Origin: Claveliimonas monacensis | GTDB taxonomy: Bacteria > Bacillota > Clostridia > Lachnospirales > Lachnospiraceae | Assembly: GCF_014982975.1 (NCBI RefSeq) | Contig: NZ_JADCKL010000008.1 | Coordinates: forward strand, 37,161 to 101,160 | DNA: 64,000 nt | Direction of reading: 5' to 3' | Part shown: in pieces, positions 1 through 64,000 of the stretch | How positions within the stretch are numbered: position 1 is the first letter of the stretch | Layout of the letters: every line of letters begins with the position of its first letter | Notes under the pieces: model-generated | The model's input: the letters and a program-made list of their open reading frames with translations, nothing else | What the model was told of the DNA's origin: nothing | Database searches by the model: none | Made by a program: the position numbers and the translations under genes

Positions 1-50
1 TGACCGCTGCACACTTTATGCTAAGATGGAAAGCAAGAGGAGGTGGGAGC

Positions 51-1934
51 GTGAATACCCAGCAGGTAGAACAGATGACAGGGATATCACGGCAGAACAT
101 CCGCTACTATGAAAAAGAGGGGCTCCTGTCCCCGAAGAGGGATGAGGGGAACGGCTACAGGATCTACTCCCGGGAGGATGTGGAGATCCTGAAGCGTGTC
201 AAGATGCTGCGCATGCTGGGCATGCAGCTGGATGTGATACGGAGTGTCCTGCATGGCGAGGAGAGTCTTGAGGAGGCAGTGGTCAGGCAGAGAGAGAGGC
301 TGTTAGAACATCAAAAGCAGCTGAAAGCGGCGGCGGACATGTGCGAGAAGATCAGGCGGATGGGAGAGAAGGACCTTGATGTGGATGCCTGCCTGGAGCA
401 GATGGAGGCCATGGAGCGCCAGGGAGGCATGTTTGCCAGGTTCCGGGATGACTATAAGAAGGCGGCTGAGTGGGAAGACAAGAAAGAATTTAGTTTCTAT
501 GTTGACGCAAATATAAAGACAAAGGAAGAAATCCTGCGCAGTGTCTGGGAGTATGGACAGACTCATGGCATGGAGCTGCAGAAGGTGCACGGCAGGGAGG
601 AGGCCCTTTTCCTGGCAGACGGGCAGATGTATCGGGCCGCCTGCCTGCGGCTGCGGCCCCGGGAGAGGGGGAAGGAGGAAGAAACAAAGCGGCGGGCTTT
701 GATCGTGTGCCGCAGATGCACTCGGGAAAAGCGCACCGGCCGCGTGCGGTTCCTCCAGGCAGTGCATATTGTCCTGCGCAATATCAGGAGGCAGAAGAAA
801 AGGAGCGCCCTGCAGGTGCTGGTGTGCATGGCGGCTGTATGTTTCGGCATGCTCTACCAGGACAACATCGACGGCAGCAGGCAGCAGCTTGCAGAGCTGG
901 ATGAGATTTACACAGTGAGCGGCGAAGTGTGGAACTACAATGGATCCATGAACTCCGGACTCCGGATCGCAGGGAAGTATGCGGATGCCCTGCGGGAGAG
1001 CCCCTATCTGGGAGAGATGGAGGAGAAAGTGGATCTGAACGCAGTGTTATTGGGGGAGCAGGAGGAAGTTCCGGCGCAGGCGGCGGGCATCAACTGCCTG
1101 GCCGCGGGGGAGCTGGAGCCGGGAGATGTGACCTGGGAGGATGAGGGGGAGAGTCTGGATGGTACCTGGTGCGTTATGGACAAGACTTTTATGGAAAAGC
1201 GGGGGCTGGAACTGGGGGATCAGGTGACGGCAGAGATTTCCGGCTACCAGGAAGATGAGATGGCGGTGGTGCTGCTCACGGTACCCCTCTGCACTGTTAA
1301 GCTCGAGATCGCCGGGTACGCCGACCTGGCTGCGGAGGATGTGCTGTGTCCGCTCAGTGAAGCCAGACAGTGGTTTGATGATGGGGGCGTGGAATACATG
1401 CCATCCAGGATGCGCTTTGAGATAAAAGATGCAGGGAAACTCAACGCTTTCAAAAAGGAGATGGATGAGGCCGGGTTCATGGAGGTCACGGCGGGTTTTG
1501 GCGCCACGGGCATATATAAGGGCAATGCCCTTGTGGTGGACGACAGGGCCTATGTGGAGGCGGCCAGGAGTATTGAGAAAAATATACGATTTTTGATGGC
1601 CTTCTACCCGCTGGTACTGGCGCTTATGATGGTGACAGGCTACATTGTCTCCTGTCTGGTGATGCAGGACCGGCGGATGGAGCTGGCTGTCATGCGGGCT
1701 CTGGGAACCGGCAGGAGGAGGGTGTTCCTCCAGATATTTTCGGAGCATGTGCTGATGGCGGCTGCCGGGTGTGCCTGCGGCGCCCTGGTCTGCCTGGCGG
1801 CGGGAACGGGAAGCCCGGGTGCTTTTTTCCGGGTGGCAGGTGCGTTTCTTTTGTGCTACAGTGCGGGGGCCTGTGTCAGCCTTGCCGTGGCAGGGCGGTT
1901 CAGTGTGATTGCCGCACTTATGGGAAAGGAGTAG
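51..1934 (+). CDS. MerR DNA-binding domain fused to an FtsX-type ABC permease
   Basis: GTG start at 51, chosen because AGGAGGTG at 38-45 sits just upstream; the product is 627 residues. Residues 1 to about 75 are a MerR-type winged helix-turn-helix (motifs ISRQNIRYYEKEGLL and GYRIYSREDV). A coiled helix (about 80-125) and a linker follow. A first membrane helix is at about 252-270, then an extracytoplasmic domain, then three C-terminal helices at about 514-536, 565-584 and 590-615, with the MELAVMRALG motif typical of FtsX/MacB permeases. It precedes an ABC ATPase by 4 bases and a second permease after that, so it probably forms half of a heterodimeric exporter while its cytosolic N-terminus may bind DNA. 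MerR regulators are normally soluble, so this is an unusual fusion with no frameshift. Substrate and target promoter are unknown. The upstream promoter lies outside the window. Confidence 0.85.
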   Translation: MNTQQVEQMTGISRQNIRYYEKEGLLSPKRDEGNGYRIYSREDVEILKRVKMLRMLGMQLDVIRSVLHGEESLEEAVVRQRERLLEHQKQLKAAADMCEKIRRMGEKDLDVDACLEQMEAMERQGGMFARFRDDYKKAAEWEDKKEFSFYVDANIKTKEEILRSVWEYGQTHGMELQKVHGREEALFLADGQMYRAACLRLRPRERGKEEETKRRALIVCRRCTREKRTGRVRFLQAVHIVLRNIRRQKKRSALQVLVCMAAVCFGMLYQDNIDGSRQQLAELDEIYTVSGEVWNYNGSMNSGLRIAGKYADALRESPYLGEMEEKVDLNAVLLGEQEEVPAQAAGINCLAAGELEPGDVTWEDEGESLDGTWCVMDKTFMEKRGLELGDQVTAEISGYQEDEMAVVLLTVPLCTVKLEIAGYADLAAEDVLCPLSEARQWFDDGGVEYMPSRMRFEIKDAGKLNAFKKEMDEAGFMEVTAGFGATGIYKGNALVVDDRAYVEAARSIEKNIRFLMAFYPLVLALMMVTGYIVSCLVMQDRRMELAVMRALGTGRRRVFLQIFSEHVLMAAAGCACGALVCLAAGTGSPGAFFRVAGAFLLCYSAGACVSLAVAGRFSVIAALMGKE

Positions 1935-1938
1935 AGAG

Positions 1939-2613
1939 ATGGAGAGGATCAAAGTGGAGGATGTAAGCTACTCTTACATCAGCAAATATCAGAAGATAGA
2001 CGCGCTGCGACAGGTGTCCTGCTCTTTTGATGAGGGGAAGCTGTATGCGGTGATCGGGGAGTCGGGAAGCGGCAAGAGCACGCTCTTGTCTTTGCTGGCA
2101 GGCCTGGACCTCCCGTCCGAGGGGACGATCTACATAGATGGGGAGGACCTGGCGTCCATGGACCGGGACGCCTACCGGCGGGACAAGGCATCTGTTGTCT
2201 ACCAGTCCTTCCATCTCTTTCCCCTCCTGACAGCCCTGGAGAATGTGATGTATCCCCTGGAGCTCAAAGGCGTCCCGGGCAGGGAGGCGAGGAGGCGGGC
2301 CATGGACTGCATCGCCCAGGCCGGGCTCCCGGAGAAGATCCTGCGCCAGTACCCGAAGATGATGAGCGGCGGCGAGCAGCAGAGGGTGGCCATCGCCCGG
2401 GCCCTGGCGGCGGAGGGGGACATCCTCCTGGCGGATGAGCCCACAGGCAATCTGGACACGGAGAATGAGGAGATCATAGCAGGACTCCTTTTGGAGTGTG
2501 CCCATGAGAAGGGCTACACAGTGGTGCTGGTGACCCACAGCCTGGAGCTGGCCCGGAAAGCGGATGTGATCTACAGGATGAAGGATGGAAGGATGATGAG
2601 ATATGATCGTTAG
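1939..2613 (+). CDS. ABC transporter ATPase (LolD/MacB-like)
   Basis: ATG at 1939 follows GGAAAGGAG (1922-1930); an in-frame upstream start at 1909 lies inside the previous gene and is not needed. The 224-residue protein has Walker A GESGSGKST near residue 40, the signature MSGGEQQ near 142, and Walker B ILLADEP near 163, followed by the D-loop and the switch region VTHSLE. It matches the small ATPases that drive FtsX-type permeases in antibiotic-peptide or lipoprotein export. It sits between the two permease genes of this operon and overlaps the next one by 11 bases, so it very likely energises that permease pair. Substrate not predictable from sequence. Confidence 0.93.
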   Translation: MERIKVEDVSYSYISKYQKIDALRQVSCSFDEGKLYAVIGESGSGKSTLLSLLAGLDLPSEGTIYIDGEDLASMDRDAYRRDKASVVYQSFHLFPLLTALENVMYPLELKGVPGREARRRAMDCIAQAGLPEKILRQYPKMMSGGEQQRVAIARALAAEGDILLADEPTGNLDTENEEIIAGLLLECAHEKGYTVVLVTHSLELARKADVIYRMKDGRMMRYDR

Positions 2614-4474
2614 GAACAGTCTGCGGCAGATGCGCAGGACCCCTTTGCGGACGGCGGTCTTCTTTTTCCTTATTCTGGCAGCCACGGCTATGCTGGCAGT
2701 GGGGATCAATCTGTGGAACATCAACCGGGAGAGCATCCGGGAGCTGGAGCAGGGGTTCACAACAATCGGCACTGTGGAGCAGCGCAGGGAGACATCCAGC
2801 TACGAGGCGGTCTGGGATGCTCGGGAGAAAGACTACACTTACAGGGCGCAGCAGGATTACGGGAGATGGGTAAGTACAGAAGAACTGGACTTTGAGGGGG
2901 CGGACTACATCATAAAGCCGGAAAGGAAAGTGTTCTTTGGCGCCTATATGGAGGACAGCGTCCTCTACAATGTGCAGCCGGACTATGATACAGACTATTA
3001 CCTGGAGTCCACCAACCAGCAGATCACGGTGGAGGCAGTGCCCTATGAGACAGGAGTGGCAGCGCCCATCAAGGTGAAGGTGGCAAGGCTTTTGGAGGGA
3101 AATGAGAATCTGTTCCTGGGAGACCTGTGGGTGTGCGACCACTACAACCCGGATCCTCCCGTGCTGGAGGCGGGCAAACGGTACATCATGTGCATATACA
3201 GCAGCCCGGACCGCCACGGGACAGACAACGACGCGGACTTGGCAGGGGAGTATCAGATCTCCCACATCACCTGCGACCAGTACACGCCGGAGGGAGAGAA
3301 GGTGGAGGGCAGCTTTGAGGAGCTGTCTGTGGACGAGGTGACGGAGGGGTTCTACGAGACAGAGCGGGGACAGCAGTGGCTGAACATTCTGGATGAGAAC
3401 TACATAGCTGTCAACACGATCCCTGTTCAGCCGGTCAGCAGCCTGGATCTTCTGTTGGGATTTTACACGGACAATGCCTCTGTGCAAAAAGGAAGGGAGA
3501 TCACAGAGGAGGAATTTGCATCGGGGGAGGATGTGTGCCTGGTGTCAGATCTGTTTGCCAGGATGAACGGCCTGGAGGTGGGAGATGAGTTACGGCTGCC
3601 TCTCATTTACGCAGCCTACACCTCACCGGCCCAGAGCTACCTGCCCTCCGGGGGTGGGGGTGCGCCGCCGGGCAGACTCATAAATGCCCAGGGGGAGCTC
3701 TATGATGCGTTTGACGAGGACACTTACAAGATCGTGGGGATCTACACCCAGAAGATACGCCAGGACGGGGCCAGGGACGCTCTGGGGTTCAATGAGGTGA
3801 TCGTGCCGGAGCGCTCTGTGGAGGGGGATTGGTCCGACCACATCGTGAGCGCGGCCCCTATGAGCGCCAGCAATACGACCTTCCAGATTCCCAATGGCAG
3901 CATCCGCTCCTACATGGAGAAATTCCGGACCCTGGGGCTGGATCAGCTTGAAATCCGCTTCTACGACGACGGGTACACAGACCTGGAGGAGGGGATTGAG
4001 AACCGGCGGATCACGTCGGGTGTCCTGCTTGCAGGGGGGAGTCTTATGACGGTCCTGGTGCTGGCCCTCTTTGGGCACCTCTATATCTCCCGGCAGGAGA
4101 GGCGCACGGCGATCGAGAGGAGCCTTGGCCTTACAAAGAAGGGCTGCGCCGTCTCGCTTTTGTCAGGAATGCTGCTCCTTACTGCCGCAGGCGTGCTGGC
4201 AGGCGGCTGCGCGGGAGCCCTTCTTACGGAGGCGGCCGCTGGACAGACAGAGGCGGGCAGCTTCCATGATATCATGTTCAGCAGCGGCGCCCTGGAGACA
4301 GAGGAGGAGGCAGGTGCCGAGGCTCAGGAGATGACGAAGAAGAGCCAGCCTGCTGCGGGAGGCGCGGCGGCTGCGGCAGCTGTCTTTGTGCTGGCATCGG
4401 CGATCACCGGTGGTTTCATGCGGCGGAATCTAAAAAGGGAGCCTCTGGCGCTGCTGGAAAACTATGACGAGTAG
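2603..4474 (+). CDS. FtsX-like ABC permease
   Basis: ATG at 2603 overlaps the stop of the ATPase gene, indicating translational coupling. The 623-residue protein has one N-terminal membrane helix (about 13-33), a very large extracytoplasmic domain of about 430 residues, then three C-terminal helices (about 472-492, 512-535, 588-606). The motif TAIERSLGLTKKG after the second helix is typical of FtsX/MacB permeases. A Gly/Pro-rich loop lies near residue 350. It is the second half of the exporter with the MerR-fused permease and the ATPase. The extracytoplasmic domain has no recognisable subfamily, so the transported compound is unknown. Confidence 0.9.
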   Translation: MIVRNSLRQMRRTPLRTAVFFFLILAATAMLAVGINLWNINRESIRELEQGFTTIGTVEQRRETSSYEAVWDAREKDYTYRAQQDYGRWVSTEELDFEGADYIIKPERKVFFGAYMEDSVLYNVQPDYDTDYYLESTNQQITVEAVPYETGVAAPIKVKVARLLEGNENLFLGDLWVCDHYNPDPPVLEAGKRYIMCIYSSPDRHGTDNDADLAGEYQISHITCDQYTPEGEKVEGSFEELSVDEVTEGFYETERGQQWLNILDENYIAVNTIPVQPVSSLDLLLGFYTDNASVQKGREITEEEFASGEDVCLVSDLFARMNGLEVGDELRLPLIYAAYTSPAQSYLPSGGGGAPPGRLINAQGELYDAFDEDTYKIVGIYTQKIRQDGARDALGFNEVIVPERSVEGDWSDHIVSAAPMSASNTTFQIPNGSIRSYMEKFRTLGLDQLEIRFYDDGYTDLEEGIENRRITSGVLLAGGSLMTVLVLALFGHLYISRQERRTAIERSLGLTKKGCAVSLLSGMLLLTAAGVLAGGCAGALLTEAAAGQTEAGSFHDIMFSSGALETEEEAGAEAQEMTKKSQPAAGGAAAAAAVFVLASAITGGFMRRNLKREPLALLENYDE

Positions 4475-4518
4475 GAGCCCTGGAGACAGAGGGCAGATAA
4501 GATACAGAACAAAAGGAG

Positions 4519-4556
4519 ACAGGCTGTGCCGGCTTTTGGGAGCTGGCACAGCCTGT
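4519..4556. terminator. Hairpin after the MerR-FtsX ABC operon
   Basis: Perfect 12-base arms ACAGGCTGTGCC (4519-4530) and GGCACAGCCTGT (4545-4556) enclose a 14-base loop. It lies 45 bases after the last ABC gene. No T-tract follows on the plus strand, so termination is plausible but not certain. Confidence 0.5.
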
Positions 4557-4877
4557 CTGTCAAAGAAGAGAAAACTGCAAGGGGAAGGACCGGGTTTGTA
4601 AAAAACGGGGAAATACCACCGCGATTTACGGGGGAAGATGGAGGTATTGTATATTTTAAAAAACTGCGGCGGAGAAAAAATCTGTCGAAATGACGAAAAT
4701 GAAAATCTAAAAAAGTGATAAATTGGTAAAAAATAATCTTGAAAAAACTGCAGCTGGGGATGGGACGGATTTCCTTGCAAAAAACACATAATTTTGCGGA
4801 GGAGAAGAAAGAAAAAAGCAGAAAAAATCCATAAAAAACAGGCGAAGCTCCGGCGCGTGAACCGGGCGCAAAATTTA
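4557..4877. other. Gene-free, AT-rich spacer upstream of the ATP synthase operon
   Basis: About 320 bases with many A runs. No ORF with a convincing ribosome binding site, no atpI gene (often first in atp operons) and no riboswitch were recognised. The right end carries the atp promoter. Confidence 0.6.
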
Positions 4878-4906
4878 TTGACAAATGTATTTGTTAGCAG
4901 TAATAT
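4878..4906 (+). promoter_or_regulatory. Sigma-A promoter of the ATP synthase operon
   Basis: TTGACA (4878-4883), a 17-base spacer, then TAATAT (4901-4906): near consensus. Transcription would start near 4913, about 50 bases upstream of atpB. Confidence 0.88.
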
Positions 4907-4964
4907 TCACAGGAAAAAATAAGAGAAGGAAGGGGATAGTACGGGAGAATTAACAGAAAAACTG

Positions 4965-5627
4965 ATGGAAGAGCTGAACTGTACGCCGGTTTTCGAGATT
5001 CCCGTTTTCGGCGGTATCGCCGTAAATGAGTCCATTGTTGTGACGTGGATTATCATGGCGGTTCTGACGGTACTGTCTGTCATCTTTGTCAGAAACTTAA
5101 GAGTGGAGAATCCGGGAAAAGTCCAACTTGTACTGGAGTCAGCGATCGGATGGGCGCAGGATTTCTTTGAAGGCATCATTGGAAAAGAAAACAGGCGCTA
5201 TGTCCCTTATCTGATCACTGTGGCCCTCTACCTTGCAGTTTCAAACCTGATCGGGCTGACAGGCTTTAAACCACCGACAAAGGATCTGAATGTGACGGCG
5301 GCGCTGGCCATTATGAGTATGCTTCTGATCGAGTATTCAGGCATACACAGGAATGGTCTGAAGCACTGGGCAGGGCACTTCGCCAAACCGGTTCCCTTTG
5401 TGGCGCCGATCATGGTGATGGAGATTTTTATCCGGCCTCTGTCGCTGTGCATGCGTCTCTTCGGCAATATGCTGGGGGGATTTGTGGTAATGGAACTGGT
5501 CAAAGCAGTGGTTCCATTATTAGTACCTATTCCGTTGAGTTTCTATTTTGATATATTCGACGGACTTTTACAGGCGTATGTCTTTGTATTTCTGACTGCG
5601 CTTTTCATGAATGAAGAAATGGAATAA
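4965..5627 (+). CDS. atpB: ATP synthase Fo subunit a
   Basis: The 220-residue product is a multi-spanning membrane protein carrying the ion half-channel facing the c-ring. The segment [14 protein letters not shown] contains the conserved arginine essential for rotation-coupled ion transfer, and the C-terminal [10 protein letters not shown] is typical. ATG at 4965 has no Shine-Dalgarno of its own; AAGGAAGGGG (4927-4935) is 30 bases upstream and would suit a start at 4941, where the in-frame codon is ACG. The true N-terminus may therefore be eight residues longer. First gene of atpBEFHAGDC. Confidence 0.93.
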
Positions 5628-5662
5628 TCAAGAAAAGAGTAAAGAAAAGGAGATTGAAAATT

Positions 5663-5890
5663 ATGTCAGGAACAATTATTGCAATCGGAGCAGCTATTGC
5701 TGTACTTACAGGTATTGGAGCAGGTGTTGGTATCGGTATTGCAACAGGAAAGGCAGCAGAGGCTATCGCAAGACAGCCTGAGGCAGAGAGCAAGATCAGC
5801 AAGACCCTGATCCTCGGATGTGCGCTTGCAGAGGCAACCGCTATTTACGGCTTTATTATCGGTCTTCTTATTATCTTCTTCCTGCAGTAG
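5663..5890 (+). CDS. atpE: ATP synthase Fo subunit c
   Basis: ATG at 5663 after AAAAGGAG (5645-5652); 75 residues forming two membrane helices joined by the polar loop ARQPE. The ion-binding carboxylate is Glu57 in [12 protein letters not shown]. Sodium-type c subunits normally have Gln in helix 1 and Ser after the glutamate; here those positions are Ile24 and Ala58, which points to proton coupling, although Thr59 and Tyr62 of the sodium motif remain. This is inference from motif comparison. Confidence 0.95.
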
Positions 5891-5942
5891 AAAATGTATG
5901 CAGATAAGCAAAGCTGATTACAGGAAAGGCAGGTACTAGGAA

Positions 5943-6446
5943 GTGCTGAGTTTAGACTTTAATTTTGTCCTGGAAATGATCAACCTGGTCATTCTTTATC
6001 TGCTGCTGCGCAAATTTCTCATCGGACCGGTCATGAATATTATGGAAAAGCGCAGGGCCATGATCGCTGACGGTATCCAGAATGCCAACGACCAGCAGGC
6101 CAAGGCAATGGAGCTTAAAAGTCAGTATGAGGATGCCTTAAGCGGAGCAAAGGATGAATCCCGGCGCATGATAGAGCAGGCCAGGGCAGATGCGAAGAAG
6201 GAGTACGACCGTATTCTGAAAGACGCGGATGCCGAGGCGGGAAAGATCATGCAGACAGCCAGAGAAACCATTGACCTGGAAAGAGAACAGACACTCCGAC
6301 AGATGAAGACAGAGGTCGCAGGGCTTGCCGTGGATGCTGCCAGAAAGATCGTGATGGACAGCTGCGGCGAGAAGGACAGCCAGGCAGTTTACGACCAATT
6401 TCTGAGAGAAGCAGGTGATTCCCATGAAGACAGCAAAGGCAAATAG
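5943..6446 (+). CDS. atpF: ATP synthase Fo subunit b
   Basis: GTG start at 5943. The 167-residue protein has one N-terminal membrane helix (about 8-25) followed by a long charged amphipathic helix rich in Ala, Glu, Lys and Arg, the peripheral stalk that dimerises and binds delta. The length is normal for the family. It lies between atpE and atpH and overlaps atpH by 23 bases. The Shine-Dalgarno before GTG is modest (AGG near 5938). Confidence 0.93.
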   Translation: MLSLDFNFVLEMINLVILYLLLRKFLIGPVMNIMEKRRAMIADGIQNANDQQAKAMELKSQYEDALSGAKDESRRMIEQARADAKKEYDRILKDADAEAGKIMQTARETIDLEREQTLRQMKTEVAGLAVDAARKIVMDSCGEKDSQAVYDQFLREAGDSHEDSKGK

Positions 6447-6960
6447 CGGCGCGTACTGTTCTATGGCAGCCATCCGCTACGCAAAGGTGCTGTATGACAT
6501 GGAGCTGCCGGAGGAAGTGATTGGGGAAGCGGAGGAAATCTTTGCAGACTCTTCTGAGCTTATTTCCGTTCTGGAGAGTCCCATCGTGACAAAAGAGGAA
6601 AAACATAAGGTGATCGACCGGATCTTTGACAAGAAGATCAGCACCTTTCTAAAAGTGACAACAGACTACGGAAAGGCTGGCATCATGCAGGAGATCTTCC
6701 GTGCATACCGCCAGTATAAAAACGAGATGGCCGGCATTGTGACCGCCCACCTGGCTTATGTGGTTCCTCCGACAGAAGAACAGAAAAAAGGTATGGAACA
6801 GTTTGTGTGCAGGGAATTTCATGCAAAGGGCGTGAGCTGGGAGATGGAAGAGCGCCCGTCGCTGATCGGCGGATTTCTTCTCCATGTGAATGGCCGGGAG
6901 TATGATTACAGCATGCAGGGACGGCTGAAACGATTAGAACAAAAATTGACCTGGAGGTGA
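6424..6960 (+). CDS. atpH: ATP synthase F1 subunit delta
   Basis: ATG at 6424 is preceded by AGGTGA (6414-6419); an upstream in-frame GTG at 6415 lies inside that ribosome binding site and is disfavoured. The 178 residues match delta/OSCP: N-terminal helical bundle ([11 protein letters not shown], then [19 protein letters not shown]) and the C-terminal segment [23 protein letters not shown] that contacts subunit b. It overlaps atpF at the front and meets atpA at the end, as in other Firmicute atp operons. Confidence 0.93.
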
Positions 6961-6965
6961 AAAAC

Positions 6966-8471
6966 TTGAGTTCGATCAACTCAGATGAGATTATCTCTAT
7001 TATTAAAGAAGAGATAGAAAATTATGATGTGATCAGCAGAGACCAGGAAGTAGGATATGTTGTCTCTGTTGGAGACGGAATTGCCTCCGTATACGGAATA
7101 GATCACGCCATGTACGGCGAGATCGTCACCCTGGAGACAGGGCTGAAAGGTATGGTGCAGGATATCAAGACAAATGAAGTCAGCTGTATCCTGTTCGGAG
7201 ACGATTCCGATATAAAAGAGGGGACAAAGGTGGCCCGCACAGGAAGAAAAGCCGGTATTCCCGTGGGAGAAGGCTATATTGGAAGGGTTGTGGATGCCCT
7301 GGGTTCCCCCATTGACGGAAAAGGCGAGATCGAGGCGGAGGGATACCGCCCGGTGGAAGAGGAGGCGCCCGGAATTGTGGAGAGAAAGTCTGTCAGCGTA
7401 CCGCTGGAGACCGGGATACTCTCCATTGACTCCATGTTCCCCATCGGCCGGGGACAGCGCGAGCTGATCATCGGCGACAGGCAGACAGGAAAGACTTCCA
7501 TTGCCACAGACACCATCATCAACCAGAAAGGAAAAGATGTGATCTGCATTTACGTGGCCATCGGACAGAAAGCGTCCACAGTGGCTCAGCTTGTTAATTC
7601 TCTGCGCTCCCACGGTGCCATGGATTATACGACTATATTCTGTTCCACGGCCAGCGAGTGCGCGCCTCTGCAGTATATCGTGCCTTATGCGGCAACTGCG
7701 CTGGCAGAGTACTTTATGTATCAGGGGAAAGATGTGCTGATCGTGTACGATGATCTGTCCAAGCATGCGGTGGCCTACCGGGCGATTTCCCTTCTGCTTG
7801 GACGCTCACCGGGACGAGAGGCTTACCCCGGAGATGTATTCTATCTCCACTCAAGACTGCTGGAGAGAAGCAGCCGTTTAAGTGACGAGGCAGGAGGCGG
7901 CTCCATCACGGCTCTGCCTATCATTGAGACCCAGGCGGGGGATGTTTCTGCCTACATTCCGACAAATGTGATCTCTATCACAGACGGGCAGATCTTCCTG
8001 GAAAGCGACCTTTTCAACGCTGGAATGCGCCCGGCTGTCAATGTGGGACTTTCTGTGTCCCGTGTGGGCGGCGCTGCTCAGACAAAGGCAATGAAGAAGG
8101 CGTCAGGAAGCGTGCGTATTGACCTGGCCCAGGCGAGAGAGCTTGAGTCCTTTACTCAGTTCAGCTCAGATCTGGACGACATTACAAAGACCCAGCTGAA
8201 ATATGGAAGCTGCCTGACAGAACTTCTGAAGCAGCCGCTGGGAAATCCGCTGAGCCTTCACGAGCAGGTCATCACACTGTGCGTGGCCACGCACAAACTT
8301 ATGTTAGATGTAGAGACGGACAAAGTAAAACAGTTCCAGATAGATATGCTTGCATTTTTTGAGGACAGTCATCCTGAGATCTGCCAGGCCATCGAGGAGA
8401 AGAAGATCCTGGATGATGAGCTGACAGAACAGATCTTAAATGCCGCAAAGGAATTTAAAGAGAAAAGGTAA
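6966..8471 (+). CDS. atpA: ATP synthase F1 subunit alpha
   Basis: Start placed at TTG 6966 because GGAGGTG (6952-6958) is ideally spaced from it; the in-frame GTG at 6957 is part of that Shine-Dalgarno. The product is 501 residues, the usual alpha length. It has a beta-barrel N-terminal domain, Walker [10 protein letters not shown], the nucleotide-domain motif [19 protein letters not shown] and a helical C-terminal domain. Alpha forms the non-catalytic nucleotide sites of the alpha3beta3 hexamer and supplies the arginine finger ([13 protein letters not shown] region). Confidence 0.95.
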
Positions 8472-8483
8472 GCAGGTGTTAAT

Positions 8484-9377
8484 ATGGCAAATGCAAGAGA
8501 ATTGAAAGAAAGGATGGCCAGCATCCAGGAGACAAAGAAGATCACAAACGCCATGTATCTGATCTCCTCCTCCAAGATGAAGCAGGCAAAGAAAAAACTG
8601 GCGGACACAGAGCCCTTTTTCTACGCCATGCAGGCGGAGATCACCAGGATCCTGCGCCATGTGCCGGATATGCACAGCCATTTCTTTGACCGCAGGGAAC
8701 GGATCCCGGCGGAAGACAGGAAGATAGGGTGTATTGTCATCACGGCTGATAAGGGACTTGCGGGTGCATACAACCACAACGTGCTGAAGATGGCTGAGGA
8801 GCTGATCCGCCAGCCCGGGAAACACAAGATGTTCGTCCTGGGTGAAGTGGGAAGGCACTATTTTTCAAAAAGAGAAGATGAGCTGGACTCTGAGTTTAAG
8901 TATACGGTGCAGGATCCCAACCTTTACCGGGCCAGAGTGATCGCTGCAAAAATGGTGGAACTCTTCGAGGCGGGAGAGGTGGATGATGTCTATATCATTT
9001 ATACCAGGATGATCAATGCCCTCCAGGCTGAAACCCAGAAGATCAAGCTTCTTCCCCTGCAGAGGATCAACTTTGCCTCTGACAAGATGGCGGCTATGGC
9101 CGGCGTGTACAGAGAGGCAGTTACGCTGTACCCTTCGGCCCATAAAGTTATGGACAGCATTGTCCCCAACTACTTGATCGGTATTATTTACGGCTGTCTT
9201 GTGGAGTCTTACTGCAGCGAGCAGAATTCCCGTATGCAGGCTATGCAGAACGCCACAGACAGCGCCACGGATATGCTGAATGAATTAAATATAACCTATA
9301 ACCGTGTAAGGCAGGCGGACATCACCCAGGAGCTGACTGAGGTGATCGGCGGTGCCAACGCACAGAAAAGGAAGTGA
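8484..9377 (+). CDS. atpG: ATP synthase F1 subunit gamma
   Basis: ATG at 8484 after AGGTG. The 297-residue central-stalk subunit has the N-terminal signature MANARELKERMASIQETKKI and the C-terminal helix NATDSATDMLNELNITYNR, which together form the rotating coiled coil inside the alpha/beta hexamer. The middle Rossmann-like part carries TADKGLAGAYN. Normal length and position between atpA and atpD. Confidence 0.95.
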   Translation: MANARELKERMASIQETKKITNAMYLISSSKMKQAKKKLADTEPFFYAMQAEITRILRHVPDMHSHFFDRRERIPAEDRKIGCIVITADKGLAGAYNHNVLKMAEELIRQPGKHKMFVLGEVGRHYFSKREDELDSEFKYTVQDPNLYRARVIAAKMVELFEAGEVDDVYIIYTRMINALQAETQKIKLLPLQRINFASDKMAAMAGVYREAVTLYPSAHKVMDSIVPNYLIGIIYGCLVESYCSEQNSRMQAMQNATDSATDMLNELNITYNRVRQADITQELTEVIGGANAQKRK

Positions 9378-9382
9378 GATAA

Positions 9383-10786
<1,404 letters not shown>

Positions 10787-10833
10787 GTACAGCAGGCGCT
10801 GTGCCTTTTGTCCGGCAGAAGGAGTGAGATTAG

Positions 10834-11250
10834 ATGAATACATTTTTTTTAAAGGTCATATCCAGCGATAAGGTTTTTTACGAGGGAAAGTGCCAGAATC
10901 TGATCCTTCCCATTGAGGATGGGCAGTTCAGTGTTTTGGCCCACCACGAAAACATGGTCGTGGCAGTGGAGAACGGAGAGCTTCATCTGAAGACGCCCGA
11001 GGGAGAGTGGATCACAGCTGCTGTGTCCCAGGGATTTGCGGAGATCATCAACAACCGTGTCTCCGTCCTTGTGAATTCTGCGGAGCGTCCCGAGGAGATC
11101 GACGTCAAGCGCGCCGAGGAGGCCCGCCAGAGAGCCCAGGAACGCCTGCGCCATAAGCAGAGTATCCAGGAATATTACCTGTCTCAGGCCTCCCTGGCCC
11201 GCGCCATGACCCGCCTAAAAACCTCCAAAGATAAAAACTGGAATATCTGA
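10834..11250 (+). CDS. atpC: ATP synthase F1 subunit epsilon
   Basis: ATG at 10834 with GAAGGAGTGAG upstream. The 138-residue product has the N-terminal beta-sandwich (FLKVISSDKVFYEGKCQ, then LPIEDGQFSVLAHHENMV) and a C-terminal helical hairpin rich in Glu/Arg that can inhibit rotation. Last gene of the operon. The stop at 11250 is followed within 20 bases by a strong hairpin. Confidence 0.93.
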   Translation: MNTFFLKVISSDKVFYEGKCQNLILPIEDGQFSVLAHHENMVVAVENGELHLKTPEGEWITAAVSQGFAEIINNRVSVLVNSAERPEEIDVKRAEEARQRAQERLRHKQSIQEYYLSQASLARAMTRLKTSKDKNWNI

Positions 11251-11266
11251 TGGCAATGAGCCATGC

Positions 11267-11331
11267 GGAAGTATATGAAAAAGGACTCACGTCGTGCTAG
11301 CACGTAAGGGAGTCCTTTTTCGTATGCTTCC
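11267..11331. terminator. Long bidirectional terminator hairpin after atpC
   Basis: Arms of 22 bases (11267-11288 and 11310-11331) pair throughout, with two positions needing G-U on the plus strand. The inner part is AAAAAGGACTC/GAGTCCTTTTT and the apical loop contains the palindrome CGTGCTAGCACG (11293-11304). A T-run (11316-11320) supports termination of the atp operon. Confidence 0.8.
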
Positions 11332-11348
11332 ATAGGGCGAACGCCCGG

Positions 11349-11379
11349 GATCGCCGCGATGCGTAGCATTGTGGCGATC
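11349..11379. repeat. 14-bp stem with GTA loop between the two terminator copies
   Basis: GATCGCCGCGATGC (11349-11362) pairs with GCATTGTGGCGATC (11366-11379), two of the pairs being G-U, across a three-base loop. A smaller stem GGGCG/CGCCC lies just before it (11335-11346). No T-tract follows. Confidence 0.65.
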
Positions 11380-11403
11380 GAGCATGGCGGGGTAGATCTG
11401 GTC

Positions 11404-11440
11404 GACTCACGTCGTGCTAGCACGTAAGGGAGTCCTTTTT
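11404..11440. repeat. Second, exact 37-base copy of the atpC terminator core
   Basis: Positions 11404-11440 are identical to 11284-11320, offset by 120 bases, including the apical palindrome and T-run. The left flank lacks the extended stem of the first copy. An 8-bp inverted repeat TGTGTAAA/TTTACACA (11481-11488, 11500-11507) follows before the next gene. Confidence 0.8.
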
Positions 11441-11554
11441 AATTTTCATATGGAGCAGCTCCGTGATATGTGCTAGTATATGTGTAAAGTTCTGCGCTGT
11501 TTACACAGTGGAGAGTGGTAAAGAGACTTGCAGGAAAATGGCTGGGAGAAGAAA

Positions 11555-12103
11555 ATGAAAGGTGCAGTATTTGACATCCATGGGATCAGGGTTCGCATGG
11601 AATACAGAAGAATAAAGAATATCAACCTGTATGTGCGGCCCGAGCAGGACGAGGCGCTTGTGACGGTTCCGTTTCGGACGCCCCGGGAGCGGGTGGAACG
11701 GTTCCTGTATGAAAAGGAAGGATGGATGCGCAGACATCTGGAGAGGACATCCGGGAATCGGGAATATCCGCCGGTGGATAGAGAACAGATAGAAAAAATG
11801 AGGAATAAAGTTCTGGAATATGCCGGGAAGTGGGAGAAGATCATGGGAGTTCATGCGACCGGATGGACCTTGCGGGATATGAAGACCAGATGGGGCAGCT
11901 GCACAGTGAACACAGGGCGTATCCGGCTGAATACCAGGCTCATTTTCTATCCAGAAGAATGCCTGGAGTATGTGATCGTGCATGAACTGTGTCATCTTAT
12001 TGAGCCAAGCCATAACCAGCAGTTCAAGAGCTGCATGACCAAATTTATGCCGGACTGGAAAGAGAGAAAGAGGAAATTAAATGGTTCACACATGGATAGC
12101 TGA
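11555..12103 (+). CDS. YgjP-type zinc metallopeptidase (DUF45)
   Basis: ATG at 11555 with GGGAG (11544-11548) upstream; a TTG at 11528 is a weaker alternative. The 182-residue protein carries HELCH at 143-147 and His153 in EPSHNQQF, the HExxH...H zinc site of the YgjP/WLM-like family, plus the conserved TRWGSC segment (111-116). The family is cytoplasmic and its substrates are poorly defined. It overlaps the next gene by 23 bases, so the two are co-translated. Confidence 0.85.
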   Translation: MKGAVFDIHGIRVRMEYRRIKNINLYVRPEQDEALVTVPFRTPRERVERFLYEKEGWMRRHLERTSGNREYPPVDREQIEKMRNKVLEYAGKWEKIMGVHATGWTLRDMKTRWGSCTVNTGRIRLNTRLIFYPEECLEYVIVHELCHLIEPSHNQQFKSCMTKFMPDWKERKRKLNGSHMDS

Positions 12104-12707
12104 GATCTCAGCTCTCAGAGAAGAGGAGACATACAGGAAATATTATGAAAGGGTGCCCGATTTCCGGAAACAGAAGGCGGATCAGCTCCGGTTTCCTCAG
12201 GACCGGGCGCAGAGCGTAGGAGCCTGGATGCTGTTGGAGAAAATGCGGGAACAATACGGGGCGGAGCCGGACCAGGTTTTTAACCTGTCCCATTCGGGCA
12301 GCTATGTGCTGTGTAGCATTTCTACAGAGAAAGAGGCAAAAGTGGGTTGCGACATTGAGACCATAAAGGAGACACGCATGAGAGTGGCCAGGCGCTTCTT
12401 TCTGCCTTCCGAGACTGCTTATATTGAAAGGCAGCCGTCCGGTGGAGCGGAGGCAGAGGCTTTTTATCGCCTGTGGGTGCTGAAGGAGAGTTTTATGAAG
12501 GCGGTGCGCAAGGGGATGGGGCTGGACACGAGGAGCTTTGAGATCGGGTTTGACGAAAAAGATGTACCCTTTCTCCTGAAAAAGCCGGACCTGTATCCAG
12601 AAGAATTCTATTACAGGGAATACCTGGTGGCAGGGGTCGATGCCAGGATAGCAGTGTGCAGCACGGACGGAGCGTTCGGGGAAATCCATGGGGAGAGGAT
12701 GGAGTAA
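12081..12707 (+). CDS. 4'-phosphopantetheinyl transferase (Sfp type)
   Basis: ATG at 12081 after AGAGGAAAT. The 208-residue protein has the three family motifs: NLSHSGSYVLCSIS (CoA and substrate binding), VGCDIETI (magnesium-binding Asp/Glu) and FYRLWVLKESFMKAVRKG (catalytic Glu/Lys). Such enzymes move phosphopantetheine from CoA to a carrier-protein serine. The Sfp class usually serves nonribosomal peptide, polyketide or broad carrier proteins. No such synthase is in the window, so the partner is unknown. Confidence 0.88.
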   Translation: MVHTWIAEISALREEETYRKYYERVPDFRKQKADQLRFPQDRAQSVGAWMLLEKMREQYGAEPDQVFNLSHSGSYVLCSISTEKEAKVGCDIETIKETRMRVARRFFLPSETAYIERQPSGGAEAEAFYRLWVLKESFMKAVRKGMGLDTRSFEIGFDEKDVPFLLKKPDLYPEEFYYREYLVAGVDARIAVCSTDGAFGEIHGERME

Positions 12708-12715
12708 AACCCGGA

Positions 12716-12744
12716 TTGACGTACTCTATATGTTTTGCTAAAAT
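12716..12744 (+). promoter_or_regulatory. Extended -10 promoter for the HTH/acidic gene
   Basis: TTGACG (12716-12721), 17 bases, TAAAAT (12739-12744) with TG one base before the hexamer. The start near 12751 leaves a leader of about 100 bases before the ATG at 12851. Confidence 0.8.
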
Positions 12745-12850
12745 AAGAAAAGGGAAAAGCATAGGTTTATGAAGAAACAAAAAACTTTACTGATTTGAAT
12801 TCATAAGATATGCAGGGTGAGTATAATTTAATTGAATAAGGAGGAATATC

Positions 12851-14056
12851 ATGTTAGATCTTACATTCGGAGAACAGGTCAAAATTATCTTAAGCCGTAA
12901 AGGCATGACGATCAAAGAACTCGCAGAAATGATAGAAGAGCGGACAGGGAAAAAGATGTCCCGGCAGAATCTTACCCAGCGCCTGGGAAGAGATAATTTC
13001 CAGGAGCAGGATATGCGTATGATAGCGGAGATACTTGACTGTCCATTTCAACTGAATATACTTGGAGACGCAAAGCAGCCGGAGAGCGCGGATGAGGAGA
13101 ATGTCCGTGTCACGGAGGCAGAATTGCTGCGCCTTGAAAAGAAGAAAGGAAAGAAACGTCAGCACTCTACAGAGAGAGAGATGACCATTGGCGAGCTGGT
13201 GGATCTCAACAGAGGGCTGGACGAGTTGCTGGAGGAGAAGAACCGGAAGGCTGTGACTCTTCCGGAGGAAGCGGCAGAGCCGGCGGTGCAGGAGGAAGAG
13301 CTGCAGCCAGCAGATGCAGAGTCCTACGAGGCGCAGGAGGAAGAAGTGCAGCCGGATGTGGCAGAGAATGTCTTCTATCAGAAAGGTGGAGAATCCGATC
13401 CGGAGGCCGGGTGGACAGAAGAGACAGTACAGGAAGAGAGTGCACAAGACACAGCGCAGGCATACGCAGCAGAGTCAGATATAGAGCAGGCAGATGCAGC
13501 CGAGGAAGAGAACATGCAGGAGCAGACAGATGCGGTGCAGCCGGATGATCTGCCGGATGCAGAGAAAGCACAGCCTGTGTCAGCGGCAAAAGAAGAGCCG
13601 CAGGAGCGCCCGGCCAGAAAAACGAAAGGAAGTTGGCGGGATTTCTTCCAGAGACGCACGAAGAAAGATGCAAAAGAGATGCAAACGGAAGATGCAACCC
13701 CTGTTTCTGATCGTCAGGATGAGGAAGAGCCGCAGGAAGCGCCGTCAGAAAAAGTAGAGGAGACCGCAGCAAAGGAGGCAGTGCATCCACAGGAGACTGC
13801 AGAAGACATACTGATGCGGGCCGAAGCTGCAGATGAGGAAGAAGACCTGGAAAAGGGAGAGGTCAATCCATACACAGGGCATGAGTACGAGTCCAACACA
13901 GTGCGTATGCATCCCAAGAGGATCGGGTACGTACAGGTCTATGACAGGAGCAGCCACCAGTGGACCGACATGACAGAATGGGCGTTCCTTGGATATCAGG
14001 AGAGGAAGAAGGCGCTGCTTGGAAATGATTACGAGCCGCCGATCTATCTCGATTAA
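12851..14056 (+). CDS. HTH protein with long acidic disordered linker
   Basis: ATG at 12851 after AAGGAGGAAT. Residues 1-75 look like an XRE/lambda-type helix-turn-helix (GEQVKIILSRKGMTIKELAE, then SRQNLTQRL and MIAEILDC). Residues about 130-320 are dominated by Glu, Ala, Gln and Asp and are probably disordered. The C-terminal 65 residues return to ordered, aromatic-rich sequence (NPYTGHEYESNTVRM, GYVQVYDRSSHQWTDMTEWAF) and may be a small second domain. 401 residues. The gene is followed by dgt 10 bases later and has its own promoter. A DNA-binding role is inferred from the HTH only; the C-terminal domain is not one I recognise. Confidence 0.7.
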   Translation: MLDLTFGEQVKIILSRKGMTIKELAEMIEERTGKKMSRQNLTQRLGRDNFQEQDMRMIAEILDCPFQLNILGDAKQPESADEENVRVTEAELLRLEKKKGKKRQHSTEREMTIGELVDLNRGLDELLEEKNRKAVTLPEEAAEPAVQEEELQPADAESYEAQEEEVQPDVAENVFYQKGGESDPEAGWTEETVQEESAQDTAQAYAAESDIEQADAAEEENMQEQTDAVQPDDLPDAEKAQPVSAAKEEPQERPARKTKGSWRDFFQRRTKKDAKEMQTEDATPVSDRQDEEEPQEAPSEKVEETAAKEAVHPQETAEDILMRAEAADEEEDLEKGEVNPYTGHEYESNTVRMHPKRIGYVQVYDRSSHQWTDMTEWAFLGYQERKKALLGNDYEPPIYLD

Positions 14057-14066
14057 AGAAAGGAAG

Positions 14067-15491
14067 ATGAGCGTGAACTGGGAGCAGCTTTTATCTCCAA
14101 AGAGAAGCCGGGGCAGCAGTCAGAGGCACTCCGGGTCTGCAGATTTGCGCAGCGAATTTGAAAAAGATTATCACAGGATCATCGGAAGCGCGTCTTTTAG
14201 AAGACTGCAGGACAAGACCCAGGTGTTTCCGCTGGACAAAAGCGATTTTATCAGAACCCGGCTGACCCATTCCCTGGAGGTGTCCTCTCTGGCCAAGTCT
14301 CTGGGGCAGAATATTGCGGAAAATATTCTTACATATAAGAAGGATCCCTCCTTTACGCCGCAGATGAAAGAGGACATCTGTAGCATTCTCCAGTGTGCAG
14401 GCCTGATCCATGATATTGGCAATCCCCCTTTTGGGCATTTTGGTGAGGTGGCTATCCGGGAATGGTTTGAGAGAAACCTGCCCTTGCTCACCTACAGGGG
14501 CAGGCCGGTGGATGAGGTGCTGACAGAGCAGATGAAGCAGGATTTTTATCATTTTGAGGGAAATGCTCAGGCTCTCCGCCTGGTGACAAAACTGCATTTT
14601 CTTGTGGATGAAAATGGCATGAATCTGACCTATGCGCTGCTGAACACCATTGTAAAGTATCCGGTCTCCTCACTTGAGATCGATGAGGCCTGCGGAGATA
14701 TCAAGAGAAAAAAGATGGGGTACTATCTGGCAGACGAGGAGATGTTCCGCAGGATTGAGAAAGAGACGGGAACAAACGGATGCCGGCATCCGCTGACGTT
14801 TATTCTGGAGGCAGCAGATGACATAGCCTACAAGACAGCGGATATAGAGGATGCGTTCGTTAAAGGATTTATTTCCTACCATGTACTGATGGAAGAATTA
14901 AAGAAACTGAAAAATATCAAAAACAATAATAAAATTGTCTTTGATCCGGCAGGGAAGCTGGAAGAGCTGTACCGCCGCGGTGTGGAAAAGCAGGTGGATC
15001 ATCCGGAAGAATACGCGGTAAAGAACTGGATCGTCCGTGTGCAGGGATTTCTCATTTCCTGTGCGACTTTTGGATTTACATCCAATTATGAGGCCATCAT
15101 GCAGGGAAAGTATCCCGCAGATCTGTTCTGCGGCACATTTGCGGAGGAGCTGATGGAGCTGCTGGGAGACGTTGCGATGAGAAGAGTGTTTTCTACCAGG
15201 CAGATCTATCTCATGGAGCTTGTGGAGGCGGGGATACTGGATTTCCTTATGGACAGTTTTGTGCGGGCAGTCATCCACTACGATGAGGATGACAGTGCGC
15301 TGAATTCCATCGACAGACGGCTGGTTTATTTTATTTCCAGCAACTATAAGGACGCCTACCACTATCATGCAAGAGGAAAGGGCGAGTCAGAAAAGCTGTA
15401 TCTGCGTCTTCTCCTTGTCACGGATTTTATCTGCGGTATGACGGACAGCTATGCCAAGAGACTCTACCAGGAGCTGAAGGCGATCCTCTAG
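14067..15491 (+). CDS. dgt: dGTP triphosphohydrolase-like HD protein
   Basis: ATG at 14067 preceded by AAAGGAAG; upstream in-frame starts lie inside the previous gene. The 474-residue protein begins with the family signature SASFRRLQDKTQVFPL and has the HD metal site: RLTHSLEVS, GLIHDIGNPPFGHFGE and the later ILEAADDIAYKTADIEDA. These enzymes cleave dNTPs (classically dGTP) to nucleoside and tripolyphosphate and help control dNTP pools. It belongs to the longer Dgt branch with an internal insertion. Confidence 0.92.
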   Translation: MSVNWEQLLSPKRSRGSSQRHSGSADLRSEFEKDYHRIIGSASFRRLQDKTQVFPLDKSDFIRTRLTHSLEVSSLAKSLGQNIAENILTYKKDPSFTPQMKEDICSILQCAGLIHDIGNPPFGHFGEVAIREWFERNLPLLTYRGRPVDEVLTEQMKQDFYHFEGNAQALRLVTKLHFLVDENGMNLTYALLNTIVKYPVSSLEIDEACGDIKRKKMGYYLADEEMFRRIEKETGTNGCRHPLTFILEAADDIAYKTADIEDAFVKGFISYHVLMEELKKLKNIKNNNKIVFDPAGKLEELYRRGVEKQVDHPEEYAVKNWIVRVQGFLISCATFGFTSNYEAIMQGKYPADLFCGTFAEELMELLGDVAMRRVFSTRQIYLMELVEAGILDFLMDSFVRAVIHYDEDDSALNSIDRRLVYFISSNYKDAYHYHARGKGESEKLYLRLLLVTDFICGMTDSYAKRLYQELKAIL

Positions 15492-15628
15492 TCAGCCCTT
15501 TTTCGGGAGGCGCTGCGCACAGCCGAAAAGCAGGGTGGACAAAATGATCCGGATGAGGTCAGAACAGGCATTTTCCGGCGTATAGGCGAATAGATTGTGA
15601 TAACCAGACAAAGAATGGAAGTGGAGGT

Positions 15629-16570
15629 TTGAAACGGTTTATTCGCTATTTGTATGAATATCAGGATGGGAAACGCGTCCGTAACGTGGGTTTTGTGAAG
15701 GTAGAGCAGGCTGACTCGTCCACAGTGGTGCACATTCACGGAAAAGGACTGCATCTTGCAGAAGACAAAAAGCTGAAGGTTTATATCTTCTATGTAAAAG
15801 GAGGGCAGTGCATTGGCTTTTGGCAGGGAGCTATCGAGCACGTGAATCCAGCTGTCAATTACCGCCTGACTTTTACGCCGGAGGATACAGGGCGTGCCTC
15901 GGATTACCCGCTGATCGAAGGGGTCATACTGGAGAATGCAGGACGCAGGAGATTTGCGGCAGTCTGGGATGACATGCCTGTGGATGTGGAGAAGATGCAG
16001 GTCTGGAAAGGCGAGCCTGAGCCGGATCTGGCACAGCTGGCAGCTCAGAAAGCCAGGGAAGAAAGAGAGGAGCAGGATAACGATAAAGAGATGGACGGGG
16101 CGGGAGAAAATGAACCTGGTGGGTCCTGTTCCGGCGAGAAAGCGGAAATGCCAGCGCCAGTGACAGAAGAAACACCTGAACCTGAGGAAGAGGAAATGCA
16201 GGAGATCCGGCAGCCGCCCTCCCGGGAAGAGAGGGAGGAAGAGCCTGCATCAGGAGAGCAGGGGCAGTTGCGCTGCATCAAGATCCAGCGCAGAGATATC
16301 GCCCAGCTGAAGCGGTGCGAATGGCGGCTGGCAAACAACAGCTTCCTCCTTCACGGCTATTACAGCTACCATCATCTCCTGCTCATACTGGAGGAGGATC
16401 AGTGCTGGCTGGGAGTCCCCGGCATTTATCATCCCCGCGAGGCCCAGGCGGCGGAAGCCTTCGGTTTCCCCAGATTCATCCGGGCGGATGAGGAGGACGT
16501 GGAGCTGACAGAAGAAGAGACAAACAGGGAAGAAGATTTCGGATACTGGTGCCGCCCTGTGAGACGTTGA
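15629..16570 (+). CDS. DUF6128-like protein of unknown function
   Basis: Start set at TTG 15629, giving MKRFIRYLYEY; GTGGAGG (15621-15627) is very close to it, so initiation could also use the GGAAG slightly further upstream. The 313-residue protein has an N-terminal beta-rich domain (about 1-125, with FYVKGGQCIGFWQG), an acidic low-complexity linker (about 140-215) and a C-terminal domain (about 220-300) with LKRCEWRLANNSFLLHGYYSYHHLLL and WLGVPGIYHPREAQAAEAFGFP. The architecture resembles Lachnospiraceae proteins annotated DUF6128. No signal peptide. Function unknown. Confidence 0.75.
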   Translation: MKRFIRYLYEYQDGKRVRNVGFVKVEQADSSTVVHIHGKGLHLAEDKKLKVYIFYVKGGQCIGFWQGAIEHVNPAVNYRLTFTPEDTGRASDYPLIEGVILENAGRRRFAAVWDDMPVDVEKMQVWKGEPEPDLAQLAAQKAREEREEQDNDKEMDGAGENEPGGSCSGEKAEMPAPVTEETPEPEEEEMQEIRQPPSREEREEEPASGEQGQLRCIKIQRRDIAQLKRCEWRLANNSFLLHGYYSYHHLLLILEEDQCWLGVPGIYHPREAQAAEAFGFPRFIRADEEDVELTEEETNREEDFGYWCRPVRR

Positions 16571-16589
16571 CACAATTGAAACAATTTCA

Positions 16590-16630
16590 ATTCCGGACGT
16601 AACCCTTTTTAAAAGGGTTACGTCCGGAAT
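16590..16630. repeat. Perfect palindrome, dispersed element copy 1
   Basis: Arms of 20 bases (16590-16609 and 16611-16630) flank one T. The core is CGGACGTAA...TTTTTAAAA...TTACGTCCG. No T-tract follows, unlike a normal terminator. A second element with the same core and compensatory arm changes is at 32204-32250, and ACTGGTGTRC follows both. Confidence 0.8.
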
Positions 16631-16672
16631 AAAAAAACTGGTGTACAATTTTTGATAAAGTGGTGTGTAAAT

Positions 16673-17158
16673 GTGCAAAATGTAGATGAAAAATATATGA
16701 AAGAGGCAATTAAACAGGCGAAAAAGGCGTATGCGCTGGAGGAGACGCCCATAGGATGTGTGATCGTGTATGAGGGAAAGATCATCAGCAGGGGGTACAA
16801 CAGGAGGAATACGGACAAGAATCCTCTGGCCCATGCGGAGATCACAGCCATACGAAAGGCCAGCCGGAAGATGGGGGACTGGAGACTGGAGGGGTGTACT
16901 ATGTATGTGACACTGGAACCCTGCCAGATGTGCGCCGGAGCCATTGTCCAGTCCCGGATGGACCGGGTGGTGATCGGCTGCATGAACCCCAAGGCGGGCT
17001 GCGCCGGCTCCATCTTGAACCTGCTCCAGATGGACAGGTTTAACCACCAGGCCCAGATCACGGCCGGGGTACTGGAGGAGGAGTGCAGTTCACTGATGAA
17101 GCAGTTTTTCCGGGAATTGCGGGAAAAAAAGAAAAAAGCAAAAAAGAACAGTGCCTGA
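16673..17158 (+). CDS. tadA: tRNA-specific adenosine deaminase
   Basis: GTG 16673 chosen by similarity of the resulting N-terminus (MQNVDEKYMKEAIKQA) to other TadA proteins; TTG 16652 and ATG 16697 are alternatives and none has a good Shine-Dalgarno. The 161-residue protein has the zinc deaminase site His54-Ala-Glu56 and PCQMC with Cys84 and Cys87. TadA converts A34 of tRNA-Arg(ACG) to inosine. The Lys-rich C-terminus overlaps the terminator shared with the SRP RNA gene. Confidence 0.93.
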   Translation: MQNVDEKYMKEAIKQAKKAYALEETPIGCVIVYEGKIISRGYNRRNTDKNPLAHAEITAIRKASRKMGDWRLEGCTMYVTLEPCQMCAGAIVQSRMDRVVIGCMNPKAGCAGSILNLLQMDRFNHQAQITAGVLEEECSSLMKQFFRELREKKKKAKKNSA

Positions 17159-17188
17159 TCCGGACAGGATGAGACACTGTTCTTTTTT
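17141..17188. terminator. Bidirectional terminator between tadA and SRP RNA
   Basis: AAAAAGAACAGTG (17141-17153) pairs with CACTGTTCTTTTT (17175-17187). T-runs lie on both strands, so it can serve tadA on plus and the SRP RNA gene on minus. Confidence 0.88.
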
Positions 17189-17214
17189 GTATTTATATCA
17201 TGTCAGAATTATCT

Positions 17215-17480
17215 TTTACGTGCATTGCGCTTCGAACCAGGCCAACAGACGTTACCTTGGCAGTTTACTCAACCCAGGCACCCTCACGGCACCCGGAAGG
17301 TTCCGCTTAGTGCTGCTTCGTTCCCGACCTGACACGGTTCACGGATTTCCGTCGCGTGAGACCCGGATATCAACGTCACTTACCAAGGGCAGCTCTGCCA
17401 GCTGTCGCCCTCCGCGCAATATCACCCCTGCTATAGCGGACTGCAGGTACAAGGCACCGCTACCGCCCCGGCTGCACGAG
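17215..17480 (-). ncRNA. ffs: Signal recognition particle RNA (large, Alu-containing type)
   Basis: Read on the minus strand, the segment contains the highly conserved SRP helix 8 sequence GTGTCAGGTCGGGAACGAAG and the matching strand GAGGGTGCCTGGG, plus a 5' portion (GGGGCGGTAGCGGTG...) and a 3' closing part consistent with the roughly 265-nt Gram-positive SRP RNA with Alu domain. It would bind Ffh for co-translational targeting. Ends are approximate: the 5' end follows a promoter at 17486-17514 and the 3' end precedes the terminator at 17141-17188. Confidence 0.93.
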
Positions 17481-17485
17481 TCTAT

Positions 17486-17514
17486 ATTTTACCCTGTTTT
17501 TGTGAAAATGTCAA
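17486..17514 (-). promoter_or_regulatory. Promoter of the SRP RNA gene
   Basis: On the minus strand TTGACA (17514-17509), a 17-base spacer and TAAAAT (17491-17486). The start would be near 17480. Confidence 0.88.
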
Positions 17515-17571
17515 TGGATGAGGCGCAGGATTTCCGTGTCCGGCGCTCGTATCAAATTGGCTGGGATTAAA

Positions 17572-17600
17572 TTGACTTTTCCCGGGAACCGGGATAAAAT
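17572..17600 (+). promoter_or_regulatory. Hydratase promoter with palindrome in the spacer
   Basis: TTGACT (17572-17577), 17 bases, TAAAAT (17595-17600). The spacer holds the inverted repeat TCCCGG-GAA-CCGGGA (17580-17594), which fits exactly between the hexamers, a classic repressor-operator position. The regulator is unknown. Confidence 0.8.
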
Positions 17601-17642
17601 AAACTGACGAATAAAAATGAAAAACAGGAGGAATTTGGAAAG

Positions 17643-19922
17643 ATGATAAAGCTCTACGACAAAGGCGTTTATCTTGTGAACGGCACAGAGATCATGGAAG
17701 ATGCGGCCGCAGTGCAGCAGAAGACCGGACAGGCCGTGACCCAGGAAGAAGCAGCAACGCAGACCATGGCATACAACATACTGAAGGACCATAATACCTC
17801 CGGAAATATGGAACGCCTTCAGATCAAATTCGATAAACTGACCTCCCACGACATCACATTCGTGGGAATTATCCAGACAGCCAGAGCATCGGGCCTGGAG
17901 AAATTCCCGGTTCCCTATGTACTGACCAACTGCCACAACTCCCTTTGTGCAGTGGGCGGAACCATCAACGAGGATGACCATATGTTCGGCCTCACATGCG
18001 CAAAGAAGTACGGCGGTGTGTATGTACCTCCTCACCAGGCAGTCATCCATCAGTTTGCCCGGGAGATGCTGGCCGGCGGCGGCAGAATGATCCTTGGATC
18101 TGACAGCCACACCAGATATGGCGCTCTGGGAACTATGGCCATGGGCGAGGGCGGACCAGAGCTTGTAAAACAGCTTCTTGGCAAGACCTACGACATTAAG
18201 ATGCCCGGCGTCATTGGCATTTACCTGGACGGAGAGCCCATCAAGGGCGTAGGCCCCCAGGATGTGGCTCTGGCGATCATTGGCGCTACATTTGCAAATG
18301 GCTATGTGAACAACAAAGTCATGGAGTTCGTGGGCCCCGGCGTGGACAAGCTGAGCGCAGATTTCCGTATTGGCATTGACGTTATGACCACAGAGACCAC
18401 CTGTCTGTCCTCCATCTGGAAGACTGACGAGACCATCCGCGAGTTCTTTGAGATCCACGGCCGTCCGGAGGACTACAAGGAACTGAATCCAGGTGCAGTG
18501 GCCTACTATGACGGCATGGTGTACGTGAACCTGAGCGAGATCCGTCCCATGATCGCCATGCCTTTCCATCCTTCTAATGTATATACGATTGACGAGGTCA
18601 ACGCCAACTTAAAGGATGTGCTCCACGATGTAGAGCAGAAAGCTCTTGTCAGCCTGGACGGCGTGGTGGACTACTCCCTCCAGAACAAGATCGTGGACGG
18701 AAAACTCTACGTGGACCAGGGCATCATCGCCGGATGCGCCGGTGGCGGGTTTGAAAATATCTGCGCCGCGGCTGATATCATCCGCGGAAAATATATCGGC
18801 GCCGACGAGTTTACATTCAGTGTATACCCGGCAAGTACGCCTATCTACATGGAACTTGTAAAGAACGGTGCGGTGGCAGACCTTATGGAGGCGGGAACCA
18901 TTGTGAAGACAGCTTTCTGCGGTCCCTGCTTTGGCGCGGGAGACACACCGGCCAACAATGCCTTCTCCATCCGCCACTCCACAAGGAACTTCCCCAACAG
19001 GGAGGGATCCAAGCTGCAGAGCGGACAGATCGCTTCCGTGGCTCTTATGGACGCCCGTTCCATCGCTGCCACAGCGGCAAACAAAGGTTTCCTCACACCG
19101 GCTACGGCCATGGATGTGGAATACAAAGGCCCCAAATATCACTTTGATCAGAAGATTTATGCAAATCGCGTGTTTGACAGCCACGGTGTGGCAGATCCTT
19201 CTGTGGAGATCAAGTTCGGCCCCAACATCAAGGACTGGCCTGAGATGTCTGCCCTTCCGGAGAATCTGATCCTGAAGGTGGTGTCCGAGATCCATGATCC
19301 GGTTACCACGACAGATGAGCTGATCCCCTCCGGCGAGACGTCATCCTACCGCTCCAACCCGCTGGGACTTGCAGAATTTGCCCTCTCAAGAAAAGATCCT
19401 GCCTATGTAGGCCGGGCAAAAGAAGTGCAGAAAGCCCAGAAAGCCATTGAGGCGGGCGAGTGTCCGCTGGATGCCCTGGAGGAGTTAAAGCCTGTCATGG
19501 CAAAGATCCAGGAGACATACCCGGAAGTGGGCAAGGGAAATATCGGCGTGGGCAGCACTATCTTCGCTGTGAAGCCGGGAGACGGATCCGCAAGAGAGCA
19601 GGCTGCGTCCTGCCAGAAGGTGCTGGGCGGCTGGGCCAATATCGCTATCGAGTACGCTACAAAGAGATACCGCTCCAACCTTATCAACTGGGGTATGCTT
19701 CCGCTTCTTACAAAAGAGGATCATCAGAACCTGAGCTTTAAGAACGGCGACTACATCTTCGTTCCGGACATCCGCAAGGCTGTGGAGGAAAAGGCAGATG
19801 TGATCAAGGCATACCTGGTGGGAGACAGCTTGAAAGAGCTGGAGTTCACTATGGGCGACCTGACAGATACAGAAAGAGAGATCATCCTGAAAGGATGCCT
19901 CATCAATTACTACAGAGGATAA
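17643..19922 (+). CDS. Aconitase-family hydratase (YbhJ-like)
   Basis: ATG at 17643 after AGGAGGAAT (17627-17635). The 759-residue protein has aconitase features: TNCHNSLC near residue 100, [20 protein letters not shown], and three cysteines placed to bind a [4Fe-4S] cluster, Cys365 in AGCAGGG and Cys426/Cys429 in FCGPCFGAG. The length and the lack of the usual AcnA/AcnB arrangement fit the YbhJ-type hydratases, whose substrate is not established; citrate/isocitrate isomerisation is possible but unproven. It stands alone behind its own promoter. No citrate synthase or isocitrate dehydrogenase is next to it. Confidence 0.85.
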
Positions 19923-19955
19923 GGCTGAAAAGGCAGCCTGGAAAATGCAGTGCAG

Positions 19956-19998
19956 ACAGCTCCGTGTCAGACAAAAAGATCTGGCCGGGGCTGTTTTT
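19956..19998 (+). terminator. Terminator after the hydratase gene
   Basis: Stem ACAGCTCCG/CGGGGCTGT, continued inward by GTCAGA/TCTGGC, then TTTTT (19994-19998). Confidence 0.8.
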
Positions 19999-20123
19999 AT
20001 ACAGGAAGAGAGAACGGAAGACAAAATATTTTCTGTAAATATATTTTTCATGCAACAAAATAGCTCTGGAAAGCATCTTATATATAAAAGAGGCAGACAG
20101 GCTGATACGAGGGAGGAAATAGT

Positions 20124-20606
20124 ATGAAGTGTGATGCGGAAGGCTTTGCCGCCATGTACAGTACCGTATATATGGATATGTACCGTTTCGCACTCTGCAT
20201 GATGAAGAGTTCCCACGACGCGGAGGATGCCGTCAGTGAGGCGGTGGTGAAGGCCTATGAGAGCATTGGTACCCTGCGCAGCGAGGAAGCGTTCAAAAGC
20301 TGGATCTTTACGATCCTGGCCAATACATGCAGAACAAAATGGCGGCGGCAGGAAAGGGAGCAGAAAAAGGCAGAGCTGTCTTTCTTTACAGAGGAAGACG
20401 CGGCTGCCCCGGAATGGGAGAAGGCGGTGGACGTGAGAAATGCCTTTGCCATCCTGACTGAAGAAGAACAGATCATTGTGGGGCTGTCTGTGTTCGGCGG
20501 CTACACAAGTGAAGAGATCGGGGAGGCTCTTAAGAAGAGCCCTTCCACAGTGCGGTCAAAAATGAGCAGGGCTCTGGCCAAAATGAGCCTCATACTGAAG
20601 GAGTAG
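20124..20606 (+). CDS. ECF-type sigma-70 family RNA polymerase sigma factor
   Basis: ATG at 20124 after GAGGGAGGAAAT. The 160-residue protein has only sigma regions 2 and 4, the ECF layout: region 2 (about 8-75) with DAEDAVSEAVVKAYES and FKSWIFTILANTCR, and region 4 (about 105-158) with LTEEEQIIVGLSVFGGYTSEEIGEAL and the HTH SPSTVRSKMSRAL. It is 16 bases upstream of a membrane protein whose N-terminus is cytoplasmic, the usual sigma/anti-sigma gene order, so its activity is probably controlled by that partner. Target promoters not identified. Confidence 0.9.
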   Translation: MKCDAEGFAAMYSTVYMDMYRFALCMMKSSHDAEDAVSEAVVKAYESIGTLRSEEAFKSWIFTILANTCRTKWRRQEREQKKAELSFFTEEDAAAPEWEKAVDVRNAFAILTEEEQIIVGLSVFGGYTSEEIGEALKKSPSTVRSKMSRALAKMSLILKE

Positions 20607-20622
20607 GAAAGGAGAGATCTGC

Positions 20623-22650
20623 ATGGAAAAGAAAGAACAGGAAATGCTTGAAAAGATACGGTCTGCTTCAGAAGAACTCCAGGTACCAGAGGCGCTGGAG
20701 CCTGAGCGTGTGAAGGAGATGCTTGAAAGGCGGGAAAGAGAAAAGAAGGAGAGCAAAGGAAACTCCCGGGGATTTCGGCGTTCCATCCAGGGCCGTCAGA
20801 TCGCGGCTCTGGCGGCAGGGCTGGCGGCGGTGTGCCTGGCGGGAGCGGCCTACACCCTGAGCGTCCGGGAAGGCAGCGCAGATCCTGTGGGTGATTTCTT
20901 TGCTCTGCCAGACGAATCCGGCGGCGCAGACGAGGAGACGAAAGAGACAGAGGTCGGGGAACTGGTGGCAGCTAAGAGCTATGATGATATCTATGCGTAT
21001 CTGGAGGAGTATCAGGAAAACCACGAAGTGGATGAGTCAGGCGGGATTCGCGGATTTCAGGCGGAGTCCCGGGACGCAGCAGCGGGAGATGTGGCTTCTG
21101 GCTCTGCCGCCCCTTACGTGACAGAGAGCGCCGCGACCGGAGCTGACAGCGGGACATCGTCTTACGCCGGCAGTTATTCGGATACCAACATCCGTCAGGA
21201 GGGCGTGGGCGAGGGCGATATAGTGAAGACGGACGGACGATATCTCTACACGCTCAGTGGTGATGGAGAGATCACGATCGTAGATACAGAGGGGGGGATG
21301 AAAGAGGCTGGGGTCATCAGCGAGGACGGACAGATCCTGGAGTTCTATGTGGCAGACGGCAGACTCATGCTCCTCACCGATGCGGTGGACGATCGTGCGC
21401 TGGATGAGGAGGAGACCGGCGGGGACGTGGCTTACCCGGAAATAGACTATTACAGCGTAAGCAGCGGAACAGCTCTTGTCACCTATGATATCTCTGACAA
21501 AGGGCAGCCCAGGAAGGTGGGGGAAGTGACCCAGAGCGGGACATATCAGTCTTCCCGCATGGTGGATGATTATCTCTATGTGTTTACTTCATTTTCTCCG
21601 AATATGCTTGCCGGGCAGGAACAGAGGGAGGACTACATTCCCCGGGCAGGGGGGAGTCTCATAGGTGAGGGCTCCATTTACCTTCCGGAGACAGAGAGTC
21701 CTTCACAGTACCTGGTCATGACATCTACAGATATAAAGGCGCCGGATCAGATCGCCGACAGCAAGGCCCTGTTTGCAGGGTACGGAGAACTCTACGTGAG
21801 CAATGAAAATATTTACTGGTATGAAATCACTTCCTGGGACGCAGGACTGAGACTGGAGAAGGGCACTGTGATCCACAAAATTTCATACGGGGAGGGCAAG
21901 CTGGAGGCAGTGGGCAAGGGCACTGTGCCGGGCACCATAGACGACTCCTTTTCCATAGACGAGTATGAGGGGAATCTGCGGGTGGTGACCACAGACAGAA
22001 ATGGCAACGGACTTTATATACTGGACCCGGATCTGAAGGAAATAGGGCGCATCAACAATCTGGCAAAAGAAGAGCAGGTCTACTCCGCCAGGCTGATGGG
22101 AGACACAGGGTATTTTGTCACGTTCAGAAATACAGATCCCCTCTTTTCCGTGGATCTGTCTGACCCGGAAAATCCAGAAATACTGGGTGAGCTGAAGATC
22201 CCCGGCTTCTCTGAGTACCTGCATCCATACGGGGAGGGGCTTCTCCTTGGCATTGGCATGGATGCGGATGAAGAGACAGGAGTTACAGGGGGCGTGAAGC
22301 TGAGTATGTTCAACATCAGCGACCCATCGGATGTGAAAGAAGAGTACACGCTGGTCCTGGAAAATGTCTACAGCGCAGACGTGTTCTATGACTACAAGGC
22401 GGTTCTCATTGACCCGGAGAGGAATGTGATCGGATTTTCCGCGTACAAGGGAGCGCAGGAAAAGTACTTTGTGTTCTCCTATGACCCGGAGCAAGGCTTT
22501 ACCTGCCTGATGGAGGAACAGATCAACGGGGATGGCCAGAGAGTGTCCAGGGGCCTGTACATAGAAAATGTACTCTATGTAGTCAAGGGAAATATTATAG
22601 AGGCATATGAGATGGATGACTATAAGAAAATAGATGACATCATCCTGTAG
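20623..22650 (+). CDS. Membrane-anchored beta-propeller protein, probable anti-sigma partner
   Basis: ATG at 20623 after GGAGAGATC. The 675-residue protein has a charged cytoplasmic N-terminus (about 1-55, heptad-like EMLEKIRSASEEL), one membrane helix (about 60-80, AALAAGLAAVCLAGAAYTL) and a long extracytoplasmic domain with repeated blades (NIRQEGVGEGDIVKTDGRYL, then ...LVTYDISDKGQPRKVGEV... and VDLSDPENPEILGELK) typical of the secreted C-terminal beta-propeller family (Beta_propel). Small gap and shared operon with the ECF sigma factor suggest an anti-sigma or sensor role. No classical zinc anti-sigma motif is present, so this is inference. Confidence 0.8.
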   Translation: MEKKEQEMLEKIRSASEELQVPEALEPERVKEMLERREREKKESKGNSRGFRRSIQGRQIAALAAGLAAVCLAGAAYTLSVREGSADPVGDFFALPDESGGADEETKETEVGELVAAKSYDDIYAYLEEYQENHEVDESGGIRGFQAESRDAAAGDVASGSAAPYVTESAATGADSGTSSYAGSYSDTNIRQEGVGEGDIVKTDGRYLYTLSGDGEITIVDTEGGMKEAGVISEDGQILEFYVADGRLMLLTDAVDDRALDEEETGGDVAYPEIDYYSVSSGTALVTYDISDKGQPRKVGEVTQSGTYQSSRMVDDYLYVFTSFSPNMLAGQEQREDYIPRAGGSLIGEGSIYLPETESPSQYLVMTSTDIKAPDQIADSKALFAGYGELYVSNENIYWYEITSWDAGLRLEKGTVIHKISYGEGKLEAVGKGTVPGTIDDSFSIDEYEGNLRVVTTDRNGNGLYILDPDLKEIGRINNLAKEEQVYSARLMGDTGYFVTFRNTDPLFSVDLSDPENPEILGELKIPGFSEYLHPYGEGLLLGIGMDADEETGVTGGVKLSMFNISDPSDVKEEYTLVLENVYSADVFYDYKAVLIDPERNVIGFSAYKGAQEKYFVFSYDPEQGFTCLMEEQINGDGQRVSRGLYIENVLYVVKGNIIEAYEMDDYKKIDDIIL

Positions 22651-22660
22651 AGAAACAGAC

Positions 22661-22703
22661 AAAAAGAGAGTGCGCGGATCAAAGATCAGCGCACTCTCTT
22701 TTT
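22661..22703. terminator. Bidirectional terminator between the beta-propeller gene and bioY
   Basis: AAAAAGAGAGTGCGC (22661-22675) pairs perfectly with GCGCACTCTCTTTTT (22689-22703). The right arm also encodes the last residues of BioY. Confidence 0.88.
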
Positions 22704-23246
22704 CAGGACAGGCCCAAATGCCACTGCAAGGGCGATCTTGACAGCGTCTCCGGGGAGATAGGGGATGACACCGGTGAACAGCCCTGCTGTGAAGCTTAAG
22801 TTCAGCTGGAGACAGAGCCAGGCTGTGCCAAAGGCGTAGGTCACCGCCATGCCCAGCACCATGCCCACTGTACAGGCGCTCCGCTTCCAGTGGAAATGCT
22901 CGGCAAAGAGCCCGCCGATCACAGTCAGGAAGATGAACCCGATCAGATATCCGCCGGTTGGGCCTGCAAACTTTCCGACGCCGCCGGAAAATCCGGAAAA
23001 GACAGGAAGCCCGCACAGTCCCAGCAGAAGATAGATGATAAAGCTGGCTGTAGCCTTTTTCCATCCCAACAGGAAGATGGAGATCTCCAGCACGAAATTC
23101 GTCAGGGTCAGAGGGACAGGGCTGAAGGGAATCGGAATGGACATGGGAGCCAGTATGCAGGTGACAGCGGTCATAAGAGCGGTAAGGACCAGGCTCTGTG
23201 TGGAGAGCCGGGAGGCGGACGACGCCTGATTGTTGGTTGAAGACAT
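22686..23246 (-). CDS. bioY: Biotin transporter BioY (ECF S component)
   Basis: ATG at 23246 on the minus strand preceded by AAGGAGGAT. The 186-residue integral membrane protein has about six helices and BioY signatures: LAPMSIPIPFSPVPLTLTNF near the N-terminus and GPTGGYLIGFI. BioY binds biotin and works with the shared EcfA/EcfT module of energy-coupling-factor transporters, which is not in the window. A BirA-type operator lies directly upstream, supporting biotin-dependent repression. An alternative upstream in-frame start at 23336 would cross that operator and is rejected. Confidence 0.93.
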   Translation of the reverse strand: MSSTNNQASSASRLSTQSLVLTALMTAVTCILAPMSIPIPFSPVPLTLTNFVLEISIFLLGWKKATASFIIYLLLGLCGLPVFSGFSGGVGKFAGPTGGYLIGFIFLTVIGGLFAEHFHWKRSACTVGMVLGMAVTYAFGTAWLCLQLNLSFTAGLFTGVIPYLPGDAVKIALAVAFGPVLKKRVR

Positions 23247-23328
23247 GGTATGTGATCCTCCTTCCATGGCGCTGCAGGGGGCAGCGCTGTGATAAAAACT
23301 GATTGAAGTATATAATAAAAATGAGGAA

Positions 23329-23362
23329 ATTGTCAACTTTATTTTTGTGATTAGTTAACAAT
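23329..23362 (-). promoter_or_regulatory. BirA (biotin repressor) operator overlapping the bioY promoter
   Basis: Read on the minus strand: ATTGTTAAC, 16 bases, GTTGACAAT. This matches the bacterial BirA box (half-sites TTGTTAAC and GTTAACAA separated by about 15). The distal half-site contains the -35 TTGACA. A -10 (TATACT at 18 bases or TATATA at 16) follows. Binding would block transcription when biotin is plentiful. Confidence 0.85.
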
Positions 23363-23449
23363 CCGGGGAGAGGAAAAGATCTAATTATCAGAAATATTTA
23401 ATACAATTAGAAAATTATAAATTAATTTAAAGAAAAAGAATAAATAGCG

Positions 23450-23478
23450 TTGACAAATAAAAGCGCAGGTGCTATCAT
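23450..23478 (+). promoter_or_regulatory. Strong extended -10 promoter of the structured RNA region
   Basis: TTGACA (23450-23455), 17 bases, TATCAT (23473-23478) with TG one base upstream of the hexamer. Initiation near 23485. No long ORF follows before the terminator at 24174. Confidence 0.85.
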
Positions 23479-23540
23479 ATAGTCAATCCAAAAAGAGATC
23501 TAATCCAAAATAAAACTTCTGACGAGAAAGGAAGTTTTAA

Positions 23541-23594
23541 ATGAAAAAGGAAAGATCTCAAAGCATAAATATTATGTATTTCATATGTCGGTGA
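23541..23594 (+). CDS. Possible 17-residue ORF inside the structured RNA
   Basis: ATG at 23541 after AAAGGAAG (23527-23534) encodes MKKERSQSINIMYFICR. It runs into the 17-bp stem. It may be a leader peptide or chance; unlike any peptide I recognise. Confidence 0.25.
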   Translation: MKKERSQSINIMYFICR

Positions 23595-23641
23595 GATATA
23601 TAGTATTTACAGGGAAATCAAACGGAAGGAGGCTTAATCCA

Positions 23642-23743
23642 TTGGACAATTCAGAATTTCATTTTCCATATGTCAGTGGTATGGCAGCAGACAGTTCCCA
23701 AAGAATAAGCCTTTATGATAGAAGGACCGATAAAGTTTTATAA
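23642..23743 (+). CDS. Possible 33-residue ORF inside the structured RNA
   Basis: TTG at 23642 is well spaced from GGAAGGAGG (23624-23632), the best Shine-Dalgarno in this transcript. The product begins MDNSEFHFPYVSGM and ends DRRTDKVL. No signal peptide, no cysteines, not recognised. The start overlaps the stem 23639-23648/23671-23679, so translation could compete with folding. Confidence 0.35.
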   Translation: MDNSEFHFPYVSGMAADSSQRISLYDRRTDKVL

Positions 23744-24173
23744 GGAAAATGATCGGAGTGTACAATATATCGGTATAAAAGATAATCGATAGAGCTGCAG
23801 ACATATCGGAACAGATACCACATATAGTTCAAAGATATTAGAAGATGTGTGAAGAAGCATCGAATAATATATCGGAATTTATATCAGGGAGCTGTATAAA
23901 ATATAAGTTATAGAAGGAATAGCTCAATATGGTTACAGACATAGTTATCGTAATAAGGGATGAGGCTGTAACAGCAACGGCTATAGATATTATAATAACT
24001 GAGGATATATTTTATACAGGTGATTATGAGGGCGATATAAATAAGTGATTTTGGAGATCTTGATCCGAACTTTGAGTTATAAATGTTCGAAGGGAAAGAG
24101 CAAAGGCTGGGAACCTGATCATCGACATTCATCCTCCGAGATAATATAAAAAATGATAAAATTTCATAAAAGA

Positions 24174-24214
24174 TAGCCACTATGACCAATAAAAGGATCG
24201 TAGTGGCTATTTTT
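24174..24214 (+). terminator. Terminator of the structured RNA
   Basis: TAGCCACTATGA (24174-24185) pairs with TCGTAGTGGCTA (24198-24209), one pair being G-U, followed by TTTTT (24210-24214). Confidence 0.88.
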
Positions 24215-24224
24215 GTGATATATT

Positions 24225-24253
24225 TTGACATTGACTACCCTGTATGATACACT
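24225..24253 (+). promoter_or_regulatory. Promoter of the TPR/P-loop gene
   Basis: TTGACA (24225-24230), 17 bases, TACACT (24248-24253) with TG one base upstream. It starts only 10 bases after the preceding terminator T-run. Confidence 0.65.
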
Positions 24254-24310
24254 AAAAGAGTTAAAATATATACATTGCTATATAGAAACATATTTGTTGA
24301 GGTGAGAATA

Positions 24311-27300
24311 TTGGATAAATATGAATATCGGGTTAAAACAGAGCAGATGCTTGAATACATGGAAAAAAAGCAGTACAAGAAAGCCATGGAGATCGCTGAC
24401 ACGATCGACTGGCGCCGCGTAAAAAATGCATCCATGCTCAATAATGTGAGTGAGATTTATGAATATAACGGGGAGTATCAGAAGAGCAGGGATGTATTGT
24501 TCATGGCCTACGACAGGGCTCCGGGGAGCAGGAAGACCGTGTACAGGCTGGGAACACTTGCTTTGAAGATCAATGACACAGATGAGGCTTCGGACTGCTA
24601 TGAAGAGTTTGTGAGACTGGCTCCGAAAGATCCCAATCAGTTCATCTTAAAATATAAAATACTGAAGGCCCGCCGAGCCCCTCTGTCTGAGCAGATCGAG
24701 GCTCTTGAAGATTTCAAGAAGGCAGAGTATGTAGAGAAATGGGCCTATGAGCTGGCAAAACTTTACCATGAGGCCGGTATGACTGCCGAGTGCCTGGAGG
24801 AGTGTGATGACCTGATCCTCTGGTTCAGTGAAGGGAAATATGTCTATCAGGCCATGGAACTGAAGATGAAATATAAGCCCCTGACTCCGCTTCAGCAGGA
24901 GAAGTACGACAGCATGCGGGGCGTATCTTCCCATGTCTCCCGCAGAGACGCTGCGGCAGAGGATGAAGTCCTTGAAGAGGAGGAGGCCGAAGACACCGCA
25001 GAGGAGGCGGAAGAGACAGCCATGGCGGAAGAGGTGCAGGAAACTTTTGAGCAGAGAGCTCCGGAGACTTCCGGTACCATTGACGCTGAGACAAGGGAGA
25101 TCCGTCTGGATGAGCTCCGGGCTGCCAGAGAGCAGGCTGCCGCGGCTGGTGCGGCTGTGGAAGAGACGGCTCGTGAACCGGAAGATCCTGACAGGAGCCA
25201 GAAGAAGGTCAAAGAAGAATCCCCCATCCGCAAAACCGTCAAGGGTGCTACGCTGGCGGAGGCGCTGGCCAACGGCGTTAAGGTTGCCAGCGGTATTGAC
25301 ATCGAGGATATTGAGAAGAAAGCAAGCCCCAAGCGGGATGAAGATATGCGCATCACAGGCCAGATGAAGATCGAGGAGATCCTGGCAGCCTGGGAGGCAA
25401 AACAGAAGGACAATGCCGAGGCCATTGAGGCCCAGAAAAAGCGGGATGAAGAGAAACTTGCCGAGAGGAAGCGGGAGGCTCAGCGCCGCCGTGAGGAGGA
25501 GGCAAGAAGGATAGAAGAACAGCAGCGAGCTGCCGAGGAGGCCAGAAGGATCGCAGAGCAGAAAGCTGCCGAGGAGGCCAGAAGGCTGGCAGAAGAGCAG
25601 GCGGAGCAGGAGAGACTTCTTGCAAAGCAGCGGGCTGATGAGGAAAAACGCCTTGCCCGCCAAAAGGCCGAAGAAGAGGAGGCGCTTTTGGATCGCATCG
25701 CTTCCGGTCAGGTGACTGCAGAACTGAAGGAAGCAGTAAAGAATGCATCTGCTCCTGAGGAAGAGGCAGAAGAGCCTGCAGCAGAGGAAGAAATTGTTGA
25801 GGCAGAGCTGACAGAAGAAGCTGCCGTAACAGAAGAAGCCGACTACGAGGAAGTTCCGGAAGAAGATGCATATGAGGAGGCTGACTACGAGGAGGCCCCG
25901 GAAGAAGATGCATATGAGGAGGCCGACTACGAGGAGGCCCCGGAAGAAGATGCATATGAGGAAGATGACTATGAGGAGCCTGCGGCAGAGGAGGAGCCGG
26001 AAGAGAAAGAGGAAACTCTGGCTACTGGCATGACTGCAGACCTGAGACAGCTTATGGAAGAGCTGGAGACAGAGGAGAAGCAGTCCGGCAAAAAGGACGA
26101 AGCCACAGACTTTGACGATGAATTCCAGGCTGCTTTTGCAGAAGAGTCCTATGAGGAAGCTGATCTGGAGGATGAGTACGACTACGAAGAAGCGGACTTT
26201 GAGGATGAAGATGACTACGAGGCGTCCGATTTCAAAGACGGGGAAGACTACGAGGAAGACAGCTTTGATGAGGAAGACTATGACGAGGATGGCTTCGACG
26301 AGGACAGCTTCGATGAGGACGGCTATGAGGAAGAAGACTACGATGAGGATGACCTTGTAGATGACTATGAAGACTATGATGATATAGACGAAGAAGACTA
26401 CGAGGACGATTTCTTTGATGAGGAAGAGGAAGAGATCCCGGAAGAGCCCGAGCCTAAGCTGACAAGAAAAGAGAAGCGCGCACAGAAGAAGGCAGAGAAA
26501 GAGGCTGCCAGACAGGCCAGAAAGACAGAGGAGCTTGTCATCGAAGAGCCTACGGAGGAGGAGATCCAGAGACGGATCCAGAAAGGGAAAGGCGGCGTGC
26601 CTTTTGACACCGGGTTTGTGGTGACAGGGCGCTATGACCTGAGCGCCACCAGTGAGATCGGCCTGAAGGCGGGACTTACTGAGGAGCAGAAGCAGCTCTT
26701 CTCCTATTTCGTTCCTGTCCGGGGCATGAGCGAGCAGATTGTGGAAGTGCTGGACAATGACCGCAGAGAGCGCAGGAACGGCACATCCCGCACCGGCAAT
26801 ATCCTGGTCATCGGACATAAAGGATCCGGCAAGACGGTCCTTGCTGTGGATATGGTAAAGGCTATCCAGAAGCAGAGGAACCTGAAGCAGGGCAAGGTGG
26901 CCATTGTGACAGGCGAGTCGCTGAACAAGAAAGATATCCCGAATATCATCCAGAAGCTCAGAGGCGGCGCCATCATCATTGAGAAGGCAGGAAAACTCAA
27001 TGCAAGGACAGTCCGGGAGCTGAACATCCTGATGGAGAAGAAGACCGGAGAGCTGCTGTTTGTGCTGGAGGACCAGAAGAAGGCGCTGGAGAGACTCTTT
27101 ACAGCCAATCCGGAGTTTAAGAAGAAATTTACATCCAGGCTGGAGCTTCCTGTATTTATCAACGATGAGCTGGTTACATTCGGGCAGACATATGCCAAGG
27201 AGAATGGATATAAGCTGGATGAGATGGGAATCCTGGCGCTGTACAGCCGGATTGATGTGATGCAGAGAGAAGATCACGCAGTGTCTGTGGCAGAGGTAAA

Positions 27301-27430
27301 GGAGATCATGGATGCGGCCATCGAACATTCCCAGAAGGCAAATGTGAAACATCTGGCCCGGAGAATGTTCCGCAAAGGAACGGACGAATCCGATCGGATA
27401 ATCCTGAAGGAAGACGATTTTAGGATCTAA
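24311..27430 (+). CDS. TPR, acidic-repeat and P-loop NTPase protein
   Basis: TTG 24311 chosen because GAGGTGAG (24299-24306) precedes it; an upstream TTG at 24275 lacks one. The 1039-residue protein has four parts: N-terminal TPR-like helices (about 1-205: KAMEIADTIDW, EIYEYNGEYQKSRDVLFMAYDRAP); a charged coiled coil (about 370-490, repeats of RRxEEEARRIAEQ type); an extremely Asp/Glu/Tyr-rich region (about 500-720), including three 14-residue tandem repeats; and a C-terminal P-loop domain (about 830-1039) with GHKGSGKT, a Walker-B-like AIIIEKAG and a tail SDRIILKEDDF. No signal peptide or membrane helix. Closest in spirit to AAA+ ATPases of the CbbX/SpoVK type, but I would not assign a function. 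Single gene between its own promoter and terminator. Confidence 0.8.
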   Translation: MDKYEYRVKTEQMLEYMEKKQYKKAMEIADTIDWRRVKNASMLNNVSEIYEYNGEYQKSRDVLFMAYDRAPGSRKTVYRLGTLALKINDTDEASDCYEEFVRLAPKDPNQFILKYKILKARRAPLSEQIEALEDFKKAEYVEKWAYELAKLYHEAGMTAECLEECDDLILWFSEGKYVYQAMELKMKYKPLTPLQQEKYDSMRGVSSHVSRRDAAAEDEVLEEEEAEDTAEEAEETAMAEEVQETFEQRAPETSGTIDAETREIRLDELRAAREQAAAAGAAVEETAREPEDPDRSQKKVKEESPIRKTVKGATLAEALANGVKVASGIDIEDIEKKASPKRDEDMRITGQMKIEEILAAWEAKQKDNAEAIEAQKKRDEEKLAERKREAQRRREEEARRIEEQQRAAEEARRIAEQKAAEEARRLAEEQAEQERLLAKQRADEEKRLARQKAEEEEALLDRIASGQVTAELKEAVKNASAPEEEAEEPAAEEEIVEAELTEEAAVTEEADYEEVPEEDAYEEADYEEAPEEDAYEEADYEEAPEEDAYEEDDYEEPAAEEEPEEKEETLATGMTADLRQLMEELETEEKQSGKKDEATDFDDEFQAAFAEESYEEADLEDEYDYEEADFEDEDDYEASDFKDGEDYEEDSFDEEDYDEDGFDEDSFDEDGYEEEDYDEDDLVDDYEDYDDIDEEDYEDDFFDEEEEEIPEEPEPKLTRKEKRAQKKAEKEAARQARKTEELVIEEPTEEEIQRRIQKGKGGVPFDTGFVVTGRYDLSATSEIGLKAGLTEEQKQLFSYFVPVRGMSEQIVEVLDNDRRERRNGTSRTGNILVIGHKGSGKTVLAVDMVKAIQKQRNLKQGKVAIVTGESLNKKDIPNIIQKLRGGAIIIEKAGKLNARTVRELNILMEKKTGELLFVLEDQKKALERLFTANPEFKKKFTSRLELPVFINDELVTFGQTYAKENGYKLDEMGILALYSRIDVMQREDHAVSVAEVKEIMDAAIEHSQKANVKHLARRMFRKGTDESDRIILKEDDFRI
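25838..25963 (+). repeat. Three tandem 42-base coding repeats
   Basis: Units at 25838-25879, 25880-25921 and 25922-25963 encode ADYEE(V/A)PEEDAYEE. Near-identical codons indicate recent duplication; copy number may vary between strains. Confidence 0.9.
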
Positions 27431-27449
27431 AAACTGTATAAAATGTATA

Positions 27450-27498
27450 AAAAAGAAAGAGTTTTGACAAAAATGATTGTTCAAAACTCTTTCTTTTT
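27450..27498. terminator. Terminator between the TPR/P-loop gene and glgB
   Basis: Perfect 18-base arms (27450-27467 and 27481-27498) around a 13-base loop, with a T-rich right arm. A TATAAT at 27513-27518 may be the glgB -10; its -35 is weak. Confidence 0.88.
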
Positions 27499-27554
27499 GT
27501 GGGGTGATAAAGTATAATAGATGTATTAGAAATTGAACATGAGAGGGTGAAATC

Positions 27555-29474
27555 ATGGCAGTAAAGAAGAACATAAAACCTTATGAGATAGGGGAACTTG
27601 ACCATTATCTGTTCGGGCAGGGGAACCATTATGAGATATACAGAAAGCTCGGCGCCCACCGTGTGAAGGACAAAGATCAGGAGGGTGTCTATTTTGCTGT
27701 CTGGGCTCCCCACGCCGAGTCTGTCTCTGTGGTAGGTGATTTCAATAACTGGGACAGAGAGGCGAATCCTATGGATAGGGGAGAGCCGCTGGGGATTTAC
27801 ACCTGCTTTGTGCCGGACCTTCCGGAGATGTCATTGTACAAGTACTGCATTAAGACCTACAAAGGGGAATATATCCTGAAAGCAGATCCTTTTGCAAATT
27901 ATGCAGAAAAGCGCCCGGGAACTGCATCCAGAGTGGTGGATCTGTCCCGGATCAGCTGGTCTGACGGCGACTGGATGGAAAACCGCAGATCGTGGGACTA
28001 CACAAAAGAGCCCATGTCGATCTACGAAGTACACATCGGATCCTGGAAGAAACACCCGCTGACAGAGGACGATGAAGATGGGTTTTACAACTACCGCGAA
28101 TTCGCCAGGGAGATTGTAAAATACATCAAATATATGGGGTATACCCATATTGAGATCATGGGGATCGCAGAACATCCTTTTGATGGTTCCTGGGGATACC
28201 AGGTGACAGGGTACTTTGCCCCCACATCCAGGTATGGAACGCCGGAGGATTTTGCCTGGATGATCAATTACCTGCACAGGAATAAGATCGGCGTGATCCT
28301 GGACTGGGTTCCCGCCCATTTCCCGAGAGATGCTCACGGACTTGCCGACTTTGACGGGACGCCTACTTTTGAGTATGCGGACCCGAGAAAAGGGGAACAT
28401 CCGGACTGGGGGACGAAGATTTTTGACTACGGCAAGAATGAAGTGCAGAATTTCCTGATTTCAAATGCCCTGTTCTGGATTGAAAATTATCATGTGGACG
28501 GGCTTCGCGTGGATGCGGTGGCTTCCATGCTTTATCTGGATTACGGAAAGCAGGACGGACAGTGGGTCGCCAACAAGTACGGTGGCAACAAGAACCTGGA
28601 GGCTATAGGGTTTTTCAAACATCTGAACTCGGTTGTTTTGGGAAGGAATCCCGGGGCAGTGATGATTGCAGAGGAGTCCACGGCCTGGCCGAAAGTGACG
28701 GGAGATGTGGAGGACGATGGACTGGGCTTCAGCCTGAAGTGGAATATGGGTTGGATGCATGACTTTACTGAATATATGAAACTTGATCCCTACTTCCGCA
28801 AGGGGGCTCACAATCTGATGACGTTTGCAATGAGCTACGCCTACAGTGAGAAATATATCCTTGTGCTGTCCCACGATGAGGTGGTGCATCTGAAGTGTTC
28901 TATGCTCAACAAGATGCCCGGACTTGGATTTGATAAATACGCCAACCTGAAGGCGGGATATGCGTTTATGATGGGACATGCCGGGAAGAAGCTGCTCTTC
29001 ATGGGCCAGGAGTTCGCCCAGCTGAGAGAGTGGAGCGAGAAGAGGGAAATTGACTGGTTCCTCCTCGCGGAGCCGGAGCATCAGGCTGTTCAGAACTGGA
29101 TGCGTGATCTGCTCCACCTGTACAAGAAAAACAGAGCCCTGTACGACCAGGATGACACCTGGGAAGGATTTGAGTGGATCAATGCGGACGACAGGGACAG
29201 GAGCATTTACAGTTTTATGCGCCATGCAAAGGGGGGGAAGAAAAACCTTCTCTTTGTCATCAATTTCACGCCCATGGCCAGAGATGACTATCGCGTGGGC
29301 GTTCCCAGAAGAAAGCAGTACAAGCTGGTTATGAACAGCGACGACCTGCAGTATGGCGGAAAGGGCGAAGTCAGGCCGAAGATCTATAAGGCTGTGAAGT
29401 CTGAGTGTGACGGGCGACCGTACTCGTTTGCCTACAAGCTGCCTCCCTATGGAGTGGCAATCTTTGAATTTTAA
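27555..29474 (+). CDS. glgB: 1,4-alpha-glucan branching enzyme
   Basis: ATG at 27555 after GAGAGGGTG. The 639-residue GH13 enzyme has an N-terminal CBM48 domain (FAVWAPHAESVSVVGDFNNW), the catalytic barrel with nucleophile Asp near 320 (GLRVDAVASM), acid Glu near 372 (MIAEEST) and the third Asp near 441 (LSHDEVVH), and a beta-sandwich C-terminus. It moves alpha-1,4 chains to alpha-1,6 branch points in glycogen. The residue after HDEVVH is Leu where Gly is common. glgC and glgD are 19 kb away on the other strand, so glycogen genes are dispersed here. Confidence 0.95.
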   Translation: MAVKKNIKPYEIGELDHYLFGQGNHYEIYRKLGAHRVKDKDQEGVYFAVWAPHAESVSVVGDFNNWDREANPMDRGEPLGIYTCFVPDLPEMSLYKYCIKTYKGEYILKADPFANYAEKRPGTASRVVDLSRISWSDGDWMENRRSWDYTKEPMSIYEVHIGSWKKHPLTEDDEDGFYNYREFAREIVKYIKYMGYTHIEIMGIAEHPFDGSWGYQVTGYFAPTSRYGTPEDFAWMINYLHRNKIGVILDWVPAHFPRDAHGLADFDGTPTFEYADPRKGEHPDWGTKIFDYGKNEVQNFLISNALFWIENYHVDGLRVDAVASMLYLDYGKQDGQWVANKYGGNKNLEAIGFFKHLNSVVLGRNPGAVMIAEESTAWPKVTGDVEDDGLGFSLKWNMGWMHDFTEYMKLDPYFRKGAHNLMTFAMSYAYSEKYILVLSHDEVVHLKCSMLNKMPGLGFDKYANLKAGYAFMMGHAGKKLLFMGQEFAQLREWSEKREIDWFLLAEPEHQAVQNWMRDLLHLYKKNRALYDQDDTWEGFEWINADDRDRSIYSFMRHAKGGKKNLLFVINFTPMARDDYRVGVPRRKQYKLVMNSDDLQYGGKGEVRPKIYKAVKSECDGRPYSFAYKLPPYGVAIFEF

Positions 29475-29496
29475 AGAAAGTTGTGATAAGATTTAC

Positions 29497-29528
29497 GGGC
29501 GGAGGGAATATCCCTTCCGCCTGTATTT
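29497..29528 (+). terminator. Hairpin between glgB and trmB
   Basis: GGCGGAGGGA pairs with TCCCTTCCGCC (one bulge) around ATA, followed by the weak T-rich TGTATTTT. Probably a partial terminator or attenuator before trmB. Confidence 0.6.
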
Positions 29529-29559
29529 TATGCAGGAGAAAAGGAAAGGAGACACAGGA

Positions 29560-30237
29560 ATGCGTCTGAGAAATATACCCAGAGCAGAGGGTGTACTGGA
29601 AGCCCACGACAAGGTGATTAAAAACGAGAAGGAGCACAAGGGGCAGTGGAAGGCTGTCTTTGGAAATGAACATCCCGTTTATATAGAGATCGGAATGGGA
29701 AAAGGGCAGTTCCTCACCGAGATGGCGGCCCGGCATCCCGAGAGGAATTACATTGGCATTGAGAGATATTCCAGCGTCCTTCTGCGGGCAGTGGAGAGGC
29801 TGGATAAGTTGGAAGAGGAAAAGAAAAGCGAGCAGGAGGGGGGCGCCCGTCTCCTGGAAAATATACGGTTTATCTGCATGGATGCGGCAGAGATCGGGGA
29901 GGTGTTTGAAAAAGGGGAAGTCAAAGGGATCTACCTGAACTTTTCTGATCCGTGGCCCAAGAAGAGGCATGCAAGAAGGCGGCTCACATCAAAAGAATTT
30001 TTTGCCAGATACGACCAGGTGCTGGCGCCGGAGGGCCAGGTGGAATTCAAGACCGACAACCAGGATCTGTTCCAGTTTTCTCTGGAGCAGGCGGATGAAG
30101 CAGGATGGAGAGTGCTTATGAGCACCTGGGATCTCCACGCAGATCCGGCCATGAACCAGGGAAATGTGATGACGGAGTATGAGAAAAAATTTTCGGCAAA
30201 GGGCAATCCGATCTGCAAGATGATCGCGGGCAGGTGA
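29560..30237 (+). CDS. trmB: tRNA (guanine-N7-)-methyltransferase
   Basis: ATG at 29560 after AAGGAAAGGAGA; in-frame upstream starts overlap glgB and are rejected. The 225-residue SAM-dependent enzyme has the GMGKGQF motif for SAM binding and the family signature LNFSDPWPKKRHARRRL, which binds and positions the tRNA; TDNQDLF follows. It makes m7G46 in the variable loop. A Lys/Glu-rich insertion near residue 87-97 is slightly longer than usual. Confidence 0.95.
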   Translation: MRLRNIPRAEGVLEAHDKVIKNEKEHKGQWKAVFGNEHPVYIEIGMGKGQFLTEMAARHPERNYIGIERYSSVLLRAVERLDKLEEEKKSEQEGGARLLENIRFICMDAAEIGEVFEKGEVKGIYLNFSDPWPKKRHARRRLTSKEFFARYDQVLAPEGQVEFKTDNQDLFQFSLEQADEAGWRVLMSTWDLHADPAMNQGNVMTEYEKKFSAKGNPICKMIAGR

Positions 30238-30296
30238 AGATAAGGAACCTTTCTGCATAGTATATAGAGAGAAGATCTTGCGAAGGAGACTGGCAT

Positions 30297-30431
30297 ATGG
30301 GAAGGAGAAGACCGGGAGGAGTATCCAGGTGGAGCTGTGTGATGTACCGGCTCAGAAGGAAGAACTGCTTTGTTGACTGCTTTCACAGATCTATGCATGA
30401 AGTGTACCGCATACTCAATCCCAGATGCTGA
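30297..30431 (+). CDS. Possible 44-residue basic, cysteine-containing small protein
   Basis: ATG at 30297, spaced 8 bases from AAGGAGA (30283-30289). The peptide is Arg-rich at the start (MGRRRPGG) and has four Cys (SCVMY, NCFVDCFHR, final PRC). It fills most of the 220-base gap between trmB and the thioredoxin gene. Not a family I recognise; it could be a decayed or genuine small gene. Confidence 0.4.
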   Translation: MGRRRPGGVSRWSCVMYRLRRKNCFVDCFHRSMHEVYRILNPRC

Positions 30432-30457
30432 CCCGGGAGAGCGGAAAGGATGTCCTG

Positions 30458-30772
30458 ATGTATCACCTGACAGAGGAGAATTTTGATATAGAAGTCCTGA
30501 AAGAAACAGGGGCTGTAGTTGTCATGTTTTACGAAAAATGGTGTCCGAAATGTTCCATGACAAGACCTGTTGTGGAGGAGCTGGAACAAAAATACAGAGG
30601 AAAGATCAAGTTTTGTGAGGCGGAATTGTCGGAGACGCCCCACCTTGCAGCATCATATGGGGCGGACATCGTGCCCACCTTTCTGTTTGTGAAAAAAGGC
30701 GAGGTAAAAGCCTCTATGAAAGGCGTGGTGGGAGAAAAAATACTGGAGAAGAGAATGAAGGAACTGCTCTGA
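30458..30772 (+). CDS. Thioredoxin-like protein with WCPKC active site
   Basis: ATG 30458 preferred over 30425 because GGAAAGGATG lies at the right distance. The 104-residue protein has a thioredoxin fold with the redox site Trp28-Cys29-Pro-Lys-Cys32 and the cis-proline segment IVPTFLF. The canonical site is WCGPC; the Pro-Lys dipeptide would shift the redox potential. No signal peptide, so cytoplasmic. No thioredoxin reductase is nearby. Confidence 0.85.
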   Translation: MYHLTEENFDIEVLKETGAVVVMFYEKWCPKCSMTRPVVEELEQKYRGKIKFCEAELSETPHLAASYGADIVPTFLFVKKGEVKASMKGVVGEKILEKRMKELL

Positions 30773-30790
30773 CAGGGCGGTTCCTTTCTT
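30758..30790 (+). terminator. Terminator after the thioredoxin gene
   Basis: AAGGAAC (30758-30764) pairs with GTTCCTT (30780-30786), extended inward, followed by TCTTTA. The left arm is inside the coding end. Confidence 0.7.
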
Positions 30791-30821
30791 TATTCTTCAT
30801 CCATTTTTAAGAAAAGTTTCG

Positions 30822-30850
30822 TGTACAATCCGGCCGGAATGTGTTATATT
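30822..30850 (+). promoter_or_regulatory. Promoter of the DUF1002 gene with palindromic spacer
   Basis: TGTACA (30822-30827), 17 bases, TATATT (30845-30850) with TG one base upstream. The spacer contains the perfect palindrome TCCGGCCGGA (30829-30838). The leader carries AGCGCC/GGCGCT and a second palindrome GGTTTTAAAACC (30924-30935) just before the gene. Confidence 0.6.
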
Positions 30851-30942
30851 GGGTACGGTGAAAGGTAGCGCCGCCGTGTGATGGCGCTGCATCGGCCAGA
30901 AAATAATTAAAAAGGGAGACAAGGTTTTAAAACCGCAAGAGT

Positions 30943-32199
30943 ATGAAGATGAAAAAAGTTTTGCCGCTTCTGATGGCGGCGGTAATGGTGACAGCCGGCA
31001 TGCCTATGGCAGTATCTGCCTCGGAGACAGGAGATACTGTACAGGATGCGGGGAGTACAGAGACAGGAACATCCGGAACAGACAGTACAGGCGCGGCCTC
31101 CGGCACTTCTGGGGCAACAGGCGCTCAGACCGGTACAGGCAACGGCGACAGCGGAACTGCGGCTGATGGAACACAGCAGGGCGGCAGCACGGATACATCC
31201 GGGACCGTAGATGGAACAGAAACAACAGACGGCACAGAGACAGACGACGGGCAGCAGACAGAGGACGCTGCAGATGAGAATACAGATGCAGCAGAAGAAG
31301 AGGAAGACACAGATGAGGGAAATACTGACAGCGGAAAGGTAGTTACACTTGGCGAGAACCTGAATGAGGAGCAGCGGGCTTCCATGTACGAGTATTTTGG
31401 AACTACCCCGGAGGAGGTGGAGACCATTGTTGTCACCCACGCCGACGAGGTGCAGTATATGGAAGGCATTGCCACAGATGAACAGATCGGACCTACCACA
31501 AACAGCTGTGCCTATGTAGAGCCCACAGAATCAGGTGGGATCAAAGTGAAGACAGCCAACCTGAATTTCGTGACAAGCGCCATGATCGCCAGCACACTGA
31601 CTACAGCGGGCATGGAGAACTGCAATGTCATTGCGGCATGTCCTTTTGAGGTGTCCGGAACCGGCGCCCTGACAGGCATTATCATGGCTTACGAGACGGC
31701 CAGCGGCGAGAACCTGGACGAGGGCCAGAAGGAAGCTGCTATGGAGGAGCTTGTGACAACAGGTGAGCTTGCTGACAGCGTGGGACAGGAGAAAGCCACA
31801 GAGGTCATGAAGGATGTCAAGACAGAGGTGCTCGACGAGGGACTTACAGAGCCGGAAGAGATCGGTGAGGCTGTTGATAATATAGCGGAAGAAAATGAGA
31901 TTACACTGACAGACGACCAGAGAGCACAGGTGGTTGCTCTGATGGAGAAGATTTCCCAGTATGACTACGATGTGAACGCGTTAAAAGACACACTGGACAA
32001 TCTGACAGGCGATGACGGCATGCTGTCTAATATCTGGAACTCAGTAAAGACTTTCTTCGTAGGGTCAGATGACGGTATCCTGAGCGGAACAAACGATGAG
32101 GCGCTGGGATCTGATGTCATCACGGACAGTACAGTCAATGAGGGCGGCTTTAAAGACGGCCTGTTTACAAGAATCAAGAATTTTTTCACAGGTGAATAA
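30943..32199 (+). CDS. Secreted DUF1002 protein with Thr/Gly/Asp-rich linker
   Basis: ATG at 30943 (30949 is a second possibility). The 418-residue precursor has a signal peptide (about 1-26, LPLLMAAVMVTAG then VSA) and a low-complexity linker of Thr, Gly, Ser, Asp and Glu (about 27-128). The DUF1002 domain (about 130-390) begins GENLNEEQRASMYEYFG and contains TNSCAYVEP and TAGMENCNVIAACPFEVSG. The family (B. subtilis YpuA type) is extracytoplasmic and uncharacterised. No cell-wall anchor, so it is probably secreted or loosely wall-bound. Single gene with its own promoter. Confidence 0.85.
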   Translation: MKMKKVLPLLMAAVMVTAGMPMAVSASETGDTVQDAGSTETGTSGTDSTGAASGTSGATGAQTGTGNGDSGTAADGTQQGGSTDTSGTVDGTETTDGTETDDGQQTEDAADENTDAAEEEEDTDEGNTDSGKVVTLGENLNEEQRASMYEYFGTTPEEVETIVVTHADEVQYMEGIATDEQIGPTTNSCAYVEPTESGGIKVKTANLNFVTSAMIASTLTTAGMENCNVIAACPFEVSGTGALTGIIMAYETASGENLDEGQKEAAMEELVTTGELADSVGQEKATEVMKDVKTEVLDEGLTEPEEIGEAVDNIAEENEITLTDDQRAQVVALMEKISQYDYDVNALKDTLDNLTGDDGMLSNIWNSVKTFFVGSDDGILSGTNDEALGSDVITDSTVNEGGFKDGLFTRIKNFFTGE

Positions 32200-32203
32200 T
32201 ATT

Positions 32204-32250
32204 GTAAAAGCGGACGTAATACTTTTTAAAAGTATTACGTCCGCTTTTAC
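32204..32250. repeat. Perfect palindrome, dispersed element copy 2
   Basis: Arms of 23 bases (32204-32226 and 32228-32250) flank one T. The core matches the element at 16590-16630 (CGGACGTAA..CTTTTTAAAAG..TTACGTCCG) with two arm positions changed in a compensated way. It sits just after the DUF1002 gene and may also stop transcription. Confidence 0.8.
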
Positions 32251-32400
32251 ATGTACTGGTGTGCTATTGTGTCTCCATATCCATGCTGTTGTCTCTTTTG
32301 TCTGCGCTTCCCTGACAATTCTTCTTGGGCAACCAGGAATTCTCTGCCTTTGACAGACTATTCGCATACCCAAAATGAACAGACGCTATACCACTACATT

Positions 32401-32901
32401 TTAGGGCGGATAGAAGAGGAATATGTCCGGCGGAAAGCAGGTAAATGAGAAGAATAAAAGCACTGCAAGGAGCCATCCCAGAAAGACGAGCATGGGGTCT
32501 GCCTGGCGGAATTTCCGGAATAAGTGGCCGGATATGACGTAGGAAAAGCAGACGCCTGTCAGAAAGAGCAGGATATCGGCCGCAAGGAAATTCCTCCCCA
32601 GGACAAAAGTGTACAGATAGTAGAGGACAACGATCATTGTCATGCCCGCTGTGATGCCGGCCAGCCTGGCGCCGAAAAGCGCACAGGGATTGGGGTGGCG
32701 GATAAGAAACTCAATGACAGTTAAAAGCAGTATGGGGAAGAAAAGGAGCTTTAAATGCTCCCACACAGATTCGTTGACGGGAGAAATGAGCGCGGCAAAA
32801 GGATTTTCGCCGGAAAAGTCATACAGAAAATGAAAGACGCTTCCAAGGAGCGCCGCTGAGAGCATATAGGGGAAATCTCTCCGTCTGCATATCTGAAGCA
32901 A
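32401..32901 (-). CDS. Small multi-spanning membrane protein (DUF6512-like)
   Basis: TTG at 32901 on the minus strand follows AAAGGAGGG with good spacing; in-frame starts further upstream lack a ribosome binding site. The 166-residue product has about five membrane helices and the motif SVFHFLYDFSGENPFAALIS followed by VNESVWEHLKLLFFPILL, matching Lachnospiraceae proteins annotated DUF6512. Function unknown. No partner gene. Confidence 0.75.
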   Translation of the reverse strand: MLQICRRRDFPYMLSAALLGSVFHFLYDFSGENPFAALISPVNESVWEHLKLLFFPILLLTVIEFLIRHPNPCALFGARLAGITAGMTMIVVLYYLYTFVLGRNFLAADILLFLTGVCFSYVISGHLFRKFRQADPMLVFLGWLLAVLLFFSFTCFPPDIFLFYPP

Positions 32902-33045
32902 TGCCTGTCCCTCCTTTGCCGCCGCAGGAAAATGCAGCAGATTATATTTATATAAAGTATATATATGCGGATATAAAGAAAAAAAGAAGAAACACTCGCT
33001 ACTAAGTAGTGTTGATAGTAGGATTGAGGATTTCATCTTCGGGTG

Positions 33046-33265
33046 GAGCGCTGGATAGAGATGATTACAACGTGGATCTGCAGTACCGTTATCAGGAGGA
33101 AAACACGGATCCGCAGATAGAAAAACTCCTGAAGCTTATGGCACAGCTGACAGAATCCCAGATCAATCTCATCTATGACCATTTCGGTGCAGGAAAGCAG
33201 CTTAAGGAAATCTGCAATGAAGAGAATGCTGCAAATGGTACCAACAAGAAGCTCCTTTTATCTGT
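33046..33265 (+). pseudogene. Fragment of a sigma-like/HTH protein
   Basis: The plus frame encodes a plausible helical stretch (DRDDYNVDLQYRYQEE, then LLKLMAQLTESQINLIYDHF and GKQLKEICNEEN) like the region-4 tail of small sigma-like regulators from mobile elements. It has no start codon with a ribosome binding site and breaks off before the recognition helix, running into the uvrA-like gene. Most likely a remnant; family uncertain. Confidence 0.45.
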
Positions 33266-35746
33266 CTATAGGTATCTTCCTGTCACGCTCTGCGCACTTG
33301 CCTTAATCTCTTCCGGCGTTCCGGCTGCCACAATCCGCCCGCCGCTCTCCCCGCCGCCGGGGCCCATGTCGATGACGTAGTCTGCGCTGCGGATCACGTC
33401 CAGGTCGTGCTCAATGACAATGATAGTGGCGCCCTGGCTGATGAGTGTCTGGAAGACGAGAAGGAGGGTCTGCACGTCCAGAGGGTGGAGGCCGATGGTG
33501 GGCTCGTCAAAGACAAAGACGGAGTCCCTCTGGGGGCGGCCCATCTCGCTGGCCAGTTTCAGCCGCTGGGCCTCTCCGCCGGAGAGCCCCGGGGTCTCCT
33601 CGCCCAGAGTCAGGTAGCCCAGTCCCAGGTCTTTTAAGATCTGCAGACGCTGACTGACGTTTTTCAGATGACAGCAGACATCCAGCGCGGTGTTCACATC
33701 CATGGCCATCAGCTCCGGCAGAGAGAAGGACTTCCCCTCCTTGTTCGCATATCGGATCTGTGCGGCCTCCTTGCTGTACCGGGAGCCCCGGCATCCGGGG
33801 CAGGTGACTTCCACATCCGGCAGGAACTGCACATCCAGGCTGATGACGCCGGTGCCGTCGCAGACCGGACAGCGCAGCTTCCCTGTGTTGTAGGAAAAGT
33901 CCCCTGCCTTGTAGCCGGCTTCTTTTGCGCCCGGTGTCCTGGCAAATGTCTTCCGCAGCTCATCGTGGACATTGGCGTAGGTGGCTACGGTGGAGCGGAT
34001 GTTGATGCCGATGGGGGTGGCGTCGATGAGTTTTACCTGTCCGATCCCATCCGCCTCCAGGGAACGCACGTGTTCCGGCAGTTTTCTGCCCTTGATCTGT
34101 GCCTCCAGGGCGGGGATCAGGCTCTCCAGGATGAGGGTGGTCTTGCCGGAGCCGGATACGCCGGTGACAGCAGTGAGCCGTCCTTTTGGGATGTCTGCCT
34201 CCAGCGGCTTTACGGTGTGGATGGAACCGGTGGAGAGGTGGATGCGGCCGTGGGAGAACATGTCAGAGGCCGGAGCCTGCTCCCGCCGGAAGCCGTCTGT
34301 CCTGCCGGCCAGGAAGGGGCCGATCATGGAGCCGGGATCTGCCATGATCTGGGGAATACTGCCCTGAGCGATGACATGGCCGCCCTTCAGGCCAGCCTCC
34401 GGCCCCATCTCCACGATCCAGTCGGCCTCTGACAGGATCTGTGTGTCATGGTCCACCAGTACGATGGAATTGCCGTCTGCTATGAGGTCGTGCATAACCC
34501 CTTTCAGCCCTTCGATGTTGGCGGGGTGCAGGCCGATGGAGGGCTCGTCCAGCACGTAGAGCACCCCGGTGGTGCGGTTGCGGACAGCACGGGCCAGCTG
34601 CATCCGCTGGCGCTCCCCGGTGGAGAGGGTGGAGGAAGCGCGGTCCAGGGAAAGGTAGCCAAGGCCCAGGTCCATGAGCCGCCGGGCGGGGGTGTGGAAG
34701 GACTCGCAGATACTCTCTGCCATGGGGCGCATCTCCTCCGGCAGGGAGGCGGGGACGCCGGACACCCAGCCAGCCAGATCCGCAAGCGGCATCCGGCACA
34801 CCTCATCCAGGGAGCAGCCCCGCAGCCGGGGCGCTCTTGCTTTTTGGGAGAGTCGGGTCCCGCCGCAGTCCGGGCAGACCTCCTCCTTTAAGAATTTTTC
34901 CACCCGCTTCATGCCTTTTTCGTCCTTCACCTTGGAGAGGGCGTTCTCCACGGTGTACACAGCATTAAAATAAGTAAAATCAAGCTCCGCCGCCTGGTTG
35001 GAGCTTTTTGCCTTGTAGAGGATATGCTTTTTCTCGGCGGGCCCGTTGTAGACAATGTCCTTCTCCCTGTCTGTCAGCTGGCAGAAGGGCACGTCCGTGC
35101 GCACTCCCATCTCCCGGCAGACGTCGGTCATAAGCGACCACATGAGGGAGTTCCAGGGAGCCACGGCGCCCTGGTCGATGGTGAGGGTCTCGTCCGGTAC
35201 AAGGGTAGAGCGGTCCACTGTCCGGACGATCCCGGTCCCGTCACAGGAAGGGCAGGCCCCCTGGCTGTTGAAAGCCAGTTCTTCTGCAGAGGGAGCGTAG
35301 AAGGAGGCGCCGCAGTCCGGGCAGACCAGCTCCTGCTCGGCGGCCACCTTCAGGGTAGGCTGCAGGCAGCAGCCGCAGGAAGGACAGCGGTGGCTGGCCA
35401 GCCTGGAGAACATGAGCCGGAGGCTGTTCAGAAGCTCGCTGCCGGTCCCGAAGGTGCTGCGGATGCCGGGGACAGCCGGGCGCTGGTGGAGGGCCAGAGC
35501 TGCCGGCACGTAGAGCACATCATCCACATCGGCTTTGGCCGCCTGGGTCATCCTGCGCCTTGTGTAGGTGGAAAGGGCGTCCAGATACCGCCTGGATCCT
35601 TCCGCGTAGAGGACACCCAGGGCCAGGGAGGATTTGCCGGAGCCGGACACGCCGGCGATCCCCACGATCTTGTTCAGAGGGATATCTACATCTATATTTT
35701 TCAGATTGTGAACCCGGGCGCCCCGGATCTTCATCTTATCGATCAT
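33266..35746 (-). CDS. Class II UvrA-like ABC ATPase (lacks UvrB-binding domain)
   Basis: ATG at 35746 on the minus strand, AAAGGAA upstream. The 826-residue protein has two ABC modules (Walker A GVSGSGKSSLA and GVSGSGKTTLI; signatures LSTGERQRMQLARA and LSGGEAQRLKLA; Walker B VLDEPSIGLHP and VFDEPTIGLHP) and CxxC zinc modules (CPSC, CPDCGGTRLS, CPVCDGTG). Only about 50 residues separate RLMFSRLASHRC from ACPSCDGTG, where UvrA has well over 100, so the UvrB-binding domain is missing. Such UvrA2 proteins are implicated in DNA-damage or DNA-binding-drug tolerance rather than canonical excision. Monocistronic; no uvrB nearby. Confidence 0.9.
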   Translation of the reverse strand: MIDKMKIRGARVHNLKNIDVDIPLNKIVGIAGVSGSGKSSLALGVLYAEGSRRYLDALSTYTRRRMTQAAKADVDDVLYVPAALALHQRPAVPGIRSTFGTGSELLNSLRLMFSRLASHRCPSCGCCLQPTLKVAAEQELVCPDCGASFYAPSAEELAFNSQGACPSCDGTGIVRTVDRSTLVPDETLTIDQGAVAPWNSLMWSLMTDVCREMGVRTDVPFCQLTDREKDIVYNGPAEKKHILYKAKSSNQAAELDFTYFNAVYTVENALSKVKDEKGMKRVEKFLKEEVCPDCGGTRLSQKARAPRLRGCSLDEVCRMPLADLAGWVSGVPASLPEEMRPMAESICESFHTPARRLMDLGLGYLSLDRASSTLSTGERQRMQLARAVRNRTTGVLYVLDEPSIGLHPANIEGLKGVMHDLIADGNSIVLVDHDTQILSEADWIVEMGPEAGLKGGHVIAQGSIPQIMADPGSMIGPFLAGRTDGFRREQAPASDMFSHGRIHLSTGSIHTVKPLEADIPKGRLTAVTGVSGSGKTTLILESLIPALEAQIKGRKLPEHVRSLEADGIGQVKLIDATPIGINIRSTVATYANVHDELRKTFARTPGAKEAGYKAGDFSYNTGKLRCPVCDGTGVISLDVQFLPDVEVTCPGCRGSRYSKEAAQIRYANKEGKSFSLPELMAMDVNTALDVCCHLKNVSQRLQILKDLGLGYLTLGEETPGLSGGEAQRLKLASEMGRPQRDSVFVFDEPTIGLHPLDVQTLLLVFQTLISQGATIIVIEHDLDVIRSADYVIDMGPGGGESGGRIVAAGTPEEIKASAQSVTGRYL

Positions 35747-35840
35747 CTGTCATCATTTCCTTTCTGAGGTGGTTCTGTATTATAGTATAATCCAATCTGA
35801 GACAGGAAAAAAGTGTTATTAAAATAACATAAAAAATCTA

Positions 35841-35869
35841 TTGTAAATAAAAAATATTCATTATAAAAT
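35841..35869 (+). promoter_or_regulatory. Promoter of the SDR gene
   Basis: TTGTAA (35841-35846), 17 bases, TAAAAT (35864-35869), in the AT-rich gap divergent from the uvrA-like gene. Confidence 0.6.
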
Positions 35870-35926
35870 GTATTTAACAGACAATAATAAGAAAATAATA
35901 TAAAAATCAGACGAGGAGGAATGTGT

Positions 35927-36670
35927 ATGCTCAAAAATAAAGTGGCAATTGTGACAGGAGGAACCCGCGGAATTGGATATGCAACGGTTGAGAAGTTCCT
36001 GGAAAACGGAGCAAAGGTTGTCTTGTTCGGTTCCCGCCAGGAGACCGTTGACAAAGCCCTGGCATCTCTGAAAGCGGAAAACCCGGCATGGGAAGTGTAC
36101 GGCGCCTGGCCGGATCTGGCGGATGCCGAGGCGGTGGCCTGGGAGATCGGAAAGGTCAAAGAGACATTGGGAAAGATCGATATCCTGGTAAACAACGCCG
36201 GCATGTCGGACAGCACACCTATTGACAACTACACGGCGCAGCAGTTTGCAAAAGTGATGCAGTTAAATGTAAGCGCCATGATGAACTGCATCATGCCCAC
36301 AGTGAAGATCATGAAAGAGCAGGGAGGCGGATGCATCCTGAATACCAGCTCCATGGTCAGCATCTGTGGACAGCCCTCGGGCGTGGCTTACCCCACAAGC
36401 AAATCTGCCGTGAACGGACTTACCTGGTCCCTGGCAAGGGAGCTTGGCCCAAGCCGCATCCGGGTCAACGCTGTGGCGCCGGGTATTACAAAGACAGACA
36501 TGGTGGCGGCGCTCCCCAAGGAGATGATAGATCCTCTGATCAACGCCATCCCGCTCCGCCGGGTAGGCGAGCCAGAAGACATTGCCAATGCTTTCCTTTT
36601 CCTGGCCAGCGATATGGCCTCCTATGTGACAGGAGAGATCTTATCTGTGGACGGGGCGATGAGGACGTAG
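35927..36670 (+). CDS. Short-chain dehydrogenase/reductase (FabG- or HSDH-like)
   Basis: ATG 35927 chosen over 35921 because GGAGGA ends directly before the latter. The 247-residue protein has the Rossmann motif TGGTRGIG, the NNAG motif, catalytic Ser in LNTSSMVS and Tyr/Lys in YPTSKSAVNG. An Arg after beta-strand 2 (FGSRQE) favours NADP(H). It is not in a fatty-acid operon, so FabG is unlikely. SDRs of this kind in Lachnospiraceae include hydroxysteroid dehydrogenases, but sequence alone does not give the substrate. Confidence 0.85.
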   Translation: MLKNKVAIVTGGTRGIGYATVEKFLENGAKVVLFGSRQETVDKALASLKAENPAWEVYGAWPDLADAEAVAWEIGKVKETLGKIDILVNNAGMSDSTPIDNYTAQQFAKVMQLNVSAMMNCIMPTVKIMKEQGGGCILNTSSMVSICGQPSGVAYPTSKSAVNGLTWSLARELGPSRIRVNAVAPGITKTDMVAALPKEMIDPLINAIPLRRVGEPEDIANAFLFLASDMASYVTGEILSVDGAMRT

Positions 36671-36695
36671 AAGAGACAATTGAGAGAACATAAAA

Positions 36696-36721
36696 GGGAG
36701 GCTTGATTTTTCAAGCCTCCC
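36696..36721. terminator. Terminator after the SDR gene
   Basis: GGGAGGCTTGA (36696-36706) pairs perfectly with its complement (36711-36721) across TTTT. The T-run is stronger on the minus strand. Confidence 0.7.
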
Positions 36722-36828
36722 TGCTCTTGCCTATGATCACCAGTTTTGTCAATCACTCCCGGCAGTTCCTTCCCGCCGGAAAGTGTGCTATAGTAAAGAC
36801 AATGATGAAAAACAGGAGATGCGTGGAA

Positions 36829-38211
36829 ATGACAAAAAAACTGACTTTCAGAGAGACCATATTTGTAGCCAGCATGCTGTTTGGCATGTTTTTCGGGGCG
36901 GGGAATCTGATCTTTCCCGTGTCCATGGGGCAGATGGCGGGCAGCCATATCTGGCAGGCCGCGGCAGGCTTTCTCATTACCGGTGTGGGCCTGCCCCTTC
37001 TGGGTGTGGCCGCCCTGGGCATCAGCCGGGAAACAGGACTTCTGGGGCTGGGGAGCCGGGTGGGAAGAGGATACGGTATGTTCTTCACCTGTGCGCTCTA
37101 CCTGACGATAGGGCCATTTTTTGCCATACCCAGATGCGCCAGTGTCTCCTATACTGTGGGGATGGAAGGCATACTTGCGGGGGAGGGGAGCTTCCTTTTT
37201 CAGGCAGCGTTTTCGTTTACTTTCTTTGCGGCGGTCCTGTTTTTTGCCCTCAGGCCGGGGCAGATCATGACATGGATCGGGAAAGTGCTGAACCCTCTCT
37301 TTCTTGCATTTCTTGCCGTCCTTGTTGTGCGGGCACTGACTGCGCCCATGGGTGGTGTCCGTGAGGCGATCCCCTCCGGAGACTATGTGGAGAGCGCCTT
37401 TTCTACAGGACTACTGGAGGGTTACAATACCATGGATGCTCTGGCGGGGCTTGCCTTTGGCATCGTGGTCATCGATGTCATCAGAGGGCTGGGAGTGACA
37501 GAGCCGGAAGAGGTGGCGAAAAGCACGGTGAAAGCAGGGATATTCAGCTCTGTACTGATGGCAGTCATCTATCTCCTTGTCTCTGTCATGGGAACCCAGA
37601 GTACCGGACAGCTGGAAGTGAGCAGCAACGGCGGGGAAGCCCTGGCCCGGATCGCGGACAGCTACTTTGGCGGTGGCGGCGCCTTTATCCTGGCGGTGAT
37701 CGTCACGGTGGCCTGCCTGAAGACGGCAGTGGGGCTTATCACGAGCTGTGGGGAAACCTTTGCGGAGATGTTCCCGGGAGGGCCGTCCTATCACGTCTGG
37801 GCGGTAGTCTTCTGCGTGGGCTCCTTCCTGGTAGCCAACCTGGGGCTGGATGCCATTATTGCCTACTCCCTTCCGGTCCTGATGTTCCTCTATCCCCTTG
37901 CCATCGTGCTGGTCCTGCTGACTCTGACGGGCAGATGGTTTGGGAACGACCCGGTTGTCCTAAGGTGGGCGCTGGGCCTTACGGGCGTGGCCGCCCTGTT
38001 TGACGGTCTGGGAGCGCTCCCGGAGGGGACAAGGGCGCTGCTCCATCTGGACGGTCTGACTGCCTCTGCCCTGAAGCTCCTGCCTCTCTCCGGGCAGGGG
38101 TTTGGCTGGGTGTGCCCGGCGTTTCTGGGAACAGCGATCGGCCTTGCCGTACATGCATATGCGGCAGGCGGAAGGGCCGGGAAGCGTGAAAAAACCGGAG
38201 GAGAGCGATGA
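36829..38211 (+). CDS. brnQ: Branched-chain amino acid transporter, BrnQ/LIVCS family
   Basis: ATG at 36829 after CAGGAGAT; earlier in-frame starts (36703, 36802) are less well placed. The 460-residue protein has about twelve membrane helices and the family motifs MLFGMFFGAGNLIFP, GISRETGLLGLGSRVG and the sodium-linked TIGPFFAIPR. It imports Leu, Ile and Val with Na+ or H+. TATAGT (36789-36794) with an upstream TG is a probable -10. Its stop codon overlaps the start of a response-regulator gene (ATGA), an odd pairing. Confidence 0.93.
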   Translation: MTKKLTFRETIFVASMLFGMFFGAGNLIFPVSMGQMAGSHIWQAAAGFLITGVGLPLLGVAALGISRETGLLGLGSRVGRGYGMFFTCALYLTIGPFFAIPRCASVSYTVGMEGILAGEGSFLFQAAFSFTFFAAVLFFALRPGQIMTWIGKVLNPLFLAFLAVLVVRALTAPMGGVREAIPSGDYVESAFSTGLLEGYNTMDALAGLAFGIVVIDVIRGLGVTEPEEVAKSTVKAGIFSSVLMAVIYLLVSVMGTQSTGQLEVSSNGGEALARIADSYFGGGGAFILAVIVTVACLKTAVGLITSCGETFAEMFPGGPSYHVWAVVFCVGSFLVANLGLDAIIAYSLPVLMFLYPLAIVLVLLTLTGRWFGNDPVVLRWALGLTGVAALFDGLGALPEGTRALLHLDGLTASALKLLPLSGQGFGWVCPAFLGTAIGLAVHAYAAGGRAGKREKTGGER

Positions 38212-38876
38212 CAAAGATCTGGTACGTGGAAGACGATGCGCAGATATCCTGCATGGTAAAAGAATATCTGGAAGAGAGAGACTGCCAGGTAATGGTGTAC
38301 GACAGGCCAGAGGCAGTCAGAGAGGTTTTTGAGGCGGAGAAGATCCCGGACCTGCTTATTCTGGACTGGAACATACCGGGCGGCAGCGGGATGGAGCTGT
38401 GCCGCTGGATACGGGCCAGATGGCGGGAACTTCCTGTTATCTTTCTTACGGTCCGCGGTGATACACGGGATATTGTGAACGGACTGGGAGGCGGCGCCGA
38501 TGATTATATGACCAAACCGTTTGAGCTGGAAGTCCTCTATTCCCGTATACTGGCGCTGTTAAGAAGAACAGGAGGCAGCCCGGGCCAAATCCTTGTCTGC
38601 GGAGAGATCCGGCTGGACAGAAGCCGGATGGAAGTCTGGAGCGGCGGCAGAAAGGTACCTGTCAGTCAGACAGAATACCAGATCCTTCTGCTCCTGATGG
38701 AGAATATAGGAAGGACAGTTACAAGACAGAGCCTGCTGGGGCAGGTCTGGGACAGTAACGGCAGCTACGTTAATGACAATACGCTGACTGTGGCTGTGAA
38801 ACGTTTGCGGGAAAAGCTGGGACACCCGGCATGTTTCAGGACAGTCCGCAGCTTTGGATACAGGATGGAAATGTGA
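38208..38876 (+). CDS. OmpR-family response regulator
   Basis: ATG at 38208 overlaps the brnQ stop. The 222-residue protein has a receiver domain with phospho-acceptor Asp53 (LLILDWNIPG), acidic residues EDD at 8-10, Thr in FLTVRG and Lys in MTKPF, followed by a winged-helix DNA-binding domain (about 125-222; LLMENIGRTVTRQSLL, NTLTVAVKRLREKLG, SFGYRMEM). It pairs with the histidine kinase 20 bases downstream and probably controls the ABC exporter after that. Confidence 0.93.
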   Translation: MTKIWYVEDDAQISCMVKEYLEERDCQVMVYDRPEAVREVFEAEKIPDLLILDWNIPGGSGMELCRWIRARWRELPVIFLTVRGDTRDIVNGLGGGADDYMTKPFELEVLYSRILALLRRTGGSPGQILVCGEIRLDRSRMEVWSGGRKVPVSQTEYQILLLLMENIGRTVTRQSLLGQVWDSNGSYVNDNTLTVAVKRLREKLGHPACFRTVRSFGYRMEM

Positions 38877-38896
38877 GTGGATAAGGGAGGAACAGG

Positions 38897-40075
38897 ATGC
38901 GGGTAAAAAAAGAAAAGGCAGGCGTATTTCTGTCTGTCATGGCCGCTTTTCTGGCAGCAGCTGCACTGCTGACAGTACTGATGGGCAGTTATTTTGCGGA
39001 AAGGCAGTTTGACCTTCTGGGAGAGGTCTGCCGGGAAGTGGTGCAGCAGTCGCCGCAGTCCGGCAGTGCTGTGATCAATGCGCTGAAGAGTGCAGGTGAG
39101 GCCGGTGAAAGGACAGGGGCAGAGTACCTGCAGGGTTACGGCTACAGTGCGGATGATTTTGACAAGGGGTACAGCAGGATGTATGCAGCGGCAGGGACGG
39201 GCTTCCTGGCTACGTGCCTGCTGTTTCTTTCTGCCTTTTTTCTGGAGAGAAGGAGGATGGCCCGGCAGGTGGAAGAGCTGATCCGGTATCTGGAGCAGGC
39301 CGGTACCGGGCGGCAGGGGCTGCTGGGGCGGCGCCGGGAAGATGCATTTTCCGGACTGAGGGATGAGATGTACAAGACAGTGACAGCCCTGCAGCAGACA
39401 AGGGACAGGGCCCGGGAGACAAAAAATATGTTTGCCGCGAACCTGGCAAATATAGCTCATCAGATGAAGACGCCGGTAACGGCCATCTCTCTGTGCATAC
39501 AGAGGATGAAGGAGAAGAACACGCTGGAGTATCTGGCCTCCGTGGAGCGGCAGATTGACCGCCTCACCCGTCTGGAGGAGGCGCTGCTTCTGATGTCCCG
39601 CATGGATGCAGGGGCGCTGGAGTTTCAGAAAAAAGAGGTGGATGTGTTCACTGTCCTTGAAATGGCGGCGGAAAATCTGGAGGATCTGAGCTTGAGGAAA
39701 AAGGTGGCTGTCCATGTGCCGGAGCAGCCGTTGGTCTGCGCCTGGCTGGATCCGGACTGGACTGTGGAGGCGGTTATGAATCTGATGAAAAACTGTCTGG
39801 AACACAGCCCGGAAGGCGGCGCTGTTTGCTGTGACTGGGAGGACAATCCTCTCTATGTCCGGATCCGTATATGGGATGAGGGAAAAGGGTTTTTCGGGAA
39901 AGATCTGCCCCATCTGTTTGAACGGTTTTACAGGGGAGAAGAGGCCGGAAGGGATGGCATCGGCATCGGTCTTTACCTGGCAAAGGAGATCCTGGAAGCA
40001 CAGAACGGAGCCCTGGAGGCATACAACAGGCCCGGCGGGGGAGCCTGCTTTGAGATCCGGCTGTACCATCGTTAG
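38897..40075 (+). CDS. Membrane sensor histidine kinase
   Basis: ATG at 38897 after GGAGGAACAGG. The 392-residue protein has two membrane helices (about 10-30 and 97-115) around a short extracytoplasmic loop of about 65 residues, the dimerisation/H-box ANIAHQMKTPVTAI with His188, N-box NLMKNCLEHSPEGG, and G-boxes DEGKGFF and GIGIGLYLAKEI. The layout matches kinases associated with FtsX-type exporters. The loop is too short for a typical ligand-binding domain, so the transporter itself may help sense the signal, as in Bce modules. Confidence 0.93.
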   Translation: MRVKKEKAGVFLSVMAAFLAAAALLTVLMGSYFAERQFDLLGEVCREVVQQSPQSGSAVINALKSAGEAGERTGAEYLQGYGYSADDFDKGYSRMYAAAGTGFLATCLLFLSAFFLERRRMARQVEELIRYLEQAGTGRQGLLGRRREDAFSGLRDEMYKTVTALQQTRDRARETKNMFAANLANIAHQMKTPVTAISLCIQRMKEKNTLEYLASVERQIDRLTRLEEALLLMSRMDAGALEFQKKEVDVFTVLEMAAENLEDLSLRKKVAVHVPEQPLVCAWLDPDWTVEAVMNLMKNCLEHSPEGGAVCCDWEDNPLYVRIRIWDEGKGFFGKDLPHLFERFYRGEEAGRDGIGIGLYLAKEILEAQNGALEAYNRPGGGACFEIRLYHR

Positions 40076-40096
40076 ATAACTTTTTCCATAAAATGC

Positions 40097-40129
40097 TGTC
40101 ACCGGAATGTCACTTTGTTCTGTTATGAT
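40097..40129 (+). promoter_or_regulatory. Likely activator-dependent promoter of the ABC exporter
   Basis: Two direct copies of TGTCAC (40097-40102 and 40108-40113), 11 bases apart, precede TATGAT (40124-40129), and there is no good -35. This is the usual arrangement for an OmpR-type regulator dimer, plausibly the one encoded at 38208. Confidence 0.55.
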
Positions 40130-40178
40130 AAAGAAAAATGGCGATGGACCATCAGACAGAAAAAAAGGGGAGGCGGCT

Positions 40179-40859
40179 ATGGAGATTGTAAAATGTGTCG
40201 GAGTAAAAAAGGTATACGGAGAGGGAGAGGCTCAGGTGGAAGCCCTGCGGGGCATTGATCTGACTGTGGAGAGCGGGGAGTTCCTGGCAGTGGCAGGCGC
40301 GTCAGGCTCGGGCAAATCCACGCTCCTTCACATTCTGGGGAGTGTGGATAAAGCCACGGAGGGAGAAGTCCTTGTGGGCGGAACGGACATTGGCAGGCTT
40401 TCTCCCAGGGAAGCAGCCCTGTACCGGAGAAGGAAAGCAGGGCTTATCTATCAGTTCTATAATCTGATACCCTCTATGACAGTAGAAAGAAATATACAGA
40501 TGCCCCTTCTTCTTGACAAAAGAAAGCCGGATCCCGCGTATTTCCGTCAGATCGTGGAGATGCTCGGGCTTGAGGAAAAGCTGAAAGCGCTGCCCTGGCA
40601 GCTCTCCGGCGGGCAGCAGCAGAGAGCGGCCATCGGGAGAGCTCTCATGGCCAGGCCGCTGCTCCTTCTTGCCGACGAGCCTACGGGAAATCTGGACCGG
40701 AGAAATGCCAGGGAGATCATGGATCTTTTCCATCTCTTTCACAGAAACTTTCACCAGACTATTCTTCTTGTCACCCATGATGAGAAGCTGGCCCTTGAGG
40801 CGGAGCGCATCATCACACTGGAAGACGGGCAGATCGTCAGTGACAGAAAGGTAAGGTGA
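40179..40859 (+). CDS. ABC transporter ATPase (BceA/LolD-like)
   Basis: ATG 40179 after GGGGAGG (40167-40173); an upstream in-frame ATG at 40107 lacks a ribosome binding site. The 226-residue protein has Walker A GASGSGKST, Q-loop YQFYNL, signature LSGGQQQRAA, Walker B LLLADEPTGN and switch VTHDEK. It is 5 bases before the permease gene and directly after the two-component genes, the gene order of peptide-sensing and detoxification modules (BceRS-AB, VncRS types). Confidence 0.93.
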   Translation: MEIVKCVGVKKVYGEGEAQVEALRGIDLTVESGEFLAVAGASGSGKSTLLHILGSVDKATEGEVLVGGTDIGRLSPREAALYRRRKAGLIYQFYNLIPSMTVERNIQMPLLLDKRKPDPAYFRQIVEMLGLEEKLKALPWQLSGGQQQRAAIGRALMARPLLLLADEPTGNLDRRNAREIMDLFHLFHRNFHQTILLVTHDEKLALEAERIITLEDGQIVSDRKVR

Positions 40860-40864
40860 GAACC

Positions 40865-43042
40865 ATGTGGAAGGAGTATTCAAAAGGATATCTGAAGCAG
40901 AACAGATCAGCCGGGGTTTCTGTCATGGCGGCGGCCCTGCTGGCCGCTTTTTTTCTGTCCCTGCTCTGTAGTCTCTTTTATAATTTCTGGGCCTATGATG
41001 TGGAGAGGATCCTTTTGGAAGAGGGGGACTGGCATGTGCGCATTGCGGGATCCTTTGACCGGGAGGATCTGGAGCTGATCCGGGGATTTTCCGGGGTTGA
41101 CCGGGCTGAGATAAATGAAGGACTTTCGGAAGACAAGACTGTGGTGGAGCTGCGCTTTGAGGATATGGGGGACGTATACAAGGAGACTGCTCTGATCTGC
41201 GGGAAGCTGGGGATTGATATGGCGGATGTATCCTGGCACGAGACACTTCTGTCCAGGTATTTTGTTACAGATCCCCGGGACAGCGAGCCGCCTCTGCTTC
41301 TGCCTTTCTTTGCTGCGGTGCTGCTGGTCCTGTGTGTGTCTCTTGTTCTGGTGATCCGCACGGCCTTTGAGATCTCCATGCAGGCCAGGGTGCGCCAGTT
41401 CGGCATCTTCTCCAGCATTGGAGCCACACCGGGACAGATCCGGCTGTGCCTTGTGCAGGAGGCGGCCGCCCTCTGCGCGCTGCCTGTACTCGCAGGAATC
41501 CTGCTTGGAACTGCGGGCTGTGCCGGTATTCTGGAGGCTGTCAACAGATTTGCGGCAGATGTGCCGGGCAGACACGAAGCTGTTTTCCAGTACCACCCCG
41601 CTGTGCTGCTGGTTACAGCCATATCTGCCGTGCTGACGGTACTCTGTTCTGCCTGGGCGCCGGCGCGGAAACTTTCCAGGATGACGCCCCTCCAGGCGCT
41701 GCGTGAGCCGACGGGGCTGCAACTGAAGAAAAAAAGCCGCCAGAGGGTCCTGGGAAGTCTGTTCGGGATCGAGGGGGAGCTGGCGGGAAATGCCCTGAAG
41801 ATGCAGAAGAAAGCTCTGCGCATCTCCAATCTGTCTCTCACGCTGTCTTTCCTCGGATTTACGGCTATGCTGTGCTTTTTTACCCTCTCCGGGATCAGTA
41901 CCAGATACACCTATTTTGAAAGGTACCAGGACGCCTGGGATGTGATGGTGACAGTGAAAGACACGGATCTGGCAGATTTTTCTCTGTCGGAGCAGGTCAG
42001 GAAAATTCCGGGAGTCCGAGGCAGCATTTCCTATCAGAAGGCGGACGGTACGGTGCTGCCGGGGGAGGACTGGTTCAGTGACAGGCTGGTGGAGGCCGGC
42101 GGATACAAGGTTCTTGCCGGGACGGAAAGTGACGGGCAGATCCCCTCCCAGGTGGTGGTCATGGACGATGCAAGCTTTCTGGAATACTGCCAGCAGATCG
42201 GAGCGGAGCCGGGCGTCTGGGGAACGGTTGTGCTGAACCGGATCTGGGACAGCACCAGCAGCAGTTTCCGGGAGCGGGCGTATATTCCCTTTGTAAATGA
42301 AGAAAAAGAAACGCTTGCCATGGGCGGGGAGGACGGAGCCACGCTGGATATACCGGTCCTTTCCTACACAGAGGAAGCGCCGCTCCTCAGGGAGGAGTAT
42401 GAAGATTATGCCCTGGTGCAGTTTATGCCCCTCTCTTTGTGGAAAACGCTTCCCGGGCAGGCGCTGGACAAAGACAGAGATACCTTTATACGCATACTGG
42501 GGCCGGAGGGGGCGGATCTGCAGGCTCTGGATGAGATAGAAAAACAAGTGACAGAGCTGCTGACCCCTTCCCTGGAGGTGGAGAGCGAGAACCGGATCCA
42601 GGAGAGGCTGACCAATGACCAGATGCTCCAGGGGGCGCAGATGATAGGCGGAGCTTTCTGTGTGCTTCTGGGAGTTATCGGTCTTGCAGGCATTTTCACA
42701 AATACATTCGGCTTTCTGCGGCAGAGAAAAAGAGAATTTGCCCGGTATCTGGCTGTGGGGATGGACAGCGGGGAGATGAGAAAAATCTTCTGCATTGAAG
42801 CGGCGGTCATTGCCGGGCGGCCCATTCTGCTGGGACTAGGCATCACAGTGCCTGTAACTGTCTTTATGGCCAGCGCCAGCCACCTGGAGCTCTCTGTCTT
42901 TCTTGAGGAAGCGCCGTTTGTGCCAGTGTCGGTCTACGGGGCATGTATCGTCCTTGCCGTAGCCATGGCCTACTGGCTGGGGGTGAGGAGGCTGGCTGGC
43001 AGTGACCTGAGCGGATGTCTGAGAGATGACGCTCTGAACTGA
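40865..43042 (+). CDS. FtsX-like ABC permease
   Basis: ATG 40865 has AAGGTGAG (40852-40859) in place; GTG 40856 inside that site is rejected. The 725-residue protein has one N-terminal helix, three helices at about 145-270, a fifth near 320, a large extracytoplasmic domain of about 220 residues, and three C-terminal helices (about 590-710). FtsX motifs are QFGIFSSIGATPGQIR and EFARYLAVGMDSGEMRK. Eight to ten helices with a big domain before the last three resembles BceB-type permeases that sense and remove cell-wall antibiotics. Substrate unknown. Confidence 0.9.
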   Translation: MWKEYSKGYLKQNRSAGVSVMAAALLAAFFLSLLCSLFYNFWAYDVERILLEEGDWHVRIAGSFDREDLELIRGFSGVDRAEINEGLSEDKTVVELRFEDMGDVYKETALICGKLGIDMADVSWHETLLSRYFVTDPRDSEPPLLLPFFAAVLLVLCVSLVLVIRTAFEISMQARVRQFGIFSSIGATPGQIRLCLVQEAAALCALPVLAGILLGTAGCAGILEAVNRFAADVPGRHEAVFQYHPAVLLVTAISAVLTVLCSAWAPARKLSRMTPLQALREPTGLQLKKKSRQRVLGSLFGIEGELAGNALKMQKKALRISNLSLTLSFLGFTAMLCFFTLSGISTRYTYFERYQDAWDVMVTVKDTDLADFSLSEQVRKIPGVRGSISYQKADGTVLPGEDWFSDRLVEAGGYKVLAGTESDGQIPSQVVVMDDASFLEYCQQIGAEPGVWGTVVLNRIWDSTSSSFRERAYIPFVNEEKETLAMGGEDGATLDIPVLSYTEEAPLLREEYEDYALVQFMPLSLWKTLPGQALDKDRDTFIRILGPEGADLQALDEIEKQVTELLTPSLEVESENRIQERLTNDQMLQGAQMIGGAFCVLLGVIGLAGIFTNTFGFLRQRKREFARYLAVGMDSGEMRKIFCIEAAVIAGRPILLGLGITVPVTVFMASASHLELSVFLEEAPFVPVSVYGACIVLAVAMAYWLGVRRLAGSDLSGCLRDDALN

Positions 43043-43060
43043 CGGAAAGAAATACTATAT

Positions 43061-43114
43061 AATATATAAGTGTCAATATATAAGTTGAAGGCGCCTCTTC
43101 CTGCGTGTTATACT
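43061..43114 (+). promoter_or_regulatory. WYL-regulator promoter with upstream direct repeat
   Basis: TTGAAG (43085-43090), 18 bases, TATACT (43109-43114) with an upstream TG. Directly before it, AATATATAAGT occurs twice (43061-43071 and 43075-43085), 14 bases apart, a possible autoregulatory site. Confidence 0.55.
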
Positions 43115-43146
43115 TGAAAAACAAACAGGAAGGGAGCCTTTTTCAT

Positions 43147-44139
43147 ATGCCCAGAGGACAGAACCAGAAACTGAAGCTTTACTATCTTGCGAAGATCATG
43201 CTGGAGAAGACGGACGACGACCACTACCTGACCATGCCCGAAATCCTGGAAGCGCTGCGCTCCTATGAGGTGACGGCGGACCGGAAGAGCATCTACACGG
43301 ACCTGAAGGACCTGGAGCATCTGGGGATCGAGGTGGAGGGGGAGCCCTGGGGCAGATCCTACCGCTACCACGTGGTGGGCCGGCAGTTCGAGATGCCGGA
43401 GCTGAAGCTGCTGGTGGACGCCATCCAGTCCTCCCGGTTCATCACGGCAAAGAAATCCAACGAGCTCATCCGGAAGCTGGAGAGCCTGGTCAGCGAGTAC
43501 GAGGCCAGGGAGCTGCAGCGTCAGGTCTACGTGTCCGGCCGCATCAAGACTATGAACGAGAGCATCTACTACACGGTGGACGCTATCTACAGCGCCATTG
43601 CCAGCAACAGGAAGATCCTCTTCCAGTATTTTCAGTGGAATGCAAAAAAGGAGATGGAGCTGCGCCACGGCGGCGCCGTTTATAAGATAAGCCCCTGGGG
43701 ACTTGCCTGGGACAATGAGAACTACTACCTGGTAGGATATGACTCGGAAGCGGACATGATCAAGCACTACCGGGTGGACAAGATGCTGCGCATCCGCATG
43801 TCCGACGAGGAGAGAGAGGGGCGGGAGCGCTTCAGGGGGCTGGACATGGCGGCCTACACGAAGAAGAGCTTCGGCATGTTCGGCGGCCGGGAGGAGCAGG
43901 TAAAGCTGCTGGTGCACAACCGCCTGGCCGGAGTGATCATTGACCGGTTCGGGAAGGATATCATGATGATACCGGCGGATGAAGAGCATTTCACGGTACA
44001 TGTGGACGTGGCGGTGAGCGGCCAGTTCATCAGCTGGGTCTTCTCCCTGGGAGACGAGGTGAAGATCCTGGGACCGGAGCCTGTGGTGGAGCAGGTACAC
44101 CGGGAGATACGCCGGCTCACGGAACAGTACGGAGTGTGA
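43147..44139 (+). CDS. HTH and WYL-domain transcriptional regulator
   Basis: ATG 43147 after AGGAAGGGAG (43127-43136). The 330-residue protein has an N-terminal winged helix (about 1-75, with TMPEILEALRSYEVTADRKSIYTDL), a linker and a WYL domain (about 135-215: ILFQYFQWNAKKEM, YKISPWGLAWDNENYYLVGYD, KHYRVDKML) and a WCX-like C-terminal extension (about 245-330). WYL regulators bind small ligands or nucleic acids and often repress their own promoters. Direct repeats lie at its promoter. Targets unknown. Confidence 0.88.
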   Translation: MPRGQNQKLKLYYLAKIMLEKTDDDHYLTMPEILEALRSYEVTADRKSIYTDLKDLEHLGIEVEGEPWGRSYRYHVVGRQFEMPELKLLVDAIQSSRFITAKKSNELIRKLESLVSEYEARELQRQVYVSGRIKTMNESIYYTVDAIYSAIASNRKILFQYFQWNAKKEMELRHGGAVYKISPWGLAWDNENYYLVGYDSEADMIKHYRVDKMLRIRMSDEEREGRERFRGLDMAAYTKKSFGMFGGREEQVKLLVHNRLAGVIIDRFGKDIMMIPADEEHFTVHVDVAVSGQFISWVFSLGDEVKILGPEPVVEQVHREIRRLTEQYGV

Positions 44140-44222
44140 GGTGGCATTTTTATAGGACAGCTTTCGGATTACACTGAGTTTAAAGATAAGAAAACTTGGT
44201 TGTAGAAGGGAGCTGTTCTTTT

Positions 44223-44324
44223 ATGAAGGGTTACAATACAGACAAAGGCTATATGGGATATGTGGAGGGCAGGTACATGCTGTTCGCAAGCGAGGAAGAG
44301 TACTACGATTACATGGAGGACTAA
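44223..44324 (+). CDS. 33-residue acidic, tyrosine-rich small protein
   Basis: ATG at 44223 with GAAGGGAG upstream (44205-44212). The peptide starts MKGYNTDKGYMGYVEGRYML and ends EEEYYDYMED: six Tyr plus an acidic tail, no Cys, no membrane helix. It is the only ORF in the gap between the WYL regulator and the solute-binding protein and is followed by a terminator at 44361, so it has a complete gene context. It looks like small conserved proteins I associate with Lachnospiraceae, but function is unknown. Confidence 0.6.
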   Translation: MKGYNTDKGYMGYVEGRYMLFASEEEYYDYMED

Positions 44325-44360
44325 AAAGAATAAAAATAAGAAGGAATAAAAATTTCGCAG

Positions 44361-44403
44361 GAGGTCAGTCTATTTTGTAAAAATAGATTGACTTCTTTTT
44401 TTT
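44361..44403 (+). terminator. Terminator after the small Tyr-rich gene
   Basis: GAGGTCAGTCTATTTT (44361-44376) pairs with AAAATAGATTGACTTC (44380-44395), two pairs being G-U, followed by eight T. Confidence 0.88.
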
Positions 44404-44416
44404 GTCGTTGTATACT
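44388..44416 (+). promoter_or_regulatory. Promoter of the TrpXYZ-type importer operon
   Basis: TTGACT (44388-44393), 17 bases, TATACT (44411-44416). The -35 lies inside the right arm of the preceding terminator and the spacer is its T-run. No T-box or riboswitch was recognised in the 70-base leader. Confidence 0.75.
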
Positions 44417-44490
44417 ACCTTTCGTAGACGACTTTCGCGCAGTGAAGTGAGAAATTTTTAAAGTATAAAAGCAACAGGGAGGAATAAGAG

Positions 44491-45498
44491 ATGAAGTTGA
44501 AAAAAGCAGCGGCAATCCTGATGGTGATGACAATGACTGCCGGTCTTGCGGCCTGCGGGAGCGAGTCATCGTCAGACGGAAGCGGGAGCGGTGATGATCC
44601 GGGCAAATATGTGATCGGCATCTGTCAGCAGATGGAGCATCCATCTCTGGATGACGCGACGGCAGGCTTCCAGGATGCATGTAAGGAACTGTTCGGTGAG
44701 GACAATGTAGAGTTTGATGTGCAGAACGCGCAGGGGGAGCAGACCATGTGCTCCACCATCATGAATAATTTTGTTTCTTCTGACGTGGACCTGATCCTGG
44801 CTAATGCCACCCTGCCGCTCCAGACAGCGGCCCAGGCCACAGCGGACATTCCTATTCTTGGAACCTCTGTGACAGACTACGGCAGCGCCCTTGGCATAGA
44901 TGACTGGACAGGGACCACAGGGGTAAATATTTCAGGTACCAGCGACCTGGCCCCCATCTCTGAGCAGGAGGACGTGATGATGGAGCTCCTGCCGGATGTA
45001 AAGACCGTTGGCATCCTCTACTGCTCCGCGGAGTCCAACTCCAAGTACCAGGCGGAGATGTTTGAGAAGGAGCTGGAGGAGGACGGCGTGGACTACAAGG
45101 AGTACACGGCGGCGGACTCCAATGAGATCCAGTCTGTTGTGACCAGCGCGGTCCAGGAGGTGGACGCCATCTACATCCCGACAGACAACACCATGGCAGC
45201 CAACCCGGGCATCATCGACAATATCTGCCGGCCGGCAAAAGTCCCGGTAGTGGCCAGCGAGCAGGGCACATGCAGCGTGGCGGGGATAGCCACTCTGTGC
45301 ATCAGCTACTATGAGCTGGGGTACACCACAGGCGAGATGGCCTATGACATCCTTGCAAACGGCGAGGACATCACGTCCATGGAAGTGCAGACAGCACCGG
45401 AGCCGACCAGGATGTACAATCCGGAGATATGCGAGGAGCTGGGCATCACGGTCCCGGAAGGATACGAGCCCATTGAGTCCGCATCTGCGGCAGAATAA
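44491..45498 (+). CDS. ABC importer substrate-binding lipoprotein (TrpX-like)
   Basis: ATG at 44491 after GGGAGGAAT. The 335-residue precursor has a lipobox LAACG with lipid-modified Cys22, a Ser/Gly/Asp linker and a two-lobed periplasmic-binding fold: IGICQQMEHPSLDDATAGF, ILANATLPLQTAAQAT, VGILYCSAESNSKYQAE and IYIPTDNTMAANPG. This family (COG2984) includes TrpX, a tryptophan or aromatic amino acid binder; other members bind different ligands. It heads a three-gene importer operon. Confidence 0.9.
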   Translation: MKLKKAAAILMVMTMTAGLAACGSESSSDGSGSGDDPGKYVIGICQQMEHPSLDDATAGFQDACKELFGEDNVEFDVQNAQGEQTMCSTIMNNFVSSDVDLILANATLPLQTAAQATADIPILGTSVTDYGSALGIDDWTGTTGVNISGTSDLAPISEQEDVMMELLPDVKTVGILYCSAESNSKYQAEMFEKELEEDGVDYKEYTAADSNEIQSVVTSAVQEVDAIYIPTDNTMAANPGIIDNICRPAKVPVVASEQGTCSVAGIATLCISYYELGYTTGEMAYDILANGEDITSMEVQTAPEPTRMYNPEICEELGITVPEGYEPIESASAAE

Positions 45499-45522
45499 GA
45501 GAAGAAAGGCAGAGGCAGAAAA

Positions 45523-46461
45523 ATGATAGCAGAATATTTTCTTTCCCTGGACCCCCTGGCGCTGCTGCGGGCAATGCCGGGAACAGCGGCACAGGGGATC
45601 ATATGGGGCATTATGGCACTGGGAGTTTATATAACCTACCGCATCCTTGATTTCCCGGACCTTACAGTGGACGGGTCTTTAGCTACAGGAGCGGCGACGG
45701 CGGTCATGCTGATCCAGGGAGGGATGAGCCCGGCGCTCTCCCTCGTGTTTGCACTGCTGGCAGGCATGGCGGCGGGGATGGTCACGGGCCTTCTCCACAC
45801 GGGCCTTGGCATACCGGGGATCCTGGCCAGTATCCTGACCCAGGTATCCCTGTATTCCGTGAATCTGGGGATCATGGGGAAATCCAACCAGGGTATCAGT
45901 CTGACCCAGCAGGGGCTGGTGGCCTCCTCCAGATATGTGACAGGAGATGACAGAGTCTTTTTCTTCCTGAAGCTGATCCTGGGATGTCTGATCCTGGTGG
46001 CCATCGTCTACTGGTTTTTCGGGACCGAGATGGGCGCTGCCATCAGGGCCACAGGCTGCAATCCGCAGATGGCCCGGGCCCAGGGCATCAACACCAACTA
46101 TACAAAGGTGCTGGCTCTGACCATATCCAACGGCCTGGTGGGCCTGTGCGGCGGCATCCTGGCCCAGTATCAGGGAGCGGCGGACGTCAATATGGGGCGT
46201 GGAGCCATCGTCATCGGGCTGGCCGCTGTGATCATCAGCGAAGTGATATTTGGCAGGCTCTGCGCAGGCAAAAAGATTGCCTTTGCCTACACGCTGGCCG
46301 CGGTGTTCGTGGGAGCCATCCTCTACTACGTGGCGTACGCGCTGGTACTCTGGCTGAAGATGCCTTCAGACTATATGAAACTGTTCTCCGCACTTGTTGT
46401 TGCGGTGTTCCTGGCTGTGCCCTACTTAAAAGGCCGCTGGGCAGTGAGAAGGAGGGCCTAG
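45523..46461 (+). CDS. ABC importer permease (TrpY-like)
   Basis: ATG at 45523. The 312-residue protein has about nine membrane helices and the COG4120 motifs LGVYITYRILDFPDLTVDGS, GLGIPGILASILTQ and IRATGCNPQMARAQGI, which belong to the branched-chain-amino-acid/ribose permease superfamily. Sits 24 bases after the binding protein and 3 bases before the ATPase, forming a complete importer. Confidence 0.9.
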   Translation: MIAEYFLSLDPLALLRAMPGTAAQGIIWGIMALGVYITYRILDFPDLTVDGSLATGAATAVMLIQGGMSPALSLVFALLAGMAAGMVTGLLHTGLGIPGILASILTQVSLYSVNLGIMGKSNQGISLTQQGLVASSRYVTGDDRVFFFLKLILGCLILVAIVYWFFGTEMGAAIRATGCNPQMARAQGINTNYTKVLALTISNGLVGLCGGILAQYQGAADVNMGRGAIVIGLAAVIISEVIFGRLCAGKKIAFAYTLAAVFVGAILYYVAYALVLWLKMPSDYMKLFSALVVAVFLAVPYLKGRWAVRRRA

Positions 46462-46464
46462 GAA

Positions 46465-47268
46465 ATGGGATACATGCTTGAGATAAAAAACATCCACAAG
46501 ACATTCAACAAGGGGACGATCAACGAAAAGAAAGCCCTCGACGGAGTGGACCTGAACCTGAACCCGGGAGACTTTGTCACCATCATCGGCGGGAACGGAG
46601 CCGGGAAATCGACGACACTGAACGCCATAGCCGGAAGCTGGCTGGTGGACGAGGGGAATATCATCATAGACGGAGTGGACATTACCCGGCTGCCGGAGCA
46701 CAAGAGAGCCGTCTATCTGGGGCGGGTGTTCCAGGATCCCATGACCGGCACCGCCTCCACCATGTCCATTGAGGAGAACATGGCCATCGCTGCCAGGAGA
46801 GGACACAGAAGAGGACTCAGATGGGGGATTTCCAGAAAAGAGAGAGAAGAGTTCAAGAAAAAGCTGGCGGCTCTGGGACTGGGGCTGGAGGAGCGCATCT
46901 CCACCAAGGTGGGGCTCCTGTCCGGCGGGCAGAGGCAGGCCGTGACCCTTCTCATGGCGGCCATCAAGAAGCCCAAGCTTTTGCTCCTGGACGAGCACAC
47001 GGCTGCCCTGGACCCGAAGACGGCGAAGAAGGTGCTGGAGATTTCCGACAAGATTATCGAAGAGAACCAGCTCACGGCCATGATGGTCACCCACAATATG
47101 AAGGACGCCATCGCCCACGGCAACCGCCTCATCATGATGCACGAGGGACGCGTCATCTACGATGTGTCCGGCGAGGAGAAGCGGAAGCTCCATGTGTCTG
47201 ACCTGCTGAAGAAATTCGAGGAGGTCAGCGGCGGAGAGCTGGACAACGACAGGATGATGCTGGGGTAG
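46465..47268 (+). CDS. ABC importer ATPase (TrpZ-like)
   Basis: ATG at 46465 spaced 8 bases from AAGGAGGG. The 267-residue ATPase has Walker A GGNGAGKST, signature LSGGQRQA, Walker B LLLLDEHTAALDP and switch VTHNMKD. The Asp-Glu-His in Walker B (where Pro is usual) is typical of this COG1101 subfamily. It completes the importer with the two preceding genes. Confidence 0.92.
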   Translation: MGYMLEIKNIHKTFNKGTINEKKALDGVDLNLNPGDFVTIIGGNGAGKSTTLNAIAGSWLVDEGNIIIDGVDITRLPEHKRAVYLGRVFQDPMTGTASTMSIEENMAIAARRGHRRGLRWGISRKEREEFKKKLAALGLGLEERISTKVGLLSGGQRQAVTLLMAAIKKPKLLLLDEHTAALDPKTAKKVLEISDKIIEENQLTAMMVTHNMKDAIAHGNRLIMMHEGRVIYDVSGEEKRKLHVSDLLKKFEEVSGGELDNDRMMLG

Positions 47269-47285
47269 AGCGGATACAGGATATG

Positions 47286-47321
47286 AAAAAAGAAGCCCGA
47301 CAGATGACGGGCTTCTTTTTT
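47286..47321. terminator. Bidirectional terminator between the importer and glgD
   Basis: AAAAAAGAAGCCCG (47286-47299) pairs perfectly with CGGGCTTCTTTTTT (47308-47321) around an 8-base loop. Confidence 0.92.
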
Positions 47322-47329
47322 ATGCCTTT

Positions 47330-48445
47330 TTAAATGATATCGTTTCTTCTGATGTATCCCGGTTCATTGGGGGCAGCTACAACCTCTTTCACGTGAGTGA
47401 TCTTGGCGTGCTTGTCCGCCACAATGTTCTCCAGGTGGACATCCGTGTCCACGATGACATGGGGAAGGATCACGCAGTTTTTCACGACAGCCCCCTTCTT
47501 GATGACGCATCCGCGGCCAATGACAGAGTTCTCGATGGTCCCCTCGATGAGACAGCCGTTTGACACGATAGAGTTCTTTACATTGGAGCCCTCGAAATAC
47601 TGGGTCGGACAGGAGTCATTGGTCCTCGTGTAGATGGGCCACTCATCCTCGAAGAGGCTGAGAGCCATCTTGAAGTCAATGAGGGAGATATTCGCGTCAT
47701 AATAGCTCTTGAAGTCGGTGATGGAGGCAAAGTATCCCCGGTGGGAGACGCCCCGCACATCCAGCTCCTCGCAGGCCACGTTCACGATATCCGCCAGGCT
47801 GTACATGGAGGAGGTCTTGTGAGCCTTGCTCACCAGGTCGATGAAGAGCTCCTTTGACATCACATATGTGTCCATGAAGATGTGACGGTTCTTTGCGGTG
47901 CCCCGGTTCATCTCCAGAGACAGGACGCCCTTCTGCTTGTTCAGATTGACTGTGTTGCAGTTCAGGAAGTGCTCCTTTGCATCGTCTGTGGAGTGATAGA
48001 GGAGAGTGATGTCCGCCTCGGAGTCGATGTGGGTCTGGAGCAGCTCGCTGAAATCCTGTGAGTAGATCATGTAGCTGGGCGCAATGACCACATAATCGCA
48101 GTTTACATTGCGGATGCACTCCATATTTTCCTGGAAGGCGGCGATATCGTTGTTGTAGATATCGTGCTCCAGACCTGTCTCCGAGAACAGGATGTGGAGT
48201 CTTCCGCGCTTGGAGTTAATGTTATAGTGACGCCCGGTTCCCAGGTGCTCTGCCAGAGAACGGGGTTTTCTGCGGATATATACCTGGATCTGGTCAATGC
48301 CGCTGTTGCTCATATTTGAGATCGGGAAATCGATGACGCGGTACCGTCCCAGGAAGGAGAAGGCGCCGATAGGGCGGTAAGCCTGCATCCCCTCTACCCA
48401 GATGTGGTTTCCGGAAAAGTTTACAATACCTAATGCTTTCGCCAT
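47330..48445 (-). CDS. glgD: GlgD, non-catalytic partner of ADP-glucose pyrophosphorylase
   Basis: ATG at 48445 (minus), 9 bases after GGGGG; an upstream TTG abuts that site and is rejected. The 371-residue protein has the nucleotidyltransferase fold and a left-handed beta-helix C-terminus (IENSVIGRGCVIKKGAVVKNCVI), but the N-terminus lacks the GGxGxRL pyrophosphorylase loop seen in GlgC (here IVNFSGNHIWV). This is the pattern of GlgD, which modulates GlgC in Firmicutes. It starts one base after the glgC stop. Confidence 0.92.
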   Translation of the reverse strand: MAKALGIVNFSGNHIWVEGMQAYRPIGAFSFLGRYRVIDFPISNMSNSGIDQIQVYIRRKPRSLAEHLGTGRHYNINSKRGRLHILFSETGLEHDIYNNDIAAFQENMECIRNVNCDYVVIAPSYMIYSQDFSELLQTHIDSEADITLLYHSTDDAKEHFLNCNTVNLNKQKGVLSLEMNRGTAKNRHIFMDTYVMSKELFIDLVSKAHKTSSMYSLADIVNVACEELDVRGVSHRGYFASITDFKSYYDANISLIDFKMALSLFEDEWPIYTRTNDSCPTQYFEGSNVKNSIVSNGCLIEGTIENSVIGRGCVIKKGAVVKNCVILPHVIVDTDVHLENIVADKHAKITHVKEVVAAPNEPGYIRRNDII

Positions 48446-48446
48446 A

Positions 48447-49586
48447 TTACTCAACCCCCTTTACGCGTTTGGAGACCAGCTCGATATGCTCACTGTCAGC
48501 GCTGCCGACCTGTGCCTCTTTTCCAATCTTTACGTTGTCAGCTACGAGAGCGCGCTGGACAACAGCACCTTCCGCAACCTCCGCGCCCGGCATGAGCACG
48601 CTGTCGATGATCTTCGCACCTGCGCCCACTCTTGCCCCGGTAAACAGAACGGAGTTCTTGACGGAACCCTCGATGACACAGCCCTGCGTGATGAAGGCTC
48701 TGTCGATCTCGGCATCAGGACCTATGTACTGTGGGAGCGCCACTGCGTCCTCCGTGTATATCTTCCAGGTGGAGTCATTCAGGTCCAGCTCATTGTTCTT
48801 GTCCAGCAGGTCCATGTTTGCCTCCCACAGGGAGTCGATGGTCCCCACATCCTTCCAGTAGCCCTTGAACTTGTAGGCCACCAGCTTTTTGCCGTCGTTC
48901 AGCATGGCGGGTATGATGTCCTTGCCGAAGTCATGGCTGGAGTCCGGATCTTTCATGTCGGCCGTCAGCATCTTGCGGAGCAGCTTCCAGTTGAAGATGT
49001 AGATGCCCATGGAAGCCAGATTGCTCTTGGGCTCGGCCGGCTTCTCCTGGAATTCCACGATGCGGCCCTCCTCGTCCGTGTTCATGATGCCGAAGCGGCT
49101 CGCCTCTCTCATGGGAACCTCGATGACGGCGATGGTGGCATCTGCGTCATGCTCCTTGTGGTAGGCCAGCATCTTTGCGTAGTTCATCTTGTAGATGTGG
49201 TCGCCGGAGAGGATGAGAAGGTACTCCGGGGAGTAGGAGTCTATAAAATCAATATTCTGTGAGATGGCGTCTGCGGTTCCCCTGTAGACGTTCAGATCCA
49301 CGTCCGCTTTCTCACGGGGCGGGAGTACGTACACACCGCTGTCCCTCGCGTCCAGTCCCCAGCGGCGTCCCGCTGCCACATAGCTGTTCAGCTGAATGGA
49401 CTCATACTGTGTGAGGACTCCGACTACATCAATGCCGCTGTTGGCACAATTGCTGATGGGAAAATCGATGATCTTGTATTTACCGCCATATGAAACGGCA
49501 GGCTTGGCAACCTTATTAGTCAGCTCGTGCAGCCTTGAACCACGGCCGCCGGCTAAAATCATGGCTAACATATTGTTCTGTTTCAT
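48447..49586 (-). CDS. glgC: Glucose-1-phosphate adenylyltransferase
   Basis: ATG at 49586 (minus) after AAAGGAGGAGGG. The 379-residue enzyme has the catalytic loop [10 protein letters not shown], substrate segments [15 protein letters not shown] and [19 protein letters not shown] with the metal Asp, FQEKPAEP and a beta-helix C-terminal domain. It makes ADP-glucose from ATP and glucose-1-phosphate, the committed step of glycogen synthesis. First gene of glgC-glgD. TATAAT on the minus strand at 49627-49622 is a likely -10. Confidence 0.96.
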
Positions 49587-49763
49587 AATATGCGCCCTCC
49601 TCCTTTACTGTGATATACAATATTATATAATTCTTGGGCGGCGCTTTCCATAATAATTTGCAAAAAAATTAAGAAAATTTGTAAAAAATGATGCGAAAAC
49701 AGGGGTATAAGTTTTTTTTGTCTGTGGAAAATTAAAAAAAATCAACTGAGAGTAGAAAAAAAG

Positions 49764-49792
49764 TTGCAGTTGGAGTGAATTTAATGTATGGT
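49764..49792 (+). promoter_or_regulatory. Promoter of the Gate-domain membrane protein gene
   Basis: TTGCAG (49764-49769), 17 bases, TATGGT (49787-49792), in the divergent gap with glgC. Confidence 0.5.
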
Positions 49793-49837
49793 ATTGGGAA
49801 AGACTGATTGTCTTTGAATTAACAAAGAGACAAAGAA

Positions 49838-51013
49838 ATGGGGAAAAGTATGCAGAAACAATTTAAAAAAGCAGTAAGTCTGGAAGCGTTTGTCTTCCTG
49901 GCGGTCTTTATTGCCATTTTCGGAGGACTGGCGGCCGTGATGGGCGGAGCCAACATGATGCAGACACTTATGAACACAGCCTATCAGCTTCTGATCGACA
50001 CGGTGTTCAATATCATGGCCATCGCGGTCATCGCCGGCGCGGTTTCGGGAGCCCTCTCGGAGTTTGGTGTCATCGCGCTTGTAAACAAGGCGATCACACC
50101 GCTGATGAAGCCGCTGTACGACCTGCCCGGCGCGGCTTCTCTGGGGATCATGACCACGTATCTGTCAGATAACCCGGCGATCCTGGGCCTGGCGGAGGAC
50201 ACCAATTTCCGGAAGTATTTTAAAAAGTATCAGCTTCCGGCGCTGACTAACCTGGGGACGGCGTTTGGAATGGGACTCATCGTTACCACCTTCATGCTGG
50301 GCATCAGCCTTCCGGGAGAGAATGTGGGAATGGCGGCCCTCATCGGAAATGTGGGCGCTATCATCGGAAGTATCATCAGCGTGCGGATCATGATGCTTTT
50401 TACAAAAAAGGAATTCGGTGTGACAGAGTACTGCATGCCGGAGGCGGAGGGAGAGTCCATTGACGACCTCCTCAACAAGCGTCAGGTACGAGGCGGCAGT
50501 GTGGGAGGAAGACTCCTGGAGTCCCTGCTGGACGGCGGAAAGAACGGTGTGGATGTGGGTATGGCCATCATCCCCGGCGTCCTGGTCATCTGCACGATCG
50601 TGATGATGCTTACCAACGGCCCTTCTGCCGATGGTACATATACAGGAGCAGCCTACGAGGGAGTGGCACTCCTTCCCTGGCTGGGAGAGAAGATCGACTT
50701 CATCCTGACTCCGCTGTTCGGGTTCTCCTCCGCCTCTGCCGTGGCAGTGCCGGTCACGGCCTTGGGAGCGGCGGGAGCAGCCATCGGCCTTGTGCCGGAC
50801 ATGGTGTCCGCAGGATCTGTCCATGCAAATGACATCGCGGTGTTTACAGCTATGTGTATGTGCTGGAGCGGCTACCTGAGCACACATGTGGGAATGATGT
50901 CAGCCCTGAAGTGCCCGCACATGACGGGAAAGGCGATCGTCAGCCATACCATCGGCGGCCTGTGCGCCGGTGTGGCGGCAAACTTCCTGTTCAAACTGGT
51001 AACTATGATATAA
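49838..51013 (+). CDS. Nucleoside-recognition (Gate) domain membrane protein
   Basis: ATG at 49838; ATG 49850, behind GGGGA, is a possible alternative. The 391-residue protein has about nine membrane helices and Gate-domain features (AGAVSGALSEFGVIALVNKAI, LPGAASLGIMTTYLSDNPAI, and GLIVTTFMLGISLPG), with a cytoplasmic loop near 200-230. It resembles clostridial proteins annotated as CD0519/CD1768 family. Relatives include spore-maturation and nucleoside-transport proteins, but the function of this branch is not established. Confidence 0.75.
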   Translation: MGKSMQKQFKKAVSLEAFVFLAVFIAIFGGLAAVMGGANMMQTLMNTAYQLLIDTVFNIMAIAVIAGAVSGALSEFGVIALVNKAITPLMKPLYDLPGAASLGIMTTYLSDNPAILGLAEDTNFRKYFKKYQLPALTNLGTAFGMGLIVTTFMLGISLPGENVGMAALIGNVGAIIGSIISVRIMMLFTKKEFGVTEYCMPEAEGESIDDLLNKRQVRGGSVGGRLLESLLDGGKNGVDVGMAIIPGVLVICTIVMMLTNGPSADGTYTGAAYEGVALLPWLGEKIDFILTPLFGFSSASAVAVPVTALGAAGAAIGLVPDMVSAGSVHANDIAVFTAMCMCWSGYLSTHVGMMSALKCPHMTGKAIVSHTIGGLCAGVAANFLFKLVTMI

Positions 51014-51033
51014 TAGCCACGGCGTGGTTATTA
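51007..51033 (+). terminator. Hairpin at the end of the Gate-domain gene
   Basis: TATAATAGCCAC pairs with GTGGTTATTATA (one G-U) around a 3-base loop. The stop codon is inside the left arm. No T-run. Confidence 0.55.
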
Positions 51034-51064
51034 TACATGCGGCGGAAAGACATACAGCTCAGCA

Positions 51065-51096
51065 AAAAAGGACTATGCACATGCACAGTCCTTTTT
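51065..51096. terminator. Bidirectional terminator between the Gate-domain gene and map
   Basis: AAAAAGGACT (51065-51074) pairs with AGTCCTTTTT (51087-51096); TGCA/TGCA extends the stem inside. Confidence 0.88.
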
Positions 51097-51108
51097 GTTT
51101 TGTTTTTT

Positions 51109-51918
51109 TTATTTTGTCAGGACCTCCACGCCGGTCTCGGTGACAAGCACCATGTACTCTACCTGGGCGGACAGGCCGTCGTCGATGGTGTAGACAGTCC
51201 AGCCGTTCTCCTCATCGATGAAAAAGTCCGGACTCCCCTCGTTGATCATGGGCTCGATGGTGAACATCATGCCGGGCACCAGGACCATCTCGCTTCCCTT
51301 GGGCGTGACGTAGCTGACGAAGGGTTCCTCGTGGAACTCCAGGCCGATGCCGTGGCCGCCGATGTCCTCCACCACAGAGTAGCCGTTGGCCTGTGCGTGG
51401 GAATTGATGGCCCAGGCGATATCGCCTAAGTGGCCCCAGGGCTTAGCGGCGGCAAGTCCCAGCTCCACGCACTCTCTTGTGACCCGGACAAGCTTCTCTG
51501 CCCGGGGAGTGATCTCCCCGATGGTGAACATGCGGGAGGCATCGGAGAAATAGCCGTTTAATATAGTAGAGACATCCACGTTGATGATGTCCCCCTCCCG
51601 GAGGATCTCGTTTTCATCCGGTATGCCGTGGCAGACCACATTGTTGATGGAGGTGCACACGCTCTTCGGGAAGCCCTCGTAGTCCAGCGGGGCGGGGATG
51701 CCTCCGTGAGAGACGGTGTAGTCGTACACCAGCCTGTCTATCTCGGCGGTGCTCATGCCCGCCTTTATGTGGGCGGCCACATGGTCCAGAACCGCCGTGT
51801 TCAGGTCGGCGCTCCTTCTGATCTCCCTTATCTGCTCCGGGGTCTTGAGAAGGGACCTGTCCGGGACGATCTCGCCTTTGGCGGCCAGGGACCAGAGTTT
51901 GATGTCCAGTTTATCCAT
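51109..51918 (-). CDS. map: Methionine aminopeptidase, type I
   Basis: ATG at 51918 (minus). The 269-residue enzyme has the metal ligands in order: Asp in INVDVSTILNGYFSDAS (two Asp), His in GGHGIG, Glu in IEPM, and Glu in the C-terminal segment SAQVEYMVLVTE, plus the substrate His in VVCHGIPDE. It removes N-terminal methionine. About 20 extra residues precede the core. Here the usual SAQWEH is SAQVEY, a substitution near the last metal Glu, so activity could differ slightly. Not next to secY or infA, so it may be a second copy. Confidence 0.93.
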   Translation of the reverse strand: MDKLDIKLWSLAAKGEIVPDRSLLKTPEQIREIRRSADLNTAVLDHVAAHIKAGMSTAEIDRLVYDYTVSHGGIPAPLDYEGFPKSVCTSINNVVCHGIPDENEILREGDIINVDVSTILNGYFSDASRMFTIGEITPRAEKLVRVTRECVELGLAAAKPWGHLGDIAWAINSHAQANGYSVVEDIGGHGIGLEFHEEPFVSYVTPKGSEMVLVPGMMFTIEPMINEGSPDFFIDEENGWTVYTIDDGLSAQVEYMVLVTETGVEVLTK

Positions 51919-52034
51919 AAGTTCGTTACCAGCTTTCTGTTTGATTTCCGGAAACGCAGGGCGTTCCCTTTAACAGTATACTCGTTTTTGGGCGTCAGGT
52001 AAAGGGAGGGAAGGGGCGGAAGCCTGTTTTTTCC

Positions 52035-52063
52035 TTGTACCCCCTTTGAAAATAGGGTATAAT
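52035..52063 (+). promoter_or_regulatory. Promoter of the phosphofructokinase gene
   Basis: TTGTAC (52035-52040), 17 bases, TATAAT (52058-52063). Confidence 0.8.
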
Positions 52064-52097
52064 ATGTTAGGTATAAAAAGGAAGGAGTGATCAGACT

Positions 52098-53174
52098 ATG
52101 TTGCGGATAGGAATGCTTACCAGCGGCGGCGACTGTCAGGCGCTGAATGCTGCCATGCGTGGAGTTGTAAAAGGAGTGTGTTCAAAGAGAAATGATGTGG
52201 AGATCTATGGGTTCCAGGATGGCTATAAGGGCCTTATTTACTCAAATTTCCAGATGCTCACTTCCAGAGATTTCTCGGGAATACTGACAAGGGGAGGAAC
52301 CATTCTGGGGACTTCCAGGCAGCCTTTCAAATTAATGAGGGTACCCGACGAAAACGGGCTTGACAAAGTGGAGGCTATGAAGCACACCTATCACAAGCTG
52401 AATCTGGATTGCCTTGTGATTTTAGGCGGAAATGGGACGCACAAGACAGCAAACCTTCTCCGAGAGGAGGGGCTGAATGTGATCACGCTTCCGAAGACCA
52501 TTGACAACGACCTCTGGGGAACCGATATGACATTCGGATTTCAGAGTGCCGTAGACATAGCGACAGATACCATCGACAGGATCCACACCACAGCCACATC
52601 CCATAGCCGTGTCTTTATCGTGGAGGTCATGGGACATAAGGTTGGCTGGGTGACTCTTCATGCAGGTATCGCCGGCGGGGCGGATATCATTCTTCTTCCG
52701 GAGATTCCCTATGATATCAAGGTGGTCGTGGATGCCATCAAGAAGAGAGCGGCCGAGGGCAAACATTTTACAATCATCGCTGTAGCTGAAGGCGCTATTT
52801 CCAAGGATGACGCAAAGCTCTCCAAAAAGGAGCTGAAGGCAAAGAAGGCGAAAGAGAATTATCCGTCTGTGGCTTATGAGATCGCAGAGCGGATCCAGAA
52901 GAAGATGGATCAGGAAGTCAGGATCACTGTGCCGGGCCACACCCAGAGAGGCGGTTCGCCTTGCCCTTACGACAGAGTGCTGGCCACCAGACTGGGAGCT
53001 GCGGCCGCGGAGCATATCCTGGAGGGAGATTTCGGCTATATGATGGCGATAAAGAGTGGCGAGATCACGAAAGTGCCTCTTGCGGAAGTGGCAGGAAAGC
53101 TGAAATGTGTGGACCCGGAGGCCGGCATCATCCAGGAAGCCAGGATGACAGGTATCAGCTTCGGGGATAGATAA
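52098..53174 (+). CDS. 6-phosphofructokinase
   Basis: ATG at 52098 after AAGGAGTGA. The 358-residue enzyme has MLTSGGDCQALNAAMRG (phosphate binding), GGNGTH near 110, TIDNDLWGTDMTFGF with the catalytic Asp, and VEVMGHKVGW. ATP-type enzymes usually have GGDG and pyrophosphate types GGDD; GGNGTH is found in the mixed-substrate (group III) branch, so the phosphoryl donor is uncertain. It phosphorylates fructose-6-phosphate in glycolysis or acts reversibly. Own promoter, followed 33 bases later by dnaX. Confidence 0.9.
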   Translation: MLRIGMLTSGGDCQALNAAMRGVVKGVCSKRNDVEIYGFQDGYKGLIYSNFQMLTSRDFSGILTRGGTILGTSRQPFKLMRVPDENGLDKVEAMKHTYHKLNLDCLVILGGNGTHKTANLLREEGLNVITLPKTIDNDLWGTDMTFGFQSAVDIATDTIDRIHTTATSHSRVFIVEVMGHKVGWVTLHAGIAGGADIILLPEIPYDIKVVVDAIKKRAAEGKHFTIIAVAEGAISKDDAKLSKKELKAKKAKENYPSVAYEIAERIQKKMDQEVRITVPGHTQRGGSPCPYDRVLATRLGAAAAEHILEGDFGYMMAIKSGEITKVPLAEVAGKLKCVDPEAGIIQEARMTGISFGDR

Positions 53175-53207
53175 TATGAAAGAGACTGATAAGAAGGAGT
53201 GCAGCAG

Positions 53208-54779
53208 ATGAGCTACACAGCGTTATACCGGAAATTCCGACCCAGTGAGTTTGAGGATGTCAAAGGGCAGGATGCGATCGTAACTACATTAAAAAATCAG
53301 ATACAGACAGACAGGATCGGACATGCCTATCTCTTCTGCGGGACAAGGGGAACAGGTAAAACTACGGTGGCGAAGATATTTGCAAAAGCTGTCAACTGCC
53401 AGCACCCGGTGGAGGGAAGCCCCTGCGGTCAGTGTGACATGTGCCGGTCCATAGCGGCCGGCACTTCTATGAACGTGATCGAGATCGACGCGGCGTCCAA
53501 CAACGGCGTGGACAACATCCGGGAGATCCGGGAGGAAGTGGCCTACCGCCCCACGGAAGGGCGGTACAAGGTCTACATCATCGACGAGGTTCATATGCTG
53601 TCCATAGGAGCTTTCAACGCGCTTTTAAAAACGCTGGAGGAACCGCCGGAATACGTCATTTTTATTCTGGCAACGACAGAGGCTCACAAGATACCGGTGA
53701 CCATCCTGAGCAGATGCCAGCGGTATGATTTCAAGAGGATTTCCATTGAGACCATTTCCGGAAGGCTGCGTGAGCTGATCGAAAAGGAGAACCTGGATGT
53801 AGAGGACAAGGCGGTGCGCTATATCGCCAGGATGGCTGACGGCTCCATGAGAGATGCCCTGAGCCTTCTTGACCAGTGCACAGCCTTTTATATCGGTCAG
53901 CGGCTCACCTATGACAATGTCCTGGAAGTGTTGGGCGCGGTGGATGCGGACGTGTTCAGCCGTCTGCTGCGTGAGCTGCTGGAGCGGGATGTGAAAAAGG
54001 TCATCGAGACCGTGGATGAGCTGGTCATGCAGGGGCGGGAGCTGTCCCAGATGGCGGCGGACTTTACCTGGTATCTGCGGAACCTTCTCCTGGTGAAAAG
54101 TTCGGAGGAGATGGAGGATGTGCTGGATGTGTCCACGGAGAACCTGGCCAGGATCAAGGAAGAATCCCAGATGATCGAGACGGATGAGCTGATCCGGTAT
54201 ATCCGCATCTTTTCTGAGCTGACAGGCAAGCTGAAATATGCGGCTCAGAAGAGAGTGCTTCTGGAAGTCACGTTTATCCGCCTGTGCCGTCCCCAGATGG
54301 AGGTGGGCCAGGACGCCCTTCTGTCCAGAATACGGGCCCTGGAGGCGGAAGTGCAGAAGATGGGCGAGGTGGGAGTGGCCGCTGCGCCGGGACAGACGGT
54401 CCGGGTGGTCAGAGAGGAAGCCAGGGAACCTGCGCCGGCGCCGAAGCTTCCCAAAGCGCTCAGCGAAGACGTGAAGGCAGTGGCGGCGGATTTCAGGTCC
54501 GTGGCCCAGGAGGCTTCCCCCATGCTTCGGAGTTATCTAAAGAAGGCCCGCCTGGCCGCAGGGGAAAATGACCGGCTCATGATCGTCCTGGAGGACGAGG
54601 TGAGCGCTGCCTTTGTGGCGAAACCGGAGCACCGGGAAGAGATCGAGAGGTTGATCGCCGAGAAGACAGGCAAGCAGATGGAGGTGGATGTCCGCCAGGT
54701 GGAAGAGGGCAGACGCTTCGAGGACAGATTTGTGGATATTGAGAAGCTGATCCATATGGATATTACGATAGAAGATTAA
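53208..54779 (+). CDS. dnaX: DNA polymerase III subunits gamma/tau
   Basis: ATG 53208, 9 bases after AAGGAG, preferred to GTG 53199. The 523-residue clamp-loader ATPase has Walker A GTRGTGKT, a four-Cys zinc module (NCQHPVEGSPCGQCDMC), Walker B IIDEVHML, sensor-1 LATTEAHKIP and the Arg-finger SRC motif (LSRCQRYDF). Domain III (about 210-360) and a short tau-like C-terminus follow, with a low-complexity Ala/Pro segment near 400. dnaX-ybaB-recR is a conserved operon. Confidence 0.95.
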   Translation: MSYTALYRKFRPSEFEDVKGQDAIVTTLKNQIQTDRIGHAYLFCGTRGTGKTTVAKIFAKAVNCQHPVEGSPCGQCDMCRSIAAGTSMNVIEIDAASNNGVDNIREIREEVAYRPTEGRYKVYIIDEVHMLSIGAFNALLKTLEEPPEYVIFILATTEAHKIPVTILSRCQRYDFKRISIETISGRLRELIEKENLDVEDKAVRYIARMADGSMRDALSLLDQCTAFYIGQRLTYDNVLEVLGAVDADVFSRLLRELLERDVKKVIETVDELVMQGRELSQMAADFTWYLRNLLLVKSSEEMEDVLDVSTENLARIKEESQMIETDELIRYIRIFSELTGKLKYAAQKRVLLEVTFIRLCRPQMEVGQDALLSRIRALEAEVQKMGEVGVAAAPGQTVRVVREEAREPAPAPKLPKALSEDVKAVAADFRSVAQEASPMLRSYLKKARLAAGENDRLMIVLEDEVSAAFVAKPEHREEIERLIAEKTGKQMEVDVRQVEEGRRFEDRFVDIEKLIHMDITIED

Positions 54780-54790
54780 GGAGGAATATT

Positions 54791-55141
54791 ATGGCAAGAC
54801 GCGGAGGATTTCCGGGAGGCATGCCCGGAAACATGGCAAATCTTATGAAGCAGGCGCAGAAGATGCAGCGCCAGATGGAAGAGCAGGCAAAGGAGATGGA
54901 GACAAAAGAGTTCACTGCCACAGCCGGTGGCGGGGCAGTGGAAGTGACTGTGTCCGGTACCAAGAAAGTGCTGAAGGTAAAACTGGACGAAGAGGCAGTG
55001 GATCCGGATGATGTGGAGATGCTGGAAGATATGATCGTGGCAGCTGTGAACGAGGCCCTTGAGAAAGTGGATCAGGAGTCAGCGGCCGGCATGTCCAAAT
55101 TTACAGGAGGAATGGGCGGCGGGATGCCGGGCCTGTTCTAG
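54791..55141 (+). CDS. ybaB: YbaB/EbfC nucleoid-associated protein
   Basis: ATG at 54791 after AAGGAGGAAT. The 116-residue protein starts with a Gly/Met-rich tail (GGFPGGMPGNMANLMKQAQ) and has the EbfC core TATAGGGAVEVTVSG and LEDMIVAAVNEALEK. It dimerises and binds DNA like a tweezer. Placed between dnaX and recR, as in most bacteria. Confidence 0.94.
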   Translation: MARRGGFPGGMPGNMANLMKQAQKMQRQMEEQAKEMETKEFTATAGGGAVEVTVSGTKKVLKVKLDEEAVDPDDVEMLEDMIVAAVNEALEKVDQESAAGMSKFTGGMGGGMPGLF

Positions 55142-55164
55142 GACAGAAGCGGCGGTGAAACAGA

Positions 55165-55761
55165 ATGGATTACTACAGCAGTCAGATAAGCCGTCTCATT
55201 GAGCAGTTTTCCAGGCTGCCGGGGATCGGTCCCAAGTCGGCCCAGCGGCTGGCTTTCCATCTCATCAGCATGCCAAAAGAACAGGTCCATGAGCTGGCCC
55301 AGTCCATTGTGGAGGCCAGGGACAATGTGCGCTACTGCGCCAAGTGCTGCACGCTGACAGACCAGGAAGTCTGCCCGATCTGCGCCAATCCGGACAGGGA
55401 TCACAGGACCATCATGGTGGTGGAGACGCCCAGGGACCTGGCTGCCTATGAAAAGACAGGTAAGTACAGTGGGGTCTACCATGTGCTCCACGGGGCCATC
55501 TCCCCCATGTTGGGGATCGGTCCCGGAGATATCCGCCTCAAAGAGCTGATGGAGCGACTGCGGGATGATGTGGATGAGGTGATCATAGCGACCAACTCCA
55601 GCCTGGAAGGAGAGACCACAGCCATGTATATCAGCAAGCTGATCAAGCCGGTGGGGATCAAGGTGAGCCGGATCGCAAGCGGTGTGCCTGTGGGAGGAGA
55701 TCTGGAGTATATAGATGAAGTGACGCTCCTTCGGGCGCTGGAAGGAAGAACGGAGATATAG
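55165..55761 (+). CDS. recR: Recombination protein RecR
   Basis: ATG at 55165. The 198-residue protein has a helix-hairpin-helix ([19 protein letters not shown]), a four-Cys zinc finger ([17 protein letters not shown]), and a Toprim domain ([31 protein letters not shown]). It loads RecA with RecO and RecF. Third gene of dnaX-ybaB-recR. Three bases separate it from a LacI-type gene. Confidence 0.96.
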
Positions 55762-55764
55762 AGG

Positions 55765-56868
55765 ATGGCAGGAAAGAAAAAAGTGACTTCGACAGATATT
55801 GCCCGGGCGGCAGGCGTGTCACAGTCTACTGTCTCCATGGTGCTGAACCGGAAGTACAATGTGTCTTTCTCGAAAGAGACGGTCAAAAAGGTGGAGGAGG
55901 CAGCGGAAGAGCTGGGCTATGTCCTGCCGAGACGGAAAACACGGAAAGAAAGCCGCCGGGAGAAACTCCTGGTGGTCTTTTGCTCTAACCTCACCAACCC
56001 CTACTATGTCATGCTCCTACAGGGGATCGAACTGCGGGCAAAAGAGCAGGGATACGGACTCTTTGTCTGCAACACCCAGAGAGATCTGCGGATGGAAGAG
56101 CGCTATCTGAAAATGATGAATGAGCTGCACCCGGTGGGGATCATCTACACCTGCAATCCCAGCCACTGTTTTATGGACAGGGTGGAAAAGCTGGCGGATG
56201 AGATCCCGGTGGTGATCGTCAACAACCAGAATGAGCATCTGAACGTGGATGCGGTGGAGCTGGACAACTCCAAACTTGGCAGGATCATGGCCCGCCATCT
56301 ACTGGAGTTGGGACACAGAAAAGTTGCTTATATAGCACCTCCGTTGACTGTGCGGCAGAAGCAGAGGTCAAAGCGGGTGGAAGGATTTTTAAAAGAATTC
56401 GAGAGAGCCGGGCTTAAGGATCAGGTGATCATCAAGGCTGCAGACGAGGAGATCGATCTGGATATTGCTCACATCGACTCGGAGTACAAGATCGGCTACG
56501 AACTCACCAGGGAGCTTCTGGAGGAACAGAGGGATGTGACAGCCATTGTGGGGCTGAACGACATGATCGCCTTTGGGATTCTGGACGCTCTCCAGGAGGC
56601 CAAGCTGAAAGTCCCCGGAGATGTGTCTGTCATGGGGTGCGACAACACGCTGTTCGCCAGCATGCACAAAATGTCCCTTACCACCATTGAGCACTTTGTC
56701 ATCTTTAAAGGCCGGGATGCCTGCGATATTATTATGAAGAAGATTGACAGCAGGAGGGAAAAATACACGGAGGTAGAGCCTATCAGCACCTACCATGTGG
56801 AGTATGAACCGAAGCTGATCATCCGGGGGACTACGTCCTATCCGAAGAGCAGAAAAAAGAAAAATTAA
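55765..56868 (+). CDS. LacI/GalR-family transcriptional regulator
   Basis: ATG at 55765, 3 bases after recR; a GGAG lies about 13 bases upstream. The 367-residue protein has a LacI headpiece (VTSTDIARAAGVSQSTVSMVLN, hinge near 45-62) and a periplasmic-binding-like effector domain (about 65-340; VVFCSNLTNPYYVMLLQGIE, VVIVNNQN, GLNDMIAFG). The usual hinge is followed here by a Lys/Arg-rich stretch (PRRKTRKESRREK). The effector is probably a sugar or sugar phosphate. Tight linkage to recR is unusual. The downstream transaldolase/transketolase operon is a candidate target, with palindromes upstream. Confidence 0.9.
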   Translation: MAGKKKVTSTDIARAAGVSQSTVSMVLNRKYNVSFSKETVKKVEEAAEELGYVLPRRKTRKESRREKLLVVFCSNLTNPYYVMLLQGIELRAKEQGYGLFVCNTQRDLRMEERYLKMMNELHPVGIIYTCNPSHCFMDRVEKLADEIPVVIVNNQNEHLNVDAVELDNSKLGRIMARHLLELGHRKVAYIAPPLTVRQKQRSKRVEGFLKEFERAGLKDQVIIKAADEEIDLDIAHIDSEYKIGYELTRELLEEQRDVTAIVGLNDMIAFGILDALQEAKLKVPGDVSVMGCDNTLFASMHKMSLTTIEHFVIFKGRDACDIIMKKIDSRREKYTEVEPISTYHVEYEPKLIIRGTTSYPKSRKKKN

Positions 56869-56953
56869 TGTATTTTGAAAAAATATTAATAATAAAATGT
56901 AATTCCGTTTCCTTACAGTAATGGAGAAAACTCCGAAAAAGGATGTTTTCGTC

Positions 56954-57017
56954 CATGTTAACAAGGATTTAACATGAGATATAGAAAAATAGAATTAATA
57001 ATTATGCATTATTAATT
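56954..57017. promoter_or_regulatory. Palindrome cluster between the LacI-type gene and the transaldolase operon
   Basis: CATGTTAA-N7-TTAACATG (56954-56976) and AATTAATAAT-N5-ATTATTAATT (56993-57017) are perfect inverted repeats in an AT-rich gap. They lie upstream of the promoter at 57048. Possible operators, or a terminator remnant for the regulator gene. Confidence 0.5.
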
Positions 57018-57047
57018 AAGCGAATTATTAATAAAAAAGAACTCCTA

Positions 57048-57077
57048 TTGACCACCTCCTTTCCTATGGGATATAAT
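57048..57077 (+). promoter_or_regulatory. Promoter of the transaldolase/transketolase operon
   Basis: TTGACC (57048-57053), 18 bases, TATAAT (57072-57077). Confidence 0.75.
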
Positions 57078-57128
57078 TTAGACAAATGGGCTTAGGCCAG
57101 ACGTTCAACGAATCAAGGAGGAAGAAAA

Positions 57129-57785
57129 ATGAAGTTTTTTATCGACACAGCCAAGGTGGAAGACATTAAAAAAGCAAATGACATGGGTGTTATCTGCGGT
57201 GTAACGACCAACCCGTCACTGATCGCAAAAGAGGGCCGGGTGTTCGAGGAAGTGATCGCTGAGATCGCATCTATCGTGGACGGACCGATCAGCGGAGAGG
57301 TAAAGGCTACTACCACAGATGCTGAGGGTATGATCAAGGAGGGACGCGAGATCGCAAAGATCCATCCGAACATGGTCGTAAAGATCCCCATGACTGTGGA
57401 GGGGCTTAAAGCCTGCAAGCAGCTTACAGCTGAGGGCATCAAGACAAATGTGACCCTGATCTTTACTGCAAACCAGGCGCTTCTGGCAGCAAGAGCAGGC
57501 GCTACCTATGTATCTCCTTTCCTGGGACGTCTCGATGACATCTCTGTGAGAGGTGTGGACCTGATCCGTGAGATCGCTGAGATCTTTGCAGTTGCCGGAG
57601 ACATCGACACACAGATCATCGCAGCCAGCGTCCGCAATCCGATGCACGTGACAGACTGTGCACTGGCAGGCGCAGACATTGCCACAGTTCCCTACGCAGT
57701 GATCGAGAAGATGACCAAACATCCTCTGACAGATGCGGGAATTCTTAAATTCCAGGAAGACTACAAGGCAGTTTTCGGAGAATAA
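57129..57785 (+). CDS. tal: Transaldolase (TalC/FSA-like)
   Basis: ATG at 57129 after AAGGAGGAAG. The 218-residue barrel enzyme has [13 protein letters not shown], the Schiff-base Lys85 in VVKIPMT and [20 protein letters not shown]. In this family the residue aligned with Gln59 of E. coli FSA decides the reaction: here it is Glu57 (SGEVKATT), favouring transaldolase activity over fructose-6-phosphate aldolase. It is followed by the split transketolase, making a non-oxidative pentose phosphate operon. Confidence 0.93.
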
Positions 57786-57826
57786 TACACAAGTAAGGAA
57801 ACGATAAACACCAGGAGGCATTTTTC

Positions 57827-58663
57827 ATGAACAAATTAGAACTTATGAAGACTGCAAACGAGGTCCGCAAGGGTGTCATCACAGCCACCCACAGCGCGAA
57901 GTCCGGTCATCCGGGCGGATCTCTGTCAGCAGCAGATATTTTTACCTATCTTTATTTTGAAGAAATGAACATCGATCCAAAAGATCCCAAAAAGGCCGAC
58001 AGAGACCGCTTTGTTCTCTCCAAGGGCCACACAGCGCCGGGATACTACGCTGCTCTGGCAAACAGAGGGTTCTTCCCGGTAGAGGATCTGACTACACTGC
58101 GTCACACCGGTTCCTATCTGCAGGGACATCCGGATATGAAGCACATTCCGGGTGTGGACATGTCCTCCGGCTCTCTTGGACAGGGCATCTCCGCAGCAGT
58201 TGGAATGGCTATCTCCGCTAAGCTGTCCGGCGATGATTACCGGGTATACACGCTGCTTGGCGACGGCGAGATCCAGGAGGGACAGGTGTGGGAGGCATCC
58301 ATGCTGGCAGCCCACAGAAAACTGGACAACCTTGTGGTGATCGTGGACAACAACAACCTCCAGATCGACGGGGCTATCACAGAAGTAAACTCACCTTATC
58401 CGATTGATAAGAAATTTGAGGCATTCAACTTCCATGTGATCAATATAGACGGACATGACTTTGACGCCATCGATGCTGCCTTCAAAGAGGCAAAGACAGT
58501 GAAGGGCCAGCCTACAGCTATCATCGCAAAGACAGTGAAGGGCAAAGGCGTATCTTTCATGGAGAACCAGGCATCCTGGCACGGAGCCGCTCCCAACGAT
58601 GAGCAGTACAAGACTGCTATGGAAGAATTAGAAAAGGCAGGTGAAGCATTATGTCAGATGTAA
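57827..58663 (+). CDS. Transketolase, N-terminal (TPP-binding) subunit
   Basis: ATG at 57827 after AGGAGG. The 278-residue protein has the thiamine-diphosphate domain: THSAKSGHPGGSLSAADI, KGHTAPGYYAAL, and the GDG...NN motif (LLGDGEIQEG...VDNNNLQ). Firmicutes and archaea often split transketolase into two polypeptides; this subunit needs the C-terminal half encoded by the next gene, with which it overlaps by 13 bases. Confidence 0.94.
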   Translation: MNKLELMKTANEVRKGVITATHSAKSGHPGGSLSAADIFTYLYFEEMNIDPKDPKKADRDRFVLSKGHTAPGYYAALANRGFFPVEDLTTLRHTGSYLQGHPDMKHIPGVDMSSGSLGQGISAAVGMAISAKLSGDDYRVYTLLGDGEIQEGQVWEASMLAAHRKLDNLVVIVDNNNLQIDGAITEVNSPYPIDKKFEAFNFHVINIDGHDFDAIDAAFKEAKTVKGQPTAIIAKTVKGKGVSFMENQASWHGAAPNDEQYKTAMEELEKAGEALCQM

Positions 58664-59592
58664 AGAAGATCGCAACAAGAGAAAGCTACGGTAATGCTTT
58701 AGTAGAATTAGGAAAGAAACATGGGGATGTCGTTGTTCTGGACGCTGACCTGGCAAACGCTACAAAGACAGGCACATTCAAGAAAGAATTTCCGGAGCGT
58801 CACATTGACTGCGGTATCGCTGAGAGCAACATGATGGGCGTGGCGGCAGGTATCGCTACCACAGGCAAGGTTCCCTTTGCCAGCTCTTTTGCCATGTTTG
58901 CGGCTGGCCGCGCTTTTGAGCAGGTCCGCAACTCCATCGGCTATCCCAAGCTGAACGTAAAGATCGGAGCTACACATGCAGGTATCTCTGTAGGTGAGGA
59001 CGGTGCTACCCACCAGTGCAACGAGGATATCGCTCTTATGAGAACGATCCCGGGCATGGTAGTCATCAACCCCTCCGACGATGTGGAAGCGAAAGCGGCA
59101 GTGGAGGCAGCTTACGAGCACCAGGGACCTGTATACCTGCGCTTCGGCAGACTGGCTGTGCCGGTAATCAATGACAATCCGGATTATAAATTTGAGCTTG
59201 GAAAAGCTGTGACACTGCGGGAAGGAACAGATGTGACCATCATCGCTACAGGCCTTCCTGTATCCGAGTCCCTGGCGGCAGCTGAGAAGCTGGCGGCAGA
59301 CGGCATCAGCGCGGAGGTCATCAATATCCACACCATCAAACCTCTTGACGAGGAGGCTGTGATCAAGGCGGCAGCCAAGACAGGAAAGATCGTGACAGTG
59401 GAGGAACACTCCATCATCGGCGGTCTGGGAAGCGCTGTCTGCGACGTAGTGGCGGAGAAAGCACCTGCAAAAGTGATGAAGATCGGTATTAACGATACGT
59501 TCGGAGAGTCCGGTCCGGCTGTCGAGCTGGTCAAGAAATACGGCCTGGACAGCGAAAGCATTTACACAAAAGTAAAAGAGTTCCTGAAATAA
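58651..59592 (+). CDS. Transketolase, C-terminal (Pyr and C-domain) subunit
   Basis: ATG at 58651 overlaps the N-terminal subunit gene, consistent with coupled translation. The 313-residue protein has the pyrimidine-binding domain (RHIDCGIAESNMMGVAAGIATTG, with the catalytic Glu), the segment ATHAGISVGEDGATHQ and the C-terminal domain TVEEHSIIGGLGSAV. Together the two halves form a functional transketolase. Confidence 0.95.
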   Translation: MSDVKKIATRESYGNALVELGKKHGDVVVLDADLANATKTGTFKKEFPERHIDCGIAESNMMGVAAGIATTGKVPFASSFAMFAAGRAFEQVRNSIGYPKLNVKIGATHAGISVGEDGATHQCNEDIALMRTIPGMVVINPSDDVEAKAAVEAAYEHQGPVYLRFGRLAVPVINDNPDYKFELGKAVTLREGTDVTIIATGLPVSESLAAAEKLAADGISAEVINIHTIKPLDEEAVIKAAAKTGKIVTVEEHSIIGGLGSAVCDVVAEKAPAKVMKIGINDTFGESGPAVELVKKYGLDSESIYTKVKEFLK

Positions 59593-59614
59593 GAGGACAG
59601 GATATACAGAAGAG

Positions 59615-59642
59615 GAGCTGGCTTTTTGGCCGGCTCTTTTTC
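59615..59642 (+). terminator. Terminator after the transketolase operon
   Basis: GAGCTGGC (59615-59622) pairs with GCCGGCTC (59629-59636), one pair G-U, then TTTTTCT. Confidence 0.8.
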
Positions 59643-59757
59643 TATATATAGACACAGAGAAAAAGAGAAACAGTCCGAAAACGTCGAAGGCGGAGGGAAA
59701 ATAACGTAAATTTCCATGGACAGGCTCCACTAAATGCTAAAATGCGCAAAAACCGTG

Positions 59758-59766
59758 TGCTATGAT
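59758..59766 (+). promoter_or_regulatory. Extended -10 of the LysM gene
   Basis: TGC followed by TATGAT (59761-59766). No clear -35 was found. The start at 59797 follows GAGGTGAG. Confidence 0.5.
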
Positions 59767-59796
59767 AAGCAAAAATATTCAGTGAGGTGAGAGTAT

Positions 59797-60876
59797 ATGG
59801 AAAGAAAATTTCCCAAAAATGTCAGGCAGGTAGGAAATGTTTCGGATATTCCAAAGATTTATTTGGAAGACTACGTGGATACCTACCTCGATCAGTTGAG
59901 GTCGCGGGCCAAGGAAGAGCCCACAGGCGCGCTGCTGCTGGGGGAGAATGCAGTGGTGGAAGGACTGGAATGTGTCTATATAACCGGAGCGGTTCGGATC
60001 GAAGAGGTGTCGGAGGAAAATGGCGAAATCTGTATCAGCGACCCGGCCAGGGAGGCGGCTCTCAGAGAGTGTGCAGAGTATTTCCCCGGCAGGGATGTAG
60101 TTGGGTGGGCTCTGGCCGCGCCCGGCAGACCCCTTGTGCTCAGCGGCAGTATGGTGCAGATCCACGAGCAGCTGGGCCTGAAGAAAAACAGTATTTTTAT
60201 TATGAAGCATCCCGAGGAGGATGAGGAGATTTATTTTGCATATAAATTTCACGAGCTGATGCAGATGGGCGGATATTACATATTTTATGAAAAAAATCCG
60301 GATATGCAGAATTATATGATCAATACACGCAAACAGATCGGCGTTACACCCAGTGAAGTGGTTGAGGATCGAGCTGCAAAGAATTTTCGTTCTGCAGTAA
60401 AGGAAAAACTCGAGGCGCAGGAGCAGAGGAGCAATTCCCACCTTGTATACCTGACGAGTGTTCTGCTGGTAGTCGTTGTGCTGGCCATCGGTATCTCAGC
60501 CATGAATAATTATGACAAAATGAACTCCGTACAGTCCTCCATAGAGACCCTCTCGAAATCTGTACAGGGAAGCAGTGAAAACACAGTGACTGCCGAAGAA
60601 GATGCCGCAGCAGATCAGCAGGAGGAACAGCCGGACGGCGCAGCCGCCTCTGATGTCAGCGCAGGCGCCGGGGATGTGCAGACCGGGGAGAGCGGGATGT
60701 CCATCCAGGAGGGGGAGAGCGGAGAGGAATACTATACAGTACAGAGAGGTGACACGCTGGATAAGATCAGCCTGAAACTTTACGGGACCACAGATGAGGC
60801 GGAGGCTATCTGCAAAATGAACGGCCTCACAGACGGGAACCTGATCTTTATAGGCCAGAAACTGCTGCTCCCCTGA
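59797..60876 (+). CDS. LysM protein with cytoplasmic degenerate MPN-like domain
   Basis: ATG at 59797 after GAGGTGAG. The 359-residue protein has an N-terminal cytoplasmic domain (about 18-175) that resembles an MPN/JAMM fold: IYLEDYVDTYLDQL, GALLLGE, VVGWALAAPGRPLVLSG, then IHEQLG and IYFAYKF. The JAMM metal site would be HxHP plus Asp; here it reads LAAP and the Asp is absent, so it is likely inactive. One membrane helix (about 225-245), an acidic linker and a C-terminal LysM (about 310-359, YYTVQRGDTLDKISLKLYG) follow; LysM binds peptidoglycan. It may transmit a wall signal inward. The MPN assignment is by motif resemblance only. Confidence 0.7.
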   Translation: MERKFPKNVRQVGNVSDIPKIYLEDYVDTYLDQLRSRAKEEPTGALLLGENAVVEGLECVYITGAVRIEEVSEENGEICISDPAREAALRECAEYFPGRDVVGWALAAPGRPLVLSGSMVQIHEQLGLKKNSIFIMKHPEEDEEIYFAYKFHELMQMGGYYIFYEKNPDMQNYMINTRKQIGVTPSEVVEDRAAKNFRSAVKEKLEAQEQRSNSHLVYLTSVLLVVVVLAIGISAMNNYDKMNSVQSSIETLSKSVQGSSENTVTAEEDAAADQQEEQPDGAAASDVSAGAGDVQTGESGMSIQEGESGEEYYTVQRGDTLDKISLKLYGTTDEAEAICKMNGLTDGNLIFIGQKLLLP

Positions 60877-60944
60877 TGCCCGGCTAAAAGCGGCTTGTGC
60901 CGGGGCGGAAAGGGCCGGCGGAGTCCCCTCCTATGGATTGTCAC

Positions 60945-60972
60945 TTGAGAACTGGGGAAGGTGTGTTATAAT
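60945..60972 (+). promoter_or_regulatory. Promoter of the DUF5711 gene
   Basis: TTGAGA (60945-60950), 16 bases, TATAAT (60967-60972). Confidence 0.65.
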
Positions 60973-61015
60973 AACCACATGGACAGCAAACCATAGAAGA
61001 AAATGAGGTTGATGT

Positions 61016-62254
61016 ATGAGGCAAAAGATAAGAGACAGATTTCGCATCCTGAGGGGCAGAGAGCAGGATCCCGGACAGCAGCCGGGAGAGCTGGAACATG
61101 ATCCCACCATGCAGGAGCTGGATGCGCAGGTGAAGGACTACAGAAAAAGGACCCGACGGCGGATGATCATCGCAGCTGCGGCTGTGGTCCTGGTTCTGGT
61201 GGGGGTGTTTTTGGTGATCAATCTCCAGACCTACACTTCCGTGAGGATCATAGATGTATACGAGGCAGAAGACGCCGGAAACAGCAGTTACCGGGAATTC
61301 GGGGACGGAGTGCTCAAGTACAGCCGGGACGGCATTGTCCTGATGGACAGGAAAGGGGAGGAGGTGTGGAACCAGTCTTATCAGATGCAGAATCCGATGG
61401 TTTCCGCATTCGGAGATGCCGCGGTTGTGGCGGATAAAGGCGGGAACAGCATGATCGTGGTAGATCAGGAGGGGGTGAAAGGTGAGATCGAGACCACGCT
61501 TCCCATAGAAAAAGTGGCAGTGTCCTCCCAGGGGATTGTGGCGGCAGTACTGCACGGGGATGGTGACCCCCAGATCGTCTGCTATGACGCGGCGGGGAAT
61601 ATCCTTGCAGAGCTGGACACCACAGTGACCGGAAACGGCTATCCGCTGGATATCAGTCTCTCGGAGAATGGACAGCTTCTCCTGGTATCTTACATGACCG
61701 TGCAAAACGGCCGTACAGTTTCCAATATTTATTATTACAATTTTGGTGAGGCGGGAGCTCAGGCAGAGAACTATGAGGTGCTGACAGATACATATGAAGA
61801 TGTGATAGCGCCCACTGCTTTTTTTATGGATGGGGATACATCCGCCGTAGTGGGAAATGACAGAGTGCTGATCTACCGGGGGCAGGATACACCCTCCCTT
61901 CAGAATACCATTGAGCTGGATAAGCAGATTAAAAGTGCTTTCTACAGTCCTTCTTATATAGGACTGGTGCTGAAGAATGAGGGGGAGGCAGGATATGAGC
62001 TGCGCCTTTATAATAAGAGCGGTAGCATGGTCATGTCGGAGAAATTTACCGGAGACTACTCGAATGTGAAGATATGCGGCATGCAGGTCATCATGTACGG
62101 CGGGACGCAGTGCAGTGTGTTCACCCGGGCCGGCGTTCACAAGTTTGAAGGGGAGATGGATGAGGCGATCCTGGAAATGTTCCCTGTTTTTGGAGTCAAT
62201 AAATACATAGTGATGAATGCAAACGGGATGGAAGTCGTCCGGTTTGTAAAATAA
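61016..62254 (+). CDS. Membrane-anchored DUF5711-like beta-propeller protein
   Basis: ATG at 61016 (GAGG upstream). The 412-residue protein has a basic cytoplasmic N-terminus (1-45), one membrane helix (about 48-68, MIIAAAAVVLVLVGVFLVI) and an extracytoplasmic domain of repeating beta strands (GVLKYSRDGIVLMDRKGEE, VVADKGGNSMIVVDQEG, LSENGQLLLVSYM) typical of DUF5711, probably a propeller. Function unknown. It lies 9 bases before the CvpA-family gene, so they form an operon. Confidence 0.8.
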   Translation: MRQKIRDRFRILRGREQDPGQQPGELEHDPTMQELDAQVKDYRKRTRRRMIIAAAAVVLVLVGVFLVINLQTYTSVRIIDVYEAEDAGNSSYREFGDGVLKYSRDGIVLMDRKGEEVWNQSYQMQNPMVSAFGDAAVVADKGGNSMIVVDQEGVKGEIETTLPIEKVAVSSQGIVAAVLHGDGDPQIVCYDAAGNILAELDTTVTGNGYPLDISLSENGQLLLVSYMTVQNGRTVSNIYYYNFGEAGAQAENYEVLTDTYEDVIAPTAFFMDGDTSAVVGNDRVLIYRGQDTPSLQNTIELDKQIKSAFYSPSYIGLVLKNEGEAGYELRLYNKSGSMVMSEKFTGDYSNVKICGMQVIMYGGTQCSVFTRAGVHKFEGEMDEAILEMFPVFGVNKYIVMNANGMEVVRFVK

Positions 62255-62263
62255 GGAGAAAAT

Positions 62264-63187
62264 ATGAATTGGGTGATCATAACTACAGGGTTGATTTTCC
62301 TCATATGCGTAATCGTAGGCCTATACAGAGGAGCGGTCAAGATCGCGGTTTCCCTGGTGGCCACAGTCGTTACATTTATTCTGGTGTTTTTCCTGACGCC
62401 CTACGTCAGCCAGGGGATTATGTCAGTTACACCGCTGGATGAGATGATCGAAAGTCAGGCAGAGCAGTCTATCATAGGGATGGCGTCCTCTGTCCTCCAG
62501 GGAGAAGGAGATGAAGGCGAGACAGGGCTCACGGTGGAAAACGTGCGGCGGGTCCTGGGGTCTGCCGGCATCACAGAAGCCCAGCTGAACGCGGTGGGCA
62601 TCACAGTGGAAGATATTGTAAATGGAAATGTTACCAGCGATGAGCTGGCGCAGTATGGCATATCCAGCAGCCTTCTGGACGGATTGCAGGGGGACGACGG
62701 AGATGCGGAGAGCGTGCTGGAAGGTGTGGAGATCCCGCGGGATACCCAGATCGCGGCGATAGAGGGGGCGGATATACCAGGCGTGTTCAAAGCACTTCTT
62801 CTAAATAACAATAACAGCGAGATGTATGATGAACTGGGGGCAGAGAACTTTATAGAATATATCTCGGCTTACGCGGCAAGGCTGATCATCAATATTCTTG
62901 CTTTTATCCTGACGTTTGTGATCATAACGGTGGTGATGAGGGCTATCATCTTCGCGTTGGATATTGTGGCAAATCTTCCGGTGCTTGGCTTTTTCAATCG
63001 TCTTGGCGGGGCGCTGCTTGGGGCAGCAGGCGGACTGATCATTGTGTGGATCCTCTTTATGATCATTACGATGCTGTATACCACTTCCTTTGGGCGGGAG
63101 GCTTACGACGTGATCCAGGGAAATGATATTCTCCGGGTGATCTATGAATACAACCCTGTCCTGAAGATGGCGGTCTCCTTTAAATAA
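62264..63187 (+). CDS. CvpA-family membrane protein
   Basis: ATG at 62264 after AAGGAGAAA. The 307-residue protein has CvpA features: N-terminal helices (WVIITTGLIFLICVIVGLYRG, VSLVATVVTFILVFFL), a long extracytoplasmic insertion (about 70-200, acidic), and C-terminal helices (ILAFILTFVIITVVMRAI and NRLGGALLGAAGGLIIVWI). E. coli CvpA is tied to colicin V production and envelope stress; the Gram-positive role is unclear. Followed by a terminator and an rRNA operon. Confidence 0.85.
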   Translation: MNWVIITTGLIFLICVIVGLYRGAVKIAVSLVATVVTFILVFFLTPYVSQGIMSVTPLDEMIESQAEQSIIGMASSVLQGEGDEGETGLTVENVRRVLGSAGITEAQLNAVGITVEDIVNGNVTSDELAQYGISSSLLDGLQGDDGDAESVLEGVEIPRDTQIAAIEGADIPGVFKALLLNNNNSEMYDELGAENFIEYISAYAARLIINILAFILTFVIITVVMRAIIFALDIVANLPVLGFFNRLGGALLGAAGGLIIVWILFMIITMLYTTSFGREAYDVIQGNDILRVIYEYNPVLKMAVSFK

Positions 63188-63229
63188 AAAGCCTGAACAT
63201 AAATAAAATCAAAAAAATGAAAAAAAGCA

Positions 63230-63258
63230 TTGACAGTATGCAAGTATGATGATATTAT
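63230..63258 (+). promoter_or_regulatory. rRNA-type promoter P1
   Basis: TTGACA (63230-63235), 17 bases, TATTAT (63253-63258). The start near 63265 falls inside the left arm of the next terminator. Confidence 0.7.
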
Positions 63259-63259
63259 A

Positions 63260-63291
63260 AAAATCCACCACGCAAGAGGGTGGATTTTTTG
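63260..63291 (+). terminator. Terminator between cvpA and the rRNA promoter P2
   Basis: AAAATCCACC (63260-63269) pairs with GGTGGATTTT (63279-63288) then TT. It can stop cvpA transcripts and also any transcript from P1. Confidence 0.85.
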
Positions 63292-63379
63292 CCGGATAAG
63301 AGCAGCGCGGGAGCGTGGTTTAGCAACATCCGCAAAAAAATGTCTTTCAAAAAGAAAGAAAAAACCTGAAAAAAGTTGT
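63292..63379. other. Spacer between the terminator and promoter P2
   Basis: About 90 AT-rich bases with no gene; T- and A-runs precede the -35 of P2, which could act as an UP-like element. Nothing else recognised. Confidence 0.4.
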
Positions 63380-63408
63380 TGACAAATCGGAAGCGACATG
63401 ATAAGATA
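63380..63408 (+). promoter_or_regulatory. rRNA operon promoter P2
   Basis: TTGACA (63380-63385), 17 bases, TAAGAT (63403-63408). A leader of about 180 nt follows, including GATAACTGAACA, resembling the antitermination leader of clostridial rrn operons. Confidence 0.8.
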
Positions 63409-63596
63409 CAGAAGTTGTCGCTGAGATGCGAAAACAAAACAAAGAACCTTGATAACTGAACAATAGACAACGACCCTGAAAATTTCTAAGAGAAATATTC
63501 AGAACGGAAATCAGATCGAGCGAAAGCGAAGATCTGATGCCAACAGTAAATAACGGGATAGGAAAGCTAGTAGTTTTCCTGACCGAGAGAGAACTT

Positions 63597-64000
<404 letters not shown>

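Follow-up and report, generated by a model that had tools for sequence, protein, structure and literature searches.

A predicted large structured RNA of Lachnospiraceae, most likely undescribed, with a predicted micro-ORF running through its pseudoknot strands

What is encoded in the A/T-rich region at positions 23450–24214 of the window, i.e. the 64,000-nt stretch of Claveliimonas monacensis DNA analysed here? A consensus-like promoter and an intrinsic terminator delimit what looks like a free-standing unit in this region, and all plus-strand ORF starts within it give frames of less than 60 aa. A preliminary description, made from the letters alone, had read the promoter at 23450–23478, the terminator, an interval free of long ORFs and a large structured RNA. 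Indeed, both boundary sequences are present and plus-strand ORFs starting here are all short, and the fold z-score and the covariation reported below support the presence of a large structured RNA.

The locus, its context and its distribution

The features of the locus and its flanks are as follows.

~22686–23246, minus strand: BioY gene (PF02632), flanking the RNA locus on one side
23450–23478, plus strand: predicted promoter with TTGACA (23450–23455), a 17-nt spacer ending in TGC and TATCAT (23473–23478), i.e. an extended -10 element
23484–24214, plus strand: predicted RNA of ~730 nt, spanning promoter to terminator (fold z -8.60)
24172–24214, plus strand: intrinsic terminator, GATAGCCACTATGA...TCGTAGTGGCTATTTTT
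24311–27430, plus strand: downstream gene encoding a 1039-residue protein, with sub-cut-off matches to TPR_2 and NB-ARC (Pfam) and CbbX (NCBIfam) only

Similar boundaries recur in relatives: a TTGAC[ATC]-N15-20-TANNWT match lies at most 400 nt 5′ of the core in 52 of 60 of them, and the terminator stem holds several of the 12 pairs with two-sided changes in a consensus of six congeners. The length of the RNA ranges from 316 to 845 nt, with a median of 708 nt (36 members measured). Folding of positions 23485–24215 yielded -182 kcal/mol and a z-score of -8.60 for the plus strand as compared to a z-score of -3.85 for the minus strand, with none of 20 shuffles folding as well in either case. Folding is therefore beyond chance and the plus strand is favoured, in line with the strand assignment of the preliminary description.

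A decayed protein gene, or the chance folding of A/T-rich DNA, would fit the base composition and the restriction to short ORFs. However, the z-score of -8.6 and the compensatory changes described below argue against either, as does the longest plus-strand ORF, which has a median of 36 aa and a maximum of 95 aa in the 42 of 77 members that could be measured (26 lacked a script-found terminator, the window's own included, and nine with an implausible terminator were dropped). We give this explanation hardly any credence; with pairing conserved and ORFs this short, the decayed coding gene that the preliminary description had named as a contrary outcome is not supported. On the minus strand, an antisense ORF of 107 aa (23908–24231) overlaps the 3′ half of the RNA, and the longest ORF has a median of 67.5 aa and a maximum of 151 aa in the 42 members measured.

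Might the RNA instead be a long 5′ leader or attenuator of the gene that follows it, the TPR/CbbX-like gene or, elsewhere, an RluA-type pseudouridine synthase gene? By motif, the 3′ neighbour among 76 members is TPR/CbbX-like in 37 and RluA-like in five, which speaks for a leader; it is neither in 31 and too short to tell in three, all labels and classes having been assigned by eye and regex. Against a leader, in the window the terminator and then a separate TTGACA-N17-TACACT promoter (both by eye) stand between the RNA and the downstream gene, and the shared synteny is compatible with vertical descent. A leader function thus seems quite improbable. With one downstream gene common to about half of the members, the RNA might still act in cis. 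A functional tie to either gene was considered and set aside, with nothing beyond synteny (37/76 and 5/76) to connect them. Pfam checks covered the aconitase, BioY and downstream protein of the window plus two RluA-type proteins, and PF00849 was found in both RluA-like proteins scanned. The protein encoded at 24311–27430 has a very acidic middle and weak TPR and CbbX-like matches.

As to distribution, a BLAST search with the stretch gave matches in 10 of 61 genomes, its own included: seven belong to the genus and one (G015) to a different one, and the two others, G030 and G055, have short matches that were judged chance on reading the sequence. A loose DNA pattern returned at least 118 stretches, 17 of which were retained after a promoter/motif filter and inspection; among the leftovers, L131 is the contig of L133 and the others were taken as chance without individual study. 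A sequence-only model built from 22 members (R1) matched 83 of 397 Lachnospiraceae genomes at E ≤0.01. A 97-position sequence profile of the 5′ core built from 72 members (R2) matched, at E 0.001, 88 of the 397 Lachnospiraceae genomes sampled (73 of the 320 of good quality; 74 of 334 genera), a count that is not independent because hits from this very sample went into the training of R2, and that includes the weakest matches (E near 0.001) without one-by-one inspection. The R2 match is single in 85 of these 88 genomes, with two each in G116, G147 and G333. Outside the family sample, R2 matched 7 of 11 genomes in the genus sample, 10 of 295 in the order sample, all ten of them Lachnospiraceae, and one of 249 in the phylum sample, namely the window's own; no R2 match thus fell outside Lachnospiraceae in the order and phylum samples, where it applies that searches over 40 genomes use stricter filters and lose weak members. 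Named carriers include Claveliimonas bilis, Mordavella massiliensis, Faecalicatena contorta, Suipraeoptans intestinalis and Ohessyouella blattaphilus.

Conserved helices and the pseudoknot core

The structural analysis drew on 77 members (60 loci from R1 hits plus 17 earlier loci), from which a 76-row set was made for the 5′ domain by removing the near-duplicate G007, and a 46-row set for 5′ plus 3′ by removing 31 members (26 without a regex-found 3′ motif, four with a G+C-rich flank, and G007); a 22-row alignment was scored as well. Helices were named after inspection of the same alignments that were used for scoring. In the window, the RNA comprises the following features, all on the plus strand.

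23494–23501, plus: helix P0, 5′ arm AGAGATCT, pairing with 23553–23560; in the single-sequence fold
23512–23538, plus: 5′ hairpin with conserved loop UGACGAGAAAG (sequences by eye; six-congener alignment)
23553–23560, plus: helix P0, 3′ arm (single-sequence fold; two-sided changes in some congeners, by eye)
23567–23608, plus: long peripheral stem with loop GUCGGUGAG
23626–23632, plus: Shine-Dalgarno AAGGAGG, a conserved block in alignment A4 (72 members)
23630–23636, plus: helix s, 5′ arm AGGCTTA, overlapping the Shine-Dalgarno and pairing with 23706–23712
23642–23743, plus: predicted micro-ORF, TTG start, 33 codons then TAA
23668–23674, plus: helix a, 5′ arm (pseudoknot stem 1), pairing with 23800–23806
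23676–23682, plus: helix b, 5′ arm (pseudoknot stem 2), pairing with 23815–23821
23684–23688, plus: helix f, 5′ arm, pairing with 23794–23798
23694–23699, plus: helix c, 5′ arm GUUCCC, long-range pair with 24109–24114
23706–23712, plus: helix s, 3′ arm (permutation of partners; 22-row pairing)
23753–23758, plus: helix d, 5′ arm UCGGAG, pairing with 24134–24139
23794–23798, plus: helix f, 3′ arm (covariation, 46 rows)
23800–23806, plus: helix a, 3′ arm (covariation, 76-, 46- and 22-row sets)
23815–23821, plus: helix b, 3′ arm (covariation, 46- and 22-row sets)
23844–23861, plus: hairpin h with loop GUGAAGAA (covariation, 46 rows)
23880–24082, plus: variable domain of long A/U-rich helices (six-congener consensus fold, some two-sided changes)
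24109–24114, plus: helix c, 3′ arm GGGAAC (covariation, 46 rows)
24133–24139, plus: CCUCCGA, the helix d 3′ arm with an extra 5′ C; its CCUCC is anti-Shine-Dalgarno-like

From 5′ to 3′, the arms follow the order s, a, b, f, c, s′, d, f′, a′, b′, h, variable domain, c′, d′ and terminator, and a and b therefore form an H-type pseudoknot, with f inside it and c crossing. By eye, the variable domain is absent from the shortest members.

Covariance analysis among Lachnospiraceae relatives, which the preliminary description had suggested as a check, revealed compensatory changes in the 22-, 46- and 76-row alignments alike. In a scan of all column pairs over 76 rows, the top pair (23673–23801; z 22.9) fell in helix a. 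Over 22 rows, the named pseudoknotted structure had 91.6% of its cells paired versus 84.1% in shuffles and contained 43 two-sided cells versus 11.0 expected, a value reached by none of 500 shuffles, and slid partners paired at 25–46%. In the 46-row set, the same absence of matching shuffles (0/500 each) applied to helix a (305 of 321 cells paired, 95%; 22 two-sided), helix f (222/230, 96.5%; 32), helix b (289/308, 93.8%; 5), helix c (258/276, 93.5%; 25) and helix h (194/220, 88%; 20); over 22 rows, helix b was 97.4% paired, with two-sided changes at five of its seven pairs. Compensatory changes in these alignments show that the pairing of helices a, f, b, c and h is conserved.

For the two remaining core helices the figures are of a different kind. 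Helix s had 245 of 317 cells paired over 46 rows with 13 two-sided (4/500 shuffles) and 85.4% paired over 22 rows with zero two-sided changes; over 74 members, pairing with its own partner exceeded that with permuted partners (0/200, z 7.2). Helix d is nearly invariant, with 275 of 276 cells paired (99.6%), two two-sided (1/500 shuffles) and a change from G-C to A-U at one pair in two members; its d/d′ motif is not recognisable in some members (e.g. RumL66, G292 and G273). Two further candidates were not adopted. Helix e (23726–23729/23771–23774), taken from the six-congener consensus, had 65 of 154 cells paired family-wide, no better than shuffles, and helix g (UUCAAAG/CUUUGAG) was kept as tentative: an exact-motif search finds its left arm in 23 of 76 members and the right arm in 16 of those 23, and pairing of its extension is weak (20 of 500 permutations as high).

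Nested predictions give a different picture. The minimum-energy fold of the single sequence contains c (five of six pairs), h and P0 and lacks s, a, b, f and d altogether, and the six-congener consensus contains c and e, folds the strands of a and b into local pairs and joins the Shine-Dalgarno to CCUCC in place of helix d. The pseudoknot core is missing from both. Although the methods exclude crossing helices and the congeners hardly vary there, this absence still weighs against taking the fold energy at face value.

The finer elements of the preliminary description fared unevenly. Its 17-bp stem (23567–23583/23592–23608) is found in the predicted fold and in the six-congener consensus and is missing from short members; being absent by eye from, for instance, G002 and Suipraeoptans, it is regarded as peripheral. 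Likewise, the pair it had drawn between GAGATCT at 23495 and AGATCTC at 23553 exists and is kept by two-sided changes in some congeners (e.g. GAAATCC/GGATTTC, by eye), but Mordavella pairs worse. The switch proposed to involve a second GAGATCT at 24054 found no support, because in the five congeners that copy is GAGATTT or another sequence, with which the pairing is impossible.

A micro-ORF within the pseudoknot

Beyond what the preliminary description had recorded, namely in addition to the pseudoknot and the 5′–3′ helices, a Shine-Dalgarno followed by TTG, ATG or GTG opens a micro-ORF that runs through pseudoknot strands a and b. The alignment-anchored spacing between the start and stem a is divisible by three in 70 of 74 readable members (77 minus G020 and G261, whose rows are cut short, and the near-duplicate G007), the exceptions being G116 (twice), G070 and Suipraeoptans. 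Among these 74, the start codon is TTG in 41, ATG in 28 and GTG in five, and 67 are in frame with no stop before stem a; intact micro-ORFs have 15–36 codons. On a FastTree tree built from the same short region as the micro-ORF counts, there are at least 18 length changes, at least four frame-class changes and at least 16 start-letter changes, the last always staying among A, T and G. Should 14 of the 18 length changes preserve the frame, P would be ~1.4e-4 against an expectation of one third, a value that is approximate because the counts come from separate parsimony runs.

The encoded residues follow another pattern. Between start and stem a, 172 close pairs differ by 0.31, 0.37 and 0.25 changes per site at codon positions 1, 2 and 3, respectively; with no third-position excess, the peptide sequence in this segment is therefore not conserved. 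The conserved QYxSGxA, in turn, is accounted for by pairing. Of the 15 members listed with the peptide QY-E-(S/G)-G-x-(A/I), 11 have a stop immediately after it. The ORF is off frame, stopped early or startless in G017, G020 (where direct reading finds no NTG at the start position), G070, G116 (both copies), G170 and G349, and it is ambiguous in Suipraeoptans, in frame by motif and off by alignment. On these comparative grounds, the short frame is likely translated, though most of its product's sequence would matter little, and likely translation of a drifting peptide points to the act of initiation.

Could the Shine-Dalgarno and NTG be structural elements or decoys that yield no peptide, the whole being a large structured RNA with no coding function at all, like OLE, ROOL, GOLLD or raiA? 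The strong covariation, the drift of the peptide and the loss of the ORF in several members would all agree with this, yet it leaves unaccommodated the preservation of the frame through at least 18 length changes (70 of 74 readable members), the confinement of starts to TTG, ATG and GTG, and the recurrent stop after the QY motif in 11 of the 15 members listed; we therefore consider it unlikely, albeit a serious contender. At the other extreme, the RNA might be a peptide-coding messenger, its micro-ORF product being the function and its structure controlling translation or stability. This would make it a dual-function RNA such as RNAIII or SgrS, which carry a short ORF on a separately transcribed RNA, as predicted here. 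The conserved initiation site and frame and the covering of the Shine-Dalgarno by helix s favour such a messenger; however, residues drift outside the paired segment, some members have lost the ORF and retained the RNA core, and covariation extends ~370 nt past the ORF (helix c), leaving this reading with a small share of the probability.

The members L221, L224, L229 and L141 form a second RNA sub-type, in which the micro-ORF stop comes right after QYESGxA and helix d was unrecognised; by motif, five members adjoin an RluA-type pseudouridine synthase gene.

Relation to known RNAs and a possible mechanism

Does the RNA belong to a described family? Scanning the whole window against 4227 Rfam models, with membership in Rfam 15 defined as a covariance-model match at the gathering score, returned only SSU (16S) rRNA and SRP RNA, both outside the locus. 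The raiA and OLE models were confirmed to be among those scanned, and those of ROOL, GOLLD and HEARO presumably are as well. At relaxed thresholds, the only matches at the locus were five sub-cut-off ones to eukaryotic families, all over the terminator hairpin (E 0.12–2.7). Likewise, no Rfam match was obtained in 12 relatives at the gathering score or in nine further relatives at E up to 1. When the own genome was searched with the raiA and OLE models, no match appeared, the controls likewise being without signal. Neither tmRNA (RF00023; ARAGORN likewise) nor 6S RNA (RF00013) was found in the window, and the genome's own copies lie elsewhere, on C9 and C12, respectively. No tRNA genes were found in the window, phage and plasmid records searched with the stretch gave no match, and 13 pattern matches on viral contigs were not retained as members after filtering. 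As side observations, the window ends in the first part of a 16S rRNA gene (63597–64000) and a large SRP RNA lies on its minus strand (17218–17479).

The accessible parts of the literature searched hold no published description of the RNA, which may figure as an unnamed candidate in large prediction sets (e.g. PMC8040213). With no Rfam model matching, the RNA class is most likely undescribed, consistent with the preliminary description, which had matched it to none of ROOL, GOLLD and OLE. The known large ornate RNAs resemble it in size and complexity, and, as far as membership could be tested, it belongs to none of them. With tmRNA it shares the combination of pseudoknots and a short ORF on one RNA; it differs in that the genome has a separate tmRNA and in that a Shine-Dalgarno belongs to the ORF here. 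OLE, ROOL and GOLLD are, according to PMC12286853, RNAs of this size class with complex folds, multiple pseudoknots in the case of ROOL, and a function yet to be found; unlike them, for whose models no match was seen here at the gathering score, the present RNA has a micro-ORF in its core. Moreover, ROOL and GOLLD are described as carried by phages and prophages, frequently close to tRNA islands (PMC12286853), whereas the window has no tRNA and the stretch no match in the phage or plasmid records searched. The raiA motif (ModT), described in PMC11706538 as a conserved structured clostridial RNA acting in trans, is alike in being conserved, structured and clostridial and would be alike in acting in trans, but its 209-position model was unmatched in the library scan. 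VcdRP (PMC8672173) is a dual-function RNA with a short ORF inside a separately transcribed regulatory RNA; in contrast to dual-function RNAs, the ORF here lies within a covarying pseudoknot and its peptide drifts.

The reading we prefer, and to which we assign an even chance, is that of an undescribed large multi-pseudoknotted RNA in which folding of the core and initiation on the micro-ORF would be mutually exclusive, i.e. a translation-gated structured RNA. The locus would be transcribed and the micro-ORF translated. When folded, helix s, which covers the Shine-Dalgarno, and stems a and b, which take up codons, would block initiation, and a ribosome on the micro-ORF would, in turn, hold the core open; because the Shine-Dalgarno and codons overlap s, a and b, ribosome and folded core should not coexist. 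The folded form would be the active one and would act in trans, as suggested by the separate promoter and terminator and the mixed neighbourhoods, possibly by scaffolding protein or RNA partners.

More tentatively, and with a probability that we place clearly below even, these features may define a new, ribosome-switched RNA class known only in Lachnospiraceae: initiation would keep the RNA open, at low initiation the Shine-Dalgarno, the codons and the 3′ end would lock into the active multi-pseudoknot, and the 3′ CCUCC would be a built-in anti-Shine-Dalgarno. Complementarity, together with the C before CUCCG, which has no partner in helix d and is kept in 43 of 46 members, hints that CCUCC may pair with the Shine-Dalgarno as an alternative to helix d.

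Few large complex bacterial RNAs are known, most of them still without an assigned function, and it is unusual for an ORF that keeps its frame to lie inside a covarying pseudoknot. The overlap of ORF and pseudoknot would provide a direct, falsifiable link between translation and the folding of a large RNA, which is testable given that the RNA occurs in culturable gut bacteria, including the complete-genome species C. bilis. Finally, a loop-like motif YGRYGAGA (UGACGAGAAAG, GUCGGUGAGA, CCCGACGAGAAAGCC) recurs by eye at 23520–23530, at 23587–23596 and in several relatives, and is possibly a protein or tertiary contact site.
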